Below, piece by piece: positions 1 through 64,000 of a DNA stretch of 64,000 nt (position 1 is its first letter; each line of letters starts with the position of its first letter). A program made the position numbers and the translations under genes. Source of the DNA: Chryseobacterium daeguense DSM 19388 (GTDB taxonomy: Bacteria > Bacteroidota > Bacteroidia > Flavobacteriales > Weeksellaceae); the NCBI RefSeq assembly GCF_000430825.1, contig NZ_AUMT01000009.1, positions 1 through 64,000 on the forward strand, read 5' to 3'. Below the pieces are notes generated by a model. The model did no database searches, was not told the DNA's origin, and saw only the letters and a program-made list of their open reading frames with translations.

Positions 1-33
1 TTTCTGTCAGTTTCAGCTCCGTATTTGCGTGTG

Positions 34-64
34 CAAAAGTAAAAATTATTTTCTTTATGACCAA
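34..64 (-). promoter_or_regulatory. Leftward Bacteroidetes promoter
   Basis: Read on the minus strand: TTG (62-64), a 20-bp spacer, and TACTTTTG (34-41), which matches the -33/-7 consensus TTG-N17-23-TAnnTTTG. It points out of the window. Confidence 0.5.
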
Positions 65-160
65 ATGTTTTTAAAAGAATTTTAAAGTTTTTTAAGTAAC
101 CTTAAACCCTTCACCAACACCCTCTCAAAATACTCCTGCGCTTCCCGTTTTACCGGACTG

Positions 161-190
161 CAAAGATACTAATCTTTTTTAATCCCACAA
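161..190 (-). promoter_or_regulatory. Leftward Bacteroidetes promoter
   Basis: Minus strand: TTG (188-190), a 19-bp spacer, and TATCTTTG (161-168), an exact consensus match. Like the element at 34-64 it drives transcription out of the left edge. Confidence 0.6.
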
Positions 191-330
191 CTTTTTTTAT
201 TTATTTTTTTTATTTAAAACTAAATGAAAAAGTGCTTTATCCTGATTATCTCTTTTTGAAGTGTTTCTAATCTTTATGCCTACCCAAAGGCTCTTCTGCG
301 CTACTTACTAACTTCTCGTTTTCAGTGGGG

Positions 331-357
331 CAAAGATAGGGGCTTTGGGTAATACAA
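331..357 (-). promoter_or_regulatory. Possible leftward promoter, short spacer
   Basis: Minus strand: TTG (355-357) and TATCTTTG (331-338) are separated by only 16 bp, slightly short for the phylum. The -7 box is perfect. It lies inside the only long reading frame of this region, which argues against that frame being a gene. Confidence 0.35.
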
Positions 358-716
358 TCCTAATCTATTTAACATAATATCATTTTGTTTACTTCTATTG
401 TGGGCAACTTTTGCTTTTAACTTATTGATATTATTTCGTTTAAAACAGCAATGATACTTATCCACAATAACCGAATTTTGAAATAAGGGCTGAATTTTGG
501 GTTCATGATGAGCGGTTTTGCTGTTTGTGAGGCATGTTTTAGAATGGAATTTGATTAAATTAATAAAAAACAACTCGGAAAGAGCCTTGCTATATAGTGT
601 CGAGAAAATTAAAGTGTTTGATACTTTTAAAACTCCTGTGGAGGGGAAATTTTGTGTATAATAGAAGTTGTAGTATGTAAGGAGGAAGGGTTGAATTAAA
701 AAGACCGCCGTTCAAT

Positions 717-741
717 GGTGGCTGAGGCTCTCAAAGCCACC
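717..741. repeat. Small GC-rich hairpin repeat
   Basis: GGTGGCT (717-723) and AGCCACC (735-741) form a perfect 7-bp stem with an 11-nt loop. It abuts the candidate RNA starting at 751 and may be part of the same transcript or a separate REP-like unit. Confidence 0.45.
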
Positions 742-750
742 TCTACCAAC

Positions 751-876
751 ATCCCAGCCCCGATAGAAATGACATCTTTTTTTTGGGGGCGGCCGCAGCA
801 AAGCAAAGGCCGTACCCAAAAAAGATATAATACTTCGGCTACGCTCAGTATAAATTCCTACTGGAAATAGCTCCTG
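751..876 (+). ncRNA. Candidate structured RNA, possibly Flavo-1-like
   Basis: CCAG (754-757) can pair with CTGG (861-864), closing a structure. Inside it are a long hairpin (ATCTTTTTT near 774 with AAAAAAGAT ending near 826, extended by CGGCC/GGCCG) and a second hairpin (ATACT 829-833 with AGTAT 847-851). The unpaired strings AGCCCCGAT and AAATAGCTCC on either side look like the conserved parts. From memory, similar 'AGCCCCGAT ... TAGCTCC' elements recur in flavobacterial intergenic regions, and Flavo-1 RNA is my best guess for the family. Structure is seen in the sequence; the family name is inference. Confidence 0.5.
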
Positions 877-973
877 AAAAAAGAAGGATTGGAGAAACTG
901 AGAGTTTAAGTAAAATGATGTGAGAGTTAAGGAATCGGGACAGTAAGAGAAATTATTTATGCAAAGGACATTT

Positions 974-1007
974 TAGATTGCTTCTTCGCCGATCATCACA
1001 ATGACGG
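974..1007. repeat. REP-like hairpin downstream of VanZ gene
   Basis: A segment starting TAGATTGCTTC and ending CACAATGACGG contains ATTG and CAAT arms around a short loop. It resembles the 28-bp modules in the phenylacetate cluster (ATGCT/AGCAT and ATTCT/AGAAT arms, each followed by GACA), so it is probably a degenerate member of that family. Confidence 0.4.
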
Positions 1008-1018
1008 AAATGGCATAT

Positions 1019-1435
1019 TTAGAAAAATCTTTTGATAAGCAGCTTATATATATAATAGCCGATGAGACAACCTATAGTATCTGCGACGATGTCCAGATTC
1101 TCCATAGATCTGCCGAGTCCCATTTCTTCCTGGAAGATTTCCGTAAGGAATGCGTAAAGCAGCATAATCTGAATGAAGTAGTAAAATTTGATTTTTGGGA
1201 ATGCTGCCATAAAGCAGAAACCGAGGGCGGCAAAGATGCTAAGATGCAAAACTTTGTCGATACCGCTGAACATAAACCAATATTCATGGTTTTCTTCTCC
1301 CGGCCTGAGGAGCATATAAGTAAGAAATGCCCAATAAATGGGCAATATCTTACTGAATATTTTTGAAATATTATCCAATGACAGCCTGGTATTCTTCTGC
1401 AGAAAGCAATTCTGAATGATCTGCACCGTCAGCAA
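1019..1435 (-). CDS. VanZ-like membrane protein
   Basis: Small integral membrane protein of the VanZ-like family; function unknown in this setting. Predicted membrane segments include ILPIYWAFLTYML, an Ala/Phe-rich stretch ending GFCFMAAF, and IGCLIGYYIYKLL. The family-typical FQE-R---N-DI-AD--G sequence is present near the C-terminus. The first ATG (1435) would overlap gcvH by 65 bp. A TTG at 1378, giving 119 residues and an 8-bp overlap with the gcvH stop, looks more natural because the first 19 residues are not membrane-like. It lies directly behind gcvH and is probably co-transcribed with it from the promoter at 1768-1797. Confidence 0.8.
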   Translation of the reverse strand: MLTVQIIQNCFLQKNTRLSLDNISKIFSKILPIYWAFLTYMLLRPGEENHEYWFMFSGIDKVLHLSIFAALGFCFMAAFPKIKFYYFIQIMLLYAFLTEIFQEEMGLGRSMENLDIVADTIGCLIGYYIYKLLIKRFF

Positions 1436-1748
1436 TTTCTAATTTGATGATCCATCCGTTTCCATAAGGGTCTGTATTCAATAACTCAGGCTGATCTTCT
1501 AAGTCTGAATTGAATTCAATCACTTTACCTGAAATAGGCAGGAATAGATCCGAAACCGTCTTTACAGCTTCTACACTTCCGAAAACCGCACCTCCTTCAA
1601 GATCGTCATCCACAGTATCCACATCTACATAAACGATATCTCCCAACTCGCCCTGAGCGAAGTCTGTAATACCGATGGTAGCTACGTTACCTTCAATCTT
1701 GATCCATTCGTGATCTTTAGTGTACTTTAATTCTGATGGTGTATTCAT
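1371..1748 (-). CDS. gcvH: Glycine cleavage system H protein
   Basis: Lipoyl carrier of the glycine cleavage system. It shuttles the aminomethyl group between the P, T and L proteins in the cytoplasm. The 125-residue length is normal. The lipoylation site is Lys63 in the sequence GSVEAVKTVSDL, and the N-terminal TKDHEW and ITDFAQGELGDIVYV segments are typical. A TTG-N19-TACATTTG promoter lies just upstream, after the sprA terminator, so gcvH has its own transcription start. The VanZ-like gene follows with overlap. The other gcv genes are not in the window. Confidence 0.97.
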   Translation of the reverse strand: MNTPSELKYTKDHEWIKIEGNVATIGITDFAQGELGDIVYVDVDTVDDDLEGGAVFGSVEAVKTVSDLFLPISGKVIEFNSDLEDQPELLNTDPYGNGWIIKLEIADGADHSELLSAEEYQAVIG

Positions 1749-1767
1749 TTTTAAATTTTTATTTGTA

Positions 1768-1797
1768 CAAATGTATTCAAAATTCTATAAGGTTCAA
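1768..1797 (-). promoter_or_regulatory. gcvH promoter
   Basis: Minus strand TTG (1795-1797), a 19-bp spacer, and TACATTTG (1768-1775). The start of transcription would fall about 15 bases before the gcvH ATG at 1748. The element sits between gcvH and the sprA terminator, which supports independent transcription of gcvH. Confidence 0.6.
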
Positions 1798-1814
1798 ATA
1801 TCGGATATAAAAAA

Positions 1815-1840
1815 AATGTCCTCCAAAATTGAAGGACATT
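1815..1840 (-). terminator. sprA operon terminator
   Basis: AATGTCCT (1815-1822) and AGGACATT (1833-1840) form a perfect 8-bp stem with a 10-nt loop. On the minus strand it is followed by a T-run. It begins about 20 bp beyond the sprA stop. Confidence 0.8.
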
Positions 1841-1860
1841 AAAATTTATTTTTGTTCTAA

Positions 1861-4800
1861 TTAGAAACCACCTGAGTCTCCGAATGTAAACGTGGCAGAA
1901 ATACCTGCTCTGATCGTTGACAGCGGGAAGGCCGTTGAGATTTTGTACTTAGAAGTCATCTGCTCATAGAATACTCTTAGATTTAAATTCTCCGAAACAT
2001 TATAATCTGCAGAGACTTTAATGTTCATCAGCCTCTGGCCTCCTGTAACCTGTGAATCATCTAATAAAATATTGGTGATGCTTGTCTTACTGTCCCTTAA
2101 AGAGAAGTCTCCCCTGATATTCAGATCGCTTCCTTTTCCTTTCCCTCTTCCTCTTACATTGGTCATTCCCAATCTGAAGTTTCTGATGATGTATCCTACC
2201 CTTACCACATATTCACTGTTTGAATCTTCTGTCAATGTATGGTTTACCAATCCTAATAACAATGTTCTTAATCTGTTGTACTGGATACCGAACTGCATGT
2301 TATTTCTCATGGTAACATCTACCCCGATCAGTGGTGAGAAGTTTTCTACATAACCCACCTGAGCGAAGGTAAACGGATTAATATAATCATCATTGATATC
2401 TCTTTGGGTCGCATCATAAGCATTAAGACTGTTAAAGTAATCAATACTTGACTGAATACCTGTAGCAGTATAAGTTGCCTGATAAGAATGCAAAATATCA
2501 AATTTAGAGAACTGCCCGTTAATAATCGGAACGTTTCTTAATCCTGAATAGGTTATCTTCCAGTTCGGAATCGGCAGCCCTGCTTTTTTAGGATTGGTCA
2601 TTTGTTTTGGTGACTTTCCTTCTACTGCTGCCCTGAATGCAGGAATCAAGATATAAGCATTCGAAATTCCATATCCGTCTTTGAATCCGTTTGATTCCAC
2701 CTGCCCCGGCATTTGTAATGATAAGGCTTTTGCATTTTCCCTGATCGCCTGATAAATGGCAGCACCGTCTTTGAATGCTGTTTTCAGAAGCACTACGGAG
2801 TTGGAGTAAGTGACCATATCATTTGCGAACGTATAATCCGGATTCACAGCTCCTGTATTCGGATCCCTGTAGTTGAAGCCGGTGTGGGTAAAGTTCCTGT
2901 TGTAATTATGCAAGGCACTGATATCAATTCTGAGGTCGTTCATCGGCATTATCTGTAAGTTTGCCCGCAATTCCCTTGTCGACATGCGGACATAAGGATC
3001 GGTCATAAATTCCGAATCACTCACCCATCCGTTTTCCATAACGGTTCTTCTGATATCTGCCTGTGATCCCAATAGGAAACCAATTGTTGGCCCGCCGAGC
3101 GTCTGTCCGTAGCCGTACCAGTTTGGCGCAGATAATAATCCCGGAAGAACGGTTCCGTTATTTTCAGAATAATTAACATCCAATTGCTTGAATGATGTTA
3201 AAAGATAAGCCATGCTCTGAAGCATTGTCAGCCTGTTTTTAAACTTATATTTTTTATAGGCATATCTGTTTTTCTCCCAAGCTTGTGTGTAGACGTTGTT
3301 TAATGAGTCTATTTCCTGCTTACGCTTCTGAAGTTTTGCAGAAATATTTTTAAAATATTTAAACTGACCAAAAAACTTAGTGAAATCAGCACTTCCTGTA
3401 GCCTGGATTACATTGGTGTTCTGGCCAATTGAACCTAAGCTTCCGTCCGGACTGGAAAGTAAAACCGTAGATCTTGCATTCCAGTTGTAAGTAAATCCGT
3501 AACCCAATTCCGCATCGATGAAGTCTAAATACGGAAGGTACTGGAACGGCAGCTTATAATTCAGCTGAACCCTGTGGTTATACAATACCGGCCTTCCGGC
3601 TCTGAATATGTTTCCGAAGATGGATTTATTATCCATGGTATTTACATCTACATTATCATTCAGGGTTCTGGTTGCAGAGTTGATTTCAAGCTTTAAAGAT
3701 TTTGTAAAGTTGAATCCTAAACCGTACTGCCACCCGAAATAGAAGTTCCTGTTTTTGATGGCTCCGAAATCATCATTATAGTTTCCGCTAAGAATAGCAT
3801 CAATATTTCTAAATTCAAGCTCGTTGTAATTTCTGTCAACTTCCGTTCTGAAAGATAATCTTGTAGGAACCGGATTGAAGTTGAATTCTTTTACCCATTT
3901 CAGATATTTTGCAGACTTCGCCGTGTCGCTGATCATCTTGTTAAATGGTTTAATCACCCACGGTTTGAATGTATAATTATAATCAATATATCCTCTCAGA
4001 TATTGTCTGTAATTTCTCTTCGTATAAATATCCCTGTAGAAATCATCATTATAAACAGCCGTTACGGAAAGGTTTTCCACATCATAGAATTTTGGCTTTC
4101 TATTTTGGTTCATTCTTTCTTTGTGCATGTTTACCACCCCGATGCTTCTTTGCTGAGTATAGGTTCTTGCTACTTTCTTCAATTCTTCTTTATTCGCAGC
4201 TTTATTAAACTCAACATCGGTATCCAGAGGATTGTATTTCGGATCTTCAATGGTTTGTGAATATGAATAGTTTACCGGGATCTTAACTCCACTTTTTTCA
4301 GGTAAGAATTTATCCACGTTTACTGCCGTATTGATACTGAAAGCAGATTGGGTAGACTGGTTTCTTTCCGCCGGTTTCGAATCAATATTTCCGAAACCTA
4401 CCGAAGTATAAGAAGCACTGGTGTTCACCGTAGCAAAATCTCCAAGGTTAAAATTTAAGCTTGCGTTTCCTGCGTAACCTCCATCATTTTCAATTTCAGA
4501 AAGACGGATTTCGTTTACCCAAAGAACTCTTTCAAGATTAAATCCAAGGCTTCCTCTATCAATACCATTTCTAATCCCAATCATGATGGTGGTTACATTT
4601 CCTAAACTAGGACGACCTTTGATATAAATACTCTTTGAGGTATTTCCAGGATCAAAAACCTCATCTCTTAATCTTTGAACAATTTGGGTCGGATGGTTTT
4701 TATCTCTTCTTATCTTTGCATCTACAAAATCCTGAATATCCAGATCTACATCATTCTCCATCGGCCAAATTTCCATAGGAGCAGTTGCGCTATTCTGAGT

Positions 4801-7800
4801 CAGTTTTAAAGATGCTTCATATTCATAGTAGTTATCCGTAGCATCACTACCGAAACGGATGAAGAATTTAGTTTTAGGGTCTATCTGTCCAATATTTGCA
4901 TCTCTGTTTGAAGGATCATGAGCATGTACAAAAAGCTTAAGCTTCTTATATCTTCTCATATCAAGCGAAGTATTTTTAAACACCCCTCTTGACTGTGCAT
5001 TAGGAAGAGCTTTTATCTTCATATACAGGGAAGCTTCGTTTTGTCTTTGTGCTCCTGCATTTCCGCTTAAAATTTGTCTGTCTATTCCCGGAGGTAAAAC
5101 ATAAGGGGGCTGGTTCAACGCATTTTCCTCAATATTTACACTTCCTACTTCAAGGTTACTTGTATCTTCAATTATACTACCCTCATCGGTTGCCGGATCC
5201 GGAGGTGTCTGACCGAATTGTGCAATATTTTTAGGGTATTTTCTCCAATCTGATCTTACCAAATCCATCGTTCCGAATCTCAAGGTTGAAGTTTGATCAA
5301 AACCTTTTAATAATAATCTCGCAAATCTTACATTGTTAAGAATTGAAGGATCATGATCACCTGCTGTATTAACATATTGCGAAACAGGAATTCTGAATAA
5401 ATACCATTTCACCTGAGAAGTCTGCCCATTCTGGAACTGTGCTTCTACGGTTTTAACATCTACGATATTATTCTGACCTAAAGCTAAGCTTGGCTGGTCT
5501 AAATTAACCTCATATTGATTATAACTTTCACTTTGATCCAAGTTATAATCTTTATTGATATCTTCTGCATCAGGAGTCTGAGAAGCTACCTCCAAAGAAT
5601 TGCTTTGAGAGTTTCCTTCCGGGCCTCTGAAATACTTGTATCGCTGAATTACAGATGAAGCCTGATTTCCTGTAAACTTATCAGACAAATAAAATACAAA
5701 ATCATCTACCGCAGGGTCAGAAATATTGGTAACAGGATTCACAAAAGTGTTCCCGAATAAAGCTGCTTCCTGATCAGAATTTAAACCGTCATAACCCGTA
5801 TCCTGAGCAACCCTGTCTCCTCCTTCGCTTGAGAAAGCGTAAAGAATCGGCGGCTGCTTTGGCTGTGTACCCCAATTTGAATTGGTGGTGGTAGATGGAG
5901 CTGCAGGAGTAGGCAATCCGTTTTCATACTGCATTTGTCCGTCTTTCAAAATGTCTTCAGACACGTTACCCAACTGTAGTAAAAGTTTTGGAGCTGTACC
6001 TAAAGTGTTACCGTCTGCATACGGATCCATCATCCAGAATTCCACATATTCAATGTTGGAACTTACAAAGTTGGAAACCGTAATCGGTCTCATGATCCCG
6101 GCCCATCTTTGCGTTGTACTTTCAGGAGTAGGATTTGCGTTGTAAGGTCCTTTTTCTGTTGGATAATATGAAATATCAAAAGTATTCGTATATGTTTGCT
6201 CACCTGCGACAAAATCTCTGTTGTTGAAAATCTCAGAGAACTGAACTCTTCTTGAAGCGTGATTGGAAACTGACTGCGGTGTAATCCCGTTTGGAGCCTT
6301 ACCTCCAATTCCCCAGAATCTCGGATCAATATTATACCAGGACAATAGACCTCTTCCGTATCCTTCCGTAATATCATTATTTTTACCGGCACCCTGGAAA
6401 AGAGGATCAGACTGATTCTTTTCCGGTTTTGAAGCCAAGCTCCATGCTGTTGGTTCTTTTAAGGTAATTTTTGATGTGGTCTGTTCAAAATCATCAATGT
6501 ATGACTGGTCATTAATTCCTTTATTCAATCCCGGAAGTAAGTAGGCAGCCTCCATTTTGAAATTCAAATTAGAAGGCGCTTCTGTATTTACCAGCGGAAT
6601 TTTATCTGTTAATCTTGTCAGGAATGGCAATTGGTTGTTGTACATCAAATTGATGCCCGCCATGGTGTTGTTTACTGCTTCCTGACCATAATTTACTTTT
6701 TGAGTAAGAGGCGATTCCGAATAGTTGACAACCGTACCTCCTAAAATAAAGTTTTCATTAAACCTTCTTTCTAAATTTAATCCTAAGAATCTTTTTCTCT
6801 GGGTATTAAATGTCAATTGGTTTTCTAATGAAATATTGATTGCCTGGCCGGACTGCTTCACCTGTTCATTGATGATGGTCACTGTTCCTAACAGATAATC
6901 CACGGTATAGTCGATACCTTCCGTCAGCTGAACCCCGTTTGCGGAAACTTTTACCGAACCTTGAGGCACATTTACCGCTCCCAATGAAATTCCCTGTCCC
7001 TGCGTTCCTTTATAACGTCCTTCGATGGTATATCGCTGTGCAAGGTTACTTGATGTAGCAACCTGTTTCTGCTGCTCGTAAAGGTCTGTAAAGACGAATT
7101 GCGGATCATTGGAACCAATCACAGAAGTAATATAATTTCCGAAAGGCTGAACTTTCGTGAAAATCACCCTTCCCGTTTCCGGCCTGATGGTAATACCGTT
7201 TACAAAGTCAAAAATACCATCTCCGGTAGAACTACCATTGTTTTGTAAGTCTCCGTTTACGTTGAGTCTGTCCCAGTTTAATAGCTTGATTAAAGGCTGG
7301 CTTCTAACCTGATCGTTATTGTTAACCGGAAGATAATTTACCTTACCTCCGGATTGTGGATCTCTGTATAAAACGTTTAGGATAAATCCGTCCTGATTTA
7401 CCTGTCCTGCATCCAGGGAATAGATGTTTTTCATCATCAAATCCCACATTGGCGAGGTGGTTTTAACGGTAGTATTCGGCTTCAAAAGTTTGGTCACCAA
7501 AACTGTACTTTCTTCGGAGAATTCCCCCACTTTGTACACTTGGTTACTTCCATTGACAGTATAGGAGAATGAAACCGCCAAAAGCTGGTTGTCATTTAAT
7601 TTTTGGTTTAATGAAATATATCCTAACTGTGGCTGCAATACATATTCATTCTGATTAAGCCTTCTTGCTTTTTTGTTAAAAATAAAATGCTCCCCGTCTA
7701 CATACGTTTCCGTACCACCCGTAGCAACAGGAAGGTTATTTCCTTTGATGGCATTATAAGCCGTACTTGCATCCCTAATTCCCGGAAGTGCATTTACAGT

Positions 7801-8961
7801 TGAGTATAAATTAAAGCCGGTCTGGTCATTATTCGGAAGGCCAGCGCCGTCACCTAAATCTCTTATCCCCACAATACTTTTCTGGTACTGCAGGTTGCTG
7901 TTCCCCTGATCCAATACCCACACTTCCATCCTTGTGATGCTGATTTTTGAGTTGATCTGCGGATAATTTAATAATGAATTATCGTAATTATTTAAGAAGT
8001 AATGTCCTAAAAAGTAGTGCTGGTTATCTTCATAATCTATGGCGCTAAGCTTAAAATTATTCATGACACCACCGCCCTGAACTGTAATATTCCTGGCTTC
8101 ACCCTGCTGTTGGGAAAGTACAACCGTACCGTATGTTTTTCCCAGTTGGAACTCGGTTTTAACCCCGAATAATGATTGAGAACCGCGTATCAAACTCGTT
8201 GACAGCGGCATGCTTACGTTACCAAATTCTACTCTTTTAATGATTTTGTCCTCACCTCCAGAGTTGGGCTTGTCTACATCATCCAGACCTTTCTGCTGCA
8301 GGTCTTTCCAGCTTCCTTTTGCCTGCCAAACCAAATTCATTCTGTTCTCAAAGGCAAAACCGCTCTGCGTGTCATAATTGGCTTTAAGCTGAAGATTTTC
8401 CCCCACTTTCCCAATTAAGCCCAGCTGAATCCGCTGATCAATATCAAAGGTGAAACTCGTTCTGTTTTGAGGTAAAATTAAGGGATTGTCGATCTTCTGG
8501 TATAACCCTGCAAAATCAAAAGAGGCATATCCGGAAGGGATAATTTCGATCTTATTGCTCCCGAAAATGGTTTCAAAAAGCCTGTTGTTGATCGTAAGAG
8601 AAGGAATAAGACCTTTTCTTGCGGCATCGCTTTTGTCTTTCCTGAACATCAGACTGTATCGGTCTGATTTTTCTTTATAATAGGCCTTTGTCTGGGCTTC
8701 CATCATGAACTCCTTGTAATCTTCGGGAGACATGGCTGTAGGAGGTCCTGTAATGGTATTCCCGATTTTCGGGTATACGTAATACATGCCGGTTTTTATG
8801 TCGTAATAGGCTTCGTACTGCGTGGGATCCGCCAGCTGATAGTCTTTCTTTATAATTGCCGTGTCTCTTACAGGCGGCCTCTGCTGTGCAAAGACACTCA
8901 CTGACATACACAAGAACGACATGAACAAAAAAATATTGAGGTACTTATTATTTGCCACCAA
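1861..8961 (-). CDS. sprA: T9SS translocon protein SprA (Sov homologue)
   Basis: Very large outer-membrane protein of the type IX secretion system. In Flavobacterium and Porphyromonas (Sov), this family forms the 36-strand barrel through which T9SS cargo crosses the outer membrane. At 2366 residues it is close to the usual family length (about 2400). A signal peptide is clear: short basic start, hydrophobic stretch, cleavage after VFA (residue 25). The rest alternates beta-rich segments with long Asn/Gly-rich loops, as expected for a barrel. It starts three bases after the ruvA stop, so both are almost certainly one transcript ended by the hairpin at 1815-1840. Cargo in this window includes the proteins at 32848 and 48070. 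Confidence 0.95.
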   Translation of the reverse strand: MVANNKYLNIFLFMSFLCMSVSVFAQQRPPVRDTAIIKKDYQLADPTQYEAYYDIKTGMYYVYPKIGNTITGPPTAMSPEDYKEFMMEAQTKAYYKEKSDRYSLMFRKDKSDAARKGLIPSLTINNRLFETIFGSNKIEIIPSGYASFDFAGLYQKIDNPLILPQNRTSFTFDIDQRIQLGLIGKVGENLQLKANYDTQSGFAFENRMNLVWQAKGSWKDLQQKGLDDVDKPNSGGEDKIIKRVEFGNVSMPLSTSLIRGSQSLFGVKTEFQLGKTYGTVVLSQQQGEARNITVQGGGVMNNFKLSAIDYEDNQHYFLGHYFLNNYDNSLLNYPQINSKISITRMEVWVLDQGNSNLQYQKSIVGIRDLGDGAGLPNNDQTGFNLYSTVNALPGIRDASTAYNAIKGNNLPVATGGTETYVDGEHFIFNKKARRLNQNEYVLQPQLGYISLNQKLNDNQLLAVSFSYTVNGSNQVYKVGEFSEESTVLVTKLLKPNTTVKTTSPMWDLMMKNIYSLDAGQVNQDGFILNVLYRDPQSGGKVNYLPVNNNDQVRSQPLIKLLNWDRLNVNGDLQNNGSSTGDGIFDFVNGITIRPETGRVIFTKVQPFGNYITSVIGSNDPQFVFTDLYEQQKQVATSSNLAQRYTIEGRYKGTQGQGISLGAVNVPQGSVKVSANGVQLTEGIDYTVDYLLGTVTIINEQVKQSGQAINISLENQLTFNTQRKRFLGLNLERRFNENFILGGTVVNYSESPLTQKVNYGQEAVNNTMAGINLMYNNQLPFLTRLTDKIPLVNTEAPSNLNFKMEAAYLLPGLNKGINDQSYIDDFEQTTSKITLKEPTAWSLASKPEKNQSDPLFQGAGKNNDITEGYGRGLLSWYNIDPRFWGIGGKAPNGITPQSVSNHASRRVQFSEIFNNRDFVAGEQTYTNTFDISYYPTEKGPYNANPTPESTTQRWAGIMRPITVSNFVSSNIEYVEFWMMDPYADGNTLGTAPKLLLQLGNVSEDILKDGQMQYENGLPTPAAPSTTTNSNWGTQPKQPPILYAFSSEGGDRVAQDTGYDGLNSDQEAALFGNTFVNPVTNISDPAVDDFVFYLSDKFTGNQASSVIQRYKYFRGPEGNSQSNSLEVASQTPDAEDINKDYNLDQSESYNQYEVNLDQPSLALGQNNIVDVKTVEAQFQNGQTSQVKWYLFRIPVSQYVNTAGDHDPSILNNVRFARLLLKGFDQTSTLRFGTMDLVRSDWRKYPKNIAQFGQTPPDPATDEGSIIEDTSNLEVGSVNIEENALNQPPYVLPPGIDRQILSGNAGAQRQNEASLYMKIKALPNAQSRGVFKNTSLDMRRYKKLKLFVHAHDPSNRDANIGQIDPKTKFFIRFGSDATDNYYEYEASLKLTQNSATAPMEIWPMENDVDLDIQDFVDAKIRRDKNHPTQIVQRLRDEVFDPGNTSKSIYIKGRPSLGNVTTIMIGIRNGIDRGSLGFNLERVLWVNEIRLSEIENDGGYAGNASLNFNLGDFATVNTSASYTSVGFGNIDSKPAERNQSTQSAFSINTAVNVDKFLPEKSGVKIPVNYSYSQTIEDPKYNPLDTDVEFNKAANKEELKKVARTYTQQRSIGVVNMHKERMNQNRKPKFYDVENLSVTAVYNDDFYRDIYTKRNYRQYLRGYIDYNYTFKPWVIKPFNKMISDTAKSAKYLKWVKEFNFNPVPTRLSFRTEVDRNYNELEFRNIDAILSGNYNDDFGAIKNRNFYFGWQYGLGFNFTKSLKLEINSATRTLNDNVDVNTMDNKSIFGNIFRAGRPVLYNHRVQLNYKLPFQYLPYLDFIDAELGYGFTYNWNARSTVLLSSPDGSLGSIGQNTNVIQATGSADFTKFFGQFKYFKNISAKLQKRKQEIDSLNNVYTQAWEKNRYAYKKYKFKNRLTMLQSMAYLLTSFKQLDVNYSENNGTVLPGLLSAPNWYGYGQTLGGPTIGFLLGSQADIRRTVMENGWVSDSEFMTDPYVRMSTRELRANLQIMPMNDLRIDISALHNYNRNFTHTGFNYRDPNTGAVNPDYTFANDMVTYSNSVVLLKTAFKDGAAIYQAIRENAKALSLQMPGQVESNGFKDGYGISNAYILIPAFRAAVEGKSPKQMTNPKKAGLPIPNWKITYSGLRNVPIINGQFSKFDILHSYQATYTATGIQSSIDYFNSLNAYDATQRDINDDYINPFTFAQVGYVENFSPLIGVDVTMRNNMQFGIQYNRLRTLLLGLVNHTLTEDSNSEYVVRVGYIIRNFRLGMTNVRGRGKGKGSDLNIRGDFSLRDSKTSITNILLDDSQVTGGQRLMNIKVSADYNVSENLNLRVFYEQMTSKYKISTAFPLSTIRAGISATFTFGDSGGF

Positions 8962-8964
8962 ATG

Positions 8965-9549
8965 TTAAATGTTTTTTAAAATTTGTTTTACCAACTCTTC
9001 TACTGAAATGTTAGGATTTTGTTTTATAATTCTGTCTGCAAGCTTCTCGCTCATTCGTTTCGGGATACCCAAAACTTCTAATGCAGATAACGATTCTTCC
9101 TTGATTTTATTATTTACAAATGTAGAAATATTTTCCTCCGGATTGCTGAATTTCTGGACTTTATCTTTCAGGTCTACAATAATCCTTTCCGCGGTTTTTG
9201 CACCGATACCTTTGGCCTTTTGAATAAGCGCGCTGTTCTTTGAAAGTATGGCAGATGCGATCTCCTCAAGGCTTAAAGTGGACAATAAAATAAGCGCTGA
9301 AACGGCTCCTACTCCATTAACGCTTATTAACAAATTGAACATTTCTTTCTCTGAACGAGTGTTAAATCCAAACAATAAATGCGCGTCTTCCCTAATGATC
9401 TGCTGAATAAAAAGAAAGGTCTCCTGATTGGGAGCCAGGGTCTGTGAGGTCATTAAACTTATACCCACATAGTAACCAACTCCCTGTACGTTAATTACTG
9501 CGTAGGTAGGCGTAAGTTCCTGAACCAAGCCTTGTAGTGAAAATATCAT
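8965..9549 (-). CDS. ruvA: Holliday junction DNA helicase subunit RuvA
   Basis: DNA-binding subunit of the RuvAB branch-migration complex. It binds Holliday junctions as a tetramer and loads the RuvB motor. The 194-residue protein has the N-terminal OB domain (MIFSLQGLVQELTP), two helix-hairpin-helix motifs (VNGVGAVSAL and AKGIGAKTAERIIVDLKDK) and the C-terminal RuvB-contacting domain (SALEVLGIPKRMSEKLAD). It is the first gene of the ruvA-sprA transcript, three bases apart. Linkage of a repair gene to a secretion gene reflects conserved order rather than shared function (inference). A TATATTTG -7-like box lies upstream (9569-9576), without a clear TTG. Confidence 0.96.
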   Translation of the reverse strand: MIFSLQGLVQELTPTYAVINVQGVGYYVGISLMTSQTLAPNQETFLFIQQIIREDAHLLFGFNTRSEKEMFNLLISVNGVGAVSALILLSTLSLEEIASAILSKNSALIQKAKGIGAKTAERIIVDLKDKVQKFSNPEENISTFVNNKIKEESLSALEVLGIPKRMSEKLADRIIKQNPNISVEELVKQILKNI

Positions 9550-9669
9550 TATTAATTTTTAAAACTCCCAAATATAGTAATTTAAACTAATTAATATTTT
9601 CATTTCACATGAGAATGATTTTTAACTTAATTTTTATTGATCAAATTAAAATTTTCACATAAAAACAAA

Positions 9670-9690
9670 AGACTCCAAAATCTGGAGTCT
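9670..9690 (-). terminator. Terminator of HAD-phosphatase gene
   Basis: AGACTCCA (9670-9677) and TGGAGTCT (9683-9690) form a perfect 8-bp stem with a 5-nt loop. On the minus strand it is followed by TTTTGTTTTTA, so it ends leftward transcripts of the gene stopping at 9731. Confidence 0.8.
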
Positions 9691-9730
9691 TTATAAAATT
9701 ATTTATACTTTAAGCTTATTTAATTAAAAT

Positions 9731-10373
9731 TTAATTTAAAATAACCTCAACTTTAGAATAATCATTAATTGTAAGAAAACAGCCGTTATCCATAAGCTCT
9801 TCCTCTGAATGAGATGTGGTAATGCCTACCACTTTCATCCCGGCTTCTTTTGCCGCTTTCACTCCGCCTATGGAATCTTCCACAGCTACAGCATCTTTGT
9901 TTTCGACCTCTAGCTTTTCCAGTGTTTTCAGGAATATTTCAGGATCCGGTTTTCCTTTCATCACTTCAATTCCGCCGGTGATTTGCTGAAAATAACTTCC
10001 GATGTTTAGGTTTTTCAAAATAAAGTCAATACTGGAAGGAATTCCCATGGTGGCAAGTCCGGTTTTGATCTTATTCTGAGACAATTTTTGAAGAAACGGT
10101 GTTAATCCGTTCACCTCCTTTATATGTTCACGGTACAGGTTCTGATAGGTTTGTTCTTTTTAAATCGTGAACTTTCCCGTCCGGCAGATCATTTCCGAAA
10201 AAACGTATGATCATTTCATCCATCGTTCCGTGATTCTGGGCAGCGAAATTTTCAGGATCCATAGGAATTCCGTGTTCCTTCAAAAATACCATCCAAGCTT
10301 TTTCCTGAAACGGAATGTTGTCTACCAACGTTCCATCCATATCAAAAATAATGGCTTTATCATTAAACCTCAT
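9731..10373 (-). pseudogene. HAD-superfamily phosphatase/phosphoglucomutase, frameshifted
   Basis: Two adjoining reading frames together make one complete HAD family protein of about 214 residues, of the beta-phosphoglucomutase type. The N-terminal part (10373 to about 10162) has motif I DMDGTLVD with both aspartates and the cap region. The C-terminal part carries GLATMG, the motif III lysine in GKPDPEIF, and motif IV VEDSIGGV. The frames are joined by dropping one base from an A5 run on the coding strand (T5 at 10157-10161); the restored reading is DLKEQTYQNLYREHIKEVNG. With the extra base the first frame ends at a stop after ...NLSEPVP. It may be a true frameshift or a homopolymer sequencing error. 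Substrate is uncertain within this sugar-phosphate family. Confidence 0.85.
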
Positions 10374-10406
10374 CTTTTCAAAATTTGTGTGTTTTTTAGT
10401 AAAATT

Positions 10407-10439
10407 AAACCTTCAAGGTTTTAAAAACCCTGAAGATTT
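10407..10439. repeat. 33-bp REP-like palindrome, degenerate copy
   Basis: AAACCTTCAAGGTTTT followed by an inverted arm with two differences and the same overall 33-bp size as the palindromes at 52294, 52946 and 59080. It lies between maeB and the HAD gene. It may be a scattered REP of the family associated with the RAYT at 52338, or act as a weak transcription barrier. Confidence 0.5.
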
Positions 10440-10450
10440 GTATGTTTAAA

Positions 10451-12739
10451 TTATTTTTTCTTCTCTCTTCTCTGAGCATCAAGAACAGCTATTGTTGCCA
10501 GGTTTACGATCTCATCAACACTTGACCTCATCTGTAAAACATGAACAGGCTGTTTCAGTCCCATCAGGATAGGCCCGATCACCTGGGCAACTTTCATACC
10601 TCTGATGATTTTGTATGATAAATTCGCGCTTTCAAGGTTAGGGAAAATAAATGTATTGCCCGGTGTTGTTCCCAGTTTTGAGAAAGGATAATCACTCAAA
10701 TGATCTGCATTCATTGCAAAATCCGGCTGAATTTCCCCGTCTACAACCATTTTCGGATATTTTTCATGGAGGATGCTTACCGCTTTCGCCACTTTTTTCG
10801 ATGTATCAGAAATCGCAGCGAAGTTTTCAAATCCCAACATCGCAATTCTTGGTTCGATGGCAAAAGATTTCACTGTAAACTCCGCCATTTTAGCAATATT
10901 TACAAGATCTTCAGCCGTAGGATTCTGATTTACTGATGTATCTGCGAAGAAAATAGGTTTCTTTTCAGATAAAATCATCATCATTGCCGCTACTTTATCT
11001 ACACCTTTATCTTTTTCGATTACTTCTAAAACAGGTCTTAAAACCGATACATAATTCTTAGAAAAACCAACGATCAATCCGTCCGTATCACCATGTCTCA
11101 ACATTAATGGCCCGAAATAATCTCTCTGTCGAACGTATCTTTTTGCTTTGTACTCGTTCATGCCTTTTCTCTGACGAAGTTTCCAAAGAGTTTCCCTGTA
11201 TTTTTTCCTGTTTTCCTTTTGATCATCATCACTTGGATCGATAATCGGAACATCAAGATTGATTCCGAAACGCTCCATCTGCTCTTTGATGTACTGCTTG
11301 TTCCCCAAAAGGCTTGGATACGCAATTCCTTCTTCGTAAAGGATCTGTGCGGCTTTTAATACATTGTATTCTTCAGCATTTCCAAGAGTAATTCTTTTTG
11401 GATTTGCTTTTGCACGGCTCTGCATCATTCTTACCAGCTTTTCATCTCTTCCCATTCTGTCGAGAAGGCTGTTTTCGTATTCATCGAAATCAGTGATTGT
11501 TTTTCTGGCAATTCCGCTTTCAATGGCTGCTTTTGCCACTGCGCTTGAAACTTTAGTAATCAATCTGTTATCGAAAGGTTTAGGAATAAAATATTCTCTC
11601 CCGAATTGTAAATTCTGAACATTATAAGCTAAAATTACAGCTTCCGGAACCGGCTCTTTCGCCAGATCTGCAATAGCATGAACGGCTGCAAGCTTCATTT
11701 CTTCATTAATCCCTCTCGCCTGAACGTCCAATGCACCACGGAAAATGTAAGGAAACCCTAACACATTATTAACCTGGTTAGGATAATCACTTCTTCCTGT
11801 AGCCATGATGACATCTTTACGGGTCTCAAAGGCTAAATCGTAAGCAATTTCCGGATCCGGATTGGCCAGCGCAAAAACAATAGGATTTTCGTTCATGCTC
11901 AGCAACATTTCAGGGGTCATTACATTTCCTTTTGACAAGCCAATGAAAACATCTGAACCTTTTACGGCATCTTCCAACGTTTCAATATCAGTTTGAGCGA
12001 TGAAATCTAATTTTTCCGGGGTAAGATTTTCTCTTTTATGGTTGATAACTCCTTTACTGTCGCACATTAACACATTTTCTCTTTTTAACCCAAGAGAAAT
12101 ATAAAGGTTCGTACATGCTATAGCTGCTGCTCCTGCTCCGTTCACAACCATTTTCACCTCATCGATCTTTTTGTTTGCGATCTGAAGGGAGTTGATTAAA
12201 GCTGCAGCAGAGATAATAGCTGTACCGTGCTGATCATCGTGCATTAAAGGAATATCCAATTCTTCTTTTAATCTCTGTTCGATATAAAATGCTTCCGGCG
12301 CTTTAATATCTTCCAGGTTGATACCTCCGAAAGTAGGAGCAATACCTTTTACAATATCGATGAATTTATCAGGATCTTTTTCATTGATTTCAATATCAAA
12401 AACATTGATATCTGCAAAAATTTTAAACAAAAGTCCTTTTCCTTCCATTACAGGCTTTGAAGCCTCAGCACCAATATCTCCCAATCCCAGAACAGCTGTA
12501 CCATTTGAAATTACAGCTACCAGATTTCCTTTTCCTGTATAATCGTAAACCGTTTCCGGCTTGTCATGGATTTCCATACAAGGCACTGCAACCCCCGGAG
12601 AATACGCCAATGACAAATCTCTCTGAGATGAGTGCGGTTTTGAAGGGATCACTTCGATTTTTCCTTTAGGTTCCGCTTTATGATAATCTAACGCGGCCTG
12701 ATTAAAGTTCTTTTCGTCGCGGTGGGTTTTACTTGACAT
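10451..12739 (-). CDS. maeB: NADP-dependent malic enzyme
   Basis: Converts malate to pyruvate and CO2 with NADP as the expected cofactor, supplying pyruvate and NADPH. The 762-residue protein has the MaeB architecture: a malic enzyme catalytic and NAD(P)-binding part in the first ~420 residues (SLAYSPGVAVPC, HDDQHGTAIISAAAL, NGAGAAAIACTNLYI), then a phosphotransacetylase-like domain to the end, which in this family is regulatory rather than catalytic. The start MSSKTHRDEKNFNQAALDYH is typical of Bacteroidetes MaeB. It stands alone between the HAD pseudogene and the kinase-like gene with about 175 bp free upstream. Confidence 0.95.
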   Translation of the reverse strand: MSSKTHRDEKNFNQAALDYHKAEPKGKIEVIPSKPHSSQRDLSLAYSPGVAVPCMEIHDKPETVYDYTGKGNLVAVISNGTAVLGLGDIGAEASKPVMEGKGLLFKIFADINVFDIEINEKDPDKFIDIVKGIAPTFGGINLEDIKAPEAFYIEQRLKEELDIPLMHDDQHGTAIISAAALINSLQIANKKIDEVKMVVNGAGAAAIACTNLYISLGLKRENVLMCDSKGVINHKRENLTPEKLDFIAQTDIETLEDAVKGSDVFIGLSKGNVMTPEMLLSMNENPIVFALANPDPEIAYDLAFETRKDVIMATGRSDYPNQVNNVLGFPYIFRGALDVQARGINEEMKLAAVHAIADLAKEPVPEAVILAYNVQNLQFGREYFIPKPFDNRLITKVSSAVAKAAIESGIARKTITDFDEYENSLLDRMGRDEKLVRMMQSRAKANPKRITLGNAEEYNVLKAAQILYEEGIAYPSLLGNKQYIKEQMERFGINLDVPIIDPSDDDQKENRKKYRETLWKLRQRKGMNEYKAKRYVRQRDYFGPLMLRHGDTDGLIVGFSKNYVSVLRPVLEVIEKDKGVDKVAAMMMILSEKKPIFFADTSVNQNPTAEDLVNIAKMAEFTVKSFAIEPRIAMLGFENFAAISDTSKKVAKAVSILHEKYPKMVVDGEIQPDFAMNADHLSDYPFSKLGTTPGNTFIFPNLESANLSYKIIRGMKVAQVIGPILMGLKQPVHVLQMRSSVDEIVNLATIAVLDAQRREKKK

Positions 12740-12913
12740 AGAATTTTGTTTTTTTATTTATATATAGAAATTAATCTTGGATTATTTGTTTTTAACATTA
12801 AGAATTTTAAATACTAAAAGTAATATTGAGAATTTTGACAAGTCAAAATAATTAAGCTATATGCTTTGAACATTCAGTAATGTTAATTTAAAAATAGTCT
12901 CAAGTATATTTAT

Positions 12914-13762
12914 TTAAAGTATGTATTTAATATGGTAGTCCACTAAGCTTTCTATAGGTTTCTGCACAATCTGCCCTACATTAAGGTGAAGTTCCGCAGC
13001 TGCAGAACGTAAAATATCTTCGTAATAATAAGCGATGGAGCCGATAAAACTGATCTCGGCCGTTTTTGATTCCTCATACGGAAGCACCTGAAAATTGAAG
13101 AAACTGATCATCTCATCAAAAACCATTTTTTTGAAATACGGATGGTCTTTTCTTTCCACAACAAATTTGTTGAAGTTGGCAAGATAGGCATTTGGCCTGG
13201 AAGTATGATACATGTTTTTAAGTACCTCTTCAATGGAAGGGTTGTATACTTTCTGAAACTCTTCATGGAGATCCTGCGGAAGTTTCTGCATAAAAAATCT
13301 TCTGATGAGCTGTTTTCCAATGGAGCATCCGTTTCCGTCATCCATAAGGAAGCCTAACGAAGGTAGCTTCACCTTTAGGCTGGATCCGTCGAAATAGCAT
13401 GAATTGGAGCCTGTACCCAAAATACAGACTACGGCCGGTTTCCCGTTAAACGCCGCATAAGCTGCAGCCGTAAGATCTTCTTTAACGATAATTTCCGCTT
13501 TGCTGAAGAACTTTTGGAGCTCTCCTTCAATGATGGCACGGTTTGATGCCACTCCACACCCTGAACCGTAGAAAAACACTTTGGTTATAGAATTTTTAAC
13601 AGCACCCAGACTGATATTTTTTTCAATTTCGGGAACGATAAGTTCTGCTGCAATATTATTAGGATTGAAACCAATGGTTTCAGTTTTCAAAAAGACCTTA
13701 TGAAAGTCGTCCAGAATTACCCAATCACATTTTGTAGAGCCACCATCAACAATAGCAACCAT
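12914..13762 (-). CDS. BadF/BadG-type ATPase, likely N-acetylglucosamine kinase
   Basis: Member of the BadF/BadG/BcrA/BcrD ATPase family, the same fold as mammalian N-acetylglucosamine kinase. The 282-residue protein begins with the phosphate-binding loop VAIVDGGSTKCDW and has the second nucleotide-binding segment CILGTGSNSCYFDG. The downstream DDGNGCSIGKQLI segment fits the single-domain kinase branch rather than the benzoyl-CoA reductase subunits, which are longer and Cys-bearing. Probable role: phosphorylation of an amino sugar salvaged from cell wall or environment (inference). It is separated from maeB by about 175 bp and is probably transcribed on its own. Confidence 0.8.
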   Translation of the reverse strand: MVAIVDGGSTKCDWVILDDFHKVFLKTETIGFNPNNIAAELIVPEIEKNISLGAVKNSITKVFFYGSGCGVASNRAIIEGELQKFFSKAEIIVKEDLTAAAYAAFNGKPAVVCILGTGSNSCYFDGSSLKVKLPSLGFLMDDGNGCSIGKQLIRRFFMQKLPQDLHEEFQKVYNPSIEEVLKNMYHTSRPNAYLANFNKFVVERKDHPYFKKMVFDEMISFFNFQVLPYEESKTAEISFIGSIAYYYEDILRSAAAELHLNVGQIVQKPIESLVDYHIKYIL

Positions 13763-13847
13763 ATTTTAGATTTTAGTTTAAGGATGCTAAATTATGAATT
13801 TATCTTTAAACAGCCTTTACAAACAAAGCGGAAGCTGTCTAAAATCA

Positions 13848-14162
13848 TTAGTGTTTAATTTCATTTTTCTTTTGATTGAATTGTATTAACCAATCTTCTA
13901 TTTCATCTTCAAGATATGAAGTCTGAATGATCATTGCATTAATAAAATCATCGGGTACGGGTTCATTGGTAGAATTCTCAAGGTTCCAAAGCTCATCGGA
14001 CATATTTTCGTATTCTGAATAGACTCTTTTGAATCGGGAATTTTCTCTCTCAAGAGCTTCAATATTTTTCTGCTGAAGCTGAAATTTTCTGTATTTGTTT
14101 TGACGTTTCATACAAATATTATTATAAGTGTGCGTAAAATGTTTTTGATCGTATGTTTTCAA
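13848..14162 (-). CDS. Hypothetical small charged helical protein
   Basis: I do not recognise a family. The 104-residue frame is rich in Lys, Glu, Gln and Asn and predicted to be mostly helical, with a heptad-like stretch (QLQQKNIEALERENSRFKR) that could form a short coiled coil. No signal peptide or membrane segment is seen. The second methionine (14111, MKRQNKYRKFQLQ) is the more plausible start, giving 87 residues, since the preceding 17 residues look unstructured. It lies between the kinase-like gene and the divergently read GtrA gene. Confidence 0.6.
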   Translation of the reverse strand: MKTYDQKHFTHTYNNICMKRQNKYRKFQLQQKNIEALERENSRFKRVYSEYENMSDELWNLENSTNEPVPDDFINAMIIQTSYLEDEIEDWLIQFNQKKNEIKH

Positions 14163-14317
14163 TCAGGGCGTACAAGATAGAAAAACCATCAACACAAATA
14201 GTTGAAAATGAATTTATTATCAGGTGAAATTTGCATCATTCCGAAAACTAAATTTAGAAATTATTTTGAATCTAAAAAAATTTTTAACATCTTTTTTTAC
14301 GGTTTAACATATAGTTA

Positions 14318-14325
14318 TAAATTTG
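14318..14325 (+). promoter_or_regulatory. Possible -7 box of the GtrA operon
   Basis: TAAATTTG matches TAnnTTTG and ends 18 bases before the GtrA ATG. The expected -33 position shows only a T-run, so this is a weak call. Confidence 0.3.
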
Positions 14326-14343
14326 CATGTCATATCATATTGA

Positions 14344-14802
14344 ATGAGAGAAATACTAATACGCCAGAAACAAGTTTTGTTCTTCATCATCGCGGGAGGG
14401 CTCAGCGCCGTTGTAGAAATAGGAAGCTTCAAGGTTTTCAGCACGTGTCTTCCCCAGTTCTTTCCCCGGGAGATGAACTTCCACGGAATCCATTATCCGC
14501 TGAGTAATATTTTCTCTACAAGCTGCGGAATTATTACCAATTATTTCCTGAGCATCTGGTTTGTATTTGAAAGAGGAAAACACTCCAAAAGAAGAGAGTT
14601 TGCTTATTTCATGATGGTGTCCTTTATTTCCACTTTACTGAGCCTTGGCTTTTTCCAGGTTTTTTACAGCTATGTTTTTAAGGATAATATAGATCTTGTG
14701 ATTTATACTTTAAGTCCGGAAATGATCAGTAAGATCGCTGCGATTCTTCTGGTCTCCATTCTTAATTATTCTGTAAAGAAAAAGGTAATTTTTAACGGAT
14801 AA
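14344..14802 (+). CDS. GtrA family membrane protein
   Basis: Small polytopic protein of the GtrA family, whose members help flip or transfer lipid-linked sugars at the inner membrane. The 152 residues hold about four membrane segments: VLFFIIAGGLSAVVEIGSF at the N-terminus, the IFSTSCGIITNYFLSIWFVF segment with the family's N-Y-F-L-S-xx-WVF-like sequence, a third stretch from about residue 85 and a C-terminal hydrophobic helix. The C-terminal basic tail SVKKKVIFNG is typical. The acyltransferase gene follows after three bases, suggesting one transcript for envelope lipid or glycolipid work (inference). Confidence 0.85.
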   Translation: MREILIRQKQVLFFIIAGGLSAVVEIGSFKVFSTCLPQFFPREMNFHGIHYPLSNIFSTSCGIITNYFLSIWFVFERGKHSKRREFAYFMMVSFISTLLSLGFFQVFYSYVFKDNIDLVIYTLSPEMISKIAAILLVSILNYSVKKKVIFNG

Positions 14803-14805
14803 GCT

Positions 14806-15534
14806 GTGACTAAAGTTTTAAATTATCTCTGGAGATTCTGGCTTTTGCTGCTGGCCTTTGTATTTACGGTACTTTTCGGAATACCGGTTTATATTTTATC
14901 ATTTAGTAAAAAACATTATAAATACGCTTATAAATTCATCAGATTCTGGAGCTACTTCATTTTTTACGGAATGGGACTGCGGTATGAGCTTACCAGACTT
15001 TCCGATCAGATGCCAGATAAAAACCAGCAGTATGTTTTTATTTCGAACCATACTTCGATCATGGATATTATGCTGATGTGTATTCTGTGTTCGGAGCACC
15101 CCGTCTGTTTTGTAGGAAAAAAAGAACTGGTAAAAATCCCGATTTTCGGAACCATATATAAAAGAATCTGTGTGATGGTAGACCGCAGCAGTGCAAGAAG
15201 CCGCGCCGATGTCTACCGAAGATGCGCAGAAAAAATGGAGGAAGGAAACAGCATTGTAATTTTCCCCGAAGGCGGAGTTCCGGATGACACTTCTGTTATT
15301 TTAGATGAATTCAAAGATGGTGCTTTCACCTTATCTTCCAAGCATAATTCGCCAATTGTAATCTTTACTTTTATAGGTTTAAAGGAAATTTTTCCGTTTG
15401 ATAATTCAAAAGGTTATCCGGGTAAAGTAAAAGTGTTTTTTAATGGTATTTTATCCCCTTCTGAATCCATTAAAGAGCTTAAAGCAGAAGCTTTTTCCGA
15501 AATAAAAAAAACATTGACGAAACACCATAATTAA
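14806..15534 (+). CDS. 1-acyl-glycerol-3-phosphate acyltransferase family protein
   Basis: PlsC-like acyltransferase that transfers an acyl chain to a lysophospholipid or related acceptor at the inner membrane. The 242-residue protein has an N-terminal membrane helix, the catalytic NHTSIMD motif (H82 and D87 of the H-x4-D pair) and the glycerophosphate-binding FPEG motif at 153-156. The start is a GTG three bases after the GtrA stop, so the two are translationally close. It may be the housekeeping PlsC or an acyltransferase for other envelope lipids; the sequence alone does not decide. Confidence 0.88.
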   Translation: MTKVLNYLWRFWLLLLAFVFTVLFGIPVYILSFSKKHYKYAYKFIRFWSYFIFYGMGLRYELTRLSDQMPDKNQQYVFISNHTSIMDIMLMCILCSEHPVCFVGKKELVKIPIFGTIYKRICVMVDRSSARSRADVYRRCAEKMEEGNSIVIFPEGGVPDDTSVILDEFKDGAFTLSSKHNSPIVIFTFIGLKEIFPFDNSKGYPGKVKVFFNGILSPSESIKELKAEAFSEIKKTLTKHHN

Positions 15535-15577
15535 AAGAAATAATAATATATTTGTTTTCAACAATTATCAATAATTT

Positions 15578-17338
15578 ATGGATTCTAATCAACAGACCAA
15601 ATGGTCACAATTCCTATCCTTAATAGTCGTTTTCTTTTTCTGGGGTTTTGTAGCCGCCAGTAATGATATATTAATCCCTGTATTCAAAAAATGGTTCGTC
15701 CTTTCTCAGGTACAGAGCCAGCTTGTAGCATGGGCATTTTATGTCGCCTATTTTGTGGGGTCAGTCATTTTCTTTATTATCTCTTTAAAAAGTGATATCC
15801 TTCAGAAATTCGGTTATAAGAAAACGCTTGCAGTAGGTTTGGGGCTATCCGCTTTCGGAGCATTTTTATTTGTTCCTGCGGCTGCAGCAGCAAATTTCTG
15901 GTTTTTCTTAACGGCATTGTTTATTGTAGGTCTTGGTTTTTCTGTACAGCAGATCGTTGCAAACCCGCTTGCCATTAAAATGGGAAGTCCGCAAACGGGA
16001 GCTCACCGTCTTACTTTAGCCGGCGGAGTAAATTCCCTTGGAACCACCATTGGGCCGATCCTTGTAGGAATTGCCCTTTTCGGGATGGGAGACAAAAATG
16101 AATCCAAAGCACCAGATCCTAACTTATCTAAAATAGAAGTCGTAAAAAATGAATTTATTGCTCATAAAGAAGAGCTTTCCAAAAATATTATTGCCCTGAA
16201 AAAAGACACTCAGGATGATCCGGTAAAAGTAAGAGAGGTAATTTCTACTATTGGAAAAAACATTTCCGACATTGATGCTCAGGTAGCACAGATCGATCAG
16301 AATCTGGCAAACGCTGAGGCCCAGATTGATACTTATTCTAAAAATTTAGGTGAAATAAAACAGCGTTCCAGCAATATCAATTACCCGATAGAATTTGTAA
16401 AAGATAACCTGAAAATGGTTAAAGTCCCATTTATTGTTTTGGGAGTTGCATTTATTCTGGTAGCGATTTTCATGTTGTTCTCAAAAATTGAAGATCCGGC
16501 AAAGGAAGAAGAAGCAGAATTGGAACAAGGCTCTTCAAAGTTCAGTGTTTTCTCTTATCCTCAGCTTTATTTGGGAATGCTTGCCATTTTCCTATATGTA
16601 GGAGTGGAGGTTTCTATCATCAGTAATCTTCCGGCATTGCTTCACACGAAGGAGTTCGGAGGAGTTTTGGAGCATAATATTGCGCCGTTTGTTTCTTTAT
16701 ATTGGGGAAGTTTAATGATCGGAAGATGGAACGGCAGTATCAATGTTTTCAATATTTCTAATGCTACTAACCTTATTCTGAAATTTGTAGTTCCTTTTAT
16801 CGCGTTTGGAATTATCATTGTTGCCAATGAATTAAGCGGCAAGGATGTTTCATCTTTCTATATTTATGCGATATGGATTATTGCATTTATCATTATGAGC
16901 TTTATCGGAGGTAAAAATGCAGGTAAAACGCTAATGATATTCGGAATTGCAGGCGTTGTAATGATGTTCTTAGGTTTGATCTATCCTGACAAGGAAATTG
17001 CAAAATACTTCTTTATTTCAGGGGGCCTTTTCTGCTCTATCATGTGGCCTTCAATTTTCGACCTTGCTATTGCAGGACTGGGAAAAAACACAGGAAAAGC
17101 GTCATCTTTTTTAGTAATGATGATTCTGGGCGGGGGTATCATACCACTAATCCAGGGATGGCTTTGTGATTTTGATAAAACAAGTCCGGAGGGAATTATG
17201 GGTATTACGTGGACGCATTTTTCATACGTGATCCCAATTATCTGTTTTGTGTATCTAGCGTTTTATGGTTTTATCACTCCTAAAATATTGAAGAAACAAG
17301 GTGTACAAGTTGAAGAATCAAATGGTGGCGGGCATTAA
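15578..17338 (+). CDS. Sugar MFS transporter (FucP/GluP type) with a soluble insert
   Basis: Major facilitator transporter of the fucose/glucose-galactose permease group, probably a sugar:proton symporter of the inner membrane. The first six helices carry VFFFWGFVAASNDILIPVF and the FSVQQIVANPLA segment typical of this group. It is 586 residues long, about 100-150 more than usual. The excess is a charged, Gln/Lys-rich segment at roughly residues 170-270 that reads as a coiled coil and sits between the two six-helix halves, in the central cytoplasmic loop. The DUF3810 gene overlaps its end. It may move a sugar linked to the nearby kinase or envelope genes, but the substrate cannot be told. Confidence 0.88.
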   Translation: MDSNQQTKWSQFLSLIVVFFFWGFVAASNDILIPVFKKWFVLSQVQSQLVAWAFYVAYFVGSVIFFIISLKSDILQKFGYKKTLAVGLGLSAFGAFLFVPAAAAANFWFFLTALFIVGLGFSVQQIVANPLAIKMGSPQTGAHRLTLAGGVNSLGTTIGPILVGIALFGMGDKNESKAPDPNLSKIEVVKNEFIAHKEELSKNIIALKKDTQDDPVKVREVISTIGKNISDIDAQVAQIDQNLANAEAQIDTYSKNLGEIKQRSSNINYPIEFVKDNLKMVKVPFIVLGVAFILVAIFMLFSKIEDPAKEEEAELEQGSSKFSVFSYPQLYLGMLAIFLYVGVEVSIISNLPALLHTKEFGGVLEHNIAPFVSLYWGSLMIGRWNGSINVFNISNATNLILKFVVPFIAFGIIIVANELSGKDVSSFYIYAIWIIAFIIMSFIGGKNAGKTLMIFGIAGVVMMFLGLIYPDKEIAKYFFISGGLFCSIMWPSIFDLAIAGLGKNTGKASSFLVMMILGGGIIPLIQGWLCDFDKTSPEGIMGITWTHFSYVIPIICFVYLAFYGFITPKILKKQGVQVEESNGGGH

Positions 17339-18389
17339 TAAAAAAATAACATATAAGAAAAGATTTTGGGCGGGTTTATTACTTGCCCAATTTCTTTTGT
17401 TTTATATATTCTCAAAATCCGGAATGGTTATTTCTTTTTTTGAATCTTTTTTTGAAGTTCAGAAAAAAATCCACCGGATCATATTTTCATGGATTCCCTT
17501 TTCTTTTGGGGACATCCTTTATATTTTGCTGGGTATTCTCCTTTTGGGGCTCATCATTAAATCTTTTAAAAAAACAAGCAGGAAATCTTCTTTGTTAAGA
17601 ATTCTTATTACCGTTAATATCTTTTATTTTATTTACCAGATATTTTGGGGAATGCTGTATTTCCAGGTTCCGATTATTAAAAAATTATCCAGACAGGAAG
17701 AACCAACAATTGCAAAAGCAAAAGTTCTGGCTTTAAAATATCTGGCCAAATGCAAAGAAACACGAAAAAGTGTACAGGAAGATCACCGCGGAGTCTTCAT
17801 AGTAACCGATCTACGAACTATCCAGCAGGAAATACTCGCTCAGCAAGCCAGACTTCCGAAGTACATTTCGGATAAAAAAGCACCTCAAATCAACTCTTTT
17901 AAGCCCAGCGTATTTAAAAACATTATGAGCTACACCGGCATCCTAGGATATTACAATCCTTTTACTGCAGAGGCGCAGTATAATTCGGAATTACCCGGCA
18001 CTTATATTCCTTTTACTACAGCCCACGAAAGCTCACACCAGCTTGGCTTTGCAAGAGAGCAGGAAGCGAATTTTATTGGCTATTTAACAGGTATTAATTC
18101 AAAAAATTATGAGTTACGATACAGCACTGAATATTTTACATTAAAAAGTCTTCTTAATTTCATTGTAGATGAAGATCCTGAGTTCGTAAAATCTGTATTG
18201 AAAAACTATTCTGCAGAAATGAAAAGAGACCGATTTAACGAAAAAAATTTCGTTTTGAGTCATCAGGGCTGGCTGGATGAATTTTTCGGTTTCACAAATA
18301 ACCTGTTTTTAAAAGGAAATCAGCAGGAAGGATCCGTTACATACTCCTATTTTATAGATCTTCTTCTTAATTATGAGGAGATTAAATAA
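17322..18389 (+). CDS. DUF3810 family membrane protein, putative zinc peptidase
   Basis: Membrane-anchored protein of the DUF3810 family. Two to three hydrophobic segments lie in the first ~120 residues, followed by a soluble domain. The sequence TAHESSHQLGF includes an HExxH motif (H235, E236, H239), a typical zinc-metalloprotease signature, followed by an acidic REQEANFIGYL stretch that could supply the third ligand. Catalysis has not been shown for this family as far as I know. I chose the ATG at 17322 (355 residues), which overlaps the transporter by 17 bp; an upstream frame start at 17301 would overlap further. Probably translationally coupled to the transporter. Confidence 0.8.
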   Translation: MVAGINKKITYKKRFWAGLLLAQFLLFYIFSKSGMVISFFESFFEVQKKIHRIIFSWIPFSFGDILYILLGILLLGLIIKSFKKTSRKSSLLRILITVNIFYFIYQIFWGMLYFQVPIIKKLSRQEEPTIAKAKVLALKYLAKCKETRKSVQEDHRGVFIVTDLRTIQQEILAQQARLPKYISDKKAPQINSFKPSVFKNIMSYTGILGYYNPFTAEAQYNSELPGTYIPFTTAHESSHQLGFAREQEANFIGYLTGINSKNYELRYSTEYFTLKSLLNFIVDEDPEFVKSVLKNYSAEMKRDRFNEKNFVLSHQGWLDEFFGFTNNLFLKGNQQEGSVTYSYFIDLLLNYEEIK

Positions 18390-18476
18390 AAAAAGAATCG
18401 TATCAGGCGATACGATTCTAAAAACACAAATGATGAAAAAAAATTTATTACCTTGACTTGTTCCCTCATTCAAGGC
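18387..18476 (-). ncRNA. Candidate small RNA with own promoter and terminator
   Basis: On the minus strand there is TTG (18507-18509), an 18-bp spacer and TACTTTTA (18481-18488), one base off the -7 consensus. The predicted start lies at about 18475, exactly at a hairpin CCTTGA/TCAAGG (18451-18456 and 18470-18475) with a GAGGGAACA-like loop on the transcribed strand. An A/U-rich linker leads to a strong hairpin with T-run at 18394-18419. The product would be about 85-90 nt. No reading frame in it looks real. This is an inference from signals only. Confidence 0.4.
18394..18419 (-). terminator. Intrinsic terminator
   Basis: AGAATCGTATC (18394-18404) and GATACGATTCT (18409-18419) form an 11-bp stem with a 4-nt loop. 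The T-run follows on the minus strand, so it best serves leftward transcription (the candidate small RNA), though the hairpin also lies just after the DUF3810 stop. Confidence 0.7.
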
Positions 18477-18816
18477 GTTGTAAAAGTACAACATATTTTA
18501 GAAATACAAAAACATTTTTCCCTTTTTTTAAAACTTTATGAAAATTTTAAGAATTTTTAAGTTTTTCAAGTTTTAGTCACGATTGAGTGACTTATTTGTA
18601 ATTTCAAATTTAATGAAAATAATAGTATTTTATAATAAATTTTAACTTAAAAGTAATAAAATATCAAACGTTCGTTTAGTAATAAGTTAATTTCAGACAT
18701 GCATTTTAAGAAAAATATTTTTTTTCACGTTTAGAAATATTATTGTTGTATTTTTTTATATGAAATACATAGCTTAATAATTTCAAAGTTTTTATTTATA
18801 TGCGGATAAGACTTTA
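18477..18816. other. AT-rich gap before the RiPP locus
   Basis: Very AT-rich sequence of about 340 bp. Apart from the promoter for the candidate small RNA at its left end I see no gene, no strong hairpin and no repeat. Confidence 0.5.
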
Positions 18817-19653
18817 TCAAGCTTTAATTTTAAAACACTCCGATTTATAATACCTGTACATATAATCATAAATCACCATCTCAAAAACCCGCTGATTTGA
18901 AATAAAAAGCCTGTTGATGTTCATGTGAAATATACTTTCAAAGAATCTCTGAAGAAGTATGTTATCAGATTTTTTAGAAATAATTTTAATAGTTTCATTC
19001 AGGCTGTCTGTTTCAGAAATAATTGTGTCCCTGAAATATTTATATTCATCATGATCCAGAAAATCAGAATATTTTATTTTAAACGCCCTGTATTTTTTAT
19101 CCAATTGAGCATTAAGCGTTTTATCAGCATTGAATTCCTGTTTGAAAGCGCGGTTTGAATCTTCTATCCATTTTAATTTTTCTTCAATGGAAAGCCCTAA
19201 TTTTCCCAGGATTTGATCAATATAAAATACCGAAACGATGAGTTTTTCTTCATCATCAAAATCCAGATATTCCTTTACTATAAGTTCACTGTTTTTATAA
19301 AATAAATATTCAGCTTCGTTAATGGTTTGCTCACCATACCTTTCAATTTCACGATTGTAGGTGTCTATCAAAAAATTAGAAATCTCACCGGAGTCCATAT
19401 ACTTTTCAAGGGCAGTATTTATTTTTAAAATAATTGTATCATAATTTCCGGTTTCTGCAAGCTCAAATCTTAATCTAAGATGAGGTTTAGGATCATTATA
19501 CCGGATAAAAAACCACTTTTTTATAAGCCTTTTTTCTGTTAAAAATTCAACTAAAGGCATGATACTGTCACTTAAAACAAGGTCTGCAGTTTTCACTCCG
19601 GTATATATTTTAAGATAGAGCCATTCACTTCCCGGGATAAATTTTCTTTTCAT
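18817..19653 (-). CDS. Thiopeptide-type bacteriocin biosynthesis protein (LanB elimination domain)
   Basis: Stand-alone version of the C-terminal domain of class I lanthipeptide dehydratases (SpaB_C / thiopeptide-type bacteriocin biosynthesis family). In this system the partner glutamylates Ser/Thr of the precursor using Glu-tRNA and this domain eliminates glutamate to leave Dha/Dhb. The 278 residues begin with GSEWLYLKIYTG and include KKWFFIRYNDPKPHLRLRF, the family's hallmark W-F-IRY-DP--HLR-R region. It is two bases downstream of the LanB-like gene and clearly forms an operon with it. The two-gene split resembles thiopeptide and some Bacteroidetes lanthipeptide systems such as pinensin. 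Confidence 0.92.
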   Translation of the reverse strand: MKRKFIPGSEWLYLKIYTGVKTADLVLSDSIMPLVEFLTEKRLIKKWFFIRYNDPKPHLRLRFELAETGNYDTIILKINTALEKYMDSGEISNFLIDTYNREIERYGEQTINEAEYLFYKNSELIVKEYLDFDDEEKLIVSVFYIDQILGKLGLSIEEKLKWIEDSNRAFKQEFNADKTLNAQLDKKYRAFKIKYSDFLDHDEYKYFRDTIISETDSLNETIKIISKKSDNILLQRFFESIFHMNINRLFISNQRVFEMVIYDYMYRYYKSECFKIKA

Positions 19654-19655
19654 TA

Positions 19656-21839
19656 TCAGTTCACTTTAAAAATTGGGAAAATGAATTCTCGCTTAAAATC
19701 ATCATTTTCATTGTACAGATATTCTTCAATTATAATTGATTTTTCATTCTTAACTACATCCACAAACATCATTACAAGATCATAGTTTTCAAGATTAATG
19801 GTAATCTTATTATCAGATTTTACCCACTGAATCCATGCGGGAATTTTTCTTTTGTTTCTCCAGTTTTTAATCTCCTTTAAAAAGTTTGCCTTGTCTTTAG
19901 TGATGAGCTCCAGTGCAGATACATCCATTTCTGAAATTTTCCATTGAGCTTTTGAAAGTATAATGTTCCTATACTCCACTCTCGGCAGGAAATGATACAC
20001 CTGTTCTAAGCCTCCCCAATTGAAATATAATCCCGTTCTTCTGTTTTGAGAATGGAAATCTGCTAAGAAATGATAGACCGGAAGGCTATTTGAAAAATAA
20101 TTATGGGCATTCGTTAAGTAGGGCCGAACTTCTTTATTTAGCTTTTTTGATCTTAAAATAATACTGCCATTTTTCAAAGAAATATAAAGATCATCAATTG
20201 GAATTTGATTTTCTTCTGCTAAAACCGATTGACCTAAATATGGAATTTCATATTTTCTCAGGGTCGACCTGCGAATTACGTTTCCAATCCTGGCCTCAGG
20301 AAGGTGGATGATTTCAGCTAAAATAAAGTCGGGATTTAATTCTTCTTCCTTTTCAGCAATTATTTTGGTTAAATTTTTCAGCTTTGATTTTTCAGAGCAA
20401 AACCGGCCGAGAAGATTTGCTGCCGTGCTTCCTCCGCCTCCATTCAAAAATAATTTTTCTTGTTTATTCTCAGAAACAATCTCCCCCATAAAAGAAATTG
20501 TCTCAGGTATATCTTTCCAGTTTTCTTCAAAACCTTTAAAATCTTCATCCGATAATTCAATCATAATTTGATTTTCCCACAAAGCTTGTTGCAGTTTTTC
20601 ATTCAGGACTTTGTGTACGGGGCTCAGCTCAATTTTCTGGTATTCATTTTTAGCAGAAAATGGAAATTTCAGATCTTCAAGGTATGGATGGATTCCCTTT
20701 GACTGAACATCTTGCCTGTAACCAATCCCAACTTCTACATCGAGGACGTAAGTTAATGGCATTTCCTGAGTTTCAAACCTTTCATTAAAAGCTTTTTTAA
20801 ATTGCTCGAAATGATTATCTTTTTGCAGGAGGCATAATTTGCTTAAAAAACTAATTCCCTTTTTGAGCTCTTTTTTCCAATTTGGCGATAAAGTGTGATC
20901 TACATTATTATAGAGATCGGTCTGGAAAAGGTAGTTCTTTTCATAATCAGCATTGAGGGATTGTATGAGTTGTTCAATTTCCAGATACTGTTTAATAGAA
21001 TTTCCTATTGTTCCATCAACTGTATCCAATTTTGATTTTATTAAAAGTAAAGTTTCAACTTCCTTTTCTGCATTTATCCTATTCAAAGCAGAAATAAGTG
21101 TATCCAGAAAATCATTTCCCGAAACCACCGGTTCTATTTCACTCACCAAAATCTGATTGTCTATAAGCTCTGCCATATATTCTTCTGCATCATTTATGGT
21201 TATTTCTTTACTGATAACAATACTTGCAAGCTCGGAAATTGTTTTTCCTGACTTTGAAAATTTCAGGCATTTCTCCAGCTCGTTGGAATAAACAGCGGAT
21301 GAGATAATGTAATCTCTTTTTCCATTGTTATTTTCAAATTCTACATACCGGATTTTGTCTCCAATTTTATAAATACTGTTATTCGGGAAAAATAATAATT
21401 GTTCTTTTATATGAGGAATTCTCTCAAAACTTCTCGCTAAATTTACTAAAAAGTGCATATCCAGCTTGGTATCTCTTATTATTTTTGCAGCACCAGCCGA
21501 AGATTGAGTATGGTTAAATCTGCCAAGACCAACCTGCGAGAATAAGCCGAATGGTGTACATCGCGTACTCATCCGGCTATAATATTTTAAAATGGTATTT
21601 TTTAGTTTTTGAATTTGTTTAGATTGCAGTTCTTTCCCTGAAAACCATTGCTGAACTTCCTGGTACACATACGGCGAAGCCAGGTAGATTGCTTCCTGAA
21701 AAACAGGATCTTTACAGACTTCTTTCAAATCATCATCAGATAGCTTTTCTTTCTCAAACTTTTTTTGAAAGTCCTTATTTGAAAAAAAAGGTGTCCGGAC
21801 TACGTATTCCTCAAAAAATTGATATGGGAACTGGGGCAT
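19656..21839 (-). CDS. Lantibiotic dehydratase, glutamylation protein (LanB N-terminal type)
   Basis: Large subunit of a split class I LanB dehydratase, expected to glutamylate Ser/Thr residues of a precursor peptide using glutamyl-tRNA. The N-terminus FEEYVVRTPFFS and the motif STRCTPFGLF (about residues 91-100) are diagnostic, and RRTGLYFNWGGLEQVYHFLPRVEY near the C-terminal part is also typical of the family. I place the start at the ATG at 21839 (727 residues). A TTG ten codons upstream lies inside a TATTATTG promoter-like box (21867-21874) with TTG 22 bp before it, so is less likely. The small elimination gene follows; no LanC cyclase is adjacent. Confidence 0.93.
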   Translation of the reverse strand: MPQFPYQFFEEYVVRTPFFSNKDFQKKFEKEKLSDDDLKEVCKDPVFQEAIYLASPYVYQEVQQWFSGKELQSKQIQKLKNTILKYYSRMSTRCTPFGLFSQVGLGRFNHTQSSAGAAKIIRDTKLDMHFLVNLARSFERIPHIKEQLLFFPNNSIYKIGDKIRYVEFENNNGKRDYIISSAVYSNELEKCLKFSKSGKTISELASIVISKEITINDAEEYMAELIDNQILVSEIEPVVSGNDFLDTLISALNRINAEKEVETLLLIKSKLDTVDGTIGNSIKQYLEIEQLIQSLNADYEKNYLFQTDLYNNVDHTLSPNWKKELKKGISFLSKLCLLQKDNHFEQFKKAFNERFETQEMPLTYVLDVEVGIGYRQDVQSKGIHPYLEDLKFPFSAKNEYQKIELSPVHKVLNEKLQQALWENQIMIELSDEDFKGFEENWKDIPETISFMGEIVSENKQEKLFLNGGGGSTAANLLGRFCSEKSKLKNLTKIIAEKEEELNPDFILAEIIHLPEARIGNVIRRSTLRKYEIPYLGQSVLAEENQIPIDDLYISLKNGSIILRSKKLNKEVRPYLTNAHNYFSNSLPVYHFLADFHSQNRRTGLYFNWGGLEQVYHFLPRVEYRNIILSKAQWKISEMDVSALELITKDKANFLKEIKNWRNKRKIPAWIQWVKSDNKITINLENYDLVMMFVDVVKNEKSIIIEEYLYNENDDFKREFIFPIFKVN

Positions 21840-22032
21840 TTTTATTTTTTTGTGTTTTTTCTGATACAATAATACAAATTTTTATCAATTTGTCTACAAT
21901 TCACCATTACGGAAACTCCCTGCCGTAATATTTCTCTAACTGCTCATAATTTTGGTTTTTAAGGGTCTGGGATATAAAACCCTTTTATACTTTGCGAAAA
22001 CTATCGATTACAATAAAAAGGAAATAAAAAAA

Positions 22033-22051
22033 GCATCTAATTTTTAGATGC
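22033..22051 (-). terminator. Terminator of the XRE regulator gene
   Basis: GCATCTAA (22033-22040) and TTAGATGC (22044-22051) form an 8-bp stem with a 3-nt loop followed on the minus strand by a run of seven T. It separates the regulator from the LanB operon, which then needs its own promoter. Confidence 0.75.
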
Positions 22052-22076
22052 CTGTATTTTTTTAAATACTGTAAAC

Positions 22077-22447
22077 TCATTTCAATTGAGATTTCAAATC
22101 TTCATTTTCTTTTTTCAATGATCCGTTTTGTTCTTTTAAAAGATTAATGTAATCCTGCAGATTATCTATGATTGAATTGGGTACACTATAATAATGATTA
22201 TAATTCCCTGCATTATCATTAAATGTTGAATTTTCATTATGTATTATCCCTAATCCATTTTCTTCTTTAATTTCTTCTACAGAAACATCTAATGCTTTTG
22301 CAAGTTTTTCCCATTCATCATCATGAATTCTAGATTTTCCATTTTCCTTGCGGGAATAGCTGGAAGTATCTGTAGATAATATTTTTGCCATTTTTCCTGA
22401 GACATGCCCCTTTGTTTTCTAAGATTTCTTAATTTCTCTTGTATCAT
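22077..22447 (-). pseudogene. XRE-family HTH regulator, frameshifted
   Basis: The two overlapping frames combine into one helix-turn-helix protein of about 124 residues. The N-terminal piece MIQEKLRNLRKQRGMSQEK is helix 1-2 of an XRE domain, and the C-terminal piece MAKILSTDTSSYSRKENGK continues with the recognition helix, then EWEKLAKALDVSVEEI and a C-terminal coiled coil (LLKEQNGSLKKENEDL). One base is missing from an A-run (A5 on the coding strand; T5 at 22391-22395); six would restore the frame. The second part alone starts with an ATG but lacks the first helices. It may be a pseudogene, a sequencing error or slippage control. It sits at the divergent centre of the RiPP locus. Confidence 0.75.
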
Positions 22448-22461
22448 TTTGCTGTGTTTTT

Positions 22462-22508
22462 TGCAAATGTATGCAAATTTCATGCAAAATTAAGCCGAAA
22501 ATTGCAAA
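22462..22508 (-). promoter_or_regulatory. TGCAAA repeats overlapping a -7 box
   Basis: TGCAAA occurs at 22462, 22472, 22483 and 22503, that is at steps of 10, 11 and 20 bp, on one DNA face. The first repeat overlaps TACATTTG (minus strand, 22464-22471), a consensus -7 box just upstream of the regulator's start at 22447. The arrangement suggests an operator through which the XRE protein controls its own promoter. No good -33 TTG is seen at the standard distance. Confidence 0.45.
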
Positions 22509-22522
22509 AAAATCGCAACCTT

Positions 22523-22558
22523 TTGTCTATTTCGAAATGTAGTTTTTTTATAGTTTTG
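22523..22558 (+). promoter_or_regulatory. Possible promoter of the precursor operon
   Basis: TTG (22523-22525) and TAGTTTTG (22551-22558) match the Bacteroidetes elements but are 25 bp apart, longer than usual. The resulting leader to the precursor ATG would be about 125 nt. Confidence 0.3.
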
Positions 22559-22690
22559 AAAATCAATATTGATAAAGCGCTTTTAATTATTCAATTTACA
22601 CTTGCGCAGGTATAAATTAAAAATAATTAGAAAAAGCCCATGTCAGGGATTATATGACAATAAATTATTATTAAATTTAAAAAACAAAAA

Positions 22691-22948
22691 ATGAAAAATT
22701 TAAAAAAACTTTCAAGAAATGAGTTGAAAAGAATTTCAGGAGGAAGAAAGGCATGTTCTGTTGTTGTTAAACAACCTGATGGATCATTTAAAACTTACCC
22801 TGGTACATGTTCCACAACTAAACCACCAAACTCAGCAGTCTTGTCGGATTTAGTAAATTGGGCATTGACTTCACCAGGATATTGTGAAACTGGTTTAGGA
22901 AATTTGACACTAACATCAAACGGAGGCGTTTCCCATTGCAATGACTAA
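22691..22948 (+). CDS. Double-glycine leader precursor peptide (bacteriocin-like)
   Basis: An 85-residue peptide with leader MKNLKKLSRNELKRISGG, a double-glycine type leader of the kind cut by C39 peptidase exporters; such leaders are common in Chryseobacterium 'bacteriocin-like' proteins. The 67-residue core holds four Cys at 22, 40, 65 and 83, spaced 18-25-18, and about 16 Ser/Thr, so it could be a substrate for LanB dehydration, disulfide formation or both. A hairpin with T-run follows immediately. The operon then continues with a thioredoxin-like lipoprotein, a VKOR-thioredoxin fusion and the exporter. Activity is unknown. Confidence 0.85.
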   Translation: MKNLKKLSRNELKRISGGRKACSVVVKQPDGSFKTYPGTCSTTKPPNSAVLSDLVNWALTSPGYCETGLGNLTLTSNGGVSHCND

Positions 22949-22954
22949 AAATAG

Positions 22955-22976
22955 AGGCTGGTAACACAGCCTTTTT
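22955..22976 (+). terminator. Intrinsic hairpin after the first precursor
   Basis: AGGCTG (22955-22960) and CAGCCT (22967-22972) with a 6-nt loop, followed by four T. It lies seven bases after the precursor stop and 14 before the next gene. It probably works as a partial terminator, raising precursor output relative to downstream genes. Confidence 0.65.
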
Positions 22977-22989
22977 AATAAAATTTATT

Positions 22990-24078
22990 ATGAAAATTTA
23001 TATATCAATTTTTCTTTTAATTATAACAACCTTTTCTTGTTCTAAAGAAAACGCTAATAAAACATTAATAACAGGTAATATTCCTAATTTACCAGATGGA
23101 ACGATGTACCTTTTTAAAGAAACAATGTTGGAAAAAATAGATAGTACAAAAGTAGTTAGTGGAAAATTTGAATTTAAATATTTCAATAAAACTAATTTGC
23201 CTGTATATCTTGGTATATTTCATATTGATAAAAAGAATGTTAAACGAGTTTTTGGGTTTCCTACAAAGTCTAAATATAAAGGTTCCCCATTAGTACAATC
23301 TGTTTTTATGTCAGACCCTTTTATAAAAATAAATGGCGAATTTTTTGACAACACACCAAATGGTTTTCCAGAACATATAAGGTCTGTCGATTTGAAAACA
23401 CCTATTAAGTCTGGTATACAAACTGAAGCTTTTTACAATATCGATGGGGACCTATTTGAAAAAATAAATGCTCAAACGATACAAGTTATAAAAGAAAAAA
23501 TTTACACTTTCCCTTCATCATATTATTTATTAGAAAAAATAAGTGAAAATAAAAACAGTTTTCCTCCAGAACAAGTGGATCTATATTTAAAATTATTCAA
23601 AGGAGATATTACCAAAAATGATCTATTTAAAAATTTGTATGCCTACAACAAAAAAAGGTATGCCGAAAAAAATACTTCTCTCCCTATGTTGGAAAATTTA
23701 AAAGGAGTTAAATCTCCAGTTTTGGATTCAAAATACAAAAAGCATCTTGTCGTATTTTGGGCAAGTTGGTGCGGACCATGTAGACAGGAAATTCCTCTTT
23801 TGAAAAGAATATATAGTACAAAAGATGAATCAATAGAATTTATTTCAATTTCAATTGATGAAGATAAAAATGCATGGAAAAAAGCATTAAATCAAGAGCA
23901 AATGAATTGGAAACAGATGTTTATAAGTGATAAAGATCCAAATTATGAAAAAATACAGATATATTTCAAGTTAAACGGTGCAATCCCTTATACCGTACTT
24001 CTTGATGATAATTCTAAGATTTTAAAGACAACTGTTGGATTGTCTTCTGAAAAAGATTTAATTAATTTCATTAAGTAA
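22990..24078 (+). CDS. TlpA-like thiol-disulfide lipoprotein with DUF4369-type N-terminus
   Basis: Predicted periplasm-facing lipoprotein. The signal peptide ends in the lipobox-like TTFSC. An N-terminal beta-rich domain (residues ~28-125, NIPNLPDGTMYLFKE... IDSTKVVSGKFEF) is of the DUF4369 type seen in Bacteroidetes TlpA proteins. The C-terminal thioredoxin domain has the active site WCGPC (Cys261, Cys264) in VFWASWCGPCRQEIPLLK. Expected to reduce or isomerise disulfides outside the cytoplasm. Placed between precursor and VKOR fusion, it is likely to act on the Cys-containing peptide. The coding sequence is noticeably more A-rich than the genes after 24156, suggesting separate origin. Confidence 0.88.
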   Translation: MKIYISIFLLIITTFSCSKENANKTLITGNIPNLPDGTMYLFKETMLEKIDSTKVVSGKFEFKYFNKTNLPVYLGIFHIDKKNVKRVFGFPTKSKYKGSPLVQSVFMSDPFIKINGEFFDNTPNGFPEHIRSVDLKTPIKSGIQTEAFYNIDGDLFEKINAQTIQVIKEKIYTFPSSYYLLEKISENKNSFPPEQVDLYLKLFKGDITKNDLFKNLYAYNKKRYAEKNTSLPMLENLKGVKSPVLDSKYKKHLVVFWASWCGPCRQEIPLLKRIYSTKDESIEFISISIDEDKNAWKKALNQEQMNWKQMFISDKDPNYEKIQIYFKLNGAIPYTVLLDDNSKILKTTVGLSSEKDLINFIK

Positions 24079-24155
24079 AACACAATAAATCCCACAAAAT
24101 TGAAAAACCATTTGTTTTTTTCAAACATCTGCGTATTTTAGTTAAAAATATTAAT

Positions 24156-25661
24156 ATGCTATTGGACAAACTCATCAATTATCTGAAACTCGACAAACAG
24201 GAGTTCCTGTTTCAGTTCAATTCACATCCCAATTACCCTTCCGCACTGGCCTTTAGCGATACTTTAAATTTTATGGGCATTCGAAATGATGCCTATGAAT
24301 TAGACAAGGAATATTGGGATGAGCTGCCGGAAGAATTTATAGCCATTGTAGATAATACCTTTTCACTGGTTAAGAAAACCGGAGCTTCCTATTCAATATA
24401 TTCAGATAAAACAAAAACGCTCAATAAAGAAGAACTTTACAAAAATTCTACAGACTTTGTCTTACTTTTTGAGAAAGAAAATGTAGAAACAAAAACAGTT
24501 ACCAGCTACAAGCCATTTATTTATGCAATTTTTGCACTTACAGCAATCTATTCGTTTTGGAATCATGTCTGGTATGAAGCTGTTTTTAATGTGCTTTCTT
24601 TGGCCGGAGTTTATATTTCCCTGGAAATTTTCAAACAGAAGTTCGGAAATACTTCAGCAGTTATAGGAAGTATCTGTGGCGATACTACAGCCCAACAAAG
24701 TGTAAATTCATGTAATAAAATCATTGATCAGGATAAAACAAGCATATTAGGTTTAAAATTTTCAGACTTTTCATTGATATATTTCATCGGGATTACTGTA
24801 CTCGGCATTTTCCTGCCCTCAACCTCATTTATCATAAAAGGTTTTGCGCTGGCTTCTATTATTGCCATTGGATATTCAGTGTATATACAGGGGTTTGTAG
24901 AAAAAACATTTTGCAGGGTTTGTCTTTTAATTATTTCAATTCTTGTGGCTCAACTTTTGATTTCCTCATTTTTATTCGAGCAGATTTTTTTTGATCTAAA
25001 GATTATTTTATTGAGCCTGATTTTATGGATAGCCTCTTTCTCATTGGTTTTATATTTAAATAACACTCTTAATGAAAAAGAAAACCTGCAAAAATCAAAT
25101 GCAAAAAATTTAAGGTTCAAAAGAAATTATAACCTCTTCAAAAGAGAATTTTTAGAAAATGAAAAAATTATTTTTTCCGACAATGAAACATTTGCGTTGG
25201 GAAATAGGGATGCAGGATTAAAAATTTCGGTTGTTTCAAATCCATATTGCGGTTTTTGCAAAGGTGCTCACAAAATCATGGAGACTTTACTGCAAAAATA
25301 TCCGAATGACATTTCTGTACAGATGAGATTCAATTATTTCCCAGAAAAGCAGGATGAAAAATTTACCCGCCTTATTTCAGATTTCATGCATATTTACAGA
25401 AATAAACCGGAAGCAGATTTTCTTGAAACTGTTGATTATTGGTTCGAAACTAAAGATGAAAACAAAATAATACAAAAAGCAGGAACGGCTTCCGCCACTG
25501 AAGATCTTACTTCACTCATCAAAATGTCTGAAGAAAATAAAGAAGCCGGACTAAACTTTACACCAATTATTTTAATCAATGGGCATCAGTTTCCTGAAAA
25601 ATATGATAGAGAAGACATTTATTACTTTATTGATGAATTAATAGAAGATGATGAGGTTTAA
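24156..25661 (+). CDS. VKOR-thioredoxin fusion with a C39-like N-terminal domain
   Basis: A 501-residue disulfide-generating membrane protein. The first ~115 residues (LLDKLINYLKLDKQEFLFQFNSHPNYPSALAFSDTLNF in two parts) resemble a C39-like domain lacking catalytic Cys. The middle is a vitamin K epoxide reductase domain with four to five helices, the loop cysteines C174 and C186 and the quinone-site pair CRVC (C253, C256). The C-terminal part is a DsbA-like thioredoxin with CGFC (C365, C368). Together this is a complete quinone-to-substrate oxidation relay. In Bacteroidetes such fusions accompany peptide exporters. Likely oxidises the exported Cys-rich peptides (inference). Confidence 0.9.
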   Translation: MLLDKLINYLKLDKQEFLFQFNSHPNYPSALAFSDTLNFMGIRNDAYELDKEYWDELPEEFIAIVDNTFSLVKKTGASYSIYSDKTKTLNKEELYKNSTDFVLLFEKENVETKTVTSYKPFIYAIFALTAIYSFWNHVWYEAVFNVLSLAGVYISLEIFKQKFGNTSAVIGSICGDTTAQQSVNSCNKIIDQDKTSILGLKFSDFSLIYFIGITVLGIFLPSTSFIIKGFALASIIAIGYSVYIQGFVEKTFCRVCLLIISILVAQLLISSFLFEQIFFDLKIILLSLILWIASFSLVLYLNNTLNEKENLQKSNAKNLRFKRNYNLFKREFLENEKIIFSDNETFALGNRDAGLKISVVSNPYCGFCKGAHKIMETLLQKYPNDISVQMRFNYFPEKQDEKFTRLISDFMHIYRNKPEADFLETVDYWFETKDENKIIQKAGTASATEDLTSLIKMSEENKEAGLNFTPIILINGHQFPEKYDREDIYYFIDELIEDDEV

Positions 25662-25774
25662 TAAAGAATTAGTATTCAACAAAATTGCTTATTTTTAAAG
25701 CTTAAAAAAGCTTAATCTAAAAAAAATCTGTCGTTGAAAAGGCGGCAATTATTTTAATACAAATTGATAAAAAA

Positions 25775-27967
25775 TTGAAATCCTTCCCTTTCTACCGCCA
25801 ACCCGATTCAAAAGACTGCGGTCCTACCTGCCTCCGTATTGTAAGCAGATATTATGGAAAAACTATCTCGCTGCAACAGATTCGTAACCTCTCAGAAACC
25901 ACACGGGAAGGAAGCAGCTTATTGGGATTAAGCGATGCTGCAGAAGATTTGGGATATCGATCGCTTGGTGTTCAGATCAATTTTGAAACGCTTGCGGAAG
26001 AAGTTCCGCTGCCCTGCATTGTTCACTGGAACAAAAATCATTTTGTAGTTGTTTATAAAATTGACAAAAATAATAAAGCCTATATTTCGGACCCTAGCTA
26101 TGGATTAATTACTTATAACAGGGACGAATTTATAAAGCTTTGGATCGGCGAAAATGCCAATGAAAAAACAGAAGAAGGAATTGTTTTAATCCTGGAAACA
26201 ACACCCGCTTTTTTCCAGACAGAATTTGATGATCAGGAAAGTAAGGCCAGCTTCAGCTTTTTATCTAAATATTTATTGAAGTACAAATCGCTCGTTATCC
26301 AGCTTGCGATCGGGCTTTTGGCCGGAAGTTTACTGTCGCTTATTTTTCCTTTTCTTACCCAGAGTATCGTGGATGTGGGGATTCAGAATCAAGATCTTAA
26401 TTTTATTTATCTTGTTCTTTTAGCCCAAATCATGCTTTTTCTCGGCCGGATGGGTATTGAAGTTATCCGAAGCTGGATCCTGCTGCATCTTTCCGCGAGA
26501 ATTAATATCTCCATTATTTCCGATTTCTTTATTAAGCTAATGAAATTACCGATCAGCTTTTTCGATACGAGAATGACCGGCGATATCATGCAGAGAATCA
26601 ACGATCATCACAGAATTGAGCAGCTTTTAACGAGCTCTTCGCTGAACACCCTGTTTTCATTAGTCAACCTGATCATTTTCAGTATTGTCCTTTTATTTTA
26701 TGATTACAGGCTGTTTATCGTATATCTTGTCGGGGCAATTGCCTATATCGGATGGATCAGTTTTTTCCTCAGCAAAAGAAAAGAGCTTGATTATAAAAGA
26801 TTTTCCCAGGTTTCGCAGGAACAGAGCAAGGTCATTGAGCTCATCAACGGGATGCAGGAAATTAAAATGCATAACGCCGAAAAGCAAAAACGCTGGGATT
26901 GGGAGTTTTTACAGGTTAAATTGTTTAAAATTAGAATAAAATCACTTTCACTCGAACAATGGCAGTCGGTCGGTGGTAATTTTATCAACCAAATGAAGGA
27001 TATCCTGGTAAGTTTTCTTTCAGCGAAACTTGTTTTGAGTGGAAATTTAACCTTAGGGATGATGCTTTCTGTGCAATATATCATCGGCCAGCTGAATAGT
27101 CCGCTATTGCAGCTCATTGATTTCATTAAACAAACCCAGGATGCTAAAATTTCCCTGGAAAGATTGGGTGAAATTCACGATAAAGACGATGAAGAAAGTA
27201 AAGACGAACAATATGCACATGATCTGCCTCAGAAAGATATTGAAATAGAAAACCTTTCATTCCGTTATATTGGTTCAGACCAGTTTGTTTTTGAAAATTT
27301 AAGTTTAAATATTCCCTATCAGAAAACTACCGCCATTGTAGGAGCCAGTGGGAGCGGAAAAACAACCCTTTTAAAGCTGTTGATGAAATTTTATGAGCCC
27401 ACTCAGGGAGACATTAAGTTAGGAAATACCAAACTGAAAAATATCTCCCCCAGATTCTGGAGAGATCATTGCGGGGTTGTGATGCAGGAAGGTTATGTTT
27501 TTAATGATACCATTGCCAACAATATTGCTGTAGGAGAAGATTATGTCGACAAGCAAAAGCTGAGAAAAGCTGTAGAAATTGCCAATATTAAAGATTTTAT
27601 CGAAGAGCTGCCCCTCAGCTACAATACCAAAATAGGGAATGAAGGATTGGGGGTCAGCGGCGGTCAGAAGCAAAGGTTATTCATTGCAAGGGCAGTTTAC
27701 AAATCTCCGGAATATATTTTCTTTGATGAAGCTACTTCAGCACTCGATGCCAATAATGAAAAAGTGATCATGGAAAATCTTGAGCAGTTTTTCAAAGGCA
27801 AAACAGCCATTGTGATTGCGCACAGGCTTTCTACAGTAAAGCATGCAGATAAAATCATTGTTTTGGATAAAGGAAAGGTAGTGGAAGAAGGAAATCATGC
27901 AGAACTGGTTGCAGCCAGAGGCGAATATTACAGATTGGTAAAAAATCAATTAGAACTTGGAAATTAA
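25775..27967 (+). CDS. Peptidase domain-containing ABC transporter (PCAT)
   Basis: Inner-membrane exporter that cuts the leader after a double glycine and exports the core peptide. The 730-residue protein starts with a C39 cysteine peptidase domain whose catalytic residues are visible: Cys15 in SKDCGPTCLR, His89 in NKNHFVVVY and Asp106 in ISDPSYG. A six-helix ABC membrane domain follows (~165-440), then the ATPase with Walker A GASGSGKTT (~525), signature LGVSGGQKQR and Walker B YIFFDEATSALD. Translation starts at a TTG; the MKSFPFYRQPDSKDCG start is family-like. It works with the HlyD protein encoded at 28280 and is the likely exporter of both precursors. Confidence 0.96.
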   Translation: MKSFPFYRQPDSKDCGPTCLRIVSRYYGKTISLQQIRNLSETTREGSSLLGLSDAAEDLGYRSLGVQINFETLAEEVPLPCIVHWNKNHFVVVYKIDKNNKAYISDPSYGLITYNRDEFIKLWIGENANEKTEEGIVLILETTPAFFQTEFDDQESKASFSFLSKYLLKYKSLVIQLAIGLLAGSLLSLIFPFLTQSIVDVGIQNQDLNFIYLVLLAQIMLFLGRMGIEVIRSWILLHLSARINISIISDFFIKLMKLPISFFDTRMTGDIMQRINDHHRIEQLLTSSSLNTLFSLVNLIIFSIVLLFYDYRLFIVYLVGAIAYIGWISFFLSKRKELDYKRFSQVSQEQSKVIELINGMQEIKMHNAEKQKRWDWEFLQVKLFKIRIKSLSLEQWQSVGGNFINQMKDILVSFLSAKLVLSGNLTLGMMLSVQYIIGQLNSPLLQLIDFIKQTQDAKISLERLGEIHDKDDEESKDEQYAHDLPQKDIEIENLSFRYIGSDQFVFENLSLNIPYQKTTAIVGASGSGKTTLLKLLMKFYEPTQGDIKLGNTKLKNISPRFWRDHCGVVMQEGYVFNDTIANNIAVGEDYVDKQKLRKAVEIANIKDFIEELPLSYNTKIGNEGLGVSGGQKQRLFIARAVYKSPEYIFFDEATSALDANNEKVIMENLEQFFKGKTAIVIAHRLSTVKHADKIIVLDKGKVVEEGNHAELVAARGEYYRLVKNQLELGN

Positions 27968-28015
27968 TTAAATATTTTTATTAAATTTAAATAACCAACT
28001 CAAAATCTTATAGTT

Positions 28016-28219
28016 ATGAAAAATTTAAGAAAAATTGAAAGAAAAAATTTAAGCGAAATCCACGGTTCAGGGCCGATTCCTGTATTTCCATGCAATTGCT
28101 TTTGCTACATCAACAATGTAAAGCAGTGGAATGCATGTAACCGCTATTGCCCGGATGGAGACATTCCGGGGGTAGAACCAGGCAATAATCCGAAATGTGA
28201 TTATACATTGCCGTTATAA
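28016..28219 (+). CDS. Second small precursor peptide, Cys-rich
   Basis: A 67-residue peptide with leader MKNLRKIERKNLSEIHGSG, closely like the first precursor's leader but ending G-S-G instead of G-G. The core of about 48 residues has six Cys (26, 28, 30, 41, 45, 61) and, after the leader, only one Thr and no Ser. It therefore fits a disulfide-bonded peptide rather than a LanB substrate. It lies between exporter and HlyD adaptor genes and is followed by a strong hairpin. Function (bacteriocin, signal or immunity decoy) cannot be told from sequence. Confidence 0.8.
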   Translation: MKNLRKIERKNLSEIHGSGPIPVFPCNCFCYINNVKQWNACNRYCPDGDIPGVEPGNNPKCDYTLPL

Positions 28220-28236
28220 GATTATTTTAAAAGCAC

Positions 28237-28271
28237 ACTCAATAATCTTCGGGTGAAGGTTATTGAGTTTT
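28237..28271 (+). terminator. Strong hairpin after the second precursor
   Basis: ACTCAATAATCTTC (28237-28250) and GAAGGTTATTGAGT (28255-28268) form a 14-bp stem with one wobble pair and a GGGT loop, followed by T-rich sequence. It ends 9 bases before the HlyD ATG. Probably attenuates transcription into hlyD and stabilises the precursor mRNA. Confidence 0.75.
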
Positions 28272-28279
28272 AAATTCAT

Positions 28280-29578
28280 ATGGAAAAAGACATTTTAGAC
28301 AATATTGAGCTTCGCTCGGAAAGCGTTCAGGATATCCTTACTCAACCGCCTCACTGGATGATCCTCTGGGGAAATACTATCATTCTCATCATCCTCATTC
28401 TCATTTTAATAATGAGCTATATCATCAAATATCCGGAATTTGTTCCGGCTCCTATTGTGGTAACTTCACAAAACCCGCCTGAAAAACTCGAAGCCAGAAC
28501 CAATTCTAAAATTGAAAAAATATTCATTAAAAATCATCAGCAGGTTAATAAAAATGAAGTATTGATGGTGATGCAGTCCACTGCTAATTATAAAGATGTT
28601 TTAGCGCTAAAAAAAATCATTGATTCTCTTACCCCCAATCAGCTTTCGGCTTTCCCTCTTCAGGAAACCTCCCATTTTAAATTGGGTGAACTACAAAGTG
28701 ATTACAACAGTTTTGCAAAAGCATTTCAGGATGAAGCGTTATTTACAAGGCTTCAGCCTTACGCGCCTGAAAATTTAGCTGCGAATCAGAGCCTTTCTGA
28801 ATACCGTGTAAGAATTGCAACTTTAAAGCAGCAGAAAAACCTTGAGCAGGCAAAATATGAGCTTACCAGAAAAAACTATCAGCGTTCTCAGGAATTGTTT
28901 AACCAGGGTGTTATCGCCCAGGTAGAACTGGAAAATGAAAAGATTAAATTTATTCAGGCTCAGCAGAATTTAGAAAATATTACGATTTCCCTTTCTCAAA
29001 TAGAAGAAGAGATATCCAATTTAAATAAAACAAAAAGCGGAACCGCCATTAATACGGAAAAAGATAAGATCACCTACTCTTCCCAGACACTGCAGTTGTT
29101 TGAACAGCTAAGAAAATCGCTTAAACAATGGGAACAAAATTACCTGATCATTTCCAATACTGAAGGACTGGCCAGTTTTCAGCAGTTTTTTGGCGAAAAT
29201 CAGTTTGTAAAAGCCGGAGATGTAATTATCTCTATTCTTCCCAAAAACAGGGAAAATTTAGTAGGCAGAATGGCTGTACCAGCCGTTAATTCCGGAAAGG
29301 TAACATCTGGAGAAAAAGTTTTAATTAAATTAGATAATTATCGTTATCAGGAATACGGCATTGTTGAAGGAAAGGTGCAAAATATTTCGCTTTCTCCGGA
29401 TAAAGATGGAAATTATTATGTGGATGTAATTCTTCCAAAAGGACTAAAAACTAGTTACAATAAAAACCTTCCTTTTGATAAGGAATTAAAAGGCAATGCT
29501 GAAATTGTTACCCAAGATTTAAGGCTGATTGAAAGATTCTTCTATCAGATGAGAAAATTGCTGGGTTATCAGAGTTAG
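28280..29578 (+). CDS. HlyD family periplasmic adaptor
   Basis: Membrane fusion protein linking the exporter to an outer-membrane channel. The 432 residues contain a short cytoplasmic start, one membrane helix (~residues 29-50, ILWGNTIILIILILILIM), the first lipoyl half (VTSQNPPEKLEARTNSKIEK), a long coiled-coil hairpin (~170-260, QKNLEQAKYELTRKN), and the second lipoyl/beta-barrel part (NTEGLASFQQFFGENQFVKAGD). This is the typical partner of PCAT exporters in Bacteroidetes, and the gene is last in the export operon. Confidence 0.93.
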   Translation: MEKDILDNIELRSESVQDILTQPPHWMILWGNTIILIILILILIMSYIIKYPEFVPAPIVVTSQNPPEKLEARTNSKIEKIFIKNHQQVNKNEVLMVMQSTANYKDVLALKKIIDSLTPNQLSAFPLQETSHFKLGELQSDYNSFAKAFQDEALFTRLQPYAPENLAANQSLSEYRVRIATLKQQKNLEQAKYELTRKNYQRSQELFNQGVIAQVELENEKIKFIQAQQNLENITISLSQIEEEISNLNKTKSGTAINTEKDKITYSSQTLQLFEQLRKSLKQWEQNYLIISNTEGLASFQQFFGENQFVKAGDVIISILPKNRENLVGRMAVPAVNSGKVTSGEKVLIKLDNYRYQEYGIVEGKVQNISLSPDKDGNYYVDVILPKGLKTSYNKNLPFDKELKGNAEIVTQDLRLIERFFYQMRKLLGYQS

Positions 29579-29648
29579 GATCAAAATTAAAGACATAAAA
29601 TAGCGTGAATAGATGGGTATTTTTAACTTAAATTAAAAAATTAATTAA

Positions 29649-30187
29649 ATGAAAAAATTCTTTTAGTACTTTGTTATCAATAAAAACGTACTAAGTAAAA
29701 CAGATCCGGCAACTGAAATAGAATTATTTACTAAATCAGTAGCTATTGTGAAATTCAATTATGGACAAACTCCTTCGGAAAGTGTTCTTTTAACGGTAAG
29801 AATGATTTCTTATGACGAAAATTATGAACTTTTACCTGTTTATAAGTACGATGGTGTAGAGTATTCTGATAATGGATTATTTAATGATGCAGTAGCAGGA
29901 GACGGTATTTACACATCTGTTGAAAATCTTAAGCTTGCTCAGGAAGACATCTACAACGGTGTAGAGGTTAGTATTGGTGAGGATTTCCTTCATAAAGATA
30001 AATTAGTTACCCAAGTAAAAACTGAATATGCCGGCAAAGTTAAGCCTGGAGGAGGTATTAAGTTTGGATGTAAATGAAACTAGGTAAATGTCCGAATACA
30101 AGCTGGTACAATACTTCTTATTTTGGAGAGCCATGCGTATTTTTCTATGATTGCGAGGCATCTTTTGAAATCGGAATAGATTTCTAA
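29649..30187 (+). pseudogene. Decayed 'choice-of-anchor X'-like protein gene
   Basis: From an ATG at 29649 the frame reads MKKFF, meets an in-frame TAG, and then continues open for over 130 codons, including NYGQTPSESVLLTVRMISYD and the GLFNDAVAGDGIYTSVE segment typical of choice-of-anchor X domains. It ends at 30077, but the -1/+1 frame continues MKLGKCPNTSWY...DCEASFEIGIDF to a stop at 30187. One extra A at about 30074 would join these, keeping a Cys-rich tail. An intact remnant could start at the GTG at 29748 (109 residues). Two lesions suggest a pseudogene. No normal signal peptide is seen upstream. It lies at the edge of the RiPP locus. Confidence 0.6.
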
Positions 30188-30203
30188 TATTATAAGTAAA
30201 TAT

Positions 30204-30268
30204 TCTCACAACTAATACGGGTTTCTATTTTACATTAAAATGATAAAATAATTCGTATAGTTGTGAGA
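30204..30268. repeat. Long imperfect inverted repeat
   Basis: TCTCACAACTAATACG (30204-30219) and CGTATAGTTGTGAGA (30254-30268) pair along about 15 bp with one bulge, and the inner part adds TATTTTA/TAAAATA pairing. Total length is about 65 bp. It sits just upstream of the CPBP gene, where it may terminate the preceding transcript or act in the CPBP leader. Confidence 0.6.
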
Positions 30269-30286
30269 TTTTCAATTTTATAAATA

Positions 30287-31027
30287 ATGAAAGTTTTTAA
30301 TAAAGATATTGTATTTGCATTAATTTTAATTCTTCTATTAAATTCAGTTTTTCAGAACCTAATAAGTACTTTCATTTCTTCCACAAATGAAGCTTTAGCT
30401 TTTAAAGTAGCTTTAAAGCTTATGCTTTCTATAGTAATAATACTTTTAATAAAACATAATAATCAGGAACCTGTAAAGGTAAATTTTAAAGGTATTCTAC
30501 TTTCATCAATTGTAATTGTTTTTAGTTTTTTTTCTATACAGAATGAAAAAATAGAAATCATTACAAATTTTTTATTCCTACTTTCATGCATTTCAGTAGC
30601 AGTATTTGAAGAACTACTTTTTCGGAAGTTTCTATTTGAAAAAATAAATAATTCTAATACCAAAAATTACGAATTTCAGGTAATTCTAATAACTTCTGTT
30701 TTTTTTGCTGCTGTACATATTCTTAATCTGTTAAAAGTTAATTATGACCTTTATTCTACTATCAATCAGATATTTTTTGCTTTTGGAATAGGCGTGATAT
30801 TACAGTACATCTATTATCGAACAAAGCAACTCATAGCGTGTATAACAATTCACGGAATTATCAATTATTTCGGTACTTATAAATCATATTTATACGATAC
30901 AACTACTGATGGTATTTCTTATAGCTTTTCGGATTTTATAGTTACACTTATTTTTATAAGCATTGTTAATTGTGTCATAGTAGGAGTCATTTACCTTTTG
31001 TATCAACAAAGCAGGAAACTTATTTAA
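30287..31027 (+). CDS. CPBP family intramembrane glutamic endopeptidase
   Basis: Polytopic membrane protease of the CPBP (Abi/CAAX-like) family. The catalytic motifs are present: EELLFR (E108, E109, R113), a His in AAVHILN (H144), and ITIHGIINYF with H189 and N193. About seven hydrophobic segments fill the 246 residues. In Gram-positive bacteriocin loci such proteins act as self-immunity factors or process peptides, so a role in immunity or maturation here is possible, but the gene is separated from the export operon by a decayed gene and a long hairpin. Confidence 0.88.
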   Translation: MKVFNKDIVFALILILLLNSVFQNLISTFISSTNEALAFKVALKLMLSIVIILLIKHNNQEPVKVNFKGILLSSIVIVFSFFSIQNEKIEIITNFLFLLSCISVAVFEELLFRKFLFEKINNSNTKNYEFQVILITSVFFAAVHILNLLKVNYDLYSTINQIFFAFGIGVILQYIYYRTKQLIACITIHGIINYFGTYKSYLYDTTTDGISYSFSDFIVTLIFISIVNCVIVGVIYLLYQQSRKLI

Positions 31028-31121
31028 TAGTTCCTTTCTCGAATAGATATGGAACTCCAGATAGCTCTTGATTAGAAAGAATTATTGGATATGAAAGTTA
31101 AAATTTTTAACTAAAAGACAT

Positions 31122-31155
31122 AAAAAAAACCGAAACATCTGTTTCGGTTTTTTTT
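31122..31155. terminator. Bidirectional terminator between CPBP gene and tRNA
   Basis: CCGAAAC (31130-31136) and GTTTCGG (31141-31147) with a 4-nt loop, flanked by eight A on the left and eight T on the right. It can end both the rightward CPBP transcript and the leftward tRNA transcript. Confidence 0.88.
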
Positions 31156-31163
31156 CGCTATTG

Positions 31164-31237
31164 TAGCGAAGACGGGAATTGAACCCGTGACCTCAGGGTT
31201 ATGAATCCTGCGCTCTAACCAACTGAGCTACCTCGCC
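31164..31237 (-). tRNA. tRNA-Met (CAU anticodon)
   Basis: A 74-nt cloverleaf on the minus strand starting GGCGAGGTAGCTCAGTTGG. The acceptor stem pairs throughout (with two G-U pairs), the D arm is GCTC/GAGC, the anticodon loop TTCATAA has CAT, and the T arm is ACGGG/CCCGT with TTCAATT. No CCA is encoded. The anticodon stem has an A-C mismatch at its last pair (31-39). It lacks the initiator's three G-C pairs, so it is an elongator-type tRNA; CAU could also be an Ile tRNA modified to lysidine, but Met is more likely. Confidence 0.93.
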
Positions 31238-31249
31238 GTTTTGGTGGTG

Positions 31250-31279
31250 CAAATATAGAAAATATTTACTTACCTCCAA
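31250..31279 (-). promoter_or_regulatory. tRNA-Met promoter
   Basis: Minus strand TTG (31277-31279), a 19-bp spacer, and TATATTTG (31250-31257), a full consensus match placed about 12 bp before the tRNA 5' end. Confidence 0.75.
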
Positions 31280-31281
31280 AA

Positions 31282-32568
31282 TTATTTTAACTTAAAATAT
31301 TCTAAAACATCGCCTACATGGTCTGGTTTATTGATTATCTTATTGTTAGCATCCAAAATAAAATACGTAGGAGTTGCATGAACATTGTACGTATCTACAT
31401 AGCTGCTGTTCCATCCTCTCAATTCCGAATCATTTACCCAAGGAAATGCCGTTATTTTTTTAGAATAAGAATCTTTATCAACATCCAAAGACAATCCCAC
31501 TACCTGAATATTTTTCGCTTTTAAATCATTATACTTGGCCAATAATTGAGGAAGTTCGCTTTCACAATGTGAACAGGTAGAAGACCAGAATACAATCACC
31601 TTTTTATCAGCTTTAACATCATACAATGATTTAGCAGTAGTATTTACAGGTGACTGAAATTTCGTATTAGGAAAAGTTGCTCCCATTTCTACGTTTGCGT
31701 TAGACTTTAATGTAGAAGCAAGCCTATCCGTAATGGTGCACTTCAGATTTTTGGCCAGGTTTAGGTACTTATCCTTATATTCAGCCATGTCATAGACGTC
31801 AAAAATATCAATCAGCTCAGATAAAACCGTCTGTCCTCTCGGAGTTTCAACTTTCAATCTATCTAAAAGCTTATCTACAGAAGCAGTGACATTTGTATTT
31901 CCGCCGGTATTAAGATAGTTGACAAGTATAGGTCTCAATAATGTAGAGGTCTCAAGCATATCATTTGACTTATCTATAAAGTTGATAATATCATCCTGAC
32001 TTGCTTTTTTTGAGGCATCATTAGAAAGAAATTTACTATAGTTTGTATTATAATAATAAATGAAAGGATGCTTTGTCTGATCTATACCATCAGCGCTGCC
32101 GGAAAGTCTGTTTATTTCCGTTTTAAGAGCTTTTCCGAAGTCTGTATCATCTTTATAATATTCTTTAATCTGAGATAATGCAGGTAAGATCAATTCCTTT
32201 TTTTGAGATCCTTCCTGTATTTTACTCATAATATCATTGGATTCATCCAAATAAACAACATTTTTAATTTTGTTCGTCTGGGTTTCAAGCTTCACATTTA
32301 CATTTTTATTCTCGGAAATAAAATTAAATGCGTTATTTGAGTTTGGAAAATATACTTTCATCATACCCATATAATTTTTTGGGTATTTAAAAGTCCAGGT
32401 ATTATTTTTATTCTGCTCCTTGGAGAAAATAATATCTTTAGAACCGTTTAAAGTATATAGGATAGCGTCTTGTTCTTTGAAGTCAGAAGGAGCCTGAATT
32501 GTAACAGTAAACTGTGCCTGTAAAGAAAATACAGCTAGTAAAGCTGAAATTGTATAAATCTTTTTCAT
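31282..32568 (-). CDS. TlpA family thioredoxin-like protein
   Basis: Predicted exported protein of 428 residues with a signal peptide (KKIYTISALLAVFSLQAQ) and no lipobox. The N-terminal ~120 residues look like a beta-rich DUF4369-like domain; a helical middle follows; the C-terminal thioredoxin domain has VFWSSTCSHCESELPQL with the active-site motif CSHC. Likely a periplasmic or outer-membrane-associated thiol oxidoreductase. It is downstream of the small 'PID' membrane protein and the T9SS-sorted protein, all leftward, with a terminator in between at 32585-32608. Confidence 0.9.
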   Translation of the reverse strand: MKKIYTISALLAVFSLQAQFTVTIQAPSDFKEQDAILYTLNGSKDIIFSKEQNKNNTWTFKYPKNYMGMMKVYFPNSNNAFNFISENKNVNVKLETQTNKIKNVVYLDESNDIMSKIQEGSQKKELILPALSQIKEYYKDDTDFGKALKTEINRLSGSADGIDQTKHPFIYYYNTNYSKFLSNDASKKASQDDIINFIDKSNDMLETSTLLRPILVNYLNTGGNTNVTASVDKLLDRLKVETPRGQTVLSELIDIFDVYDMAEYKDKYLNLAKNLKCTITDRLASTLKSNANVEMGATFPNTKFQSPVNTTAKSLYDVKADKKVIVFWSSTCSHCESELPQLLAKYNDLKAKNIQVVGLSLDVDKDSYSKKITAFPWVNDSELRGWNSSYVDTYNVHATPTYFILDANNKIINKPDHVGDVLEYFKLK

Positions 32569-32584
32569 ATGGTAAAAATAAAAA

Positions 32585-32608
32585 AACTCTCTGAGTAAAC
32601 AGAGAGTT
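32585..32608 (-). terminator. Terminator upstream of the TlpA gene
   Basis: AACTCTCTG (32585-32593) and CAGAGAGTT (32600-32608) form a 9-bp stem with a 6-nt loop, then a T-run on the minus strand. It ends the transcript carrying the gene at 32630, so the TlpA gene must have read-through or its own promoter. Confidence 0.78.
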
Positions 32609-32629
32609 TAATAATATTTTAATAAAATT

Positions 32630-32842
32630 TTATATTTTTTTACTTGAATATTTCTTTGTAAAGAATACAATGAACATTACCGCAATAACACCTAATGCAT
32701 ATACATACATATCAATTGGTGAAGCCGCTCCTGTTCCGTTACCTCCACTACCGCCTCCGATTGGGTTAGGGGGTGTGTCTGCACTCACCCACATGGCAGC
32801 AAAAAGAAAAAGAAGTGATACTAGTTTATTTATAGCTTTCAT
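32630..32842 (-). CDS. Small protein: signal peptide, Gly-rich linker, C-terminal membrane helix
   Basis: Unknown 70-residue protein. It has a signal peptide ending WVSA, a Pro/Gly-rich linker (TPPNPIGGGSGGNGTG), then the tripeptide PID before a hydrophobic helix (MYVYALGVIAVMFIVFF) and a basic tail TKKYSSKKI. The order signal peptide, motif, helix, basic tail resembles bacterial C-terminal sorting signals handled by sortases or exosortases. It starts just after the T9SS-sorted protein gene and is probably co-transcribed with it. No function is assigned. Confidence 0.7.
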   Translation of the reverse strand: MKAINKLVSLLFLFAAMWVSADTPPNPIGGGSGGNGTGAASPIDMYVYALGVIAVMFIVFFTKKYSSKKI

Positions 32843-32847
32843 ATACT

Positions 32848-34833
32848 TTATTTTAAGATTTTAGTGTTAACAATATCTCCTTTGTCAGAAACAACTTTTA
32901 CAATGTAAGAATTTTTGATTTTACCATCTAATTCAATTACAAAGTCTCTTGAAGCATCTACTGCTTTTTTAGAGATTACCAATTTACCACTCATATCATA
33001 AACTTCAATATCTGCTTTTTTCCAATTTGGATCAAATCTTACAATATAGTTTTCAATTGCTGAGTTATACACAACCTGAGTTCTTACCGGTGCTGTTGCT
33101 TTAGTATCTACCGCTAGAACAAGGTTGCTAGGCTCACCATAATAAAGGTCATATTCTGATCCTGTTACCGGAACAGTTTCACCTTGTTTTGCCTGCTGAA
33201 CACTTCCGTTAGCTGCCTTATAATAGAAACCAGTACCTGATGATAACTGATGTACTCCAGGATTAATTAGTTCTGCATTTTCTCTGATTTCGAATTTATA
33301 AGATTTAACTTCAGAGTTAAAGTTAACTAACTTAATGTTCTTACCTTTAAAGTTATCCTCATTTGCTTCATTGATATATAAAGCATATACTGAGCTATAG
33401 TTAGGATCATAACCACCTGTAGGTGCTTCTTCAAAAGTCCCTAAAACAATGCCTCCTAAAGCTCTAGCCTGAACAGTAGTAGCTGTTGTGTTTTGGTGAC
33501 CAGTAGTTGATGTAGGAGAAACTACATAATAAGAACGACCGATTTCTTTTCCTGATGCATCTAAAGCAATAACACCTAACTGCTTTAATGTATTTGTAGT
33601 TCCTTTATTAGATCCACCTGTATGTTTAGCAGCAACTACACTGTAATCAGTACCCGCAGCTCTGGTTGTATTAGCGAATCTTCTTAAAGTATTAAAATCT
33701 AAAGTCTGTAGAGTATTATCTCTTAATTTAATTTTGAATGACTGCATAGGCTTAATAAGAAGACCAATGTCACCTACAGGTATACCACCTGCACCAAAAT
33801 TCTGTACCTGATTTCCTGTTGCATAGGTAGCACCATTAGGAAGTGTAACTACAGTACCTGGGTTATATTCAACACCCCAAATGTTTGATATATTATTTCC
33901 ATCTGTAACACCTCCATTTTCTACATATCCGATTTTAGATAAATCTAGGTTAGTAAGGAAAGGGTTACCAAACTGATAAATATTTTTACCAAATGTACCA
34001 GCCCAAGGGCTTATAGTATACTCCCAACTATCATCTAGGTAAGTGTTATAGCTCTCGTTGTAAGCGTTTTTGTTTGAACCACCTGGGCCGAAGTTTACAT
34101 TCCCTGCATTCTGTAATATTACAGGAGCTGTAAGATTAGCATACGGCTTTCCATTTAAAGTGTAAACGGTTCCTTGAAGAGTTGGAGCAATTGTTGGCTG
34201 AGTAACTGGAGGAGTAGCTGTATTAAGGTTATTATTTGTTGATTTCAACATGTAATATCCTGTAGGATCACTAGTAGCACCAGTTGCCAGATTTGTAAAA
34301 TGATTAGAAACAGCATTAGTGTTATCCCATTTCAAAATAGGCTCACCATTTCTGTTTATATTGAAATTCTTGCCAAATTCTGCAGATAAACTTCCTAATA
34401 CTTTGCCAGAGAAAGGCATAGCAATTTGTTGGAAATAACTATTACTGTTACCGTGTCTTTCAGCTCTGAATTCTTTACTTACAATACCTGTAATATTATC
34501 TTGACTAATACCGTCAATATATAATTGACCATAAGTAGATGTAGCATAAGAGCCTGGAGTATTAAGCCTTAACATAACACTACCACCAAATGTTTTGTCT
34601 GCACCTAAAGTAGTAATTGTTTTAAAAGCATCTCCTGCTGCCCCTACTATCATGACATTACCATGGATATCCATAGTACCATCACCTCTTGTTTGAACGC
34701 CTCCTCCGGAATAAACCAGAGCGCCCTCACTCACATACGTGTTAGCTGCGTCGTCTACGTGTAGTAGAACATTCTGCGCCTGAACAGAACCTATCGCTGC
34801 TAATAAACCAATAGCAAATAAACTTTTTCTCAT
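32848..34833 (-). CDS. T9SS type A sorting domain-containing protein
   Basis: Secreted or cell-surface protein of 661 residues. The N-terminal signal peptide (RKSLFAIGLLAAIGSVQAQ) and the C-terminal ~75-residue beta-sandwich (FDPNWKKADIEVYDMSGKLV to the end, finishing NTKILK) identify a type IX secretion substrate. The middle has repeated beta-rich segments with GGSNKNAYN and similar Gly/Asn-rich stretches but no enzyme motif that I can name. It would leave the cell through SprA. A TACCTTTG box lies upstream (34874-34881), without a TTG at standard distance. Confidence 0.87.
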   Translation of the reverse strand: MRKSLFAIGLLAAIGSVQAQNVLLHVDDAANTYVSEGALVYSGGGVQTRGDGTMDIHGNVMIVGAAGDAFKTITTLGADKTFGGSVMLRLNTPGSYATSTYGQLYIDGISQDNITGIVSKEFRAERHGNSNSYFQQIAMPFSGKVLGSLSAEFGKNFNINRNGEPILKWDNTNAVSNHFTNLATGATSDPTGYYMLKSTNNNLNTATPPVTQPTIAPTLQGTVYTLNGKPYANLTAPVILQNAGNVNFGPGGSNKNAYNESYNTYLDDSWEYTISPWAGTFGKNIYQFGNPFLTNLDLSKIGYVENGGVTDGNNISNIWGVEYNPGTVVTLPNGATYATGNQVQNFGAGGIPVGDIGLLIKPMQSFKIKLRDNTLQTLDFNTLRRFANTTRAAGTDYSVVAAKHTGGSNKGTTNTLKQLGVIALDASGKEIGRSYYVVSPTSTTGHQNTTATTVQARALGGIVLGTFEEAPTGGYDPNYSSVYALYINEANEDNFKGKNIKLVNFNSEVKSYKFEIRENAELINPGVHQLSSGTGFYYKAANGSVQQAKQGETVPVTGSEYDLYYGEPSNLVLAVDTKATAPVRTQVVYNSAIENYIVRFDPNWKKADIEVYDMSGKLVISKKAVDASRDFVIELDGKIKNSYIVKVVSDKGDIVNTKILK

Positions 34834-34911
34834 TGTATATAATTATTTGTGTGTTAATACAATATCTCAACCGCAAAGGTATGTCTTTTTTTCAAGAAAA
34901 AAAAATTTAAT

Positions 34912-36099
34912 TTATTTATTAACAAAAATATTATCTTCAGTTAATGTAATTTCTTTCTCTTCACCTATTGAAAACATATAGTCTTCAAGGACTTTTTCAG
35001 TGGTTCCCCTTAGCCCTCTTGCACCTAAACCTTTTTCTATTGTCTCGTCCACAATTTTTTCTATAGCACCATCCGTGAATACTAAATTTGTGCCATCCAT
35101 TTTAAAAAGTTCCACAAATTGATTCACAATTGAGTTTTTCGGCTCCTTCATAATTCTTACCATCGTCTCTTTCGTGAGTTTATCGAGATAAGTAATGATT
35201 GGAAATCTTCCTAAAAGTTCGGGAATTAATCCGAAAGAACGAAGATCAGTGGCATTAATATTTGTTAATATGTAATCTTCTTCATCCGTTTTATTGATTT
35301 TTTCTGAGCTGAAACCAATCGCCTGCTTATTCATTCTTCTTTCTATGATTTCTTTAATCCCGTCAAAGGCTCCTCCGGCTATAAATAAAATATTCTGTGT
35401 ATTTACCTGAATATATTTTTGGTCTGGATGCTTTCTTCCACCTTGCGGCGGAACATTCACAATACTTCCCTCCAATAGCTTCAATAATCCCTGCTGAACG
35501 CCCTCTCCGGAAACATCTCTTGTGATACTTGGATTATCTGATTTTCTGGCAATTTTATCAATTTCATCAATGAAAACAATTCCTTTTTCAGCTTTTTCCA
35601 CGTCATAATCTGCTACCATTAACAGCCTTGATAAGATGCTTTCCACATCTTCTCCCACATATCCGGCTTCCGTAAGAATAGTGGCATCTACAATACAGAA
35701 AGGCACGTTCAGTTCTCTTGCAATGGTTTTTGCAAGCAACGTTTTTCCTGTTCCCGTCTCACCGATCATAATGATATTTGATTTTTCAAGCTCAACTTCC
35801 CTGTTTTCATCCTGAGCGTGAAGCAATCTTTTGTAGTGATTGTAAACCGCTATTGATAATTGCTTTTTTGCCTGATCCTGCCCTATGACATACTGATCAA
35901 GAAATACTTTGATCTCCTTTGGCTTTTTCAGTTCATCTATATTTTCTGCGGGTGCATAACCTGATTTTGAGCTGCTGTCTTTTACAATTGCGTGGGCCTG
36001 CTCGATACAGTTTTCGCAAATAAATCCGTTCTGGCCAGAAATCAGCATCTGTACTTCATTTCTTTTTCTTCCGCAAAAAGAACATTGGTTTGAATTCAT
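34912..36099 (-). CDS. clpX: ATP-dependent Clp protease ATP-binding subunit ClpX
   Basis: AAA+ unfoldase that recognises and unfolds substrates and feeds them to ClpP. The 395 residues contain the N-terminal zinc-binding domain with C6, C9, C28 and C31, Walker A GETGTGKT (113-120), Walker B FIDEIDKIA, the pore loop region around GYVGEDVES, and the C-terminal small AAA domain. The clpP gene is not in the window. Placed behind the HIT and greA genes, but with its own hairpin-marked gap. Confidence 0.97.
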   Translation of the reverse strand: MNSNQCSFCGRKRNEVQMLISGQNGFICENCIEQAHAIVKDSSSKSGYAPAENIDELKKPKEIKVFLDQYVIGQDQAKKQLSIAVYNHYKRLLHAQDENREVELEKSNIIMIGETGTGKTLLAKTIARELNVPFCIVDATILTEAGYVGEDVESILSRLLMVADYDVEKAEKGIVFIDEIDKIARKSDNPSITRDVSGEGVQQGLLKLLEGSIVNVPPQGGRKHPDQKYIQVNTQNILFIAGGAFDGIKEIIERRMNKQAIGFSSEKINKTDEEDYILTNINATDLRSFGLIPELLGRFPIITYLDKLTKETMVRIMKEPKNSIVNQFVELFKMDGTNLVFTDGAIEKIVDETIEKGLGARGLRGTTEKVLEDYMFSIGEEKEITLTEDNIFVNK

Positions 36100-36133
36100 T
36101 TTTTATATATAATATATAAGGTATTGATTAAAG

Positions 36134-36160
36134 AAACCCGTAAATAGGATTTACGAGTTT
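36134..36160 (-). terminator. Likely terminator of the HIT gene
   Basis: AAACCCGTAAA (36134-36144) and TTTACGAGTTT (36150-36160) pair with one mismatch. The T-run on the minus side is short (CTTTAATC), so termination may be partial. Confidence 0.5.
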
Positions 36161-36170
36161 CTGTGATTTT

Positions 36171-36560
36171 TTAAGAATTGATAATTGAGTTCTGAATTTC
36201 AGTGTACTCTTCCGCTGACAGCTTTAATCTCTCGTTCCTGAAATTCATATCTTCCACTTTATTCAGGGGAATCAGGTGAATATGGGCATGCGGAACTTCC
36301 AATCCTACCACGGCCACGCCAACTCTTACACAGGGAACTGCATTTTTTATTTTCTTGGCAATTTCCTGGGTAAAACCCCAAAGGTTTTTATAATCTTCTC
36401 TTTCAAGATCAAAAATCAGGTCAACTTCTTTTTTAGGAACTACCAGAGTGTGTCCTTTTACCAAAGGCATTGCATCCAGAAACGCAATAAAATTTTCATC
36501 TTCGGCTATCTTATAGGAAGGAATTTCACCGTTGATGATCTTTGTGAATATTGTGCTCAT
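36171..36560 (-). CDS. HIT family protein (HINT-like)
   Basis: Small nucleotide-binding hydrolase or transferase of the histidine triad family, in the HINT branch that acts on purine nucleoside phosphoramidates. The triad HAHIH is at residues 91-95 in VPHAHIHLIPL; the N-terminal FTKIINGEIPSYKIAED is typical of HinT-like proteins. Length 129 residues is normal. It is close behind greA (about 70 bp) and may be co-transcribed. The physiological substrate in flavobacteria is not known. Confidence 0.93.
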   Translation of the reverse strand: MSTIFTKIINGEIPSYKIAEDENFIAFLDAMPLVKGHTLVVPKKEVDLIFDLEREDYKNLWGFTQEIAKKIKNAVPCVRVGVAVVGLEVPHAHIHLIPLNKVEDMNFRNERLKLSAEEYTEIQNSIINS

Positions 36561-36565
36561 TTTTT

Positions 36566-36594
36566 GTAGAAATTAGATTTTAGAAGTTAGAAAT
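36566..36594. repeat. TTAGA-rich short repeat
   Basis: Between HIT and greA: units like AAATTAGATTTTAGAAGTTAGA. Similar sequence occurs at 42690-42712 and, as an inverted arrangement, at 59889-59943. Probably a low-complexity intergenic repeat of this genome. Confidence 0.3.
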
Positions 36595-36632
36595 TATTCA
36601 AAATTTATTCTGAAAATTTTATCTTTTATCTT

Positions 36633-37103
36633 TTATAAAGTAATTTCCAATACTTCGAAAGACAGTTTGTTTCCGTTTGGTAACGTGATGTCCGCTGTTT
36701 CTCCTACCGCTTTTCCAAGCAGTCCTTTTGCAATAGGTGTATTTACAGAGATTCTTCCTGTCTTAAGATCACTCTCGTTATCAGGAACCAATGTAAATAC
36801 CTGCTCCTGCTTTGTCGCATTATTTTTAAGTTTCACTGTGGTAAGGATAGAAACTTTTGATGTATCTAGCTGACTCTCGTCTATGATTTTAGAAGTAGAA
36901 ATAACATCCTTAAGCTTAGAAATCCTCATTTCAAGCATTCCCTGGGCTTCTTTAGCCGCATCATATTCTGCATTTTCAGACAAATCTCCCTTATCTCTGG
37001 CTTCTGCGATCTGCTGAGTAATTTTTGGTCTCTCTACAGTTTCCAACTGTTCCAGCTCAGCTTTCATTTTCTCTAATCCCTCCTTTGTAACATAGCTTGC
37101 CAT
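36633..37103 (-). CDS. greA: Transcription elongation factor GreA
   Basis: Rescues stalled RNA polymerase by stimulating transcript cleavage through the secondary channel. The 156-residue protein has the N-terminal coiled coil with its tip acidic residues (GDLSENAEYDAAKEAQ) and the C-terminal FKBP-like domain (ISVNTPIAKGLLGKAVGETADI). I start at the ATG at 37103 (MASYVTKEG); a TTG three codons earlier is unnecessary. A possible leader hairpin lies upstream at 37139-37154. HIT and clpX follow in the same direction. Confidence 0.96.
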   Translation of the reverse strand: MASYVTKEGLEKMKAELEQLETVERPKITQQIAEARDKGDLSENAEYDAAKEAQGMLEMRISKLKDVISTSKIIDESQLDTSKVSILTTVKLKNNATKQEQVFTLVPDNESDLKTGRISVNTPIAKGLLGKAVGETADITLPNGNKLSFEVLEITL

Positions 37104-37138
37104 AATTTTCAAAATTTAGTTTTAGTATAAAAAAATAA

Positions 37139-37154
37139 TCCGACATTTGCCGGA
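37139..37154 (-). promoter_or_regulatory. Possible greA leader attenuator
   Basis: On the minus strand TCCGGCAAATGTCGGA forms a 5-bp stem (one wobble) followed by TTATTTTTTT. A TATATTTG -7-like box lies further upstream at 37188-37195, so the hairpin would be in the greA 5' leader, about 35 bases before the start codon. E. coli greA also has a leader terminator; similarity of mechanism is inference. The stem is weak. Confidence 0.3.
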
Positions 37155-37212
37155 CAATGTTTTCGTGTTGTAATCGTTTAACTTTTACAAATATATAAAA
37201 ATTTAAATTCAA

Positions 37213-37665
37213 ATGAAAAAAACTTTTTCAATCCTATCTATAATCACATTGCTGATTTTCAGTAATTTAGCAATAAATTCCTGTGGAAGTCGCGAAGATA
37301 CCGTAAGTTGTTTCCCGAACAATCCCATCAATGTGACCCTGAATCTTAATCTTCCCGCTTATTATGTCCTGAATCAGGTTGGCGGCTGGGTTTACATCAA
37401 TGAGCAGCAGTCCGGAACGAGAGGTTTGATCATTGTAAGAGCTTCTGACAATTCTTTTAAAGTTTACGACAGGAATGCCCCTCACACCTGCCCGGACAGC
37501 AATACAACGCTTGAGGTTCAGGATAATATAAGGATTGTCTGCCCAAAGGATAATGCCCAATGGATTTTATTAACCGGCCAGCCGACAGCAGTAGCGAATG
37601 TTCCTCCTAAAACTTATATGTATAATTACGATCCTACGGGGAAAATTTTAAATATTTATTATTAA
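37213..37665 (+). CDS. Lipoprotein with degenerate Rieske-like fold
   Basis: A 150-residue exported protein with a lipobox-like ...AINSC after a hydrophobic signal. The C-terminal ~90 residues look like a Rieske [2Fe-2S] domain in spacing (…APHTCPDSN… and …CPKDNAQW…), but only one Cys and one His are near each ligand position and the usual C-x-H and C-x2-H pairs are not both present, so a cluster is doubtful. It is directly followed by dtd (3 bp), probably in one transcript. Function unknown. Confidence 0.65.
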   Translation: MKKTFSILSIITLLIFSNLAINSCGSREDTVSCFPNNPINVTLNLNLPAYYVLNQVGGWVYINEQQSGTRGLIIVRASDNSFKVYDRNAPHTCPDSNTTLEVQDNIRIVCPKDNAQWILLTGQPTAVANVPPKTYMYNYDPTGKILNIYY

Positions 37666-37668
37666 AAA

Positions 37669-38118
37669 ATGAAAGTTGTCATTCAGAGAGTTTCCGAATC
37701 CCATGTGAAAGTAGACGGAAAGATAGTCGGGGAAATTGGAAAAGGATTGATGTTGTTAGTAGGAATCGATGAAAATGATGAAAAACATGATGCAGACTGG
37801 CTCGTACAGAAAATTCTGAACCTTAGAATTTTCGGGGATGATGAAGGAAAACTGAATCTGTCTGTTGTAGATATTTCCGGAGAAATTCTTTGTATCAGTC
37901 AGTTTACTCTCATTGCAGATTATAAAAAAGGAAATCGTCCTTCGTTCATTAAAGCCGCCAAACCGGATAAAGCAATCCCTCTTTTTGAGTATTTTAAAGA
38001 AGAAATTTCAAAATCAGGATTAAAAACAGAAAGCGGAATTTTTGGAGCAGATATGAAAGTTTCATTAATCAATGATGGTCCGGTAACAATTGTGATGGAT
38101 TCCATAACCAAAAACTGA
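37669..38118 (+). CDS. dtd: D-aminoacyl-tRNA deacylase
   Basis: Hydrolyses D-amino acids mischarged on tRNA (and Gly-tRNA-Ala), protecting translation. The 149-residue protein has the conserved SQFTLIADYKKGNRPSF segment and the C-terminal GPVTIVMDS containing the Gly-cisPro active-site element. It begins 3 bp after the lipoprotein gene and ends 1 bp before the serine hydrolase ATG. Twenty bases of its 3' end are repeated after that hydrolase gene (39262-39281), which suggests insertion of the hydrolase at the dtd end. Confidence 0.96.
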   Translation: MKVVIQRVSESHVKVDGKIVGEIGKGLMLLVGIDENDEKHDADWLVQKILNLRIFGDDEGKLNLSVVDISGEILCISQFTLIADYKKGNRPSFIKAAKPDKAIPLFEYFKEEISKSGLKTESGIFGADMKVSLINDGPVTIVMDSITKN

Positions 38119-38119
38119 T

Positions 38120-39244
38120 ATGGCATTTAAGATTAAATTCAGCATATTTTTACTTATCATTAACTCATTTTTATTGTTTGGGCAAAATAATGACCAGCTT
38201 TTAAAAACTAAATTGGATTCTGCTTTTTCTGAAATATTCAAGGAAAATGAACCCGGCGGAAGCATCTTTATCCAACAAGGTGACAAGGTTTTATATGAAA
38301 AATCTTACGGTCTGGCAGATCTTAAAACGAAAGAAAAGTTTACTTCCAAAACGGTTTCCAACCTAGGCTCAATCAGCAAGACATTTGTTGCTTACGGAAT
38401 TTTATTGCTTGAGGATAAGCAAAAGCTTTCTACAAATGATAATTTGCTGAAATTTTTTCCTGATTTTAAAAATAAAGAAATTGCTTCCAAAATTACACTG
38501 AAACATTTTTTGACACATACCTCGGGTATTCCAGACAACAGGCATGTAGAAAAAGACAGCATTTTTTACTTGACGGCTAAAGATGATGATAATTTCAGAC
38601 CACTGGAATTGTCTGATTCACTTGAGTTTGAACCTGGGTCAAAATTTAGTTATTCAAATCCTGCGTACAACGGTTTAGCCTTAATTATTGAAAAAACCGC
38701 GAAGATGAAATGGCAGCGTTTCATCAGGGAAAACATTTTCAAACCGGCCGGGATGATGGAAAGTAAAATCACTGATGGAAGTTTCCCGGATAAAAATGTT
38801 GCCCATGCCTATATTCTTAAAAATAATAAATACGAAGAGTATGATTATGGTGAGTATCCTACTTTTACAGCTGCCGGAAACGGCGGAGTCTGGAGTTCCG
38901 TGGAGGATCTGAAAAAATATGTAAAATCTATTAACGAGTGTAAATTCGCAAATTGCAAGCTTATAAAGTCATCTAAAACAGCATGGAATCCCGAAAACTG
39001 GAAAGAAGAAAAACCACTTTATCATTCAGGGGTATGGTTTATACATAATGGATTTTATTATTATACAAAAACAGAAGAAAATGTAAATGTAGTAGAACAT
39101 GCGGGGGATCAGGGCGGATTCAAATCTCATTTGCTACTCATTCCAGAGAAAAATATTACGATAATCTGGCTTACAAATAACAATAAATTCATTACCGGCA
39201 TAATTCGCAGGATATTATTTAAGCTTAACTACATTACACCTTAA
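38120..39244 (+). CDS. Serine hydrolase of the beta-lactamase/PBP4* family
   Basis: Exported penicillin-binding-fold hydrolase (class C beta-lactamase-related). The 374 residues have an N-terminal signal sequence (IKFSIFLLIINSFLLFGQ), the nucleophile motif SISK (S84, K87), the YSN motif (Y178-N180) and EHAGDQGG in the place of the KTG box. Such proteins may be D-amino peptidases, esterases or beta-lactamases; no sequence feature here proves beta-lactamase activity. It starts one base after dtd and is followed by a copy of the dtd tail. Confidence 0.88.
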   Translation: MAFKIKFSIFLLIINSFLLFGQNNDQLLKTKLDSAFSEIFKENEPGGSIFIQQGDKVLYEKSYGLADLKTKEKFTSKTVSNLGSISKTFVAYGILLLEDKQKLSTNDNLLKFFPDFKNKEIASKITLKHFLTHTSGIPDNRHVEKDSIFYLTAKDDDNFRPLELSDSLEFEPGSKFSYSNPAYNGLALIIEKTAKMKWQRFIRENIFKPAGMMESKITDGSFPDKNVAHAYILKNNKYEEYDYGEYPTFTAAGNGGVWSSVEDLKKYVKSINECKFANCKLIKSSKTAWNPENWKEEKPLYHSGVWFIHNGFYYYTKTEENVNVVEHAGDQGGFKSHLLLIPEKNITIIWLTNNNKFITGIIRRILFKLNYITP

Positions 39245-39261
39245 TAAAATTTTCACAGCAG

Positions 39262-39293
39262 ACAATTGTGATGGATTCCATTTTAAAATCTTA
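39262..39293 (+). repeat. Duplicated 3' tail of dtd
   Basis: ACAATTGTGATGGATTCCAT at 39262-39281 is identical to dtd positions 38086-38105. In the dtd frame it reads TIVMDSILKS and a stop, versus TIVMDSITKN and a stop in the intact gene. The serine hydrolase gene lies between the two copies. Confidence 0.75.
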
Positions 39294-39328
39294 AATTCGC
39301 AACATATTTAAAAAATTAAAATTCAAAA

Positions 39329-40012
39329 ATGAAAAAAACCTTAATTACCTTAGTTCTTTTGACAGGAATTAATTTTTCTTTTGCTCAAACCAATTACTCA
39401 GACGAGCAAAAAGCTTCTTATTATATCGGTCTTGATATTGCTCAAAATATGAAAAGACAAGGATTCCCGGTAGACGCTAATCTTTTGGCCCAGGCAATAA
39501 AAGATGAATTCTCGGACAAGCCGGCATTATTCCCGAAAGATCAGATGGGAACTTTTTTACAAGGTTTCATGCAGAAGCAAAATGAAAAAAGACAAGCTGA
39601 AGAAAAAGTAAAAGCTGAAGAAAATAAAAAGAAAGGAGCTGATTTTCTTGCAAAAAACAAGCAAAACAAAAAAATAACAACCACAGCAAGCGGACTGCAG
39701 TATGAGGTGTTGAAACCTGGTGACGGTAAAGCAAAACCAACAGCCACAAGTACAGCGAACGTAACCTATACCGGAAAATTAATGGATGGAACGGTTTTCG
39801 ATTCTACTGATAAAAACGGAGGAAAGCCGATTGAGCTTAATCTTTCAGGCGTGATCAAGGGCTGGACAGAAGGAATTCAGCTGATGACAAAAGGTGCTAA
39901 ATACAGATTTTACATCCCATCTGAACTTGCGTATGGCGACAATGGAGCGGGTGGTGTAATTCCTCCGGGAGCAACGCTTATCTTTGATGTGGAATTGGTT
40001 GATTTTAAATAA
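39329..40012 (+). CDS. FKBP-type peptidyl-prolyl isomerase
   Basis: Exported folding catalyst that speeds proline isomerisation in periplasmic proteins. The 227 residues comprise a signal peptide (KKTLITLVLLTGINFSFAQ), an N-terminal dimerisation domain of the FKBP_N type (DEQKASYYIGLDIAQNMKRQ…), a Lys/Glu-rich helix (~85-110), and a C-terminal FKBP domain with GLQYEVLKPG, VTYTGKLMDGTVFDSS-like and IPPGATLIFDVELVD. Similar to FkpA/Mip proteins. It is followed by a strong bidirectional terminator. Confidence 0.95.
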   Translation: MKKTLITLVLLTGINFSFAQTNYSDEQKASYYIGLDIAQNMKRQGFPVDANLLAQAIKDEFSDKPALFPKDQMGTFLQGFMQKQNEKRQAEEKVKAEENKKKGADFLAKNKQNKKITTTASGLQYEVLKPGDGKAKPTATSTANVTYTGKLMDGTVFDSTDKNGGKPIELNLSGVIKGWTEGIQLMTKGAKYRFYIPSELAYGDNGAGGVIPPGATLIFDVELVDFK

Positions 40013-40034
40013 TCTAGTATTCCTTAAAAAATAA

Positions 40035-40068
40035 AAACGTCTTTCAGATTTGAAAGACGTTTTTTTAA
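40035..40068. terminator. Bidirectional terminator
   Basis: AAACGTCTTTCA (40035-40046) and TGAAAGACGTTT (40051-40062) form a perfect 12-bp stem with a 4-nt loop, T-run to the right and A-run to the left. It serves the rightward FKBP gene and the leftward gene ending at 40085. Confidence 0.9.
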
Positions 40069-40084
40069 CAAACTTTTATAAAAA

Positions 40085-40597
40085 TTAATTCGCAGGAATA
40101 CTGCTGAAATTAAGTGCAATTCTAAGGTTCATATCCGAGCTGGTCTGATTCTTCAGCTCATAAACCGTTCTTACCGTAACTCCGGTGCTTTTTACCACTT
40201 CATCCAAAAATCCTGAATTTTCAAGGTCAAGCGTTAAGCTGGACGCACTTGAGGAAATATTTGATCTTGAAGCGACCAGCCTTTCCCCGGTTCCGCTGGA
40301 TGAAATATATACTTTTATAGATTTGAAAGCACTCAGATTTCCTCCCGATGGAGTAACCACAGAAACTTTAGCTTCTGAAATTCTTACGTCTTTAATTTTC
40401 GCATTGTTATTGCCTCCAAACCACGTCTGCACGTTAGAAGCAGTTGCGGTGGAAGAAACCTCTTTATCGGCCGGAACTCCCGTAGATACTAAAACATTGG
40501 CTGTATAAGGAAATGTATTCTGAACCAACGACTGTACCGTTCCACAACTTACCAACGCTACTGAAGCCACTGCCGCTGTCAAAAAAATATTTTTCAT
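40085..40597 (-). CDS. Hypothetical lipoprotein
   Basis: A 170-residue protein with a lipoprotein signal (ALVSC, Cys18) and no family I can name with confidence. The mature part is beta-rich with Ser/Thr-rich strands (SSSASSLTLDLENSGF) and looks like a single immunoglobulin-like or LEA-2-like sandwich. It may be an outer-membrane-associated structural lipoprotein. The next gene leftward is beyond the shared terminator; the upstream neighbour at 40650 is also a lipoprotein in the same direction. Confidence 0.65.
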   Translation of the reverse strand: MKNIFLTAAVASVALVSCGTVQSLVQNTFPYTANVLVSTGVPADKEVSSTATASNVQTWFGGNNNAKIKDVRISEAKVSVVTPSGGNLSAFKSIKVYISSSGTGERLVASRSNISSSASSLTLDLENSGFLDEVVKSTGVTVRTVYELKNQTSSDMNLRIALNFSSIPAN

Positions 40598-40649
40598 AAT
40601 GATAAATTTTAAAGATTAGGTTGCACAAATTATACCAAAAAAATAAAAA

Positions 40650-41192
40650 TTATTCTACACTTACCGTAAAGCTTCCTTTAGTATTTCCGGATGCCATATT
40701 GCTTTTGCCTATGATAAGCCATACTTCACCTTTGTCTTTTAAGTCGTAAGTGATTTCTCTTCCGAAAGGCCCGTCATAATCCCCATTTGGAAGCTTAATC
40801 TGATTGAAACGGATATTAAAATCTTTTTCTTTCGTAGAAATTGAAGCTTTAATAACCGGCTTATCATAATTTGTGATTTTTAAGATAAATTCCTGAACGT
40901 CTTTTGTAAATTCTTCACCCAAAGTGAACGGAAGTTGCTCTGCATCTGCTGTTCTGATGATCTGCCCGTCTTTCACGTTTCTCATAACACCGGTACGCAG
41001 AACTTCTTTAGTTTTCGGAGCGTTATTAATAATTGAATCCCTCATCCTCAATGCAGCGGAATCTGTTTTTTGTGCTGAATCTGGCTGTTCTGTAACCGCC
41101 ATTGAATCCTGACTGCTCTGGGTTTCCGAGACTTTCGGGTCCTGTTTGCATGAAAGAATGATCAATGGGATTAGAAATAAGGATTTTTTCAT
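40650..41192 (-). CDS. Hypothetical lipoprotein
   Basis: A 180-residue predicted lipoprotein: signal KKSLFLIPLIILSC with the lipid-bearing Cys15, then a low-complexity Ser/Gln/Asp-rich linker of about 45 residues, then a compact domain (LPFTLGEEFTKDVQEFILKI… to the end, beta-rich). No family recognised. It precedes the similar-sized lipoprotein gene at 40085, but the two proteins do not look alike. Confidence 0.65.
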   Translation of the reverse strand: MKKSLFLIPLIILSCKQDPKVSETQSSQDSMAVTEQPDSAQKTDSAALRMRDSIINNAPKTKEVLRTGVMRNVKDGQIIRTADAEQLPFTLGEEFTKDVQEFILKITNYDKPVIKASISTKEKDFNIRFNQIKLPNGDYDGPFGREITYDLKDKGEVWLIIGKSNMASGNTKGSFTVSVE

Positions 41193-41308
41193 AATAATGA
41201 TTTTTAAATGAATATTCTGAAAAGTCTTCTGACTTTTGAATATACTTTGAAGCTAAAATTGTTCCATTGACCGTTTTTAAAACTTAAAAAATTATTAGAT
41301 TTCTTCTT

Positions 41309-42685
41309 TTATTTTATATTTTGATAATAAAGAACTTTAGAAAGGAATTTTTCATTTTTCTGGAATTTCACTCTGTCCAGGTTTAAAATCTCAGCTTTCA
41401 ATTTTGCATTATGCTTTTCTTCAGCATATTTCAGCAAGTGCTTTTCATTGAAATTAATTTCTCTTTTATGATAATCCAAAACGAAATCTTTTCGTTTCAT
41501 GTTTTGGGAAGTGATGATGCCACCCCAGTTGATATAGCTGCAAACCAGTATTGTTCCATAAAAATACCACGTCATGGTATTGAAAAGATAAGCATTTCTT
41601 TTCTTCGTCTGAATTTTAATAAATGTAAGGATCAAACCAATCAATGATAATATCAAAAACGCATAAACCCCGAGTCTTTTGTAGGTAAATCCGTAACTGA
41701 CAATATACTCCGTATTTTTTGCCATCGCTGAAATAACAAGAACGGCGTTCAGTACAATCCATACTTTGACCAAAATTTTCATTAATCCTGCCTTCGGGTC
41801 AAAATTAAAATTTGATTTAAAATAAAACATGATCACCAGAATTGCCATTATAATAGAAATAATGACGGCATTCACTCTTTCATGGGTTTCTTCTGAAAGC
41901 TTTACCGGGCTTTTCGTAACTTCATAAAACTGCTCATAATTGTAGGTAAATAAAAAGAAAATCAATAAAATATTTAGTGCAAAGAAAGAAATCATCCCGC
42001 TCATCCTTTCGATCTCCAGATCCAGGAAAGAATAAGTCGGCTTCTGAATTTTGTCCTTTTCCTGAAATTCATTGTCAAGGATATGATTGCTTTTGTAGAT
42101 CAGCTTTTCCACGGCATAATTCCAATAATTGAAAGCGATGAAAAAACCTAAAACAGTGATCGCAATAAGCTGCCAGAAATTAATATCAATTTCTATATTG
42201 GTGAAAAGATTCGCAAAATGATTACTTCCTACAGAATAAATTGCAAAGAAAACAGAAATCAGCATCAAAGGAATCAGTACAAATGCAAATGTTTTCTGCC
42301 ACAGTTTTGATACGTTTGTTTTAGGAAGCCATGTGTCAAAGCTGAAAAACCTGCAAATTGCTGTAAAGCAGTTGACAACAAATACGGGAATCAGCAATAA
42401 AATTTTCATCCTCCTGTTTTTGGACCGGTAACCCAGCAGTAAGATTGAGCTCACAACCGCCAGAAATGAAGGAAAATCTCCGTACCACGCAAATGCAATC
42501 CCCGAAAGAATACTTGTTACGAAAAGGAAAAGAAATGTTTTCGTCCTGTTTTTCGACGGTGTTCTGAAAAACGTAAGAATAGCATATAAAATACTGATGA
42601 TTCCAAGATTCAGACCCACATTCTGATCATAAAAAACAATGATGAACAGAGCGGTTGTGAGGAATATATAGTGATGTGTTTTCAT
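41309..42685 (-). CDS. DUF4173-like multispanning membrane protein
   Basis: A 458-residue integral membrane protein with about ten hydrophobic segments. The segment EETHERVNAVIISIIMAILVI and the following region fit the DUF4153/DUF4173 group, whose function is unknown. A soluble charged tail ends the protein (HLLKYAEEKHNAKLKAE). The Coq4-like gene lies 30 bp upstream in the same direction, suggesting one transcript. Confidence 0.72.
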   Translation of the reverse strand: MKTHHYIFLTTALFIIVFYDQNVGLNLGIISILYAILTFFRTPSKNRTKTFLFLFVTSILSGIAFAWYGDFPSFLAVVSSILLLGYRSKNRRMKILLLIPVFVVNCFTAICRFFSFDTWLPKTNVSKLWQKTFAFVLIPLMLISVFFAIYSVGSNHFANLFTNIEIDINFWQLIAITVLGFFIAFNYWNYAVEKLIYKSNHILDNEFQEKDKIQKPTYSFLDLEIERMSGMISFFALNILLIFFLFTYNYEQFYEVTKSPVKLSEETHERVNAVIISIIMAILVIMFYFKSNFNFDPKAGLMKILVKVWIVLNAVLVISAMAKNTEYIVSYGFTYKRLGVYAFLILSLIGLILTFIKIQTKKRNAYLFNTMTWYFYGTILVCSYINWGGIITSQNMKRKDFVLDYHKREINFNEKHLLKYAEEKHNAKLKAEILNLDRVKFQKNEKFLSKVLYYQNIK

Positions 42686-42689
42686 TTTT

Positions 42690-42712
42690 TAGAGATTAGA
42701 AATTAGTGGTTA
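42690..42712. repeat. TTAGA-type short repeat
   Basis: AGAGATTAGAAATTAG-like sequence between the DUF4173-like and Coq4-like genes, related to those at 36566 and 59889. Confidence 0.25.
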
Positions 42713-42715
42713 ATT

Positions 42716-43201
42716 TTAGTGATATACTTCGGTTTGCTTTTGTTGTATGAAGTCTTTCAGGTGATCGAAATTCTGCCACAATAATGCCTCAAAATCCCAT
42801 TGATGGAAAGGTCTCATGCTTTGTCCCTTTTTATAGGAATTGAAATACATTTTATAGTATTCCGGTAAAATGAGACTTCCCAAAACGATTGCTGCCAGTA
42901 AATGAGAGTTGAGCTTTCCGTTTCCCAAAAGAAGAAACTGCATGGCGATTTCATCTTCGAAATTGGTTCCACAGCCGGTAATCAGGTGATGTACATCGTG
43001 GTTTTCCATTTTTGGAATCATCGTAAAGCCATGTTTTTTATAAAATTCTCCCAGCTTCCTTCCCAAAGAATCCTCCTGAAATTCCAATAGCTGTTTTTCT
43101 GTAAACTGCCATTGCCTTTTCTTCTTTTTAAAATATTTCCTGTACAATTTTTGAGTTTTAGCATACACGAAAAGCAGGAACTGAACCCGTATTTTTTTCA
43201 T
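42716..43201 (-). CDS. Coq4-like protein
   Basis: A 161-residue protein resembling Coq4, the ubiquinone-biosynthesis organiser and C1 decarboxylase of eukaryotes and some bacteria. The metal-binding motif H-D-x2-H-x11-E is complete (H68, D69, H72, E84 in ENHDVHHLITGCGTN). Flavobacteria use menaquinone rather than ubiquinone, so the role is probably different; many Bacteroidetes have such homologues of unknown function. It is next to a DUF4173-like and a small membrane gene in the same direction. Confidence 0.75.
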   Translation of the reverse strand: MKKIRVQFLLFVYAKTQKLYRKYFKKKKRQWQFTEKQLLEFQEDSLGRKLGEFYKKHGFTMIPKMENHDVHHLITGCGTNFEDEIAMQFLLLGNGKLNSHLLAAIVLGSLILPEYYKMYFNSYKKGQSMRPFHQWDFEALLWQNFDHLKDFIQQKQTEVYH

Positions 43202-43211
43202 TTTTATAATT

Positions 43212-43511
43212 TTAAATTCTTACTATGTTTATTCCGATGAGTGTGTAAATAATAGCTACAGGAATATTGATCAGCATTATTCCTATTGCTTTTAGGCACA
43301 AGTCAAGTTTCGATTGAGTGGAAATTCCATAGATAATTAATACTAAAGTAATTATCATATTCAGAATAAAACCCCAGCATACAACCATGAGACCGCCTTC
43401 GACAAAAAAGTCTTTTTTAGTAAAGATGTATCCGAAGAGACAGATATTTCCCAGTATAAAAGAAATCCAAAACGCTGATTTCCCAATCAATACAATATTT
43501 TTATCTTCCAT
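43212..43511 (-). CDS. Hypothetical small membrane protein
   Basis: A 99-residue protein with three hydrophobic segments (IGKSAFWISFILGNICLFGYIF, FILNMIITLVLIIYGI and the C-terminal MLINIPVAIIYTLIG). No family recognised. It sits 5 bp from the phosphoesterase gene and 10 bp from the Coq4-like gene, in the same direction, so it is probably translated from the same mRNA. Confidence 0.65.
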   Translation of the reverse strand: MEDKNIVLIGKSAFWISFILGNICLFGYIFTKKDFFVEGGLMVVCWGFILNMIITLVLIIYGISTQSKLDLCLKAIGIMLINIPVAIIYTLIGINIVRI

Positions 43512-43516
43512 ATTTT

Positions 43517-44359
43517 TTAAGCCTGAGTTAAAGTAAAAACCGTAATTTCCGGACGAACCATGAAACGAACCTGAAAAGAATGCCCCAGAGCACGGTTTAC
43601 ATAAAGCATTCTCCCATCCTGCAAATCAATTTCTCCTGCAATGTATTTTTTGTTTTTTACAGGAACCACTGGGGTTATAACTCCCGGGATTCTACATTGT
43701 CCGCCGTGGGTATGCCCGCTGAGAATCCATCCCTGGTAACCATTCCAGATATCCAGATCACAAGCATCAGGATTGTGGCAGAGAATTATATTTGCTTTTG
43801 AAGAGTCATAATCCTGCATGACCTGATGTGGATTAAAATTGGATGTCCATAGGTCTTCAAAGCCGATAAAATTCAATCCGTGAATTTCTTGTTGAGCATT
43901 CTTCAGCATTGTTATGCCAAAGGTTTCAAGGGTATCTGAGATACTTTGGGCAACCTCCATTTCTTTCCAGTTAACCCCATAATCATGATTTCCTAAAATC
44001 CCAAAGGTGGCAAGCTTTCCTAAAACAGCATGATTCATCACCTTTTTAAGATCTTCACGCTCCTGTTCCGTCCCACGATTGACAAAGTCTCCTGTATACA
44101 CCACAAAATCCGGGTTGTACTTTTTTGCTTTTTGAAAAGAATCGATAATAAAATTCCAGTCGAACCGGGGCCCTATATGCAAATCTGAAATCTGCATTAA
44201 AGTTTTTCCTTGTAAGCTTTCAGGAAGATGTTTTACCGGCAGTTTCTTTTCTACAAACTCCAGCCAGAATGGTTCTATCTGCCACGAATACAGCACAGGT
44301 AACGCCCCAAGAGCAGAAAGCTGGCCTATTCTTTTTAAAAATGTTCTTCTATTCATCAT
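43517..44359 (-). CDS. Metallophosphoesterase with twin-arginine signal
   Basis: Calcineurin-like phosphoesterase, 280 residues. The N-terminus RRTFLKRIGQLSALGALPVLYSW looks like a Tat signal or anchor. Catalytic motifs are all present: ISDLHIGPRF, YTGDFVNRG, LGNHDYG, and SGHTHGGQCRIPG, giving a two-metal site. Related bacterial proteins are predicted outer-face phosphodiesterases or UDP-diacylglucosamine hydrolases; the substrate here is unknown. It lies in the middle of a run of small leftward membrane genes. Confidence 0.88.
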   Translation of the reverse strand: MMNRRTFLKRIGQLSALGALPVLYSWQIEPFWLEFVEKKLPVKHLPESLQGKTLMQISDLHIGPRFDWNFIIDSFQKAKKYNPDFVVYTGDFVNRGTEQEREDLKKVMNHAVLGKLATFGILGNHDYGVNWKEMEVAQSISDTLETFGITMLKNAQQEIHGLNFIGFEDLWTSNFNPHQVMQDYDSSKANIILCHNPDACDLDIWNGYQGWILSGHTHGGQCRIPGVITPVVPVKNKKYIAGEIDLQDGRMLYVNRALGHSFQVRFMVRPEITVFTLTQA

Positions 44360-44376
44360 TTAAGTTACATTCAAAA

Positions 44377-44667
44377 CTAGCTTCCGGCAAAAGGGCTTCC
44401 GAAAATCCCGACTGCCAGTTCTGCCCATACCAGAGCCAGAATTACCAGAATAACAAGGCTGATTATAATTTTTGAAACAAAGCTTTTCTTCGATCTGCTT
44501 ACGACAAAAATGGCAGAGGCAGTCCCGAAAAGCAAAACCGCGGCAATGAGGAAATCAAAAGGAGACCAGTTCCAGCCTTCTACAAAGATGTTGCCGAAAA
44601 AAGCTGCCGCCATTAGCAATGCCGGTACAGCGAAAATAATTGTTGTTTTTTGTTTTTGTGTAGTCAT
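44377..44667 (-). CDS. Hypothetical small membrane protein
   Basis: A 96-residue protein with three hydrophobic segments (TIIFAVPALLMAAAFFGNIF, FLIAAVLLFGTASAIFVV, IIISLVILVILALVWAEL). No family recognised. It ends 17 bp before the phosphoesterase gene and follows the winged-helix regulator gene by about 65 bp, all leftward. Confidence 0.65.
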   Translation of the reverse strand: MTTQKQKTTIIFAVPALLMAAAFFGNIFVEGWNWSPFDFLIAAVLLFGTASAIFVVSRSKKSFVSKIIISLVILVILALVWAELAVGIFGSPFAGS

Positions 44668-44732
44668 AATTTTATGTTTTAATTTTGTAAAGTACTTTGT
44701 TTTTCAAAGTTAATTAGTAAAAAAATATAGGA

Positions 44733-45023
44733 TTACCTTCCTAATAGCTTTTCCAGTGCATTCAAATGTTCGGTAAAAGCCTCTCTCCCGCTTTGGGTAA
44801 CTCTGTATGACGTTCTTGGTTTTTTACCTACAAATTCTTTCTTTACTTCAATATAGCCGCTTTTTTCTAATGCATTGCTGTGGCTTGCGAGATTACCGTC
44901 TGTAATTTCCAGCAAATTTTTCATTTCGGAAAAGTCAACCCAATCATTGACCATGAGAACGGACATAATGCCCAATCTTACACGGCTTTCGAATTCTTTA
45001 TTGAGTTGATTTATTTTAATCAT
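44733..45023 (-). CDS. Winged-helix transcriptional regulator
   Basis: A 96-residue DNA-binding protein, one winged-helix domain of the kind annotated as HTH_27/MarR-like. The recognition region is DGNLASHSNALEKSGYIEVKK and the wing FVGKKPRTSYRVTQSG. It has no sensor domain. In flavobacteria such regulators are typically next to a membrane protein gene, as here (45079), and probably control this small operon. Confidence 0.88.
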   Translation of the reverse strand: MIKINQLNKEFESRVRLGIMSVLMVNDWVDFSEMKNLLEITDGNLASHSNALEKSGYIEVKKEFVGKKPRTSYRVTQSGREAFTEHLNALEKLLGR

Positions 45024-45078
45024 GATTTAAATAGGTTGCAGGTTTTAGGTTATAGTTTCCAGAAACCTGAATTTATAT

Positions 45079-45696
45079 TTATTTATATTTTTTATGCATA
45101 ATAAGCCCGTAAACAATATGCAAAACTCCAAAGCCTATGGCCCAGAAAAGAAGTCCCCAACCCAAAAAGAAAAGAGAAACCAGTCCTAAAACCACCTGAC
45201 AATATCCTAGATTTTTTAAATCTGTTAAAGTATAGCGTTCTGCACTTATTAAGGCCAGGCCATAAAAAATGAGAGTCGATGGCGCAACAAATACGAAAAG
45301 ATGGTGATACAGAAGACCCAGACAAAAGAATCCGCCTGCTACCAAAGGAACAGCAAAGGTTACTAAAAGACGTTTTGTAGTAGCATCCCAAATCTTCAGG
45401 CCTTTTTTCTTACTTTTTTTTGCCGTAAAAATATAGCCGCTGAAAAGAGCTGCTGCAAGTATCAAAGTTCCAATTACTACGAGCTCCTTTACCAAAGATG
45501 GACTAAAGATGTTTCTATCCCCGTCAAAATAATCAATGCCTTCTCTTTTAAAAACAAAGAAAACATACGTTGCTCCAAGAATAGCCGCCAATCCTGCAAA
45601 AACACCGGATAATCCGCTCAAAGAAATAAATCTTGAGGACCGCTCCATCATGGAACGGATATGTGATAAGTCTTCGTGATAGTTTTTCGAATCCAT
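45079..45696 (-). CDS. Hypothetical four- to five-helix membrane protein
   Basis: A 205-residue integral membrane protein, probably the first gene of the regulator/phosphoesterase cluster. Hydrophobic segments include SGLSGVFAGLAAILGATYVFF, LVVIGTLILAAALFSGYIF and LGLVSLFFLGWGLLFWAIGF. I start at MDSKNYHEDL (45696) rather than the ATG at 45717, because the -7 promoter box TAACTTTG lies at 45715-45722 and transcription should begin after 45717. Function unknown. Confidence 0.78.
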   Translation of the reverse strand: MDSKNYHEDLSHIRSMMERSSRFISLSGLSGVFAGLAAILGATYVFFVFKREGIDYFDGDRNIFSPSLVKELVVIGTLILAAALFSGYIFTAKKSKKKGLKIWDATTKRLLVTFAVPLVAGGFFCLGLLYHHLFVFVAPSTLIFYGLALISAERYTLTDLKNLGYCQVVLGLVSLFFLGWGLLFWAIGFGVLHIVYGLIMHKKYK

Positions 45697-45714
45697 ATAA
45701 AGAACTTTGAAATA

Positions 45715-45744
45715 CAAAGTTAGTACTTTTTTTGAATGAACAAA
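45715..45744 (-). promoter_or_regulatory. Promoter of the membrane/regulator cluster
   Basis: Minus strand TTG (45742-45744), a 19-bp spacer, and TAACTTTG (45715-45722), an exact consensus match. The implied leader to the ATG at 45696 is only about a dozen nucleotides. Confidence 0.7.
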
Positions 45745-45822
45745 ATTTTTATTACAATTTTTAAAAAGATAGCAATGAATTTATCTCATGCTTTATTAAT
45801 GAATGTTCAGCTTATCTTTAAC

Positions 45823-45851
45823 TAAAAAACCGCCGGAAAATTCAACGGCTG
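45823..45851 (-). terminator. Terminator of the enoyl-CoA hydratase-like gene
   Basis: GCCG (45832-45835) and CGGC (45846-45849) with a 10-nt loop form a short GC-rich stem, followed on the minus strand by GG then six T. It lies 20 bp beyond the stop at 45874. The stem is short, so moderate confidence. Confidence 0.6.
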
Positions 45852-45873
45852 TAATATTATAAAAGATTAAGAA

Positions 45874-46638
45874 TTACTTCGCTCTTAACTTTTCTTTTAT
45901 TGATTCAATACTTTTCTTGGCAGAATCTTCAAGAATTAAGCTTGCACTCATGTGAATTCTAGCTGGCATAAGCTCATTAAAATGGTCCGTTCCTTCCCAT
46001 GAAACTTTTTTGATCAAAGCCAAAGCATCTTCGCTTCTGGATGAAAGCGTTTGTAAAAACTTCTCTAATTTAAGATCCATCTCCTCAATACTTGCTGAAA
46101 CTGAGTGATAAATATTATGCTGTTCTGCCCATTCTGCCGATCTGAAATCTGCATCAATAGCCATCGCAGAAAATTGAGATTTTCCTATTTTTCTTTCAAC
46201 ATAAGGTCCGATTACAAATGGGCCTATCCCAAGATTAATCTCCGTTAATGCTAAAGCAGAATCTTTTGTTGCAAAACAATAATCTGCCCCACATGCTATA
46301 CCTACACCTCCACCGGTAGTTTTTCCCTGAACTCTTACTACGACAATTTTACCGCAGTTTCTCATAGCATTCAAAACTTTTGCAAAACCTCCGAAGAATC
46401 TTTTAGAAGCTTCCAATTCGTCAATAGATAAAAGCTCATCGAAGCTTGCACCCGCACAGAATGCTTTTTCGCCTTCACTTTTAATAAGAATGGCTTTTAC
46501 TTCTTTTTTTGTGCCTTCTTCAAGAATGGTTTGGGCTAATTTTTCCAGAATGGCTCCCGGAAGAGAATTACTTTTCGGGGTACCGAATGTGATTTCGGCA
46601 ATATTATTTTTAAGTTCTGATGCTACAAATTCGTTCAT
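45874..46638 (-). CDS. Enoyl-CoA hydratase/isomerase family protein
   Basis: Crotonase-fold protein of 254 residues. The oxyanion-hole segments AFCAGASFDEL and QGKTTGGGVGIACGAD are present. Of the two catalytic glutamates of true hydratases, one is retained in LTEINLGIGPF, but the position in GGGVGIAC where hydratases have Glu is Gly. Its reaction may therefore differ from simple hydration. It could act in leucine or fatty acid breakdown. It is not in the phenylacetate cluster, and I would not call it PaaF without phylogeny. Confidence 0.85.
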   Translation of the reverse strand: MNEFVASELKNNIAEITFGTPKSNSLPGAILEKLAQTILEEGTKKEVKAILIKSEGEKAFCAGASFDELLSIDELEASKRFFGGFAKVLNAMRNCGKIVVVRVQGKTTGGGVGIACGADYCFATKDSALALTEINLGIGPFVIGPYVERKIGKSQFSAMAIDADFRSAEWAEQHNIYHSVSASIEEMDLKLEKFLQTLSSRSEDALALIKKVSWEGTDHFNELMPARIHMSASLILEDSAKKSIESIKEKLRAK

Positions 46639-46738
46639 TTTTAAATTTAATTGGATTCTTACAAAAATACTAATTACACTGCGTTTGAAGAAATTAGTTC
46701 ATATAAATTTCAACATTTGATTTCATTAAAATTCTCAC

Positions 46739-46754
46739 TACGTAGAAATACGTA
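46739..46754. promoter_or_regulatory. TACGTA inverted repeat, likely operator
   Basis: TACGTA (46739-46744) and TACGTA (46749-46754) around GAAA form a perfect 16-bp palindrome. It lies 154 bp upstream of the first tail-collar gene and 100 bp from the divergent hydratase start. The form resembles binding sites of NarL/LuxR-type response regulators; assignment is inference. Confidence 0.45.
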
Positions 46755-46907
46755 ATCCTCAATTTGGTATTTTCTACTCTACCCTACAGCTAGCTATTGT
46801 TGTTACTTTGGGTTGTCAATCAATAATGACATTTACAACCAAAAGGCGGTATCCGAAAAGCCACGAAAAGAGTAGGAAAATTTAAAACTGAAAAAAAGAT
46901 ATTAACC

Positions 46908-47447
46908 ATGGAAGAACTGATCGGAGTTGTAAAGGTATTCGCAGGAAACTTTGCACCAAGAGGATTTATGTTTTGCAACGGAGCTTTGTTAAGCATTGCT
47001 CAGAACACTGCACTTTTTGCAATTTTAGGAACTACTTACGGTGGAGACGGAATTACTACATTCGCTTTACCGAACTTAAACGGACGTTATCCATTAGGAC
47101 CCGGAACAAACGGATCTCAAAATTATTTACTGGGAGAACAGGGAGGAACATCCCAAAACACGCTTTTATCGATTAACCTACCTAGTTTTTCAAGCCAGTT
47201 GAAGGTTTCAGGTTCTAATGCTACAAGCTCCACCCCATCTCCTTCTTCATCAATTGCAGTTACAGGAACTACTACTGGAAGAGATTTTACGGCTGTACCA
47301 AGCTTTGTGGATGCTGCTCCGGATATGCCAATCAATCCTCAGTCTGTAATGTTTATGGGGCAAAATATACCCGTGAATAATATGCCTCCTTATTTAGGAG
47401 TAAATTATATTATCTGTGTGGAGGGTATTTTCCCTTCAAGACCATAG
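46908..47447 (+). CDS. Tail collar domain protein (microcystin-dependent protein-like)
   Basis: A 179-residue protein with an N-terminal phage tail collar domain (VKVFAGNFAPRGFMFCNG… TTFALPNLNGRYPLGPG, about residues 7-62) and a Ser/Thr-rich variable middle (SNATSSTPSPSSSIAVTGT). These proteins are close to the 'microcystin-dependent' MdpB family in Bacteroidetes and are usually not part of prophages. A paralogue follows 41 bp later. With the T9SS protein at 48070 they likely form one rightward transcript. Role unknown, possibly cell-surface fibres. Confidence 0.88.
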   Translation: MEELIGVVKVFAGNFAPRGFMFCNGALLSIAQNTALFAILGTTYGGDGITTFALPNLNGRYPLGPGTNGSQNYLLGEQGGTSQNTLLSINLPSFSSQLKVSGSNATSSTPSPSSSIAVTGTTTGRDFTAVPSFVDAAPDMPINPQSVMFMGQNIPVNNMPPYLGVNYIICVEGIFPSRP

Positions 47448-47488
47448 TTTTCTAAACTGAAATTATTTAACAATTAAACTAAAAAATC

Positions 47489-48031
47489 ATGGAAGAAATA
47501 TTAGGAACCATTAAAATGTTTGCAGGAAACTTTGCACCAAGAGGATATCTTTTATGCAACGGAGCCATTCTCAGCATTGCACAAAATCAGGCTTTATTTT
47601 CACTTCTTGGAACTGTCTACGGTGGAAACGGAACTACTACTTTTGCTTTGCCTAACCTTAACGGACGTTATCCTGCTGGAGCCGGAAATGCAAATACCGG
47701 AAAATCTGTAAGTCTTGGTGAAGTCGGAGGAACTCCTACAAATACACTATTAACATCAAATATGCCTTCATTCATGAGCCAGATGAGAGTTTCAAGATCT
47801 AATGCAACCTCTTCCACTCCATCTCCAACCTCATCTATTGCAGTAACCGGAACTACGACGGGAAGAGATTTTACAGCGGTACCAAGCTTTGTAGATACTG
47901 CACCGGACACTATTATTAATGGAGCTTCTGTTTCTTTTACGGGATCCAATGCACCTGTTAATAATATGTCTCCTTACTTAGGAATGAACTACATCATTTG
48001 TGTAGAAGGTATTTATCCATCAAGACCATAA
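47489..48031 (+). CDS. Tail collar domain protein, paralogue of the preceding one
   Basis: A 180-residue paralogue of the protein at 46908. The two share the start of the collar domain (FAGNFAPRGxxxCNGAxLSIAQN), the middle TGTTTGRDFTAVPSFVD and the C-terminus NYIICVEGIxPSRP, with the main differences in residues 65-100. Tandem duplication is therefore recent enough to be obvious at the protein level. No signal peptide is seen. The following T9SS-sorted protein might carry or anchor it (inference). Confidence 0.88.
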   Translation: MEEILGTIKMFAGNFAPRGYLLCNGAILSIAQNQALFSLLGTVYGGNGTTTFALPNLNGRYPAGAGNANTGKSVSLGEVGGTPTNTLLTSNMPSFMSQMRVSRSNATSSTPSPTSSIAVTGTTTGRDFTAVPSFVDTAPDTIINGASVSFTGSNAPVNNMSPYLGMNYIICVEGIYPSRP

Positions 48032-48069
48032 TTAAAACATAAAAAACCTAAACATTAAAACTTTACATC

Positions 48070-48897
48070 ATGAAAAGTACTATACTATTTACGATCTGCA
48101 GTCTTTTCATTTCGATTTTTTCATTTGGACAGGCCAGCACAGAGCAGTTTGAAACTGAGTCTCACAGCAGCAGCAGCTTTACAGACAATGGAGTGATTTT
48201 CAATATCATTTCACATGTCGGAGGATTTGATATTCAGGCAAATTATCCGGGAACAGGCTGGAGCGGAACATCTAATGACAACAGATATATTGATAATTCA
48301 GGAACCGGAAATATTGCCAGCGGAGCTTCTTTCGGCATTAAAACAACATCTAATTTGTTTAAAGTAAACAGATTCTGGATATTTTTATCTGACACGAATT
48401 TAAACCAAACAGTTGTGGGTAATTTAACGGTTACCGGGAAACTGAGCGGCGTAACAAAATTTACCCAGACAAAAAATACCGGTTTTGCAACAAGTCTCGG
48501 CGCAACGAATGGCTACACATTGATAGATCTTACCAACCTAAACGGCCAAAATTATTCTAATATTGTGATCGATCAGCTGCAGGTAACACTAGGTGGTGCT
48601 TATACTTACGGAGGCCTTGATTCTTTCACATGGGTAAAAGACAGCAACGTGGTATTAGCATCAGAAGAGGTAAAATCTTCGAAAAAAGAACTTAAAATTT
48701 ACCCTAATCCTACACATGGCCCGCTTACCATCACTTCTGAAGAAAATAAAAAGCTGGAAGTTTACAGCCAGTCCGGCCAACTGGTGAAAACCATTGAAGC
48801 TAAAAAAGGAGTAAACGAAAGCAATATTTCGGAACTTCCTGCAGGAGCATATTTAATAAAATCTTCCTCAGAATCTTATAAAGTTATTAAAAGGTAA
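48070..48897 (+). CDS. T9SS type A sorting domain-containing protein
   Basis: A 275-residue exported protein with a signal peptide (STILFTICSLFISIFSFGQ) and a C-terminal T9SS sorting domain starting LKIYPNPTHGPLTITSEE and ending YKVIKR. The middle ~170 residues are beta-rich without an enzyme motif (GTGWSGTSNDNRYIDNS, VNRFWIFLSDTN). It is 38 bp after the second collar gene and probably in the same operon, so it may be the secreted partner of the two collar proteins. Confidence 0.88.
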   Translation: MKSTILFTICSLFISIFSFGQASTEQFETESHSSSSFTDNGVIFNIISHVGGFDIQANYPGTGWSGTSNDNRYIDNSGTGNIASGASFGIKTTSNLFKVNRFWIFLSDTNLNQTVVGNLTVTGKLSGVTKFTQTKNTGFATSLGATNGYTLIDLTNLNGQNYSNIVIDQLQVTLGGAYTYGGLDSFTWVKDSNVVLASEEVKSSKKELKIYPNPTHGPLTITSEENKKLEVYSQSGQLVKTIEAKKGVNESNISELPAGAYLIKSSSESYKVIKR

Positions 48898-48995
48898 AAA
48901 GCACTGTTATTAAAGTGAAAGACTAATAACCATGAAACTTTAAGAATAAATAACAGGTGACTGTACCGCGAAAGATTCTAATGCATAAGTGTGAT

Positions 48996-49030
48996 AATCC
49001 CTTGAAATTTTTCAGGGGATTTTATTTTTT
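48996..49030 (+). terminator. Terminator of the tail-collar/T9SS operon
   Basis: AATCCCTTGAAA (48996-49007) and TTTCAGGGGATT (49011-49022) pair with one wobble, a 3-nt loop and a T-rich tail (TTATTTTTT) on the plus side. It overlaps the end of the leftward glycosylase gene. Confidence 0.72.
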
Positions 49031-49705
49031 AAGCTCCAGAATATATTTATTGATAAAAAGGTCTTTCTCCTTAGATTTGTACTGCTGAATATACCTTGGA
49101 TGCTCCAAAACCGTCATTTTCTGGAATAAATGTGCTTCCTGATTCAATTTTGATATAAATTCTGCATTTTTTTTACCTAAAACAAAAACTTCGGAAGAAT
49201 CAAGATTTAAACTTAAATGATTCTTTAAAGAATCAATCATAAAACTTTTTACATCATTAAAAAGTGCTTTATCATCGTAATAATTTGCGTTGATCCAATT
49301 TCCTTTTGACTTCCTCACAATAGCAAGCGGAAAAGGCGAATTAATATAAATATCGCTATAAAACTCTTCTGCACCACCATACTCTGCAATCATGTCATAC
49401 ATAAAAACGGAAGAAACTTCATGGGTATAAGCTGAATTCATTTTGATGCCGCAAACACTTTCCAGACGCTTGGTATCGGTGAACGGAACGCCTGTTACTC
49501 CTGCTCCGTGACGGCTTGGATTGATCCCGATGATAAATTTCCGTTTGTTGGAATCATTATAATATTTTTGATAAAACTGTTTCATGACAACAACAGTTTC
49601 AGGATTATTGAGATACGGATTCAGAACCTGAAAATTATCGGGAAGATTTCCATTATATTTTAAATTCAGATTAAAATTAACAACTTGCTCGGCGAAGGTT
49701 TTCAT
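49022..49705 (-). CDS. SMUG2-type uracil-DNA glycosylase family protein
   Basis: Uracil-DNA glycosylase-fold protein of 227 residues, previously DUF4918. The catalytic/uracil-binding loop GINPSRHGAGVTGVPFTD and the C-terminal LEHPRYIQQY (HP-R segment) identify the SMUG2 group, which removes deaminated bases from DNA. The N-terminal helix KTFAEQVVNFNLNLKY is typical. It lies at the 3' end of the phenylacetate cluster, 5 bp after an octamer repeat element, and may be read from the same long transcript. Confidence 0.88.
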   Translation of the reverse strand: MKTFAEQVVNFNLNLKYNGNLPDNFQVLNPYLNNPETVVVMKQFYQKYYNDSNKRKFIIGINPSRHGAGVTGVPFTDTKRLESVCGIKMNSAYTHEVSSVFMYDMIAEYGGAEEFYSDIYINSPFPLAIVRKSKGNWINANYYDDKALFNDVKSFMIDSLKNHLSLNLDSSEVFVLGKKNAEFISKLNQEAHLFQKMTVLEHPRYIQQYKSKEKDLFINKYILELKK

Positions 49706-49710
49706 ATCAG

Positions 49711-49777
49711 TGTAGCAATTTAAAAATATAACAGTGTAACAAATATTGCTACACTGTTATAATGGTATATTGTTAAA
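49711..49777. repeat. Octamer inverted-repeat element without insert
   Basis: Four octamers of consensus TKTANCAR (TGTAGCAA at 49711 … TGTAACAA at 49735), a 3-bp gap, then four inverted octamers (TTGCTACA at 49746 … TTGTTAAA at 49770). TATAACAGTGTA and TACACTGTTATA pair perfectly. The last octamer contains the paaZ stop codon (49773-49775). Confidence 0.8.
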
Positions 49778-52268
49778 TTAAATTAAACTGCTCAAAATGA
49801 TGCGTAAAATGTTTTCTGTGCATCAGTTCCCACATTTCTTTATTTAATTTTCCGAATACAAAATTCATGTGTTCTGCCTGCGGATTTTCTTTATAATAGA
49901 TTGAAAATCTTTTTAATGTATCGATGAAAGACTGTTTTGCAGCTTCAAGGTTTTTATGTCTTAATTCTAATAATTTTTCGTCTTCAGCCAAGAACGGTGC
50001 AGGAAAATCTTTCGGCATTTTTCTGTGATTGTACAAAGAATCCTGCCACTTTTCCAACTGTTCTTCCGGAGTGAAGCATTTATCCGCTTCCGGCTCCCCA
50101 AGACTTACCAAAACACCGTGCTCCAAATGCTCAATCATTTGCTGAGGAGACATTTTGCCCCAACCTGGCTGAGTAGATTCGGTTAACCCATTCAACGCTT
50201 TTTGAATGTTTTTTATATTTAAATCGATAAAAGGAGAGTGTTTTGCCACCAATGTTAAAATAGTTGCTACGCAAACAATCTCATCTCTTTGGTTCACCAC
50301 TTCCACCAGCCATTTTACCACACCAGAAGGAATATTTCTTCCTTTTACGCCTCTGTTGATTTTTTCTTTGGCCGTTAAATAAACGGTGATTGTATCTCCC
50401 GCATAAACAGGCTTGAAGAACGAACAGTTTTCCAAACCATAATTGGCGATAACCGGACCTTTTTTCCCTGAAACAAATAATCCGGCCGCCGCAGAAAGGA
50501 TAAAATATCCATGAGCTACAGTTTTATCGAAGATCGTTCCTGTAAGACTCGTTGCATCAGTATGTGCGTAGAAATGATCCCAAGAAACGTTTGAAAAATT
50601 AACAATATCTGCATCAGTAACCGTTCTTCCTGCTGTTTCCAACGAATCCCCAACCTCTACATCTTCAAAATATTTCTGGAAAGGATGTTTGTCAGCAAAC
50701 TTTTTCTCTGCTCCCTGCTGATAAACTTTCGTAATAGCCGTCAAAACATCCGGAGAACCTTGAATGGCCGTTTTCTGAAGGAAGAAATGAAGACCGTTCA
50801 GTCCGCCCATTTCTTCGCCACCCCCTGCTCTTCCGGGACCGCCATGCATTAATGTAGGAAGCGGAGAGCCGTGGCCCGTACTTTCTTTCGCACTATCTCT
50901 GTTCAACACGAAAATTCTACCGTGCTGAGAAGCCATCTTCCAGGAAGTTTCTGCCACAAATGCATTATCATAAGATACAATTGAGCCTACAAGGCTTCCT
51001 TTTCCTCTTTTTGCCAACTCCGCCGCTTCTTCTGCATCTTTGTAAGGCATCAACGTAGAAACCGGACCGAAGGCTTCAACATCATGAGAGATATTTTTCT
51101 CGAAAGGTTTATCATTTAAAAATAATTTCGGAGACATGAATGCACCGCTGTCATAATTGGCGTCCACCAATTCGTGTTGTCCATCATAAACCAGCTCCGT
51201 TTCAGCTTTTAATAAGTTGATTTTTCTTAAAACCTCATCGTACTGCTGTTTTCCTACCAAAGAACCCATTCTTGTTTCTCTGCTTAACGGATTTCCGATT
51301 TTAGTTTGATCTAAAGCTTTAGATAAAGCATTCTGAACGTCTCCTATTAAGTTTTCCGGAACAATAATTCTTCTGATTGCGGTACATTTTTGTCCGGCTT
51401 TTGTGGTCATTTCATTACGGACTTCCTTGATAAATAGATCAAATTCCGGAGTTCCGGGTTTTGCATCCAAACCAAGAATCGAACAGTTTAAAGAATCAGC
51501 TTCCATATTGAAACGAACTGCATTTCCTGCAATTGAAGGTAAAGACTTTAATCTTCTACCCGTACTTGCAGAACCTGTAAACAACACAGAATCTCCATCC
51601 TGAACATAATCCAAAATATTTCCCGGCTCGCCGCAAACCAATTGAACGGCTCCTTCGGGAAGAATTCCGCTTTCAATCATGTCGTGGAAAACTGCGTTGG
51701 TTAAGTAAGAACCAAATGGAGAAGGCTTCACAATGGAAGGAACACCTGCCAATAAAGAAGTTGATAATTTCTCTAACATTCCCCAAACAGGAAAATTGTA
51801 AGCGTTGATTTGTACAGAAACACCTTCACTTGGAGTTAAAATATGGGTTCCTAAAAAAGTACCGTTAGCAGAAATTTTCTGCGTATCACCATCCACCCAA
51901 AACGGAGTGTTCGGAAGCATTCTTTTTGCTAATCCTGAGTACGTGAAAAAAGTACCAAAACCTCCCTCAATATCTACCCAGGAATCAACGTGTGTTGCTC
52001 CCGTTTTATAAGATAATTCGTAATATTTTTTCTTTCTTTCTAAAAGATAAAGCGCGACTTTTTTCAACATTTCGCCACGATCATAGAATGTCATGGATGA
52101 AAGGTTTTTGTATCCTACTGTTCTTCCGTAATCCAAAGCCTGTTCGAAATTCAGCCCTTCCGTATCGGAAACGGCAACCTGCTCTCCCGTCACGGCATTG
52201 TATAAAGGAATTCCGTTTCCGGTACCTTCCACCCATTCGCCGTGAATATAGTTTTTTAACTTTTCCAT
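49773..52268 (-). CDS. paaZ: Bifunctional PaaZ (ring opening) with a C-terminal DUF1569-like extension
   Basis: Two-function enzyme of the phenylacetate pathway: a MaoC-type hydratase opens the oxepin-CoA ring and an aldehyde dehydrogenase oxidises the resulting aldehyde. The ALDH part occupies about residues 1-520, with the catalytic Cys near 294 in AGQKCTAIRR and Glu in FNMEADS; the MaoC part is about 530-680 (FSNVSWDHFYAHTDA, with GxxxH-type elements). It is 831 residues, about 150 longer than E. coli PaaZ. The extra C-terminus has WGKMSPQQMIEHLEHG and HRKHFTHHFEQF, resembling DUF1569/DinB-like four-helix metal proteins. The extension is the unusual point. It is the last paa gene. Confidence 0.95.
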   Translation of the reverse strand: MEKLKNYIHGEWVEGTGNGIPLYNAVTGEQVAVSDTEGLNFEQALDYGRTVGYKNLSSMTFYDRGEMLKKVALYLLERKKKYYELSYKTGATHVDSWVDIEGGFGTFFTYSGLAKRMLPNTPFWVDGDTQKISANGTFLGTHILTPSEGVSVQINAYNFPVWGMLEKLSTSLLAGVPSIVKPSPFGSYLTNAVFHDMIESGILPEGAVQLVCGEPGNILDYVQDGDSVLFTGSASTGRRLKSLPSIAGNAVRFNMEADSLNCSILGLDAKPGTPEFDLFIKEVRNEMTTKAGQKCTAIRRIIVPENLIGDVQNALSKALDQTKIGNPLSRETRMGSLVGKQQYDEVLRKINLLKAETELVYDGQHELVDANYDSGAFMSPKLFLNDKPFEKNISHDVEAFGPVSTLMPYKDAEEAAELAKRGKGSLVGSIVSYDNAFVAETSWKMASQHGRIFVLNRDSAKESTGHGSPLPTLMHGGPGRAGGGEEMGGLNGLHFFLQKTAIQGSPDVLTAITKVYQQGAEKKFADKHPFQKYFEDVEVGDSLETAGRTVTDADIVNFSNVSWDHFYAHTDATSLTGTIFDKTVAHGYFILSAAAGLFVSGKKGPVIANYGLENCSFFKPVYAGDTITVYLTAKEKINRGVKGRNIPSGVVKWLVEVVNQRDEIVCVATILTLVAKHSPFIDLNIKNIQKALNGLTESTQPGWGKMSPQQMIEHLEHGVLVSLGEPEADKCFTPEEQLEKWQDSLYNHRKMPKDFPAPFLAEDEKLLELRHKNLEAAKQSFIDTLKRFSIYYKENPQAEHMNFVFGKLNKEMWELMHRKHFTHHFEQFNLI

Positions 52269-52293
52269 ATAGTTTTTTACTTTTTACTTACAG

Positions 52294-52326
52294 AAACCTA
52301 ACGGGTTTTGAAAACCCGTTAGGTTT
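52294..52326. repeat. 33-bp perfect palindrome, left of the RAYT gene
   Basis: AAACCTAACGGGTTTT, a central G, then the exact inverted arm. The identical sequence, same centre, lies on the other side of the transposase gene at 52946-52978. The arms of the copy at 59080 differ at one position on each side and still pair, showing that pairing is conserved. No T-run follows, so it is not a simple terminator. Confidence 0.88.
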
Positions 52327-52337
52327 GATTTTTATAG

Positions 52338-52916
52338 TTATTCAAAATTTAGAAAATCATACTCAACATTAGATTCATGATAATTTTTAAAAACTACCGA
52401 AGAATCAAAGTATTGCATGATCTCTGTTCTATTCAGTTTACTTTCTTTCTGAGGATTTAAATATGAATTATACGAAGAATGTTCCCATTCACTAATCCTA
52501 TTTACAAATCCATGATTAACAGGATTACTGTGAATATAATGCAGAACTTTTAATAAATATTTATCATCAGATATTTTCTTTCTTTTTATAGCATTGAGAA
52601 AAAGAGCTCCTTTTCTATCATACATTTTATTAAATGCTTTTGCATAAGAATTCAGAAAATTTCCAAAATTTTTCATTAAATATTGATGCTCATCCTCTAT
52701 ACTAACAGCATTAAAATTTTTAAATCTTAATAATAAATGAAAATGATTAGGTAACAAGCAGTATGCATAAATATCTGCAATCGGAATAATGTATTTATCT
52801 AATTGCTTCAGAAAAAAAAGATAATTTGTTTTTTCACGGAAAATCAATTCTTTCCCATTAACATGAGAAAAAATATGGTAAACAGATTCAAACTCAAAGC
52901 TTTCCGTGTTAATCAT
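52338..52916 (-). CDS. REP-associated tyrosine transposase (RAYT/Y1)
   Basis: Member of the Y1/IS200-type tyrosine transposases associated with REP sequences. The HUH metal-binding motif is H58-x-H60 in YCLLPNHFHLLLRF, and the usual YIHSNPV segment near residue 127 supplies candidate catalytic tyrosines (Y120 or Y127). At 192 residues it has normal size. It lies between paaZ and paaY, in the same direction, and is bracketed by two identical 33-bp palindromes, presumably its REP substrates. It may be domesticated; there are no IS-like target duplications that I can define. Confidence 0.92.
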   Translation of the reverse strand: MINTESFEFESVYHIFSHVNGKELIFREKTNYLFFLKQLDKYIIPIADIYAYCLLPNHFHLLLRFKNFNAVSIEDEHQYLMKNFGNFLNSYAKAFNKMYDRKGALFLNAIKRKKISDDKYLLKVLHYIHSNPVNHGFVNRISEWEHSSYNSYLNPQKESKLNRTEIMQYFDSSVVFKNYHESNVEYDFLNFE

Positions 52917-52945
52917 TATTTTCTAATTCAAAATCTAATAATATT

Positions 52946-52978
52946 AAACCTAACGGGTTTTGAAAACCCGTTAGGTTT
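52946..52978. repeat. 33-bp perfect palindrome, right of the RAYT gene
   Basis: Identical to 52294-52326 in sequence and centre orientation, including the following GA. Together the two copies flank the transposase gene. Confidence 0.88.
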
Positions 52979-52993
52979 GACTAATATCTCAAA

Positions 52994-53587
52994 TTATTTC
53001 ACATCATCCCAAATGCTGTAATCGACAACTTTATTTGGTATCTGCTGAACATATTCCGTAAAGGGCTCGCAAGGTAAAATCGCATCTTTTCCTTCTCTAG
53101 CCAATTCCTGATAGAGTTTTGTACCTTCTGTTTTCCATTTGATCATTTCATCAGAAACATCACGAATGATTTTTGCAGGACTTCCCACAATTAATTTTCT
53201 CGCTTCACATTTGAAATTGGCCGGTACAAAAGCTAATGCACCGATGATACATTCATCACCAATTACCGCCTTGTCCATCACAACGGCATTCATTCCGACC
53301 AGACAGTTTCTACCAATGTGACCAGAATGGATAATCGCACCGTGACCGATGTGCGCGGATTCTTCCAAAATCGTTTCAATACCCGGGAAAACATGAAGCG
53401 TACAGTTTTCCTGAACATTAGCACCGTCTTTGATGATAATTTTACCCCAATCCCCACGGATTACCGCATTTGGACCGATGTAAACTTCCTCGCCGATTTC
53501 CACATTTCCAATAATCACCGCCTGCGGATGAACGTAAGCAGAAGGTTTTATGATAGGACGAATTCCGTGATATGAGTAGATGTTCAT
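52994..53587 (-). CDS. paaY: PaaY, hexapeptide-repeat thioesterase
   Basis: Left-handed beta-helix protein of the gamma-carbonic anhydrase group. In phenylacetate catabolism PaaY is a thioesterase that relieves inhibition by dead-end CoA esters. The 197-residue protein starts MNIYSYHGIRPIIKPSAYVHP and shows hexapeptide repeats (VIIGNVEIGEEVYIGPNAVIRG, AHIGHGAIIHSGHIGRNCLVG), with metal-ligand histidines in ESAHIGHGAIIHSGHI. An ATG at 53605 exists, but the downstream one (53587) fits the family. It lies between the RAYT gene and paaJ, next to an octamer element. Confidence 0.9.
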   Translation of the reverse strand: MNIYSYHGIRPIIKPSAYVHPQAVIIGNVEIGEEVYIGPNAVIRGDWGKIIIKDGANVQENCTLHVFPGIETILEESAHIGHGAIIHSGHIGRNCLVGMNAVVMDKAVIGDECIIGALAFVPANFKCEARKLIVGSPAKIIRDVSDEMIKWKTEGTKLYQELAREGKDAILPCEPFTEYVQQIPNKVVDYSIWDDVK

Positions 53588-53597
53588 AATTTTTAAA

Positions 53598-53696
53598 TTT
53601 AACAATATATCAATCTAACAGTTTACCAATTGAGATTCTTCACTTTGTTCAGAATGACAGGAATTGTTACATTGATACATTTTTTATATTGTTACA
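53598..53696. repeat. Octamer inverted-repeat element with a 28-bp hairpin module
   Basis: Four octamers (TTTAACAA at 53598 … TTTACCAA at 53622), then the module GAGATTCTTCACTTTG…ATGACA (53632-53659, arms ATTCT/AGAAT), then inverted octamers (53664-53696). The element starts 10 bp upstream of the paaY start codon and ends 12 bp from the paaJ stop. Confidence 0.8.
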
Positions 53697-53708
53697 TGAT
53701 TGAAAAAG

Positions 53709-54914
53709 TTATACTTTTTCAATCACCATTGCATAGCCTTGTCCGACACCAATACAAAGCGAACACAAAGCATATTTTTTATCTTGCTTCTGAAGTTCTA
53801 AGGCCGCAGAACCGATGATTCTTGCTCCGGAAACTCCAAGTGGATGCCCGATTGCGATCGCTCCTCCGTTTGGATTTACTCTCGAATCGTCATCTTTTAA
53901 ACCTAAACTTCTTGTTACTGCCAAAGCCTGAGCTGCAAAAGCTTCATTCAATTCAATAACATCTATATCATCTAAAGAAAGATTTAATCTTTTTAATAAT
54001 TTTTGAGTCGCTTCCACAGGTCCGATTCCCATAATTCTTGGCTCAACACCCGCAACAGATGATCCTAAAATTTTTGCTTTTGGTTTTAATCCATATTTTT
54101 TTACAGCTTCTTCACTTGCTAAAATTAAGGCTGCCGCTCCGTCATTCATTCCCGAAGCATTTCCGGCTGTTACTGTTCCTTCTTTTCTGAAAGCCGGACG
54201 AAGCTTTCCTAAACCTTCTATTGAAGAGGCTGGCTTGATGAATTCATCTTTATCAAAGATTTTTGGATCACCTTTTTTCTGAGGAATTTCAACTTTTACT
54301 ATTTCTTCCGCCAATCTTCCGCTTTCCTGGGCTTTAGTCGCTTTTTGTTGTGACCAAAGAGCAAATTTATCCTGATCTTCACGGCTGATGTTATGCATTT
54401 CCGCTAAATTTTCAGCCGTGTCGCCCATTCCGTCAACGCCATACATTTCTTTCATTTTTGGATTAATAAATCTCCATCCGAAAGTGGTATCAAACATCTG
54501 ACTGTCTCTTCCGAAAGCAGCGCTTGGTTTTGACATAACATACGGTGAACGCGTCATATGCTCAACTCCACCGGCGATGTAAATTTCACCTTCACCAGAA
54601 GCAATCGAACGGAAAGCATTCGCTACCGCGGACATTCCGGAAGCGCACAATCTATTTACTGTTTCACCCCCGATTTTATATGGCAGTCCAGCCAATAAAA
54701 GTCCCATTCTTGCCACGTTTCTGTTATCTTCACCTGCCTGATTGGCACAGCCGAAAATAACGTCTTCAATTTCCTCAACTGGAACTTCAGGATTTCTTGC
54801 AACGATTTCCTTAAGCACGATGGCAGCCAAATCGTCTGCTCTCACTTCTGATAATCCTCCTTGTAATTTTGAAATAGGAGTTCTGATGTAATCTATAATG
54901 TATACGTTGTTCAT
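53709..54914 (-). CDS. paaJ: 3-oxoadipyl-CoA / 3-oxo-5,6-dehydrosuberyl-CoA thiolase
   Basis: Thiolase of the last phenylacetate steps, releasing acetyl-CoA from 3-oxoadipyl-CoA and from the 3-oxo-dehydrosuberyl intermediate. The 401-residue protein has the nucleophile Cys90 in NRLCASGMS, His357 in GHPLGVSG and the C-terminal Cys387 in SLCIGVGQG. Members of this group are annotated PaaJ or PcaF; cluster context favours PaaJ. It is flanked by two different octamer elements, one of which holds the four-helix-bundle gene. Confidence 0.94.
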   Translation of the reverse strand: MNNVYIIDYIRTPISKLQGGLSEVRADDLAAIVLKEIVARNPEVPVEEIEDVIFGCANQAGEDNRNVARMGLLLAGLPYKIGGETVNRLCASGMSAVANAFRSIASGEGEIYIAGGVEHMTRSPYVMSKPSAAFGRDSQMFDTTFGWRFINPKMKEMYGVDGMGDTAENLAEMHNISREDQDKFALWSQQKATKAQESGRLAEEIVKVEIPQKKGDPKIFDKDEFIKPASSIEGLGKLRPAFRKEGTVTAGNASGMNDGAAALILASEEAVKKYGLKPKAKILGSSVAGVEPRIMGIGPVEATQKLLKRLNLSLDDIDVIELNEAFAAQALAVTRSLGLKDDDSRVNPNGGAIAIGHPLGVSGARIIGSAALELQKQDKKYALCSLCIGVGQGYAMVIEKV

Positions 54915-54924
54915 GATATTTCAA

Positions 54925-54956
54925 TTTAACAATGTAGCAATGTAACAATATAACAA
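54925..54956. repeat. Left octamer arm of the element that holds a gene
   Basis: Four octamers: TTTAACAA, TGTAGCAA, TGTAACAA, TATAACAA. The matching inverted arm is at 55331-55362. The only thing between the arms is the four-helix-bundle gene at 54959-55324. Confidence 0.8.
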
Positions 54957-54958
54957 TG

Positions 54959-55324
54959 TTAAATGCCTTGGTTTTTATTTAGACTTGTACTTAATATTTT
55001 ATAAATAATTTTTCCTAATTCTACTATCTGATGTTCAAGTTTTTCATCAAATGGATAATTTTTGGAATGCTTACACAGATAAAGCCAATATTTTGTTTCT
55101 TCTAATTCTTTAGCTGAAATTTTTATCTTATTGATAAAATCATTTTTACTGTGAGGGTTTTGTGCTTCGAATGCATTTGCTCCAATGCTTGTTCCTGAGC
55201 GTAACAATTGTTTCGCAATAACAAATTTTCTTTTTTCTTCTAACAATTCACAAAATTCAACAATATCTAACGAAAATTGAAGTGCTTTCTGAATTAATGG
55301 ATTATTTTCAAAATTGATCATCAT
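54959..55324 (-). CDS. Four-helix-bundle protein (23S rRNA IVP family)
   Basis: A 121-residue member of the small four-helix-bundle family found first in 23S rRNA intervening sequences. The signature RSGTSIGANAFEAQ is at about residues 42-55, within helices formed by QFSLDIVEFCELLEEKRKF and KISAKELEETKYWLYLCK. Function is not established; these proteins form rings of subunits in crystal structures and are often encoded in mobile or repeat-rich places. Here it lies exactly between two inverted octamer arms inside the phenylacetate cluster, 3 bp from the left arm and 6 bp from the right, suggesting it travels with the element. Confidence 0.9.
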   Translation of the reverse strand: MMINFENNPLIQKALQFSLDIVEFCELLEEKRKFVIAKQLLRSGTSIGANAFEAQNPHSKNDFINKIKISAKELEETKYWLYLCKHSKNYPFDEKLEHQIVELGKIIYKILSTSLNKNQGI

Positions 55325-55330
55325 TATTAA

Positions 55331-55362
55331 TTGTTAGATTGGCAAATTATTACATTGCTACA
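55331..55362. repeat. Right octamer arm of the element that holds a gene
   Basis: Four inverted octamers (TTGTTAGA, TTGGCAAA, TTATTACA, TTGCTACA), the mirror arm of 54925-54956. It ends 6 bp before the paaI stop. Confidence 0.8.
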
Positions 55363-55368
55363 TTGAGC

Positions 55369-55782
55369 TTACAGCTCCGTTACTTTCTTTCCGATTTTAT
55401 ACACTGTTCCAACAAACTTTGCAATCAAGTCGTTGTTTTGATTGGTAATTTTAATGTCGTAGACAGCGGTTTTTCTGGTATCATTCACCAAAATACTTTC
55501 TGCTCTGAAAGTGTCGCCTTCTTTTCCGGCTTTGGTAAAATTGATGATACAGTTCAGGGCAACAGCCGCATCTCCGGAGTTGTTGGATGAAAATGCCAAT
55601 GCAGAATCCGCAAAAGCAAATGTAACGCCTCCGTGAACCGTTTTCAGCCCATTGATCATATCTTTTTTAATGGGCATTTCTATTAAACAATAATTTTCTT
55701 TGACCTCGATCATTTTGATATTCATCCATTGGGAAAAATAATCCTGATCGAGCATATATTCTGCAACCTGTCTTGGATTCAT
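55369..55782 (-). CDS. paaI: Hydroxyphenylacetyl-CoA thioesterase PaaI
   Basis: Hot-dog fold thioesterase that frees CoA from stalled ring-hydroxylated phenylacetyl-CoA. The 137 residues include the catalytic loop NGLKTVHGGVTFAFADSA with the active-site His and Asp and the following LAFSSNNSG. Size and motif fit PaaI. Upstream is an unknown gene (55857) and downstream the four-helix-bundle gene, both in the same direction. Confidence 0.92.
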   Translation of the reverse strand: MNPRQVAEYMLDQDYFSQWMNIKMIEVKENYCLIEMPIKKDMINGLKTVHGGVTFAFADSALAFSSNNSGDAAVALNCIINFTKAGKEGDTFRAESILVNDTRKTAVYDIKITNQNNDLIAKFVGTVYKIGKKVTEL

Positions 55783-55856
55783 TTTAATTTACGCTTGTTA
55801 TTTTATATGTAGATATTTATTGTTTTCATAGGTCATATATAATCGCGCCTTCATCA

Positions 55857-56183
55857 TCAATGTTTGTGCTTCCGAATCATGGCGATTTCTTCATATAATT
55901 CATCAACCAATTTGTCATAAATACTCATGGTTTTACCAAGAATTACCTGCTCGTTTGAAAGATTTTCTGAATCTGACGGATTTTCAGTTGGGTAAGGAGC
56001 ATTTAGATCAATACCATTTTCATTCGCCAATCTTTTGATCAGTTCGCGGTATTTTTCATTAAATTCCCCCAATAATCCAAGTTTTTCCTGATCATCATTC
56101 ATGGAAGAAAGTCCCTGAATGATGTATTCTTTTTCAATGAGGAGCCTTGTTTCTAACTCGGCTCTGAATCCGTCTATATCCAT
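55857..56183 (-). CDS. Hypothetical protein in the phenylacetate cluster
   Basis: A 108-residue acidic, helix-rich protein (FRAELETRLLIEKEYIIQGL, IYDKLVDELYEEIAMIRK) with no recognised family and no membrane or export signal. It lies between paaH and paaI, with an octamer element in front of its start codon (56190-56288). A role in the pathway is unproven; it could be a small accessory protein of Bacteroidetes paa clusters. Confidence 0.7.
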   Translation of the reverse strand: MDIDGFRAELETRLLIEKEYIIQGLSSMNDDQEKLGLLGEFNEKYRELIKRLANENGIDLNAPYPTENPSDSENLSNEQVILGKTMSIYDKLVDELYEEIAMIRKHKH

Positions 56184-56189
56184 TTTTAA

Positions 56190-56288
56190 TGTAATAATTT
56201 AGCAATATAAAAGTTTACCAATGAGATTCTTTGCTTTACTCAGAATGACAAACAAATTGCTACATTGTTAGATTGATATATTGTTACA
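56190..56288. repeat. Octamer inverted-repeat element with a 28-bp hairpin module
   Basis: Four octamers (TGTAATAA at 56190 … TTTACCAA at 56214), the module GAGATTCTTTGCTTTAC…GACA (56223-56250, arms ATTCT/AGAAT), and inverted octamers (56257-56288). The last octamer supplies the paaH stop codon (56284-56286). Confidence 0.8.
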
Positions 56289-57417
56289 TTTTTCGCAGCA
56301 ACGGGCTTTGTCTATATCTTTCTTCCTGATGTTCTTCGTAAAGATTCTGCAGAGTTTCGGAAATTTTTGCATAACCGATTTCTTTTCCCCAAGCCAATAA
56401 TCCTTTTGGATAGTTTACTCCTTTCTGCATTGCTAATTCAATATCTTCATCGTTCGCAACACCTAATCTTTTTGCTTCCACCGCTTCATTGATCAACATT
56501 GAAATAATTCTTAAAAAGATTTGCTGATACAATTCCTCGTCTTTTTGAGGAATAGTTTTTTCAGCACCTTCAGTGTAATCGTAGAAGCCTTTTCCTGTTT
56601 TTCTTCCGTGAAGTTTCGCTTCAGACATTCTTTGTTGAAGAAGAGATGGTTTATATTTGGGATCGTAGAAATAATCTTTGTAAACGGTTGTTGTTACGGA
56701 AAAATTTACATCAACGCCAATTAAATCCATTAATTCAAAAGGTCCCATTTTAAAGTTTCCGATGGTTTTCATAGCATCATCAACCTGCTCGGGAGTTGCG
56801 ATATTTTCTTCAACAATTCTCAATCCTTCACCGTAGTAAGGACGGGCAATTCTGTTGACTATAAATCCGGGAATATCTTTAGCAATAACTGGAGTTTTGC
56901 CCCAATCTTTCATCAGATTATAAATTTTTTCCGCTAAAGATTTTTCTGTTAATAAAGATGGAATAACCTCAACCAAAGGCATCAGAGGAGCCGGATTGAA
57001 GAAGTGAATTCCGATGAAACGCTCCGGTTTTTGTAATTCCGCACCGAGAGAGGTGATGGAAATGGATGATGTGTTGGAACCTATAACACAGCTTTCAGAA
57101 ACGTGTTTCTCTAATTCTGTGAAAACTTTGGTTTTAATTTCTTTGTTTTCGATGATGGCTTCGATGATTAATTCACAATCTTTGAAGTCCTTCAATTCTG
57201 TAGCGATGGAAATATTGGCTAAAATTTCAGTCATTTTTTCTGCCGAAATTTTTTGTTTATCCACCAATTTGGTCAATGTTTTTTCCAAACCTACGGTTGC
57301 CGTTTCTACTTGTTTTGCGTTGGTGTCATAGACCCAAACTTTGCATCCGTTCGTTGCGGCTACTTGCGCGATACCGATTCCCATGGTTCCGGCACCTATA
57401 ATTCCTACATATTTCAT
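56284..57417 (-). CDS. paaH: 3-hydroxyacyl-CoA dehydrogenase PaaH
   Basis: NAD-dependent dehydrogenase that oxidises 3-hydroxyadipyl-CoA in the lower phenylacetate pathway. The 377-residue protein has the N-terminal dinucleotide fold (VGIIGAGTMGIGIAQVAA), the catalytic His in GIHFFNPAPLMPLVEV and the C-terminal dimer domain repeated as in longer 3-hydroxybutyryl-CoA dehydrogenases. I start at the ATG at 57417, because the frame before it is encoded by the octamer repeat element and reads through REP sequence. The stop is inside another octamer. Confidence 0.93.
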   Translation of the reverse strand: MKYVGIIGAGTMGIGIAQVAATNGCKVWVYDTNAKQVETATVGLEKTLTKLVDKQKISAEKMTEILANISIATELKDFKDCELIIEAIIENKEIKTKVFTELEKHVSESCVIGSNTSSISITSLGAELQKPERFIGIHFFNPAPLMPLVEVIPSLLTEKSLAEKIYNLMKDWGKTPVIAKDIPGFIVNRIARPYYGEGLRIVEENIATPEQVDDAMKTIGNFKMGPFELMDLIGVDVNFSVTTTVYKDYFYDPKYKPSLLQQRMSEAKLHGRKTGKGFYDYTEGAEKTIPQKDEELYQQIFLRIISMLINEAVEAKRLGVANDEDIELAMQKGVNYPKGLLAWGKEIGYAKISETLQNLYEEHQEERYRQSPLLRKM

Positions 57418-57419
57418 AA

Positions 57420-57516
57420 TGTAACAGTGTATCAATGTAACAATGTAACAATCATTGTCATGCTGAGCTTTTCGAAGCATCTCATTGATAAACTGCTACA
57501 TTGGTACATTGTTATA
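57420..57516. repeat. Octamer inverted-repeat element with an inverted 28-bp module
   Basis: Four octamers (TGTAACAG at 57420 … TGTAACAA at 57444), a 28-bp module in the opposite orientation (TGTCATGCTGAGC…CATCTC, 57456-57483, arms ATGCT/AGCAT), and inverted octamers (57485-57516). Its left end is 2 bp upstream of the paaH start codon, so it forms the ribosome-binding region of paaH. Confidence 0.82.
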
Positions 57517-57523
57517 TTAATTC

Positions 57524-58324
57524 TTATCTTCCTTTATAATTAGGTTTTCTTTTTTGTAAAAAGGCATTAACTCCTTCGATAAAGTCTTCTGTTTCTGCCG
57601 CTTCCTGCTGCAGATCTCCTTCCAGCTCCAATTGCTCTTTCAAGGTATTGTTGTAAGAGGCTGCAAAAGCTTTTTTAGTTAATTTAATAGCCGCAGTCGG
57701 CATATTTACCATTTTTTCAAGGATTTCCATCGATTTTGGAGCGAATTCTTCATCAGTGAAAACTTCGGCAACCAAACCGTAAGATTTTGCTTCTTCAGCA
57801 GATAATCTTTTTCCTGTGAATGCTAAATAATTAGCCAATTGTCTTCCCAATAATTTTGGCAGGAAGTAGGTTCCTCCTGTATCTGGAATTAATCCGATGT
57901 TGGAGAATGCCTGTGCAAAATATGATTTATCAACTGCCAATACAAAGTCACAAATCAATGCCAACATCGCTCCGGCTCCCACTGCAGGACCGTTTACCAA
58001 TGCAACAACAGGTTTTTTACATTTTGTAATTTCCGTCACCAAAGGATTGTAATAATCTACTACAATTTTTCTGATAATATCGTTGTCATGGTGCTCGTTC
58101 CCCTGTACGAAAGCATCATCCAGATTCTGACCGGAGCAAAAAGCTCTTCCTCTTCCAGAAATGGCAACACATCTTACAGCAGGATCTTCACTGCATTCTT
58201 TAATAAAATCTTTCAGATCTGATAAAGATGGCTTTGTAAGCGCATTCATTGTGTCCGGTTGATTCAGGTAAGCAATTTTTAACTTTCCGTCAAAATGCGA
58301 TTCGATATCGAGTTGTGTGTACAT
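57524..58324 (-). CDS. paaG: Ring 1,2-epoxyphenylacetyl-CoA isomerase PaaG
   Basis: Crotonase-fold isomerase that converts the epoxide to the oxepin-CoA. The 266 residues carry CSGQNLDDAF and PAVGAGAMLALICDF for the oxyanion hole and the Asp of LIPDTGGTYFLP, which is the catalytic Asp of PaaG-type enzymes, instead of a second glutamate. It is the only crotonase gene within the cluster, so no separate PaaF-like hydratase is seen. Next to it is an octamer element and paaD. Confidence 0.92.
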   Translation of the reverse strand: MYTQLDIESHFDGKLKIAYLNQPDTMNALTKPSLSDLKDFIKECSEDPAVRCVAISGRGRAFCSGQNLDDAFVQGNEHHDNDIIRKIVVDYYNPLVTEITKCKKPVVALVNGPAVGAGAMLALICDFVLAVDKSYFAQAFSNIGLIPDTGGTYFLPKLLGRQLANYLAFTGKRLSAEEAKSYGLVAEVFTDEEFAPKSMEILEKMVNMPTAAIKLTKKAFAASYNNTLKEQLELEGDLQQEAAETEDFIEGVNAFLQKRKPNYKGR

Positions 58325-58371
58325 AGTTTCTAATTTAAAGATTAAATTATTTAAAAATTGAAGATTTATAA

Positions 58372-58468
58372 TGCACTAATTTAACAATAATAATGTACTA
58401 ATTTATCAGTTTACCAATATAACAATATTCACAGCATTGATAAATTGCTACATTATTATATTGCTACA
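58372..58468. repeat. Octamer repeat element, extended and degenerate
   Basis: Six or more octamers on the left (TGCACTAA at 58372, TTTAACAA at 58380, TGTACTAA at 58394, through TATAACAA at 58418), a short spacer without the 28-bp module, and inverted octamers (58437-58468). It ends 4 bp before the paaD stop. Confidence 0.7.
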
Positions 58469-58472
58469 TAAT

Positions 58473-58937
58473 TTAGTGGCATTTAAAATAATCAAAAGGC
58501 TCTAAACAGTCTAAGCACTGATATGAGGCCTTACATAATGTAGACCCGAATCGGCTGATCTGTTTTGAATTCATAGAACCGCAACGCGGACATTTTTTCG
58601 GTTTCCCGATGTGATGTTCGTCTGCTCCTTTTTCCGGAGGTGTGATTCCGTAAGCACGAAGTTTTTCTCTTGCTTCATCTGTCAGCCAGTCTGTTGTCCA
58701 GATCGGAAACATTTTGGTGACCACTTTTGCATCCCAACCGTTTTCTTTCATAATTTTGATAATGTCTTCCTCAATGGTAAACATAGCGGGACAGGCAGAA
58801 TACGTCGGCGTAATTGTTACTTCACAAGAATTCTCACTGGTAATTTTCGCTTCTCTTACAATGCCCAATTCCACAATATTGATTACCGGAATTTCCGGAT
58901 CGGGAACGAGTTCTAATATTTCTAAAGGATTTTTCAA
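58473..58937 (-). CDS. paaD: Phenylacetyl-CoA epoxidase subunit PaaD
   Basis: Small subunit of the phenylacetyl-CoA epoxygenase, a DUF59/MIP18-type protein thought to help iron-sulfur cluster assembly. The 154 residues include the DUF59 part (EILELVPDPEIPVINIVELGIV, TPTYSACPAMFTIEEDI) and the C-terminal metal-binding segment with cysteines in KCPRCGSMNS, STLCKASYQCLDC and FKC. Between paaG and paaC in transcribed order. Confidence 0.93.
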   Translation of the reverse strand: MKNPLEILELVPDPEIPVINIVELGIVREAKITSENSCEVTITPTYSACPAMFTIEEDIIKIMKENGWDAKVVTKMFPIWTTDWLTDEAREKLRAYGITPPEKGADEHHIGKPKKCPRCGSMNSKQISRFGSTLCKASYQCLDCLEPFDYFKCH

Positions 58938-58964
58938 TCTTTTTTAATCTGAAATTTTATTTAA

Positions 58965-59060
58965 CGCAAAGTTCGCTAAGATTTTTTTACTACTAGACGT
59001 TTTTTAAGTTCGCAAAGGCGTTTCACTCAGCAAAGTCAGCAAAGAATAAATGCTACATTG
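58965..59060. repeat. AACGCAAAGTTCGC-type repetitive remnant
   Basis: Segments such as AACGCAAAGTTCGCTAAG and AAGTTCGCAAAGGCG are arranged loosely in the paaD-paaC gap. A related AAACGCAAAG string occurs near 63949. Followed by one partial octamer pair (TGCTACATTGTTACG at 59051) and a 33-bp palindrome. Looks like accumulated repeat debris. Confidence 0.4.
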
Positions 59061-59079
59061 TTACGAACGCTATTTTTTT

Positions 59080-59112
59080 AAACCTAACAGGTTTTAAAAA
59101 CCTGTTAGGTTT
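59080..59112. repeat. 33-bp palindrome, covarying copy
   Basis: AAACCTAACAGGTTTT, one centre base, and the paired inverted arm. Compared with the two copies around the RAYT gene, one arm has G to A and the other C to T at the matching position (CGG/CCG to CAG/CTG), so base pairing is kept. Confidence 0.85.
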
Positions 59113-59127
59113 GTATTTTTCAAAATT

Positions 59128-59877
59128 TTACCAAGTACAACCCGGATACGCTCTCTGCATATACTGCAACTCACAAAGAATATATCCAAAATATTCTGTA
59201 TGGTAACCTGTTCTTGATTTTGGCTGCATAAAAGGATTTGTAGGATATTCTAATTTGAAATCCGCGAAATCTTTCTGCGTAATCGCTAAAAATTCTTCGT
59301 AAAGAGCATCTGTATTCGGAGCGATATTTAAAGCGATTAAATCATCTTCTCCTTCCACTTTTGCGAATAAACCTTTTGAATATTCCCAGATATTTTCGAT
59401 TGCTTTTTCTAAACGATTTTTACTTTCTTCTGTTCCCTGAGCAAAAATTTTCATCCAGGATGCAGCGTGAGTATAATGATATCTTACTTCTTTCAAAGAT
59501 TTCTGAGCAATAGCAGAAAGTTCTTCATTAGTAGAATTTGATAACGCTTCGTACATCAATTTCTGATATATGGAGAAAACATACACTTTTAAAATCGTCT
59601 GAGCATAATCTTCGTTCGGAAGTTCAACCCAATGGGCGTTTACATATTCGTGCTCGTATCTTAAAAACGCCAGATCATCTTCACTTTTTCCGTTGTCAAT
59701 CACTCTTGAAGCGTAAACGTAAAAGTTATTGGCCTGCCCAAGTTCATCCAACGCGATGTTTGTTAATGCAATATCTTCCTCTAAATAAGGACCTTCACCG
59801 CACCAAGCAGACAAACGCTGTCCCATAATGAAACTGTCGTCCGCTAGTTTTAATAAATAATTATATAATGGATTCAT
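59128..59877 (-). CDS. paaC: Phenylacetyl-CoA epoxidase subunit PaaC
   Basis: Structural, ferritin-like partner of PaaA in the phenylacetyl-CoA epoxygenase. The 249-residue helical protein includes DSFIMGQRLSAWCGEGPYLEEDIALTN (in two pieces) and LRYEHEYVNAHWVELPN, typical of PaaC. It lacks the full di-iron ligand set of PaaA, as expected for this subunit. Between paaD and paaB; the gap to paaB has a TTAGA-type repeat. Confidence 0.95.
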   Translation of the reverse strand: MNPLYNYLLKLADDSFIMGQRLSAWCGEGPYLEEDIALTNIALDELGQANNFYVYASRVIDNGKSEDDLAFLRYEHEYVNAHWVELPNEDYAQTILKVYVFSIYQKLMYEALSNSTNEELSAIAQKSLKEVRYHYTHAASWMKIFAQGTEESKNRLEKAIENIWEYSKGLFAKVEGEDDLIALNIAPNTDALYEEFLAITQKDFADFKLEYPTNPFMQPKSRTGYHTEYFGYILCELQYMQRAYPGCTW

Positions 59878-59888
59878 TTTTATAGAAT

Positions 59889-59943
59889 TTAGATATTAGA
59901 GGTTAGATATTAGACTAAATTCTAGAATCTAACTTCTAACTTC
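59889..59943. repeat. TTAGA-type inverted repeat between paaC and paaB
   Basis: TTAGATATTAGA at 59889 and again at 59903, followed by the inverted strings TCTAGAATCTAACTTC and TTCTAACTTC. A palindrome-rich, low-complexity segment similar to the single-orientation copies at 36566 and 42690. Confidence 0.4.
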
Positions 59944-59947
59944 TTTA

Positions 59948-60229
59948 TTACATATTTTTCACATCGTTTGGAATGTCGTAGAACGTCGGGTGACGGTATA
60001 GTTTGTCATCAGCCGGATCGAAAAATGCTTCTTTATCCACCCCTTCCGAAGTCACAATATATTTACTTGGAACTACCCAAACAGAAGTTCCTTCTTTTCT
60101 TCTTGTATAAACGTCTCTTGCGTTCTGCAAAGCCATTTCTGCTGTTGGTGCCTGTACTACTCCAACGTGTTTGTGAGATAATCCCGGTTTAGTCTGAATA
60201 AACACTTCCCACATATCTAAATTTGCCAT
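59948..60229 (-). CDS. paaB: Phenylacetyl-CoA epoxidase subunit PaaB
   Basis: Small bridging subunit of the phenylacetyl-CoA epoxygenase. The 93 residues contain MWEVFIQTKPGLSHKHVG and the VWVVPSKYIVTS segment typical of PaaB. I start at MANLDMWEVF (60229); the frame before it extends through octamer repeat sequence. The distal octamer of the element at 60243 lies 13 bp from the start codon. Confidence 0.95.
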   Translation of the reverse strand: MANLDMWEVFIQTKPGLSHKHVGVVQAPTAEMALQNARDVYTRRKEGTSVWVVPSKYIVTSEGVDKEAFFDPADDKLYRHPTFYDIPNDVKNM

Positions 60230-60242
60230 AAATAAAATTAAA

Positions 60243-60339
60243 TTTAACAATGTATCAATGTACCAGTTTAACAATGAGATGCTTCGACAAGCTCAGCATG
60301 ACAATGATTGTTACATTTTTACATCGGTATATTGTTATA
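60243..60339. repeat. Octamer inverted-repeat element with a 28-bp hairpin module
   Basis: Four octamers (TTTAACAA at 60243 … TTTAACAA at 60267), the module GAGATGCTTCGACAAGC…GACA (60276-60303, arms ATGCT/AGCAT), and inverted octamers (60308-60339). The last octamer provides the paaA stop (60335-60337). Confidence 0.82.
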
Positions 60340-61273
60340 TTGAAATTTTTTCCTGTTTTTCCGCAAAAGCTGCCGCAGCTTCTTTTACCCAAGTGTTTTC
60401 TCTTTGCGCTTTTCTCTTGGTTTCGATACGTTTCTTATTACAAGGTCCGTTTCCTTTTAAGATTTCCATGAATTCATCCCACGGAAGTTCCCCGAAATCA
60501 TAATGCTGTCTTTCCTCATTCCATTTTAAATCTTTATCCGGAATGGTTAATCCTAAAAATTCCGCCTGAGCAACAGTAACATCTACAAATCTCTGACGAA
60601 GGCTGTCGTTACTTTCTCTTTTCACTCTATAATTCATAGATATTTTAGAGTTTGGGGAGCTGTCGTCATTTGGACCAAACATCATTAAAGCCGGCCACCA
60701 GAAACGGTTTAACGAAGCCTGAGCCATTTCTTTCTGTTGTTTTGTGCCACGGCAAAGTGCCATCAAAATCTCGTAACCCTGTCTTTGGTGGAAAGATTCT
60801 TCCTTACAGATTTTCACCATCGCTCTTGAATAAGGCCCGTAAGAATTTCCCATCAACATCACCTGATTCATGATTGCAGCACCATCAACCAACCAGCCGA
60901 TTGCGCCGATATCTGCCCAGCTTAAAGTCGGGTAATTAAATATACTTGAATATTTTGCTTTTCCTGAAAGCATATCATCGTAAGTTGCGTCTCTGTCTGC
61001 CCTGATGCTTCCATCTCCTAATGTTTCAGTTGCAGAATACAAATATAAACCGTGACCAGCTTCATCCTGAACTTTCGCCAAAAGAGCCATTTTTCTTCTC
61101 AATGAAGGCGCTCTGGAAATCCAGTTGGCTTCCGGCAGCATTCCTACGATTTCAGAATGGGCGTGCTGTGAAATCTGACGAACCAATAATTTTCTGTAAT
61201 CATCGGGCATTACATCTTTTGGCTCTACTTTATTTTCGTCGTGTACGTATTGTACAAATTTTTCTAAATCCAT
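60335..61273 (-). CDS. paaA: Phenylacetyl-CoA epoxidase catalytic subunit PaaA
   Basis: Catalytic di-iron subunit that epoxidises the aromatic ring of phenylacetyl-CoA. The 312 residues (E. coli 309) contain ligand-bearing helices: the first with [20 protein letters not shown], the next with [15 protein letters not shown], and the later one with [15 protein letters not shown]. It is cotranscribed with paaB, paaC and paaD and gets electrons from PaaE. Octamer elements lie on both sides, one overlapping its stop codon. Confidence 0.97.
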
Positions 61274-61298
61274 AATTAAAATTTTTCAAATTTTAAAA

Positions 61299-61365
61299 TG
61301 TAACAATGAATCAATTTAACAGTCTAGCAATAATTGTTACATTGGTAAACTGTTACATTGTTACA
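61299..61365. repeat. Octamer inverted-repeat element without insert
   Basis: Octamers TGTAACAA (61299), TGAATCAA, TTTAACAG, TCTAGCAA, a 3-bp gap, then inverted octamers from TTGTTACA (61334) to TTGTTACA (61358-61365). It fills the paaE-paaA gap, 4 bp from the paaE stop. Confidence 0.82.
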
Positions 61366-61369
61366 TTAA

Positions 61370-62455
61370 TCACACATCGTAATTAAGCATCACCACATTC
61401 GTTGTCGGGTGGCATTGGCAGGTAAGAACGTAGCCCCGGGCTACTTCTTCTTCGGTAAGCGCGTAGTTTTTTTCCATGAAAACCTCTCCTTCCAAAACTT
61501 CCGCTTTACACGTACAACACACTCCTCCTTTACATGCAAAAGGCACAGGAAGATTGTCTTTCAATGCTTTATCTAAGATACTCTCTTTTTTTGAATTCAA
61601 ATGGAAAGAATATTCATCATCGTCGATGATTACCGTTACCATACTTTCTATATTGGCAATTGCCTTGAATTCATCACTCATTTCCTCTGTTTTTTCTTCA
61701 TCCGGAGCTGTGAAATATTCAAATAAAACCTGGATAGCCGGTACTTTTTTATCTTTTTTTAAATAATCTGCAATCCCTTTGATCATGTCTGAAGGTCCGC
61801 AGATAAAATAAGTTGCTTCTTTTACATCAATATCAGCATATCTTTCAAATAAAAGCTCCAGTTTTTCAGGAGAAATTCTACCTTCAAAAATCGGGTCTTC
61901 ATGCTGCTCACGGCTTACTAAATAAACAACTTTTAATCTTCCGTTAAACTGTTCAACCAACTTATCGATCTCAGCTTTTTTCATCACGTGATTCATACTT
62001 CTGTTACTGTAAAACAGATAAGCGTTTGAATTCGGCTCCTGGTAAAGACTTTCTTTGATATTCGACAACACCGGAGAAATTCCGCTTCCTGCTGCCAAAC
62101 CAACATACGTTTTCACGTTTGTAGGGTGATAAGAAGTGTTGAAACCACCCATTGGAGGCATCACTTCCAGCATTTCATCCATGTGAAGATGCTCGTTGAA
62201 ATATCCGGAAACTTTTCCACCTTCCAACAGCTTAACCAATACTTCCAGCGTGTTGCTTTTTTCACTCGGAGCATTGCAGATAGAATAAGAACGGCGCTCT
62301 TCGTTTCCATCGATAATCATTCGGAAATTAAGATACTGTCCCTGCTTGAACCTGAACTTATCTTTCAGTTCCTCAGGAATTTCAACGGCCACATTTACAG
62401 CGTCACTGGTATCTTTCTGAACTTTTACAGTTTTAAGTTTATAAAATGAATTCAT
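61370..62455 (-). CDS. paaE: Phenylacetyl-CoA epoxidase reductase PaaE
   Basis: NADPH-dependent ferredoxin-reductase that supplies electrons to the PaaABC epoxygenase. The 361-residue protein has the FAD-binding part (QGQYLNFRM, RRSYSICNAPSE), the NADP-binding part (GLAAGSGISPVLSNIKESL, YFICGPSDM) and a C-terminal plant-type [2Fe-2S] domain with PFACKGGVCCTCKAEV and a late Cys in YVLTCQC. paaK stops one base upstream of its start, so the two are translationally coupled. Confidence 0.96.
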   Translation of the reverse strand: MNSFYKLKTVKVQKDTSDAVNVAVEIPEELKDKFRFKQGQYLNFRMIIDGNEERRSYSICNAPSEKSNTLEVLVKLLEGGKVSGYFNEHLHMDEMLEVMPPMGGFNTSYHPTNVKTYVGLAAGSGISPVLSNIKESLYQEPNSNAYLFYSNRSMNHVMKKAEIDKLVEQFNGRLKVVYLVSREQHEDPIFEGRISPEKLELLFERYADIDVKEATYFICGPSDMIKGIADYLKKDKKVPAIQVLFEYFTAPDEEKTEEMSDEFKAIANIESMVTVIIDDDEYSFHLNSKKESILDKALKDNLPVPFACKGGVCCTCKAEVLEGEVFMEKNYALTEEEVARGYVLTCQCHPTTNVVMLNYDV

Positions 62456-63772
62456 TTATTTTTTAAGTATTCTGTTAATCTTTCCGCCTTCACATTTCGG
62501 AAGGCTGTCCTGAGCATGAATTTTCACTTTCGTGGTGATTCCTACTCTCTTTTTAATTTCGTTTTCGATGCTTTTCCCAAAGTTTCCGACAAAAATAGCA
62601 TAATCATCGGTATTTTGGTTTAAATTTTCAGAAGCTATAATCTCATCATCAATTTCAACATCAATATCTAATGCCACACACATCTGTTCTTTCTCGATGG
62701 GTGTTAAATAATAATTCGGAACCACTCCCTCCACATGAGAAAACGCTTCTTCAATCTGGCTCGGATAGACATTCACCCCTCTTACAATCAGCATATCATC
62801 GGCTCTTCCGAGGATTGGCCGCATTTTAACCATTGTTCTTTTACCACTTTCGTCATAATAAAGACTTGTGATATCGTTTGTCCAGTAACGTAAAAGCGGC
62901 ATTGCTTTTTTCGTTAAAGTCGTAATTACCAAAACACCCTCTTCACCAAAAGGAACCGGCTGTTTTGTAACCGGATCTAAAATTTCAGGATAAAAATGAT
63001 CTTCCCAAATGTAAGAACCTCCTTTTTCTTCAAAATCTTCCATCGAAACTCCCGGACCAATAATTTCGCTCAATCCATAAATATTTGTGGCGTGAACTCC
63101 TAATCTTTCTTCGATGTGCTGTCTAATAATTTCCGTCCAGGGTTCTGAGCCTAAAACAGCATATTTTAAACTGATTTCGTCTGCCGGGATTCCCCTTTTC
63201 GCAAATTCATCAGCGATTGTTAAAGCATAAGAAGGCGAGCAACAGATCACTTCAGGGTTAAAATCTACAATTAAATCAACCTGTCTCGCTGTCATACCTC
63301 CCGAAATCGGAAGAACACTCATTCCTAATTTTTCCGCTCCGTAATGAAGACCGAGCCCTCCCGTGAAAATTCCGTAACCGTAAGCATTGTGCAACTGCAT
63401 CCCCGGTTTAGCTCCGGCTGCATTCAAAGATCTCGCTACCACCTCGCTGAATAAATCAACGTCTTCTTTTGTATATCCTACCACCGTGGGTTTTCCCGTT
63501 GTTCCGCTTGAGCAGTGAATTCTCTGCAGTTCATTTTTCGGAACGGTAAATAATCCGAACGGATAATTATCTCTTAAATCCTGTTTGTAAGTAATCGGAA
63601 GTTTTGCAATATCCTTAATCGAGCTGATATCTTTTGGAGATATTCCTGCTTCATTAAATTTCGTTTTATAAAATTCCGACTTCTCTCCAAGGTAGTCTAC
63701 CAATTTAGCCAACCGCTCCGATTGAAGTAGTCTCAATTGGTCGATCTTTAGATATTCAACATCAAAATCCAT
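62456..63772 (-). CDS. paaK: Phenylacetate-CoA ligase PaaK
   Basis: Activates phenylacetate to phenylacetyl-CoA with ATP, the entry step of the pathway. The 438-residue adenylating enzyme has the P-loop-like SSGTTGKPTVVGYT, the A5-type YGLSEIIGPG, the hinge region around GRADDMLIVRGVNVYPSQIE and the C-terminal lysine-bearing LPKCEGGKINRI. It is first in the transcript. An inverted repeat CTAACATTTGTTAG lies 6 bases upstream of the start codon, a likely regulator site. Confidence 0.97.
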   Translation of the reverse strand: MDFDVEYLKIDQLRLLQSERLAKLVDYLGEKSEFYKTKFNEAGISPKDISSIKDIAKLPITYKQDLRDNYPFGLFTVPKNELQRIHCSSGTTGKPTVVGYTKEDVDLFSEVVARSLNAAGAKPGMQLHNAYGYGIFTGGLGLHYGAEKLGMSVLPISGGMTARQVDLIVDFNPEVICCSPSYALTIADEFAKRGIPADEISLKYAVLGSEPWTEIIRQHIEERLGVHATNIYGLSEIIGPGVSMEDFEEKGGSYIWEDHFYPEILDPVTKQPVPFGEEGVLVITTLTKKAMPLLRYWTNDITSLYYDESGKRTMVKMRPILGRADDMLIVRGVNVYPSQIEEAFSHVEGVVPNYYLTPIEKEQMCVALDIDVEIDDEIIASENLNQNTDDYAIFVGNFGKSIENEIKKRVGITTKVKIHAQDSLPKCEGGKINRILKK

Positions 63773-63778
63773 AACTAA

Positions 63779-63792
63779 CTAACATTTGTTAG
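63779..63792. promoter_or_regulatory. Putative PaaR-like operator
   Basis: CTAACA-TT-TGTTAG is a perfect 14-bp palindrome just before the paaK start. It resembles the CNAACG-NN-CGTTNG operator described for TetR-family PaaR repressors of phenylacetate genes in other bacteria. No second copy and no regulator gene are visible in the window. I found no clear -7/-33 pair here. Confidence 0.5.
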
Positions 63793-64000
63793 GTGTAAAT
63801 TTAAAAATATTTTAGAACATGGCAAAATTTTTATGATTTTCGTCACATTTTGAATGATTCTATAGTTGAGAATAAGGCGCTAAGGTTGAGTTTAAGGCTG
63901 ATGCTAAGAGCCTGTTTAAACTTAATATTTTTATGAATCTATTATTTAAACGCAAAGTTTAATTCCACTTTACCAATTGTCTTTAGGGAGCAAAAAACAA
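63793..64000. other. Upstream region of the paa cluster
   Basis: AT-rich 200 bp up to the window edge. It contains a loose tandem similarity (AAGGCGCTAAG and AAGGCTGATGCTAAG) and an AAACGCAAAG string as in 58965. No gene is supported. Confidence 0.35.

Follow-up and report, generated by a model that had tools for sequence, protein, structure and literature searches.

The double-glycine export operon and the divergent split LanB genes of Chryseobacterium daeguense DSM 19388 are probably (at roughly three chances in four) two unconnected systems that share a chromosomal site, with the LanB pair being the relict of a cassette that lacks LanC. They lie in a stretch of 64,000 nucleotides, here called the window (contig NZ_AUMT01000009.1, positions 1 to 64,000). 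A first-pass annotation had read the LanB, disulfide and export genes as a single hybrid locus. That reading is not supported: related LanBs have cysteine-poor precursors of their own with a different leader, homologues of the window's peptide cores occur with the same operon in two genomes that have no LanB match, and the window's LanB pair lacks a precursor, a hydrolase and a regulator. The LanB-hydrolase cassette found across the genus without LanC is a novel lead in its own right, and the window most likely holds a relict copy of it.

Gene content of the locus

Searches with Pfam and NCBIfam profiles recovered every gene that had been named at this locus, each in its place and with the identity claimed for it, including the glutamylation and elimination halves of a split LanB (Table 1). 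The locus sits inside a 194-kb contig of an assembly of 25 contigs. On the minus strand, 2 bp separate the two LanB genes, whereas the operon at 22691-29578 runs on the plus strand. The glutamylation half (LanB-N) likely starts at the ATG at 21839, which would give 727 aa, because relatives such as the one at locus L064 start there; among the matches of the elimination half (LanB-C), TIGR03891 is a family with a thiopeptide name. The VKOR-thioredoxin fusion carries CRVC and CGFC motifs. Precursor 2 lies at the NF047798 cut-off of 23.5 bits, scoring just below it in one search (22.4 bits) and just above it in another (23.6 bits), and the HlyD-type adaptor stays under the type_I_hlyD cut-off (100.6 bits against 208.65).

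Table 1. Features of the locus, in positions of the window.
Feature	Position	Strand	Description and profile matches
DUF3810 gene	17301-18389		
Split LanB, glutamate-elimination half	18817-19653	-	278 aa; Lant_dehydr_C 212 bits, TIGR03891 202 bits
Split LanB, glutamylation half	19656-21869	-	737 aa as listed; Lant_dehydr_N 460 bits
Junction stretch between LanB-type and LanB-less-type DNA	21859-22076		blastn
Small HTH regulator	22077-22391 (to ~22440)	-	two frames against homologues
GG-leader precursor 1	22691-22948	+	85 aa, 4 Cys in core; NF047798 33.9 bits (cut-off 23.5)
TlpA-like protein	22990-24078	+	DUF4369, WCGPC motif; lipoprotein as judged by eye
VKOR-thioredoxin fusion	24156-25661	+	VKOR 34.1 bits, Thioredoxin_4 46.4 bits, both above cut-off
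C39 peptidase-containing ABC exporter	25775-27967	+	Peptidase_C39 117 bits, ABC_membrane 108 bits, ABC_tran 104 bits
GG-leader precursor 2	28016-28219	+	67 aa, 6 Cys in core
HlyD-type adaptor of the exporter	28280-29578	+	HlyD_3 42.6 bits, above cut-off
Gene for a 428-aa protein	31282-32568		

Two further features deserve mention. Directly after the export operon, at 30287-31027 on the plus strand, lies a gene for an Rce1/CPBP-like membrane protein; such proteins can serve as bacteriocin immunity factors. To the eye, the N-terminal part of the VKOR protein (24156-24500) follows the order of elements of a C39 domain that lacks the catalytic residues. We do not claim an inactive C39-like domain there, as hhalign returned a probability of 0.2 of 100 (E 0.32) and residues 1-115, folded as a single sequence, reached a mean pLDDT of 48.

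An intact LanB pair in a genome without LanC

Both domains of the window LanB align with NisB (PDB 4wd9, 6m7y) and with the dehydratase-like chain 9g04. With NisB numbering transferred onto the window proteins from our alignments, the residues given in PMC4341554 are retained: the equivalents of Y80, R83, R87 and T89 in LanB-N and of R784, R786, R826 and H961 in LanB-C. According to the same paper, the NisB mutants R784A and T89A had mild effects. Unlike NisB, the window LanB is made as two polypeptides instead of one and has no cyclase partner. Both reading frames are open. Only 4 of 151 near-invariant columns are altered in LanB-N (5 of 79 proteins have more alterations) and 0 of 66 in LanB-C, where 37 of 72 proteins have more. 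The open frames and retained catalytic residues count against a long-dead relict; the residues imply either that the partner genes were lost recently or that the pair works in trans. In a search for a LanB promoter, promoter-like sites were no more frequent than in shuffled sequence (6 against 7.6).

The absence of a cyclase, observed at the locus in the first-pass annotation, extends to the whole genome, in which no LanC scored above cut-off (best LANC_like match, E=0.27) and none appeared at E<=0.001 in a second genome-wide search. Of the components of a class I lanthipeptide cluster, the LanB with its glutamylation and elimination domains is present and a LanC cyclase is lacking. A dedicated precursor with Cys and Ser/Thr for thioether rings is lacking as well: the genome yielded no precursor of the family used by related LanBs, and the cores of that family have 0 or 1 Cys.

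The LanB clade and its usual cassette

Among 173 genomes of the same genus, Lant_dehydr_N is found in 131 and LanC in 84. We fetched the surroundings of 80 LanB places (up to 20 kb) and mapped their neighbours. In a tree built by a quick method, with long branches flagged outside the clade, 79 LanB-N proteins including the window's form one side of a branch with a support of 100, outside of which fall three other split LanBs (one beside LanC) and 13 full-length LanBs. The closest kin of the window's LanB-N are those of genomes G109 and G172 (support 99). Clade membership, defined as more than 50% identity to the window's LanB-N, was checked for the fetched loci, and by the same level of identity the clade extends to three other genera of the family.

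The 78 other clade loci have a consistent make-up, with LanB-C in 77, a TPR-AraC regulator in 74 and a precursor in 72. Our script found a hydrolase at 70 of them (S9 at 47, S15 at 20, both at 3), and missed six at which an open S9 frame runs into the called start of LanB-N, giving 76 of 78; L116 has a short piece only and L074 none. Hydrolase, precursor and regulator occur together at 63 of the 78 by the script, with the hydrolases undercounted by those six. One hydrolase of each type was scanned, giving a Peptidase_S9 with an N-terminal propeller and a Peptidase_S15/CocE-NonD protein, and the N-termini of the cassette hydrolases resemble signal peptides as judged by eye. LanC, sought by blastp with two LanC queries, lies within 10 kb of 2 of the 78 loci, each time adjoining a second, full-length LanB, and 31 of the 77 genomes on the clade list, among them the window's own, lack any LanC match. 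No exporter was seen next to the usual cassette in the mapped neighbourhoods.

The precursors have a leader of the form K-K-L-S-L-K-K-L-Q...I-x-G-G, in which KKLSLKKLQ is largely invariant among 20 aligned sequences. For the cores, statistics were taken from the 56 of 72 precursors that match a core pattern: all 56 contain Thr, while Cys is absent from 35 and present once in 21 (21 and 18, respectively, in a smaller set of 39). With no or one Cys per core, several lanthionines or thioether rings are impossible. Cores beside S9 hydrolases average 2.7 Pro (n=34) as compared with 1.25 beside S15 hydrolases (n=16; p=0.005, uncorrected for ancestry), a hint of an enzyme-substrate link.

From these sequences, an intact cassette would make a Cys-poor, Thr-containing peptide that the split LanB would dehydrate from Glu-tRNA without LanC, unless Glu-tRNA chemistry is put to some other use, together with an S9 or S15 hydrolase that has a signal-peptide-like start. 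Export would probably rely on a C39 exporter acting in trans; the one encoded in the disulfide operon is a plausible candidate, given the GG at the end of the cassette's leaders and the lack of an exporter beside it.

Other peptide systems occur around the same LanB genes. At L104 and L105 a second split LanB (37% identical) lies 8 kb from the clade cassette and adjoins a C39 exporter and proteins of 296 and 380 aa, with no LanC found nearby. Full-length LanBs with LanC and a C39 exporter nearby form ordinary-looking class I clusters at L083, L124, L125, L128 and L129. ATP-grasp-like proteins and small precursors, which may be graspetide-like, adjoin intact LanB cassettes at L064 (3145-4414) and L068 (155-1930), in the latter with three near-identical tandem copies; presumably this is a RiPP hot spot.

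Losses and remnants in the window copy

The window has the clade's LanB-N and LanB-C and lacks the hydrolase, the precursor and the TPR-AraC regulator of the usual cassette. Profile A1, which was trained on 20 precursors from the same loci and finds matches in 96 of the 173 genus genomes, gave a best E of 1.05 in the window's own genome. A degenerate KLSLKK pattern matched that genome 12 times, as compared with 7 for a reversed-pattern control, and none of the 10 matches that were read encodes a GG-leader frame. It is conceivable that the LanB pair acts in trans, its substrate being a highly diverged precursor or one encoded elsewhere in the genome and exported by the adjoining C39 exporter, as its retained catalytic residues and nearly unaltered invariant columns would suggest; however, both searches argue against this, as does the presence of Cys in all complete GG peptides found in the genome, and we consider it unlikely. 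With the precursor, hydrolase and regulator lost, we infer that the LanB pair is a relict, most likely without a cognate substrate. A point against the relict reading is that the precursor may lie in an assembly gap, given the 25 contigs.

The boundary of the LanB-type DNA can be placed by blastn. Genome G109 matches window positions 18000-21858 at 72%, and G067 and G042, two genomes without a LanB match, match 22077-22747 and 22093-22730, respectively. The G109 match ends at 21858 and the G067 match begins at 22077, so the junction lies between them. Terminator-like hairpins occur on both strands at 22031-22053, and a search of 21840-22720 for hydrolase or regulator remnants gave nothing above noise. 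A frame-broken piece of a cassette-type S9 hydrolase does exist on another contig of the same genome (C18; L249 845-1092), with identities of 82% and 68% to the S9 enzyme of G172. It corresponds to the C-terminal part and lies about 0.85 kb from the contig end, beside a frame that we take to be transposase-like. It cannot be assigned to the window's cassette in particular.

That fragment, its position near a contig end and the number of contigs are what could suggest that the cassette genes are missing through an assembly error. We find this barely credible, since the locus lies well within its contig and continues into DNA homologous to that of LanB-less genomes, and the C18 fragment is itself frame-broken. 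At the same site in genome G152, a shortened LanB-N adjoins LanB-C, perhaps as a later stage of decay.

On the operon side of the junction, the small HTH gene is probably broken in the window, as its alignment to homologues falls in two frames; in relatives (L197 and L198, for example) this gene points away from the GG operon. Separately, a stretch some 55-70 bp long just ahead of the first GG gene (22631-22698) matches G109 and G172 at 85-88%, in contrast to the DNA flanking it, and may be a promoter or leader element that they have in common.

The export operon and the parity of its cysteines

At E<=1e-10, VKOR-thioredoxin has matches in 162 of the 173 genus genomes, although in a few (e.g. 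G029) the match is a distant one. All 20 regions examined around the best VKOR matches have the order VKOR, C39 exporter, HlyD, and all 20 contain GG-leader frames; a TlpA homologue lies directly upstream in 8. The window has the leader_Chryseo leader, the C39 exporter and HlyD, and its GG peptides are without the KKLSLKKLQ element. Homologues of the precursor 1 core were found at L210, L203 and L206, and of the precursor 2 core at L195, L196, L205, L207, L208 and L209 (73-98%).

The cores of these peptides mostly have an even number of cysteines. Among 55 core representatives with a leader_Chryseo leader, collected with one leader pattern and clustered by shared 4-mers rather than by phylogeny, the count is even (2, 4 or 6) in 52 (binomial p=8e-13) and odd (5 or 7) in 3; LanB-linked cores, by comparison, have 0 or 1. 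The window's genome encodes 10 leaders of this type, one of them under the cut-off; nine cores have 4, 5, 4, 6, 2, 6, 6, 6 and 6 Cys, and the tenth peptide is cut short. The odd counts, in 3 of 55 representatives and in one of the nine complete peptides of the genome, speak against disulfides; from the overall parity and the neighbouring genes, the operon peptides probably contain them. Genome G039 (L200, 4308-10382) has nine different Cys-rich GG-leader peptides around one VKOR/C39 operon.

We therefore propose, from gene content, that the operon would make and export double-glycine, probably disulfide-bonded peptides. The C39 domain would cleave the leader at the GG during export, HlyD would connect the exporter to the outer membrane, and the VKOR-thioredoxin fusion and the TlpA-like protein would form and sort disulfides in the two cores, which have 4 and 6 Cys. 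The earlier suggestion of a dehydrated, oxidized or doubly modified peptide that is exported is retained as regards double-glycine export and probable oxidation, and given up as regards LanB acting on the window's peptides.

Why the two systems adjoin

Of 81 split-LanB places, counting the window's own, at least 29 have a VKOR place no more than 25 kb away; the 81 are the best-scoring split matches with two LanC-linked ones (G082 C3, G022 C44) left out, and they were compared with the listed VKOR places only, making this count a lower bound. DUF3810 flanks the LanB pair in the window and is found in 15 of the 20 export-operon regions, with a homologue of the 428-aa gene in 14; 4 of the 5 regions without DUF3810 come from genomes whose fetched LanB locus carries it. 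Within the fetched stretches of the 78 cassette loci, DUF3810 occurs in 22. Together, the nearness to VKOR and the DUF3810 genes at the cassette loci indicate a shared site, which explains an adjacency beyond chance and does not thereby show one pathway. Gene-neighbourhood comparison within the genus, which had been proposed as a check, separates two systems. The refuting condition set in the first-pass annotation, that LanB homologues are never linked to these precursors in other genomes, had a mixed outcome: LanB often lies near the operon, yet with a precursor of its own.

Could the two nevertheless form one pathway? In that case LanB would dehydrate Ser/Thr of both GG peptides, which would then be oxidized and exported, with rings formed without LanC. 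Apart from the tight adjacency, the intact LanB and a proximity to VKOR far closer than chance, this view can draw on an association of LanB and VKOR across the genus: VKOR is present in 128 and absent from 3 genomes with LanB, and present in 34 and absent from 8 without it (Fisher p=6e-4, uncorrected for ancestry), where no LanB means no PF04738 match and includes G152 despite its LanB fragment. However, LanB-less genomes carry this export operon together with peptides homologous to those of the window (precursor 1 in G146, 35% over 72 aa; precursor 2 in G149, 73% over 49 aa). The window peptides lack the leader element that is largely invariant in LanB-linked precursors, the clade nearly always has a precursor of its own, and the even numbers of cysteines suggest pairing among themselves. 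We thus regard a single pathway as highly improbable, and prefer two neighbours at one site.

Of the arguments left for a functional tie, the association is the strongest, and it fits export in trans as well. Because the usual cassette has no exporter inside it, a tie through the exporter is possible.

Relation to known systems

Bacteroidetes class I LanAs have leaders of the form LxLxKx5L ending in GG, and their clusters often include C39 proteases, according to PMC7268733. The LanB clade resembles the clusters described there in its split LanB and in the leaders of the intact relatives, which fit LxLxKx5L...GG. It differs in that neither the window locus nor its genome has LanC, in the 0 or 1 Cys of the LanB-linked cores of relatives, in the S9/S15 hydrolase beside LanB in relatives, and in the window copy being without its own precursor. 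An S9 peptidase near a dehydrating RiPP enzyme, as in the intact relatives, recalls the class III LanPB-type prolyl oligopeptidases treated in PMC7268733, but here the dehydratase is a class I split LanB, S9 alternates with an S15/CocE-type hydrolase, and the window has neither.

The export operon is close to systems with an NF047798 leader (leader_Chryseo, 'bacteriocin-like protein') and a C39 ABC exporter. Both window peptides have the leader, C39 exporter and HlyD are adjacent, and we see no essential difference; the window adds an oxidation module of VKOR-thioredoxin and TlpA, and 'bacteriocin-like' is an annotation name only. In the open-access PMC literature we found no paper on a LanC-less cassette of LanB with S9 or S15, nor on the disulfide export operon.

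Implications

LanB homologues are commonly taken as lanthipeptide markers. The clade described here occupies 79 fetched places in one genus, usually without LanC, with cores that are unable to form several thioethers. The intact relatives may represent a RiPP family that our literature searches did not reveal, a proposal to which we give somewhat less than even odds: LanC-free split LanB, Cys-poor and Thr-bearing cores behind a GG leader, maturation outside the cytoplasm by a secreted hydrolase, and C39/VKOR export in trans. The hydrolase would be a prolyl oligopeptidase or a CocE/X-Pro-type enzyme that performs either trimming or head-to-tail cyclization at a Pro/Thr motif, and the window would show the C39/VKOR exporter adjoining a cassette that recently lost its substrate. 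The first-pass proposal of a peptide class made without LanC, possibly ringed without an enzyme, may thus hold for intact cassettes elsewhere; it does not apply to the peptides of the window.

The window itself serves as a warning that genes lying side by side at a RiPP hot spot do not thereby form one pathway. If the relatives do make dehydrated, hydrolase-processed peptides, class I dehydratases would in their case work independently of LanC, a use that genome mining based on LanC would miss.
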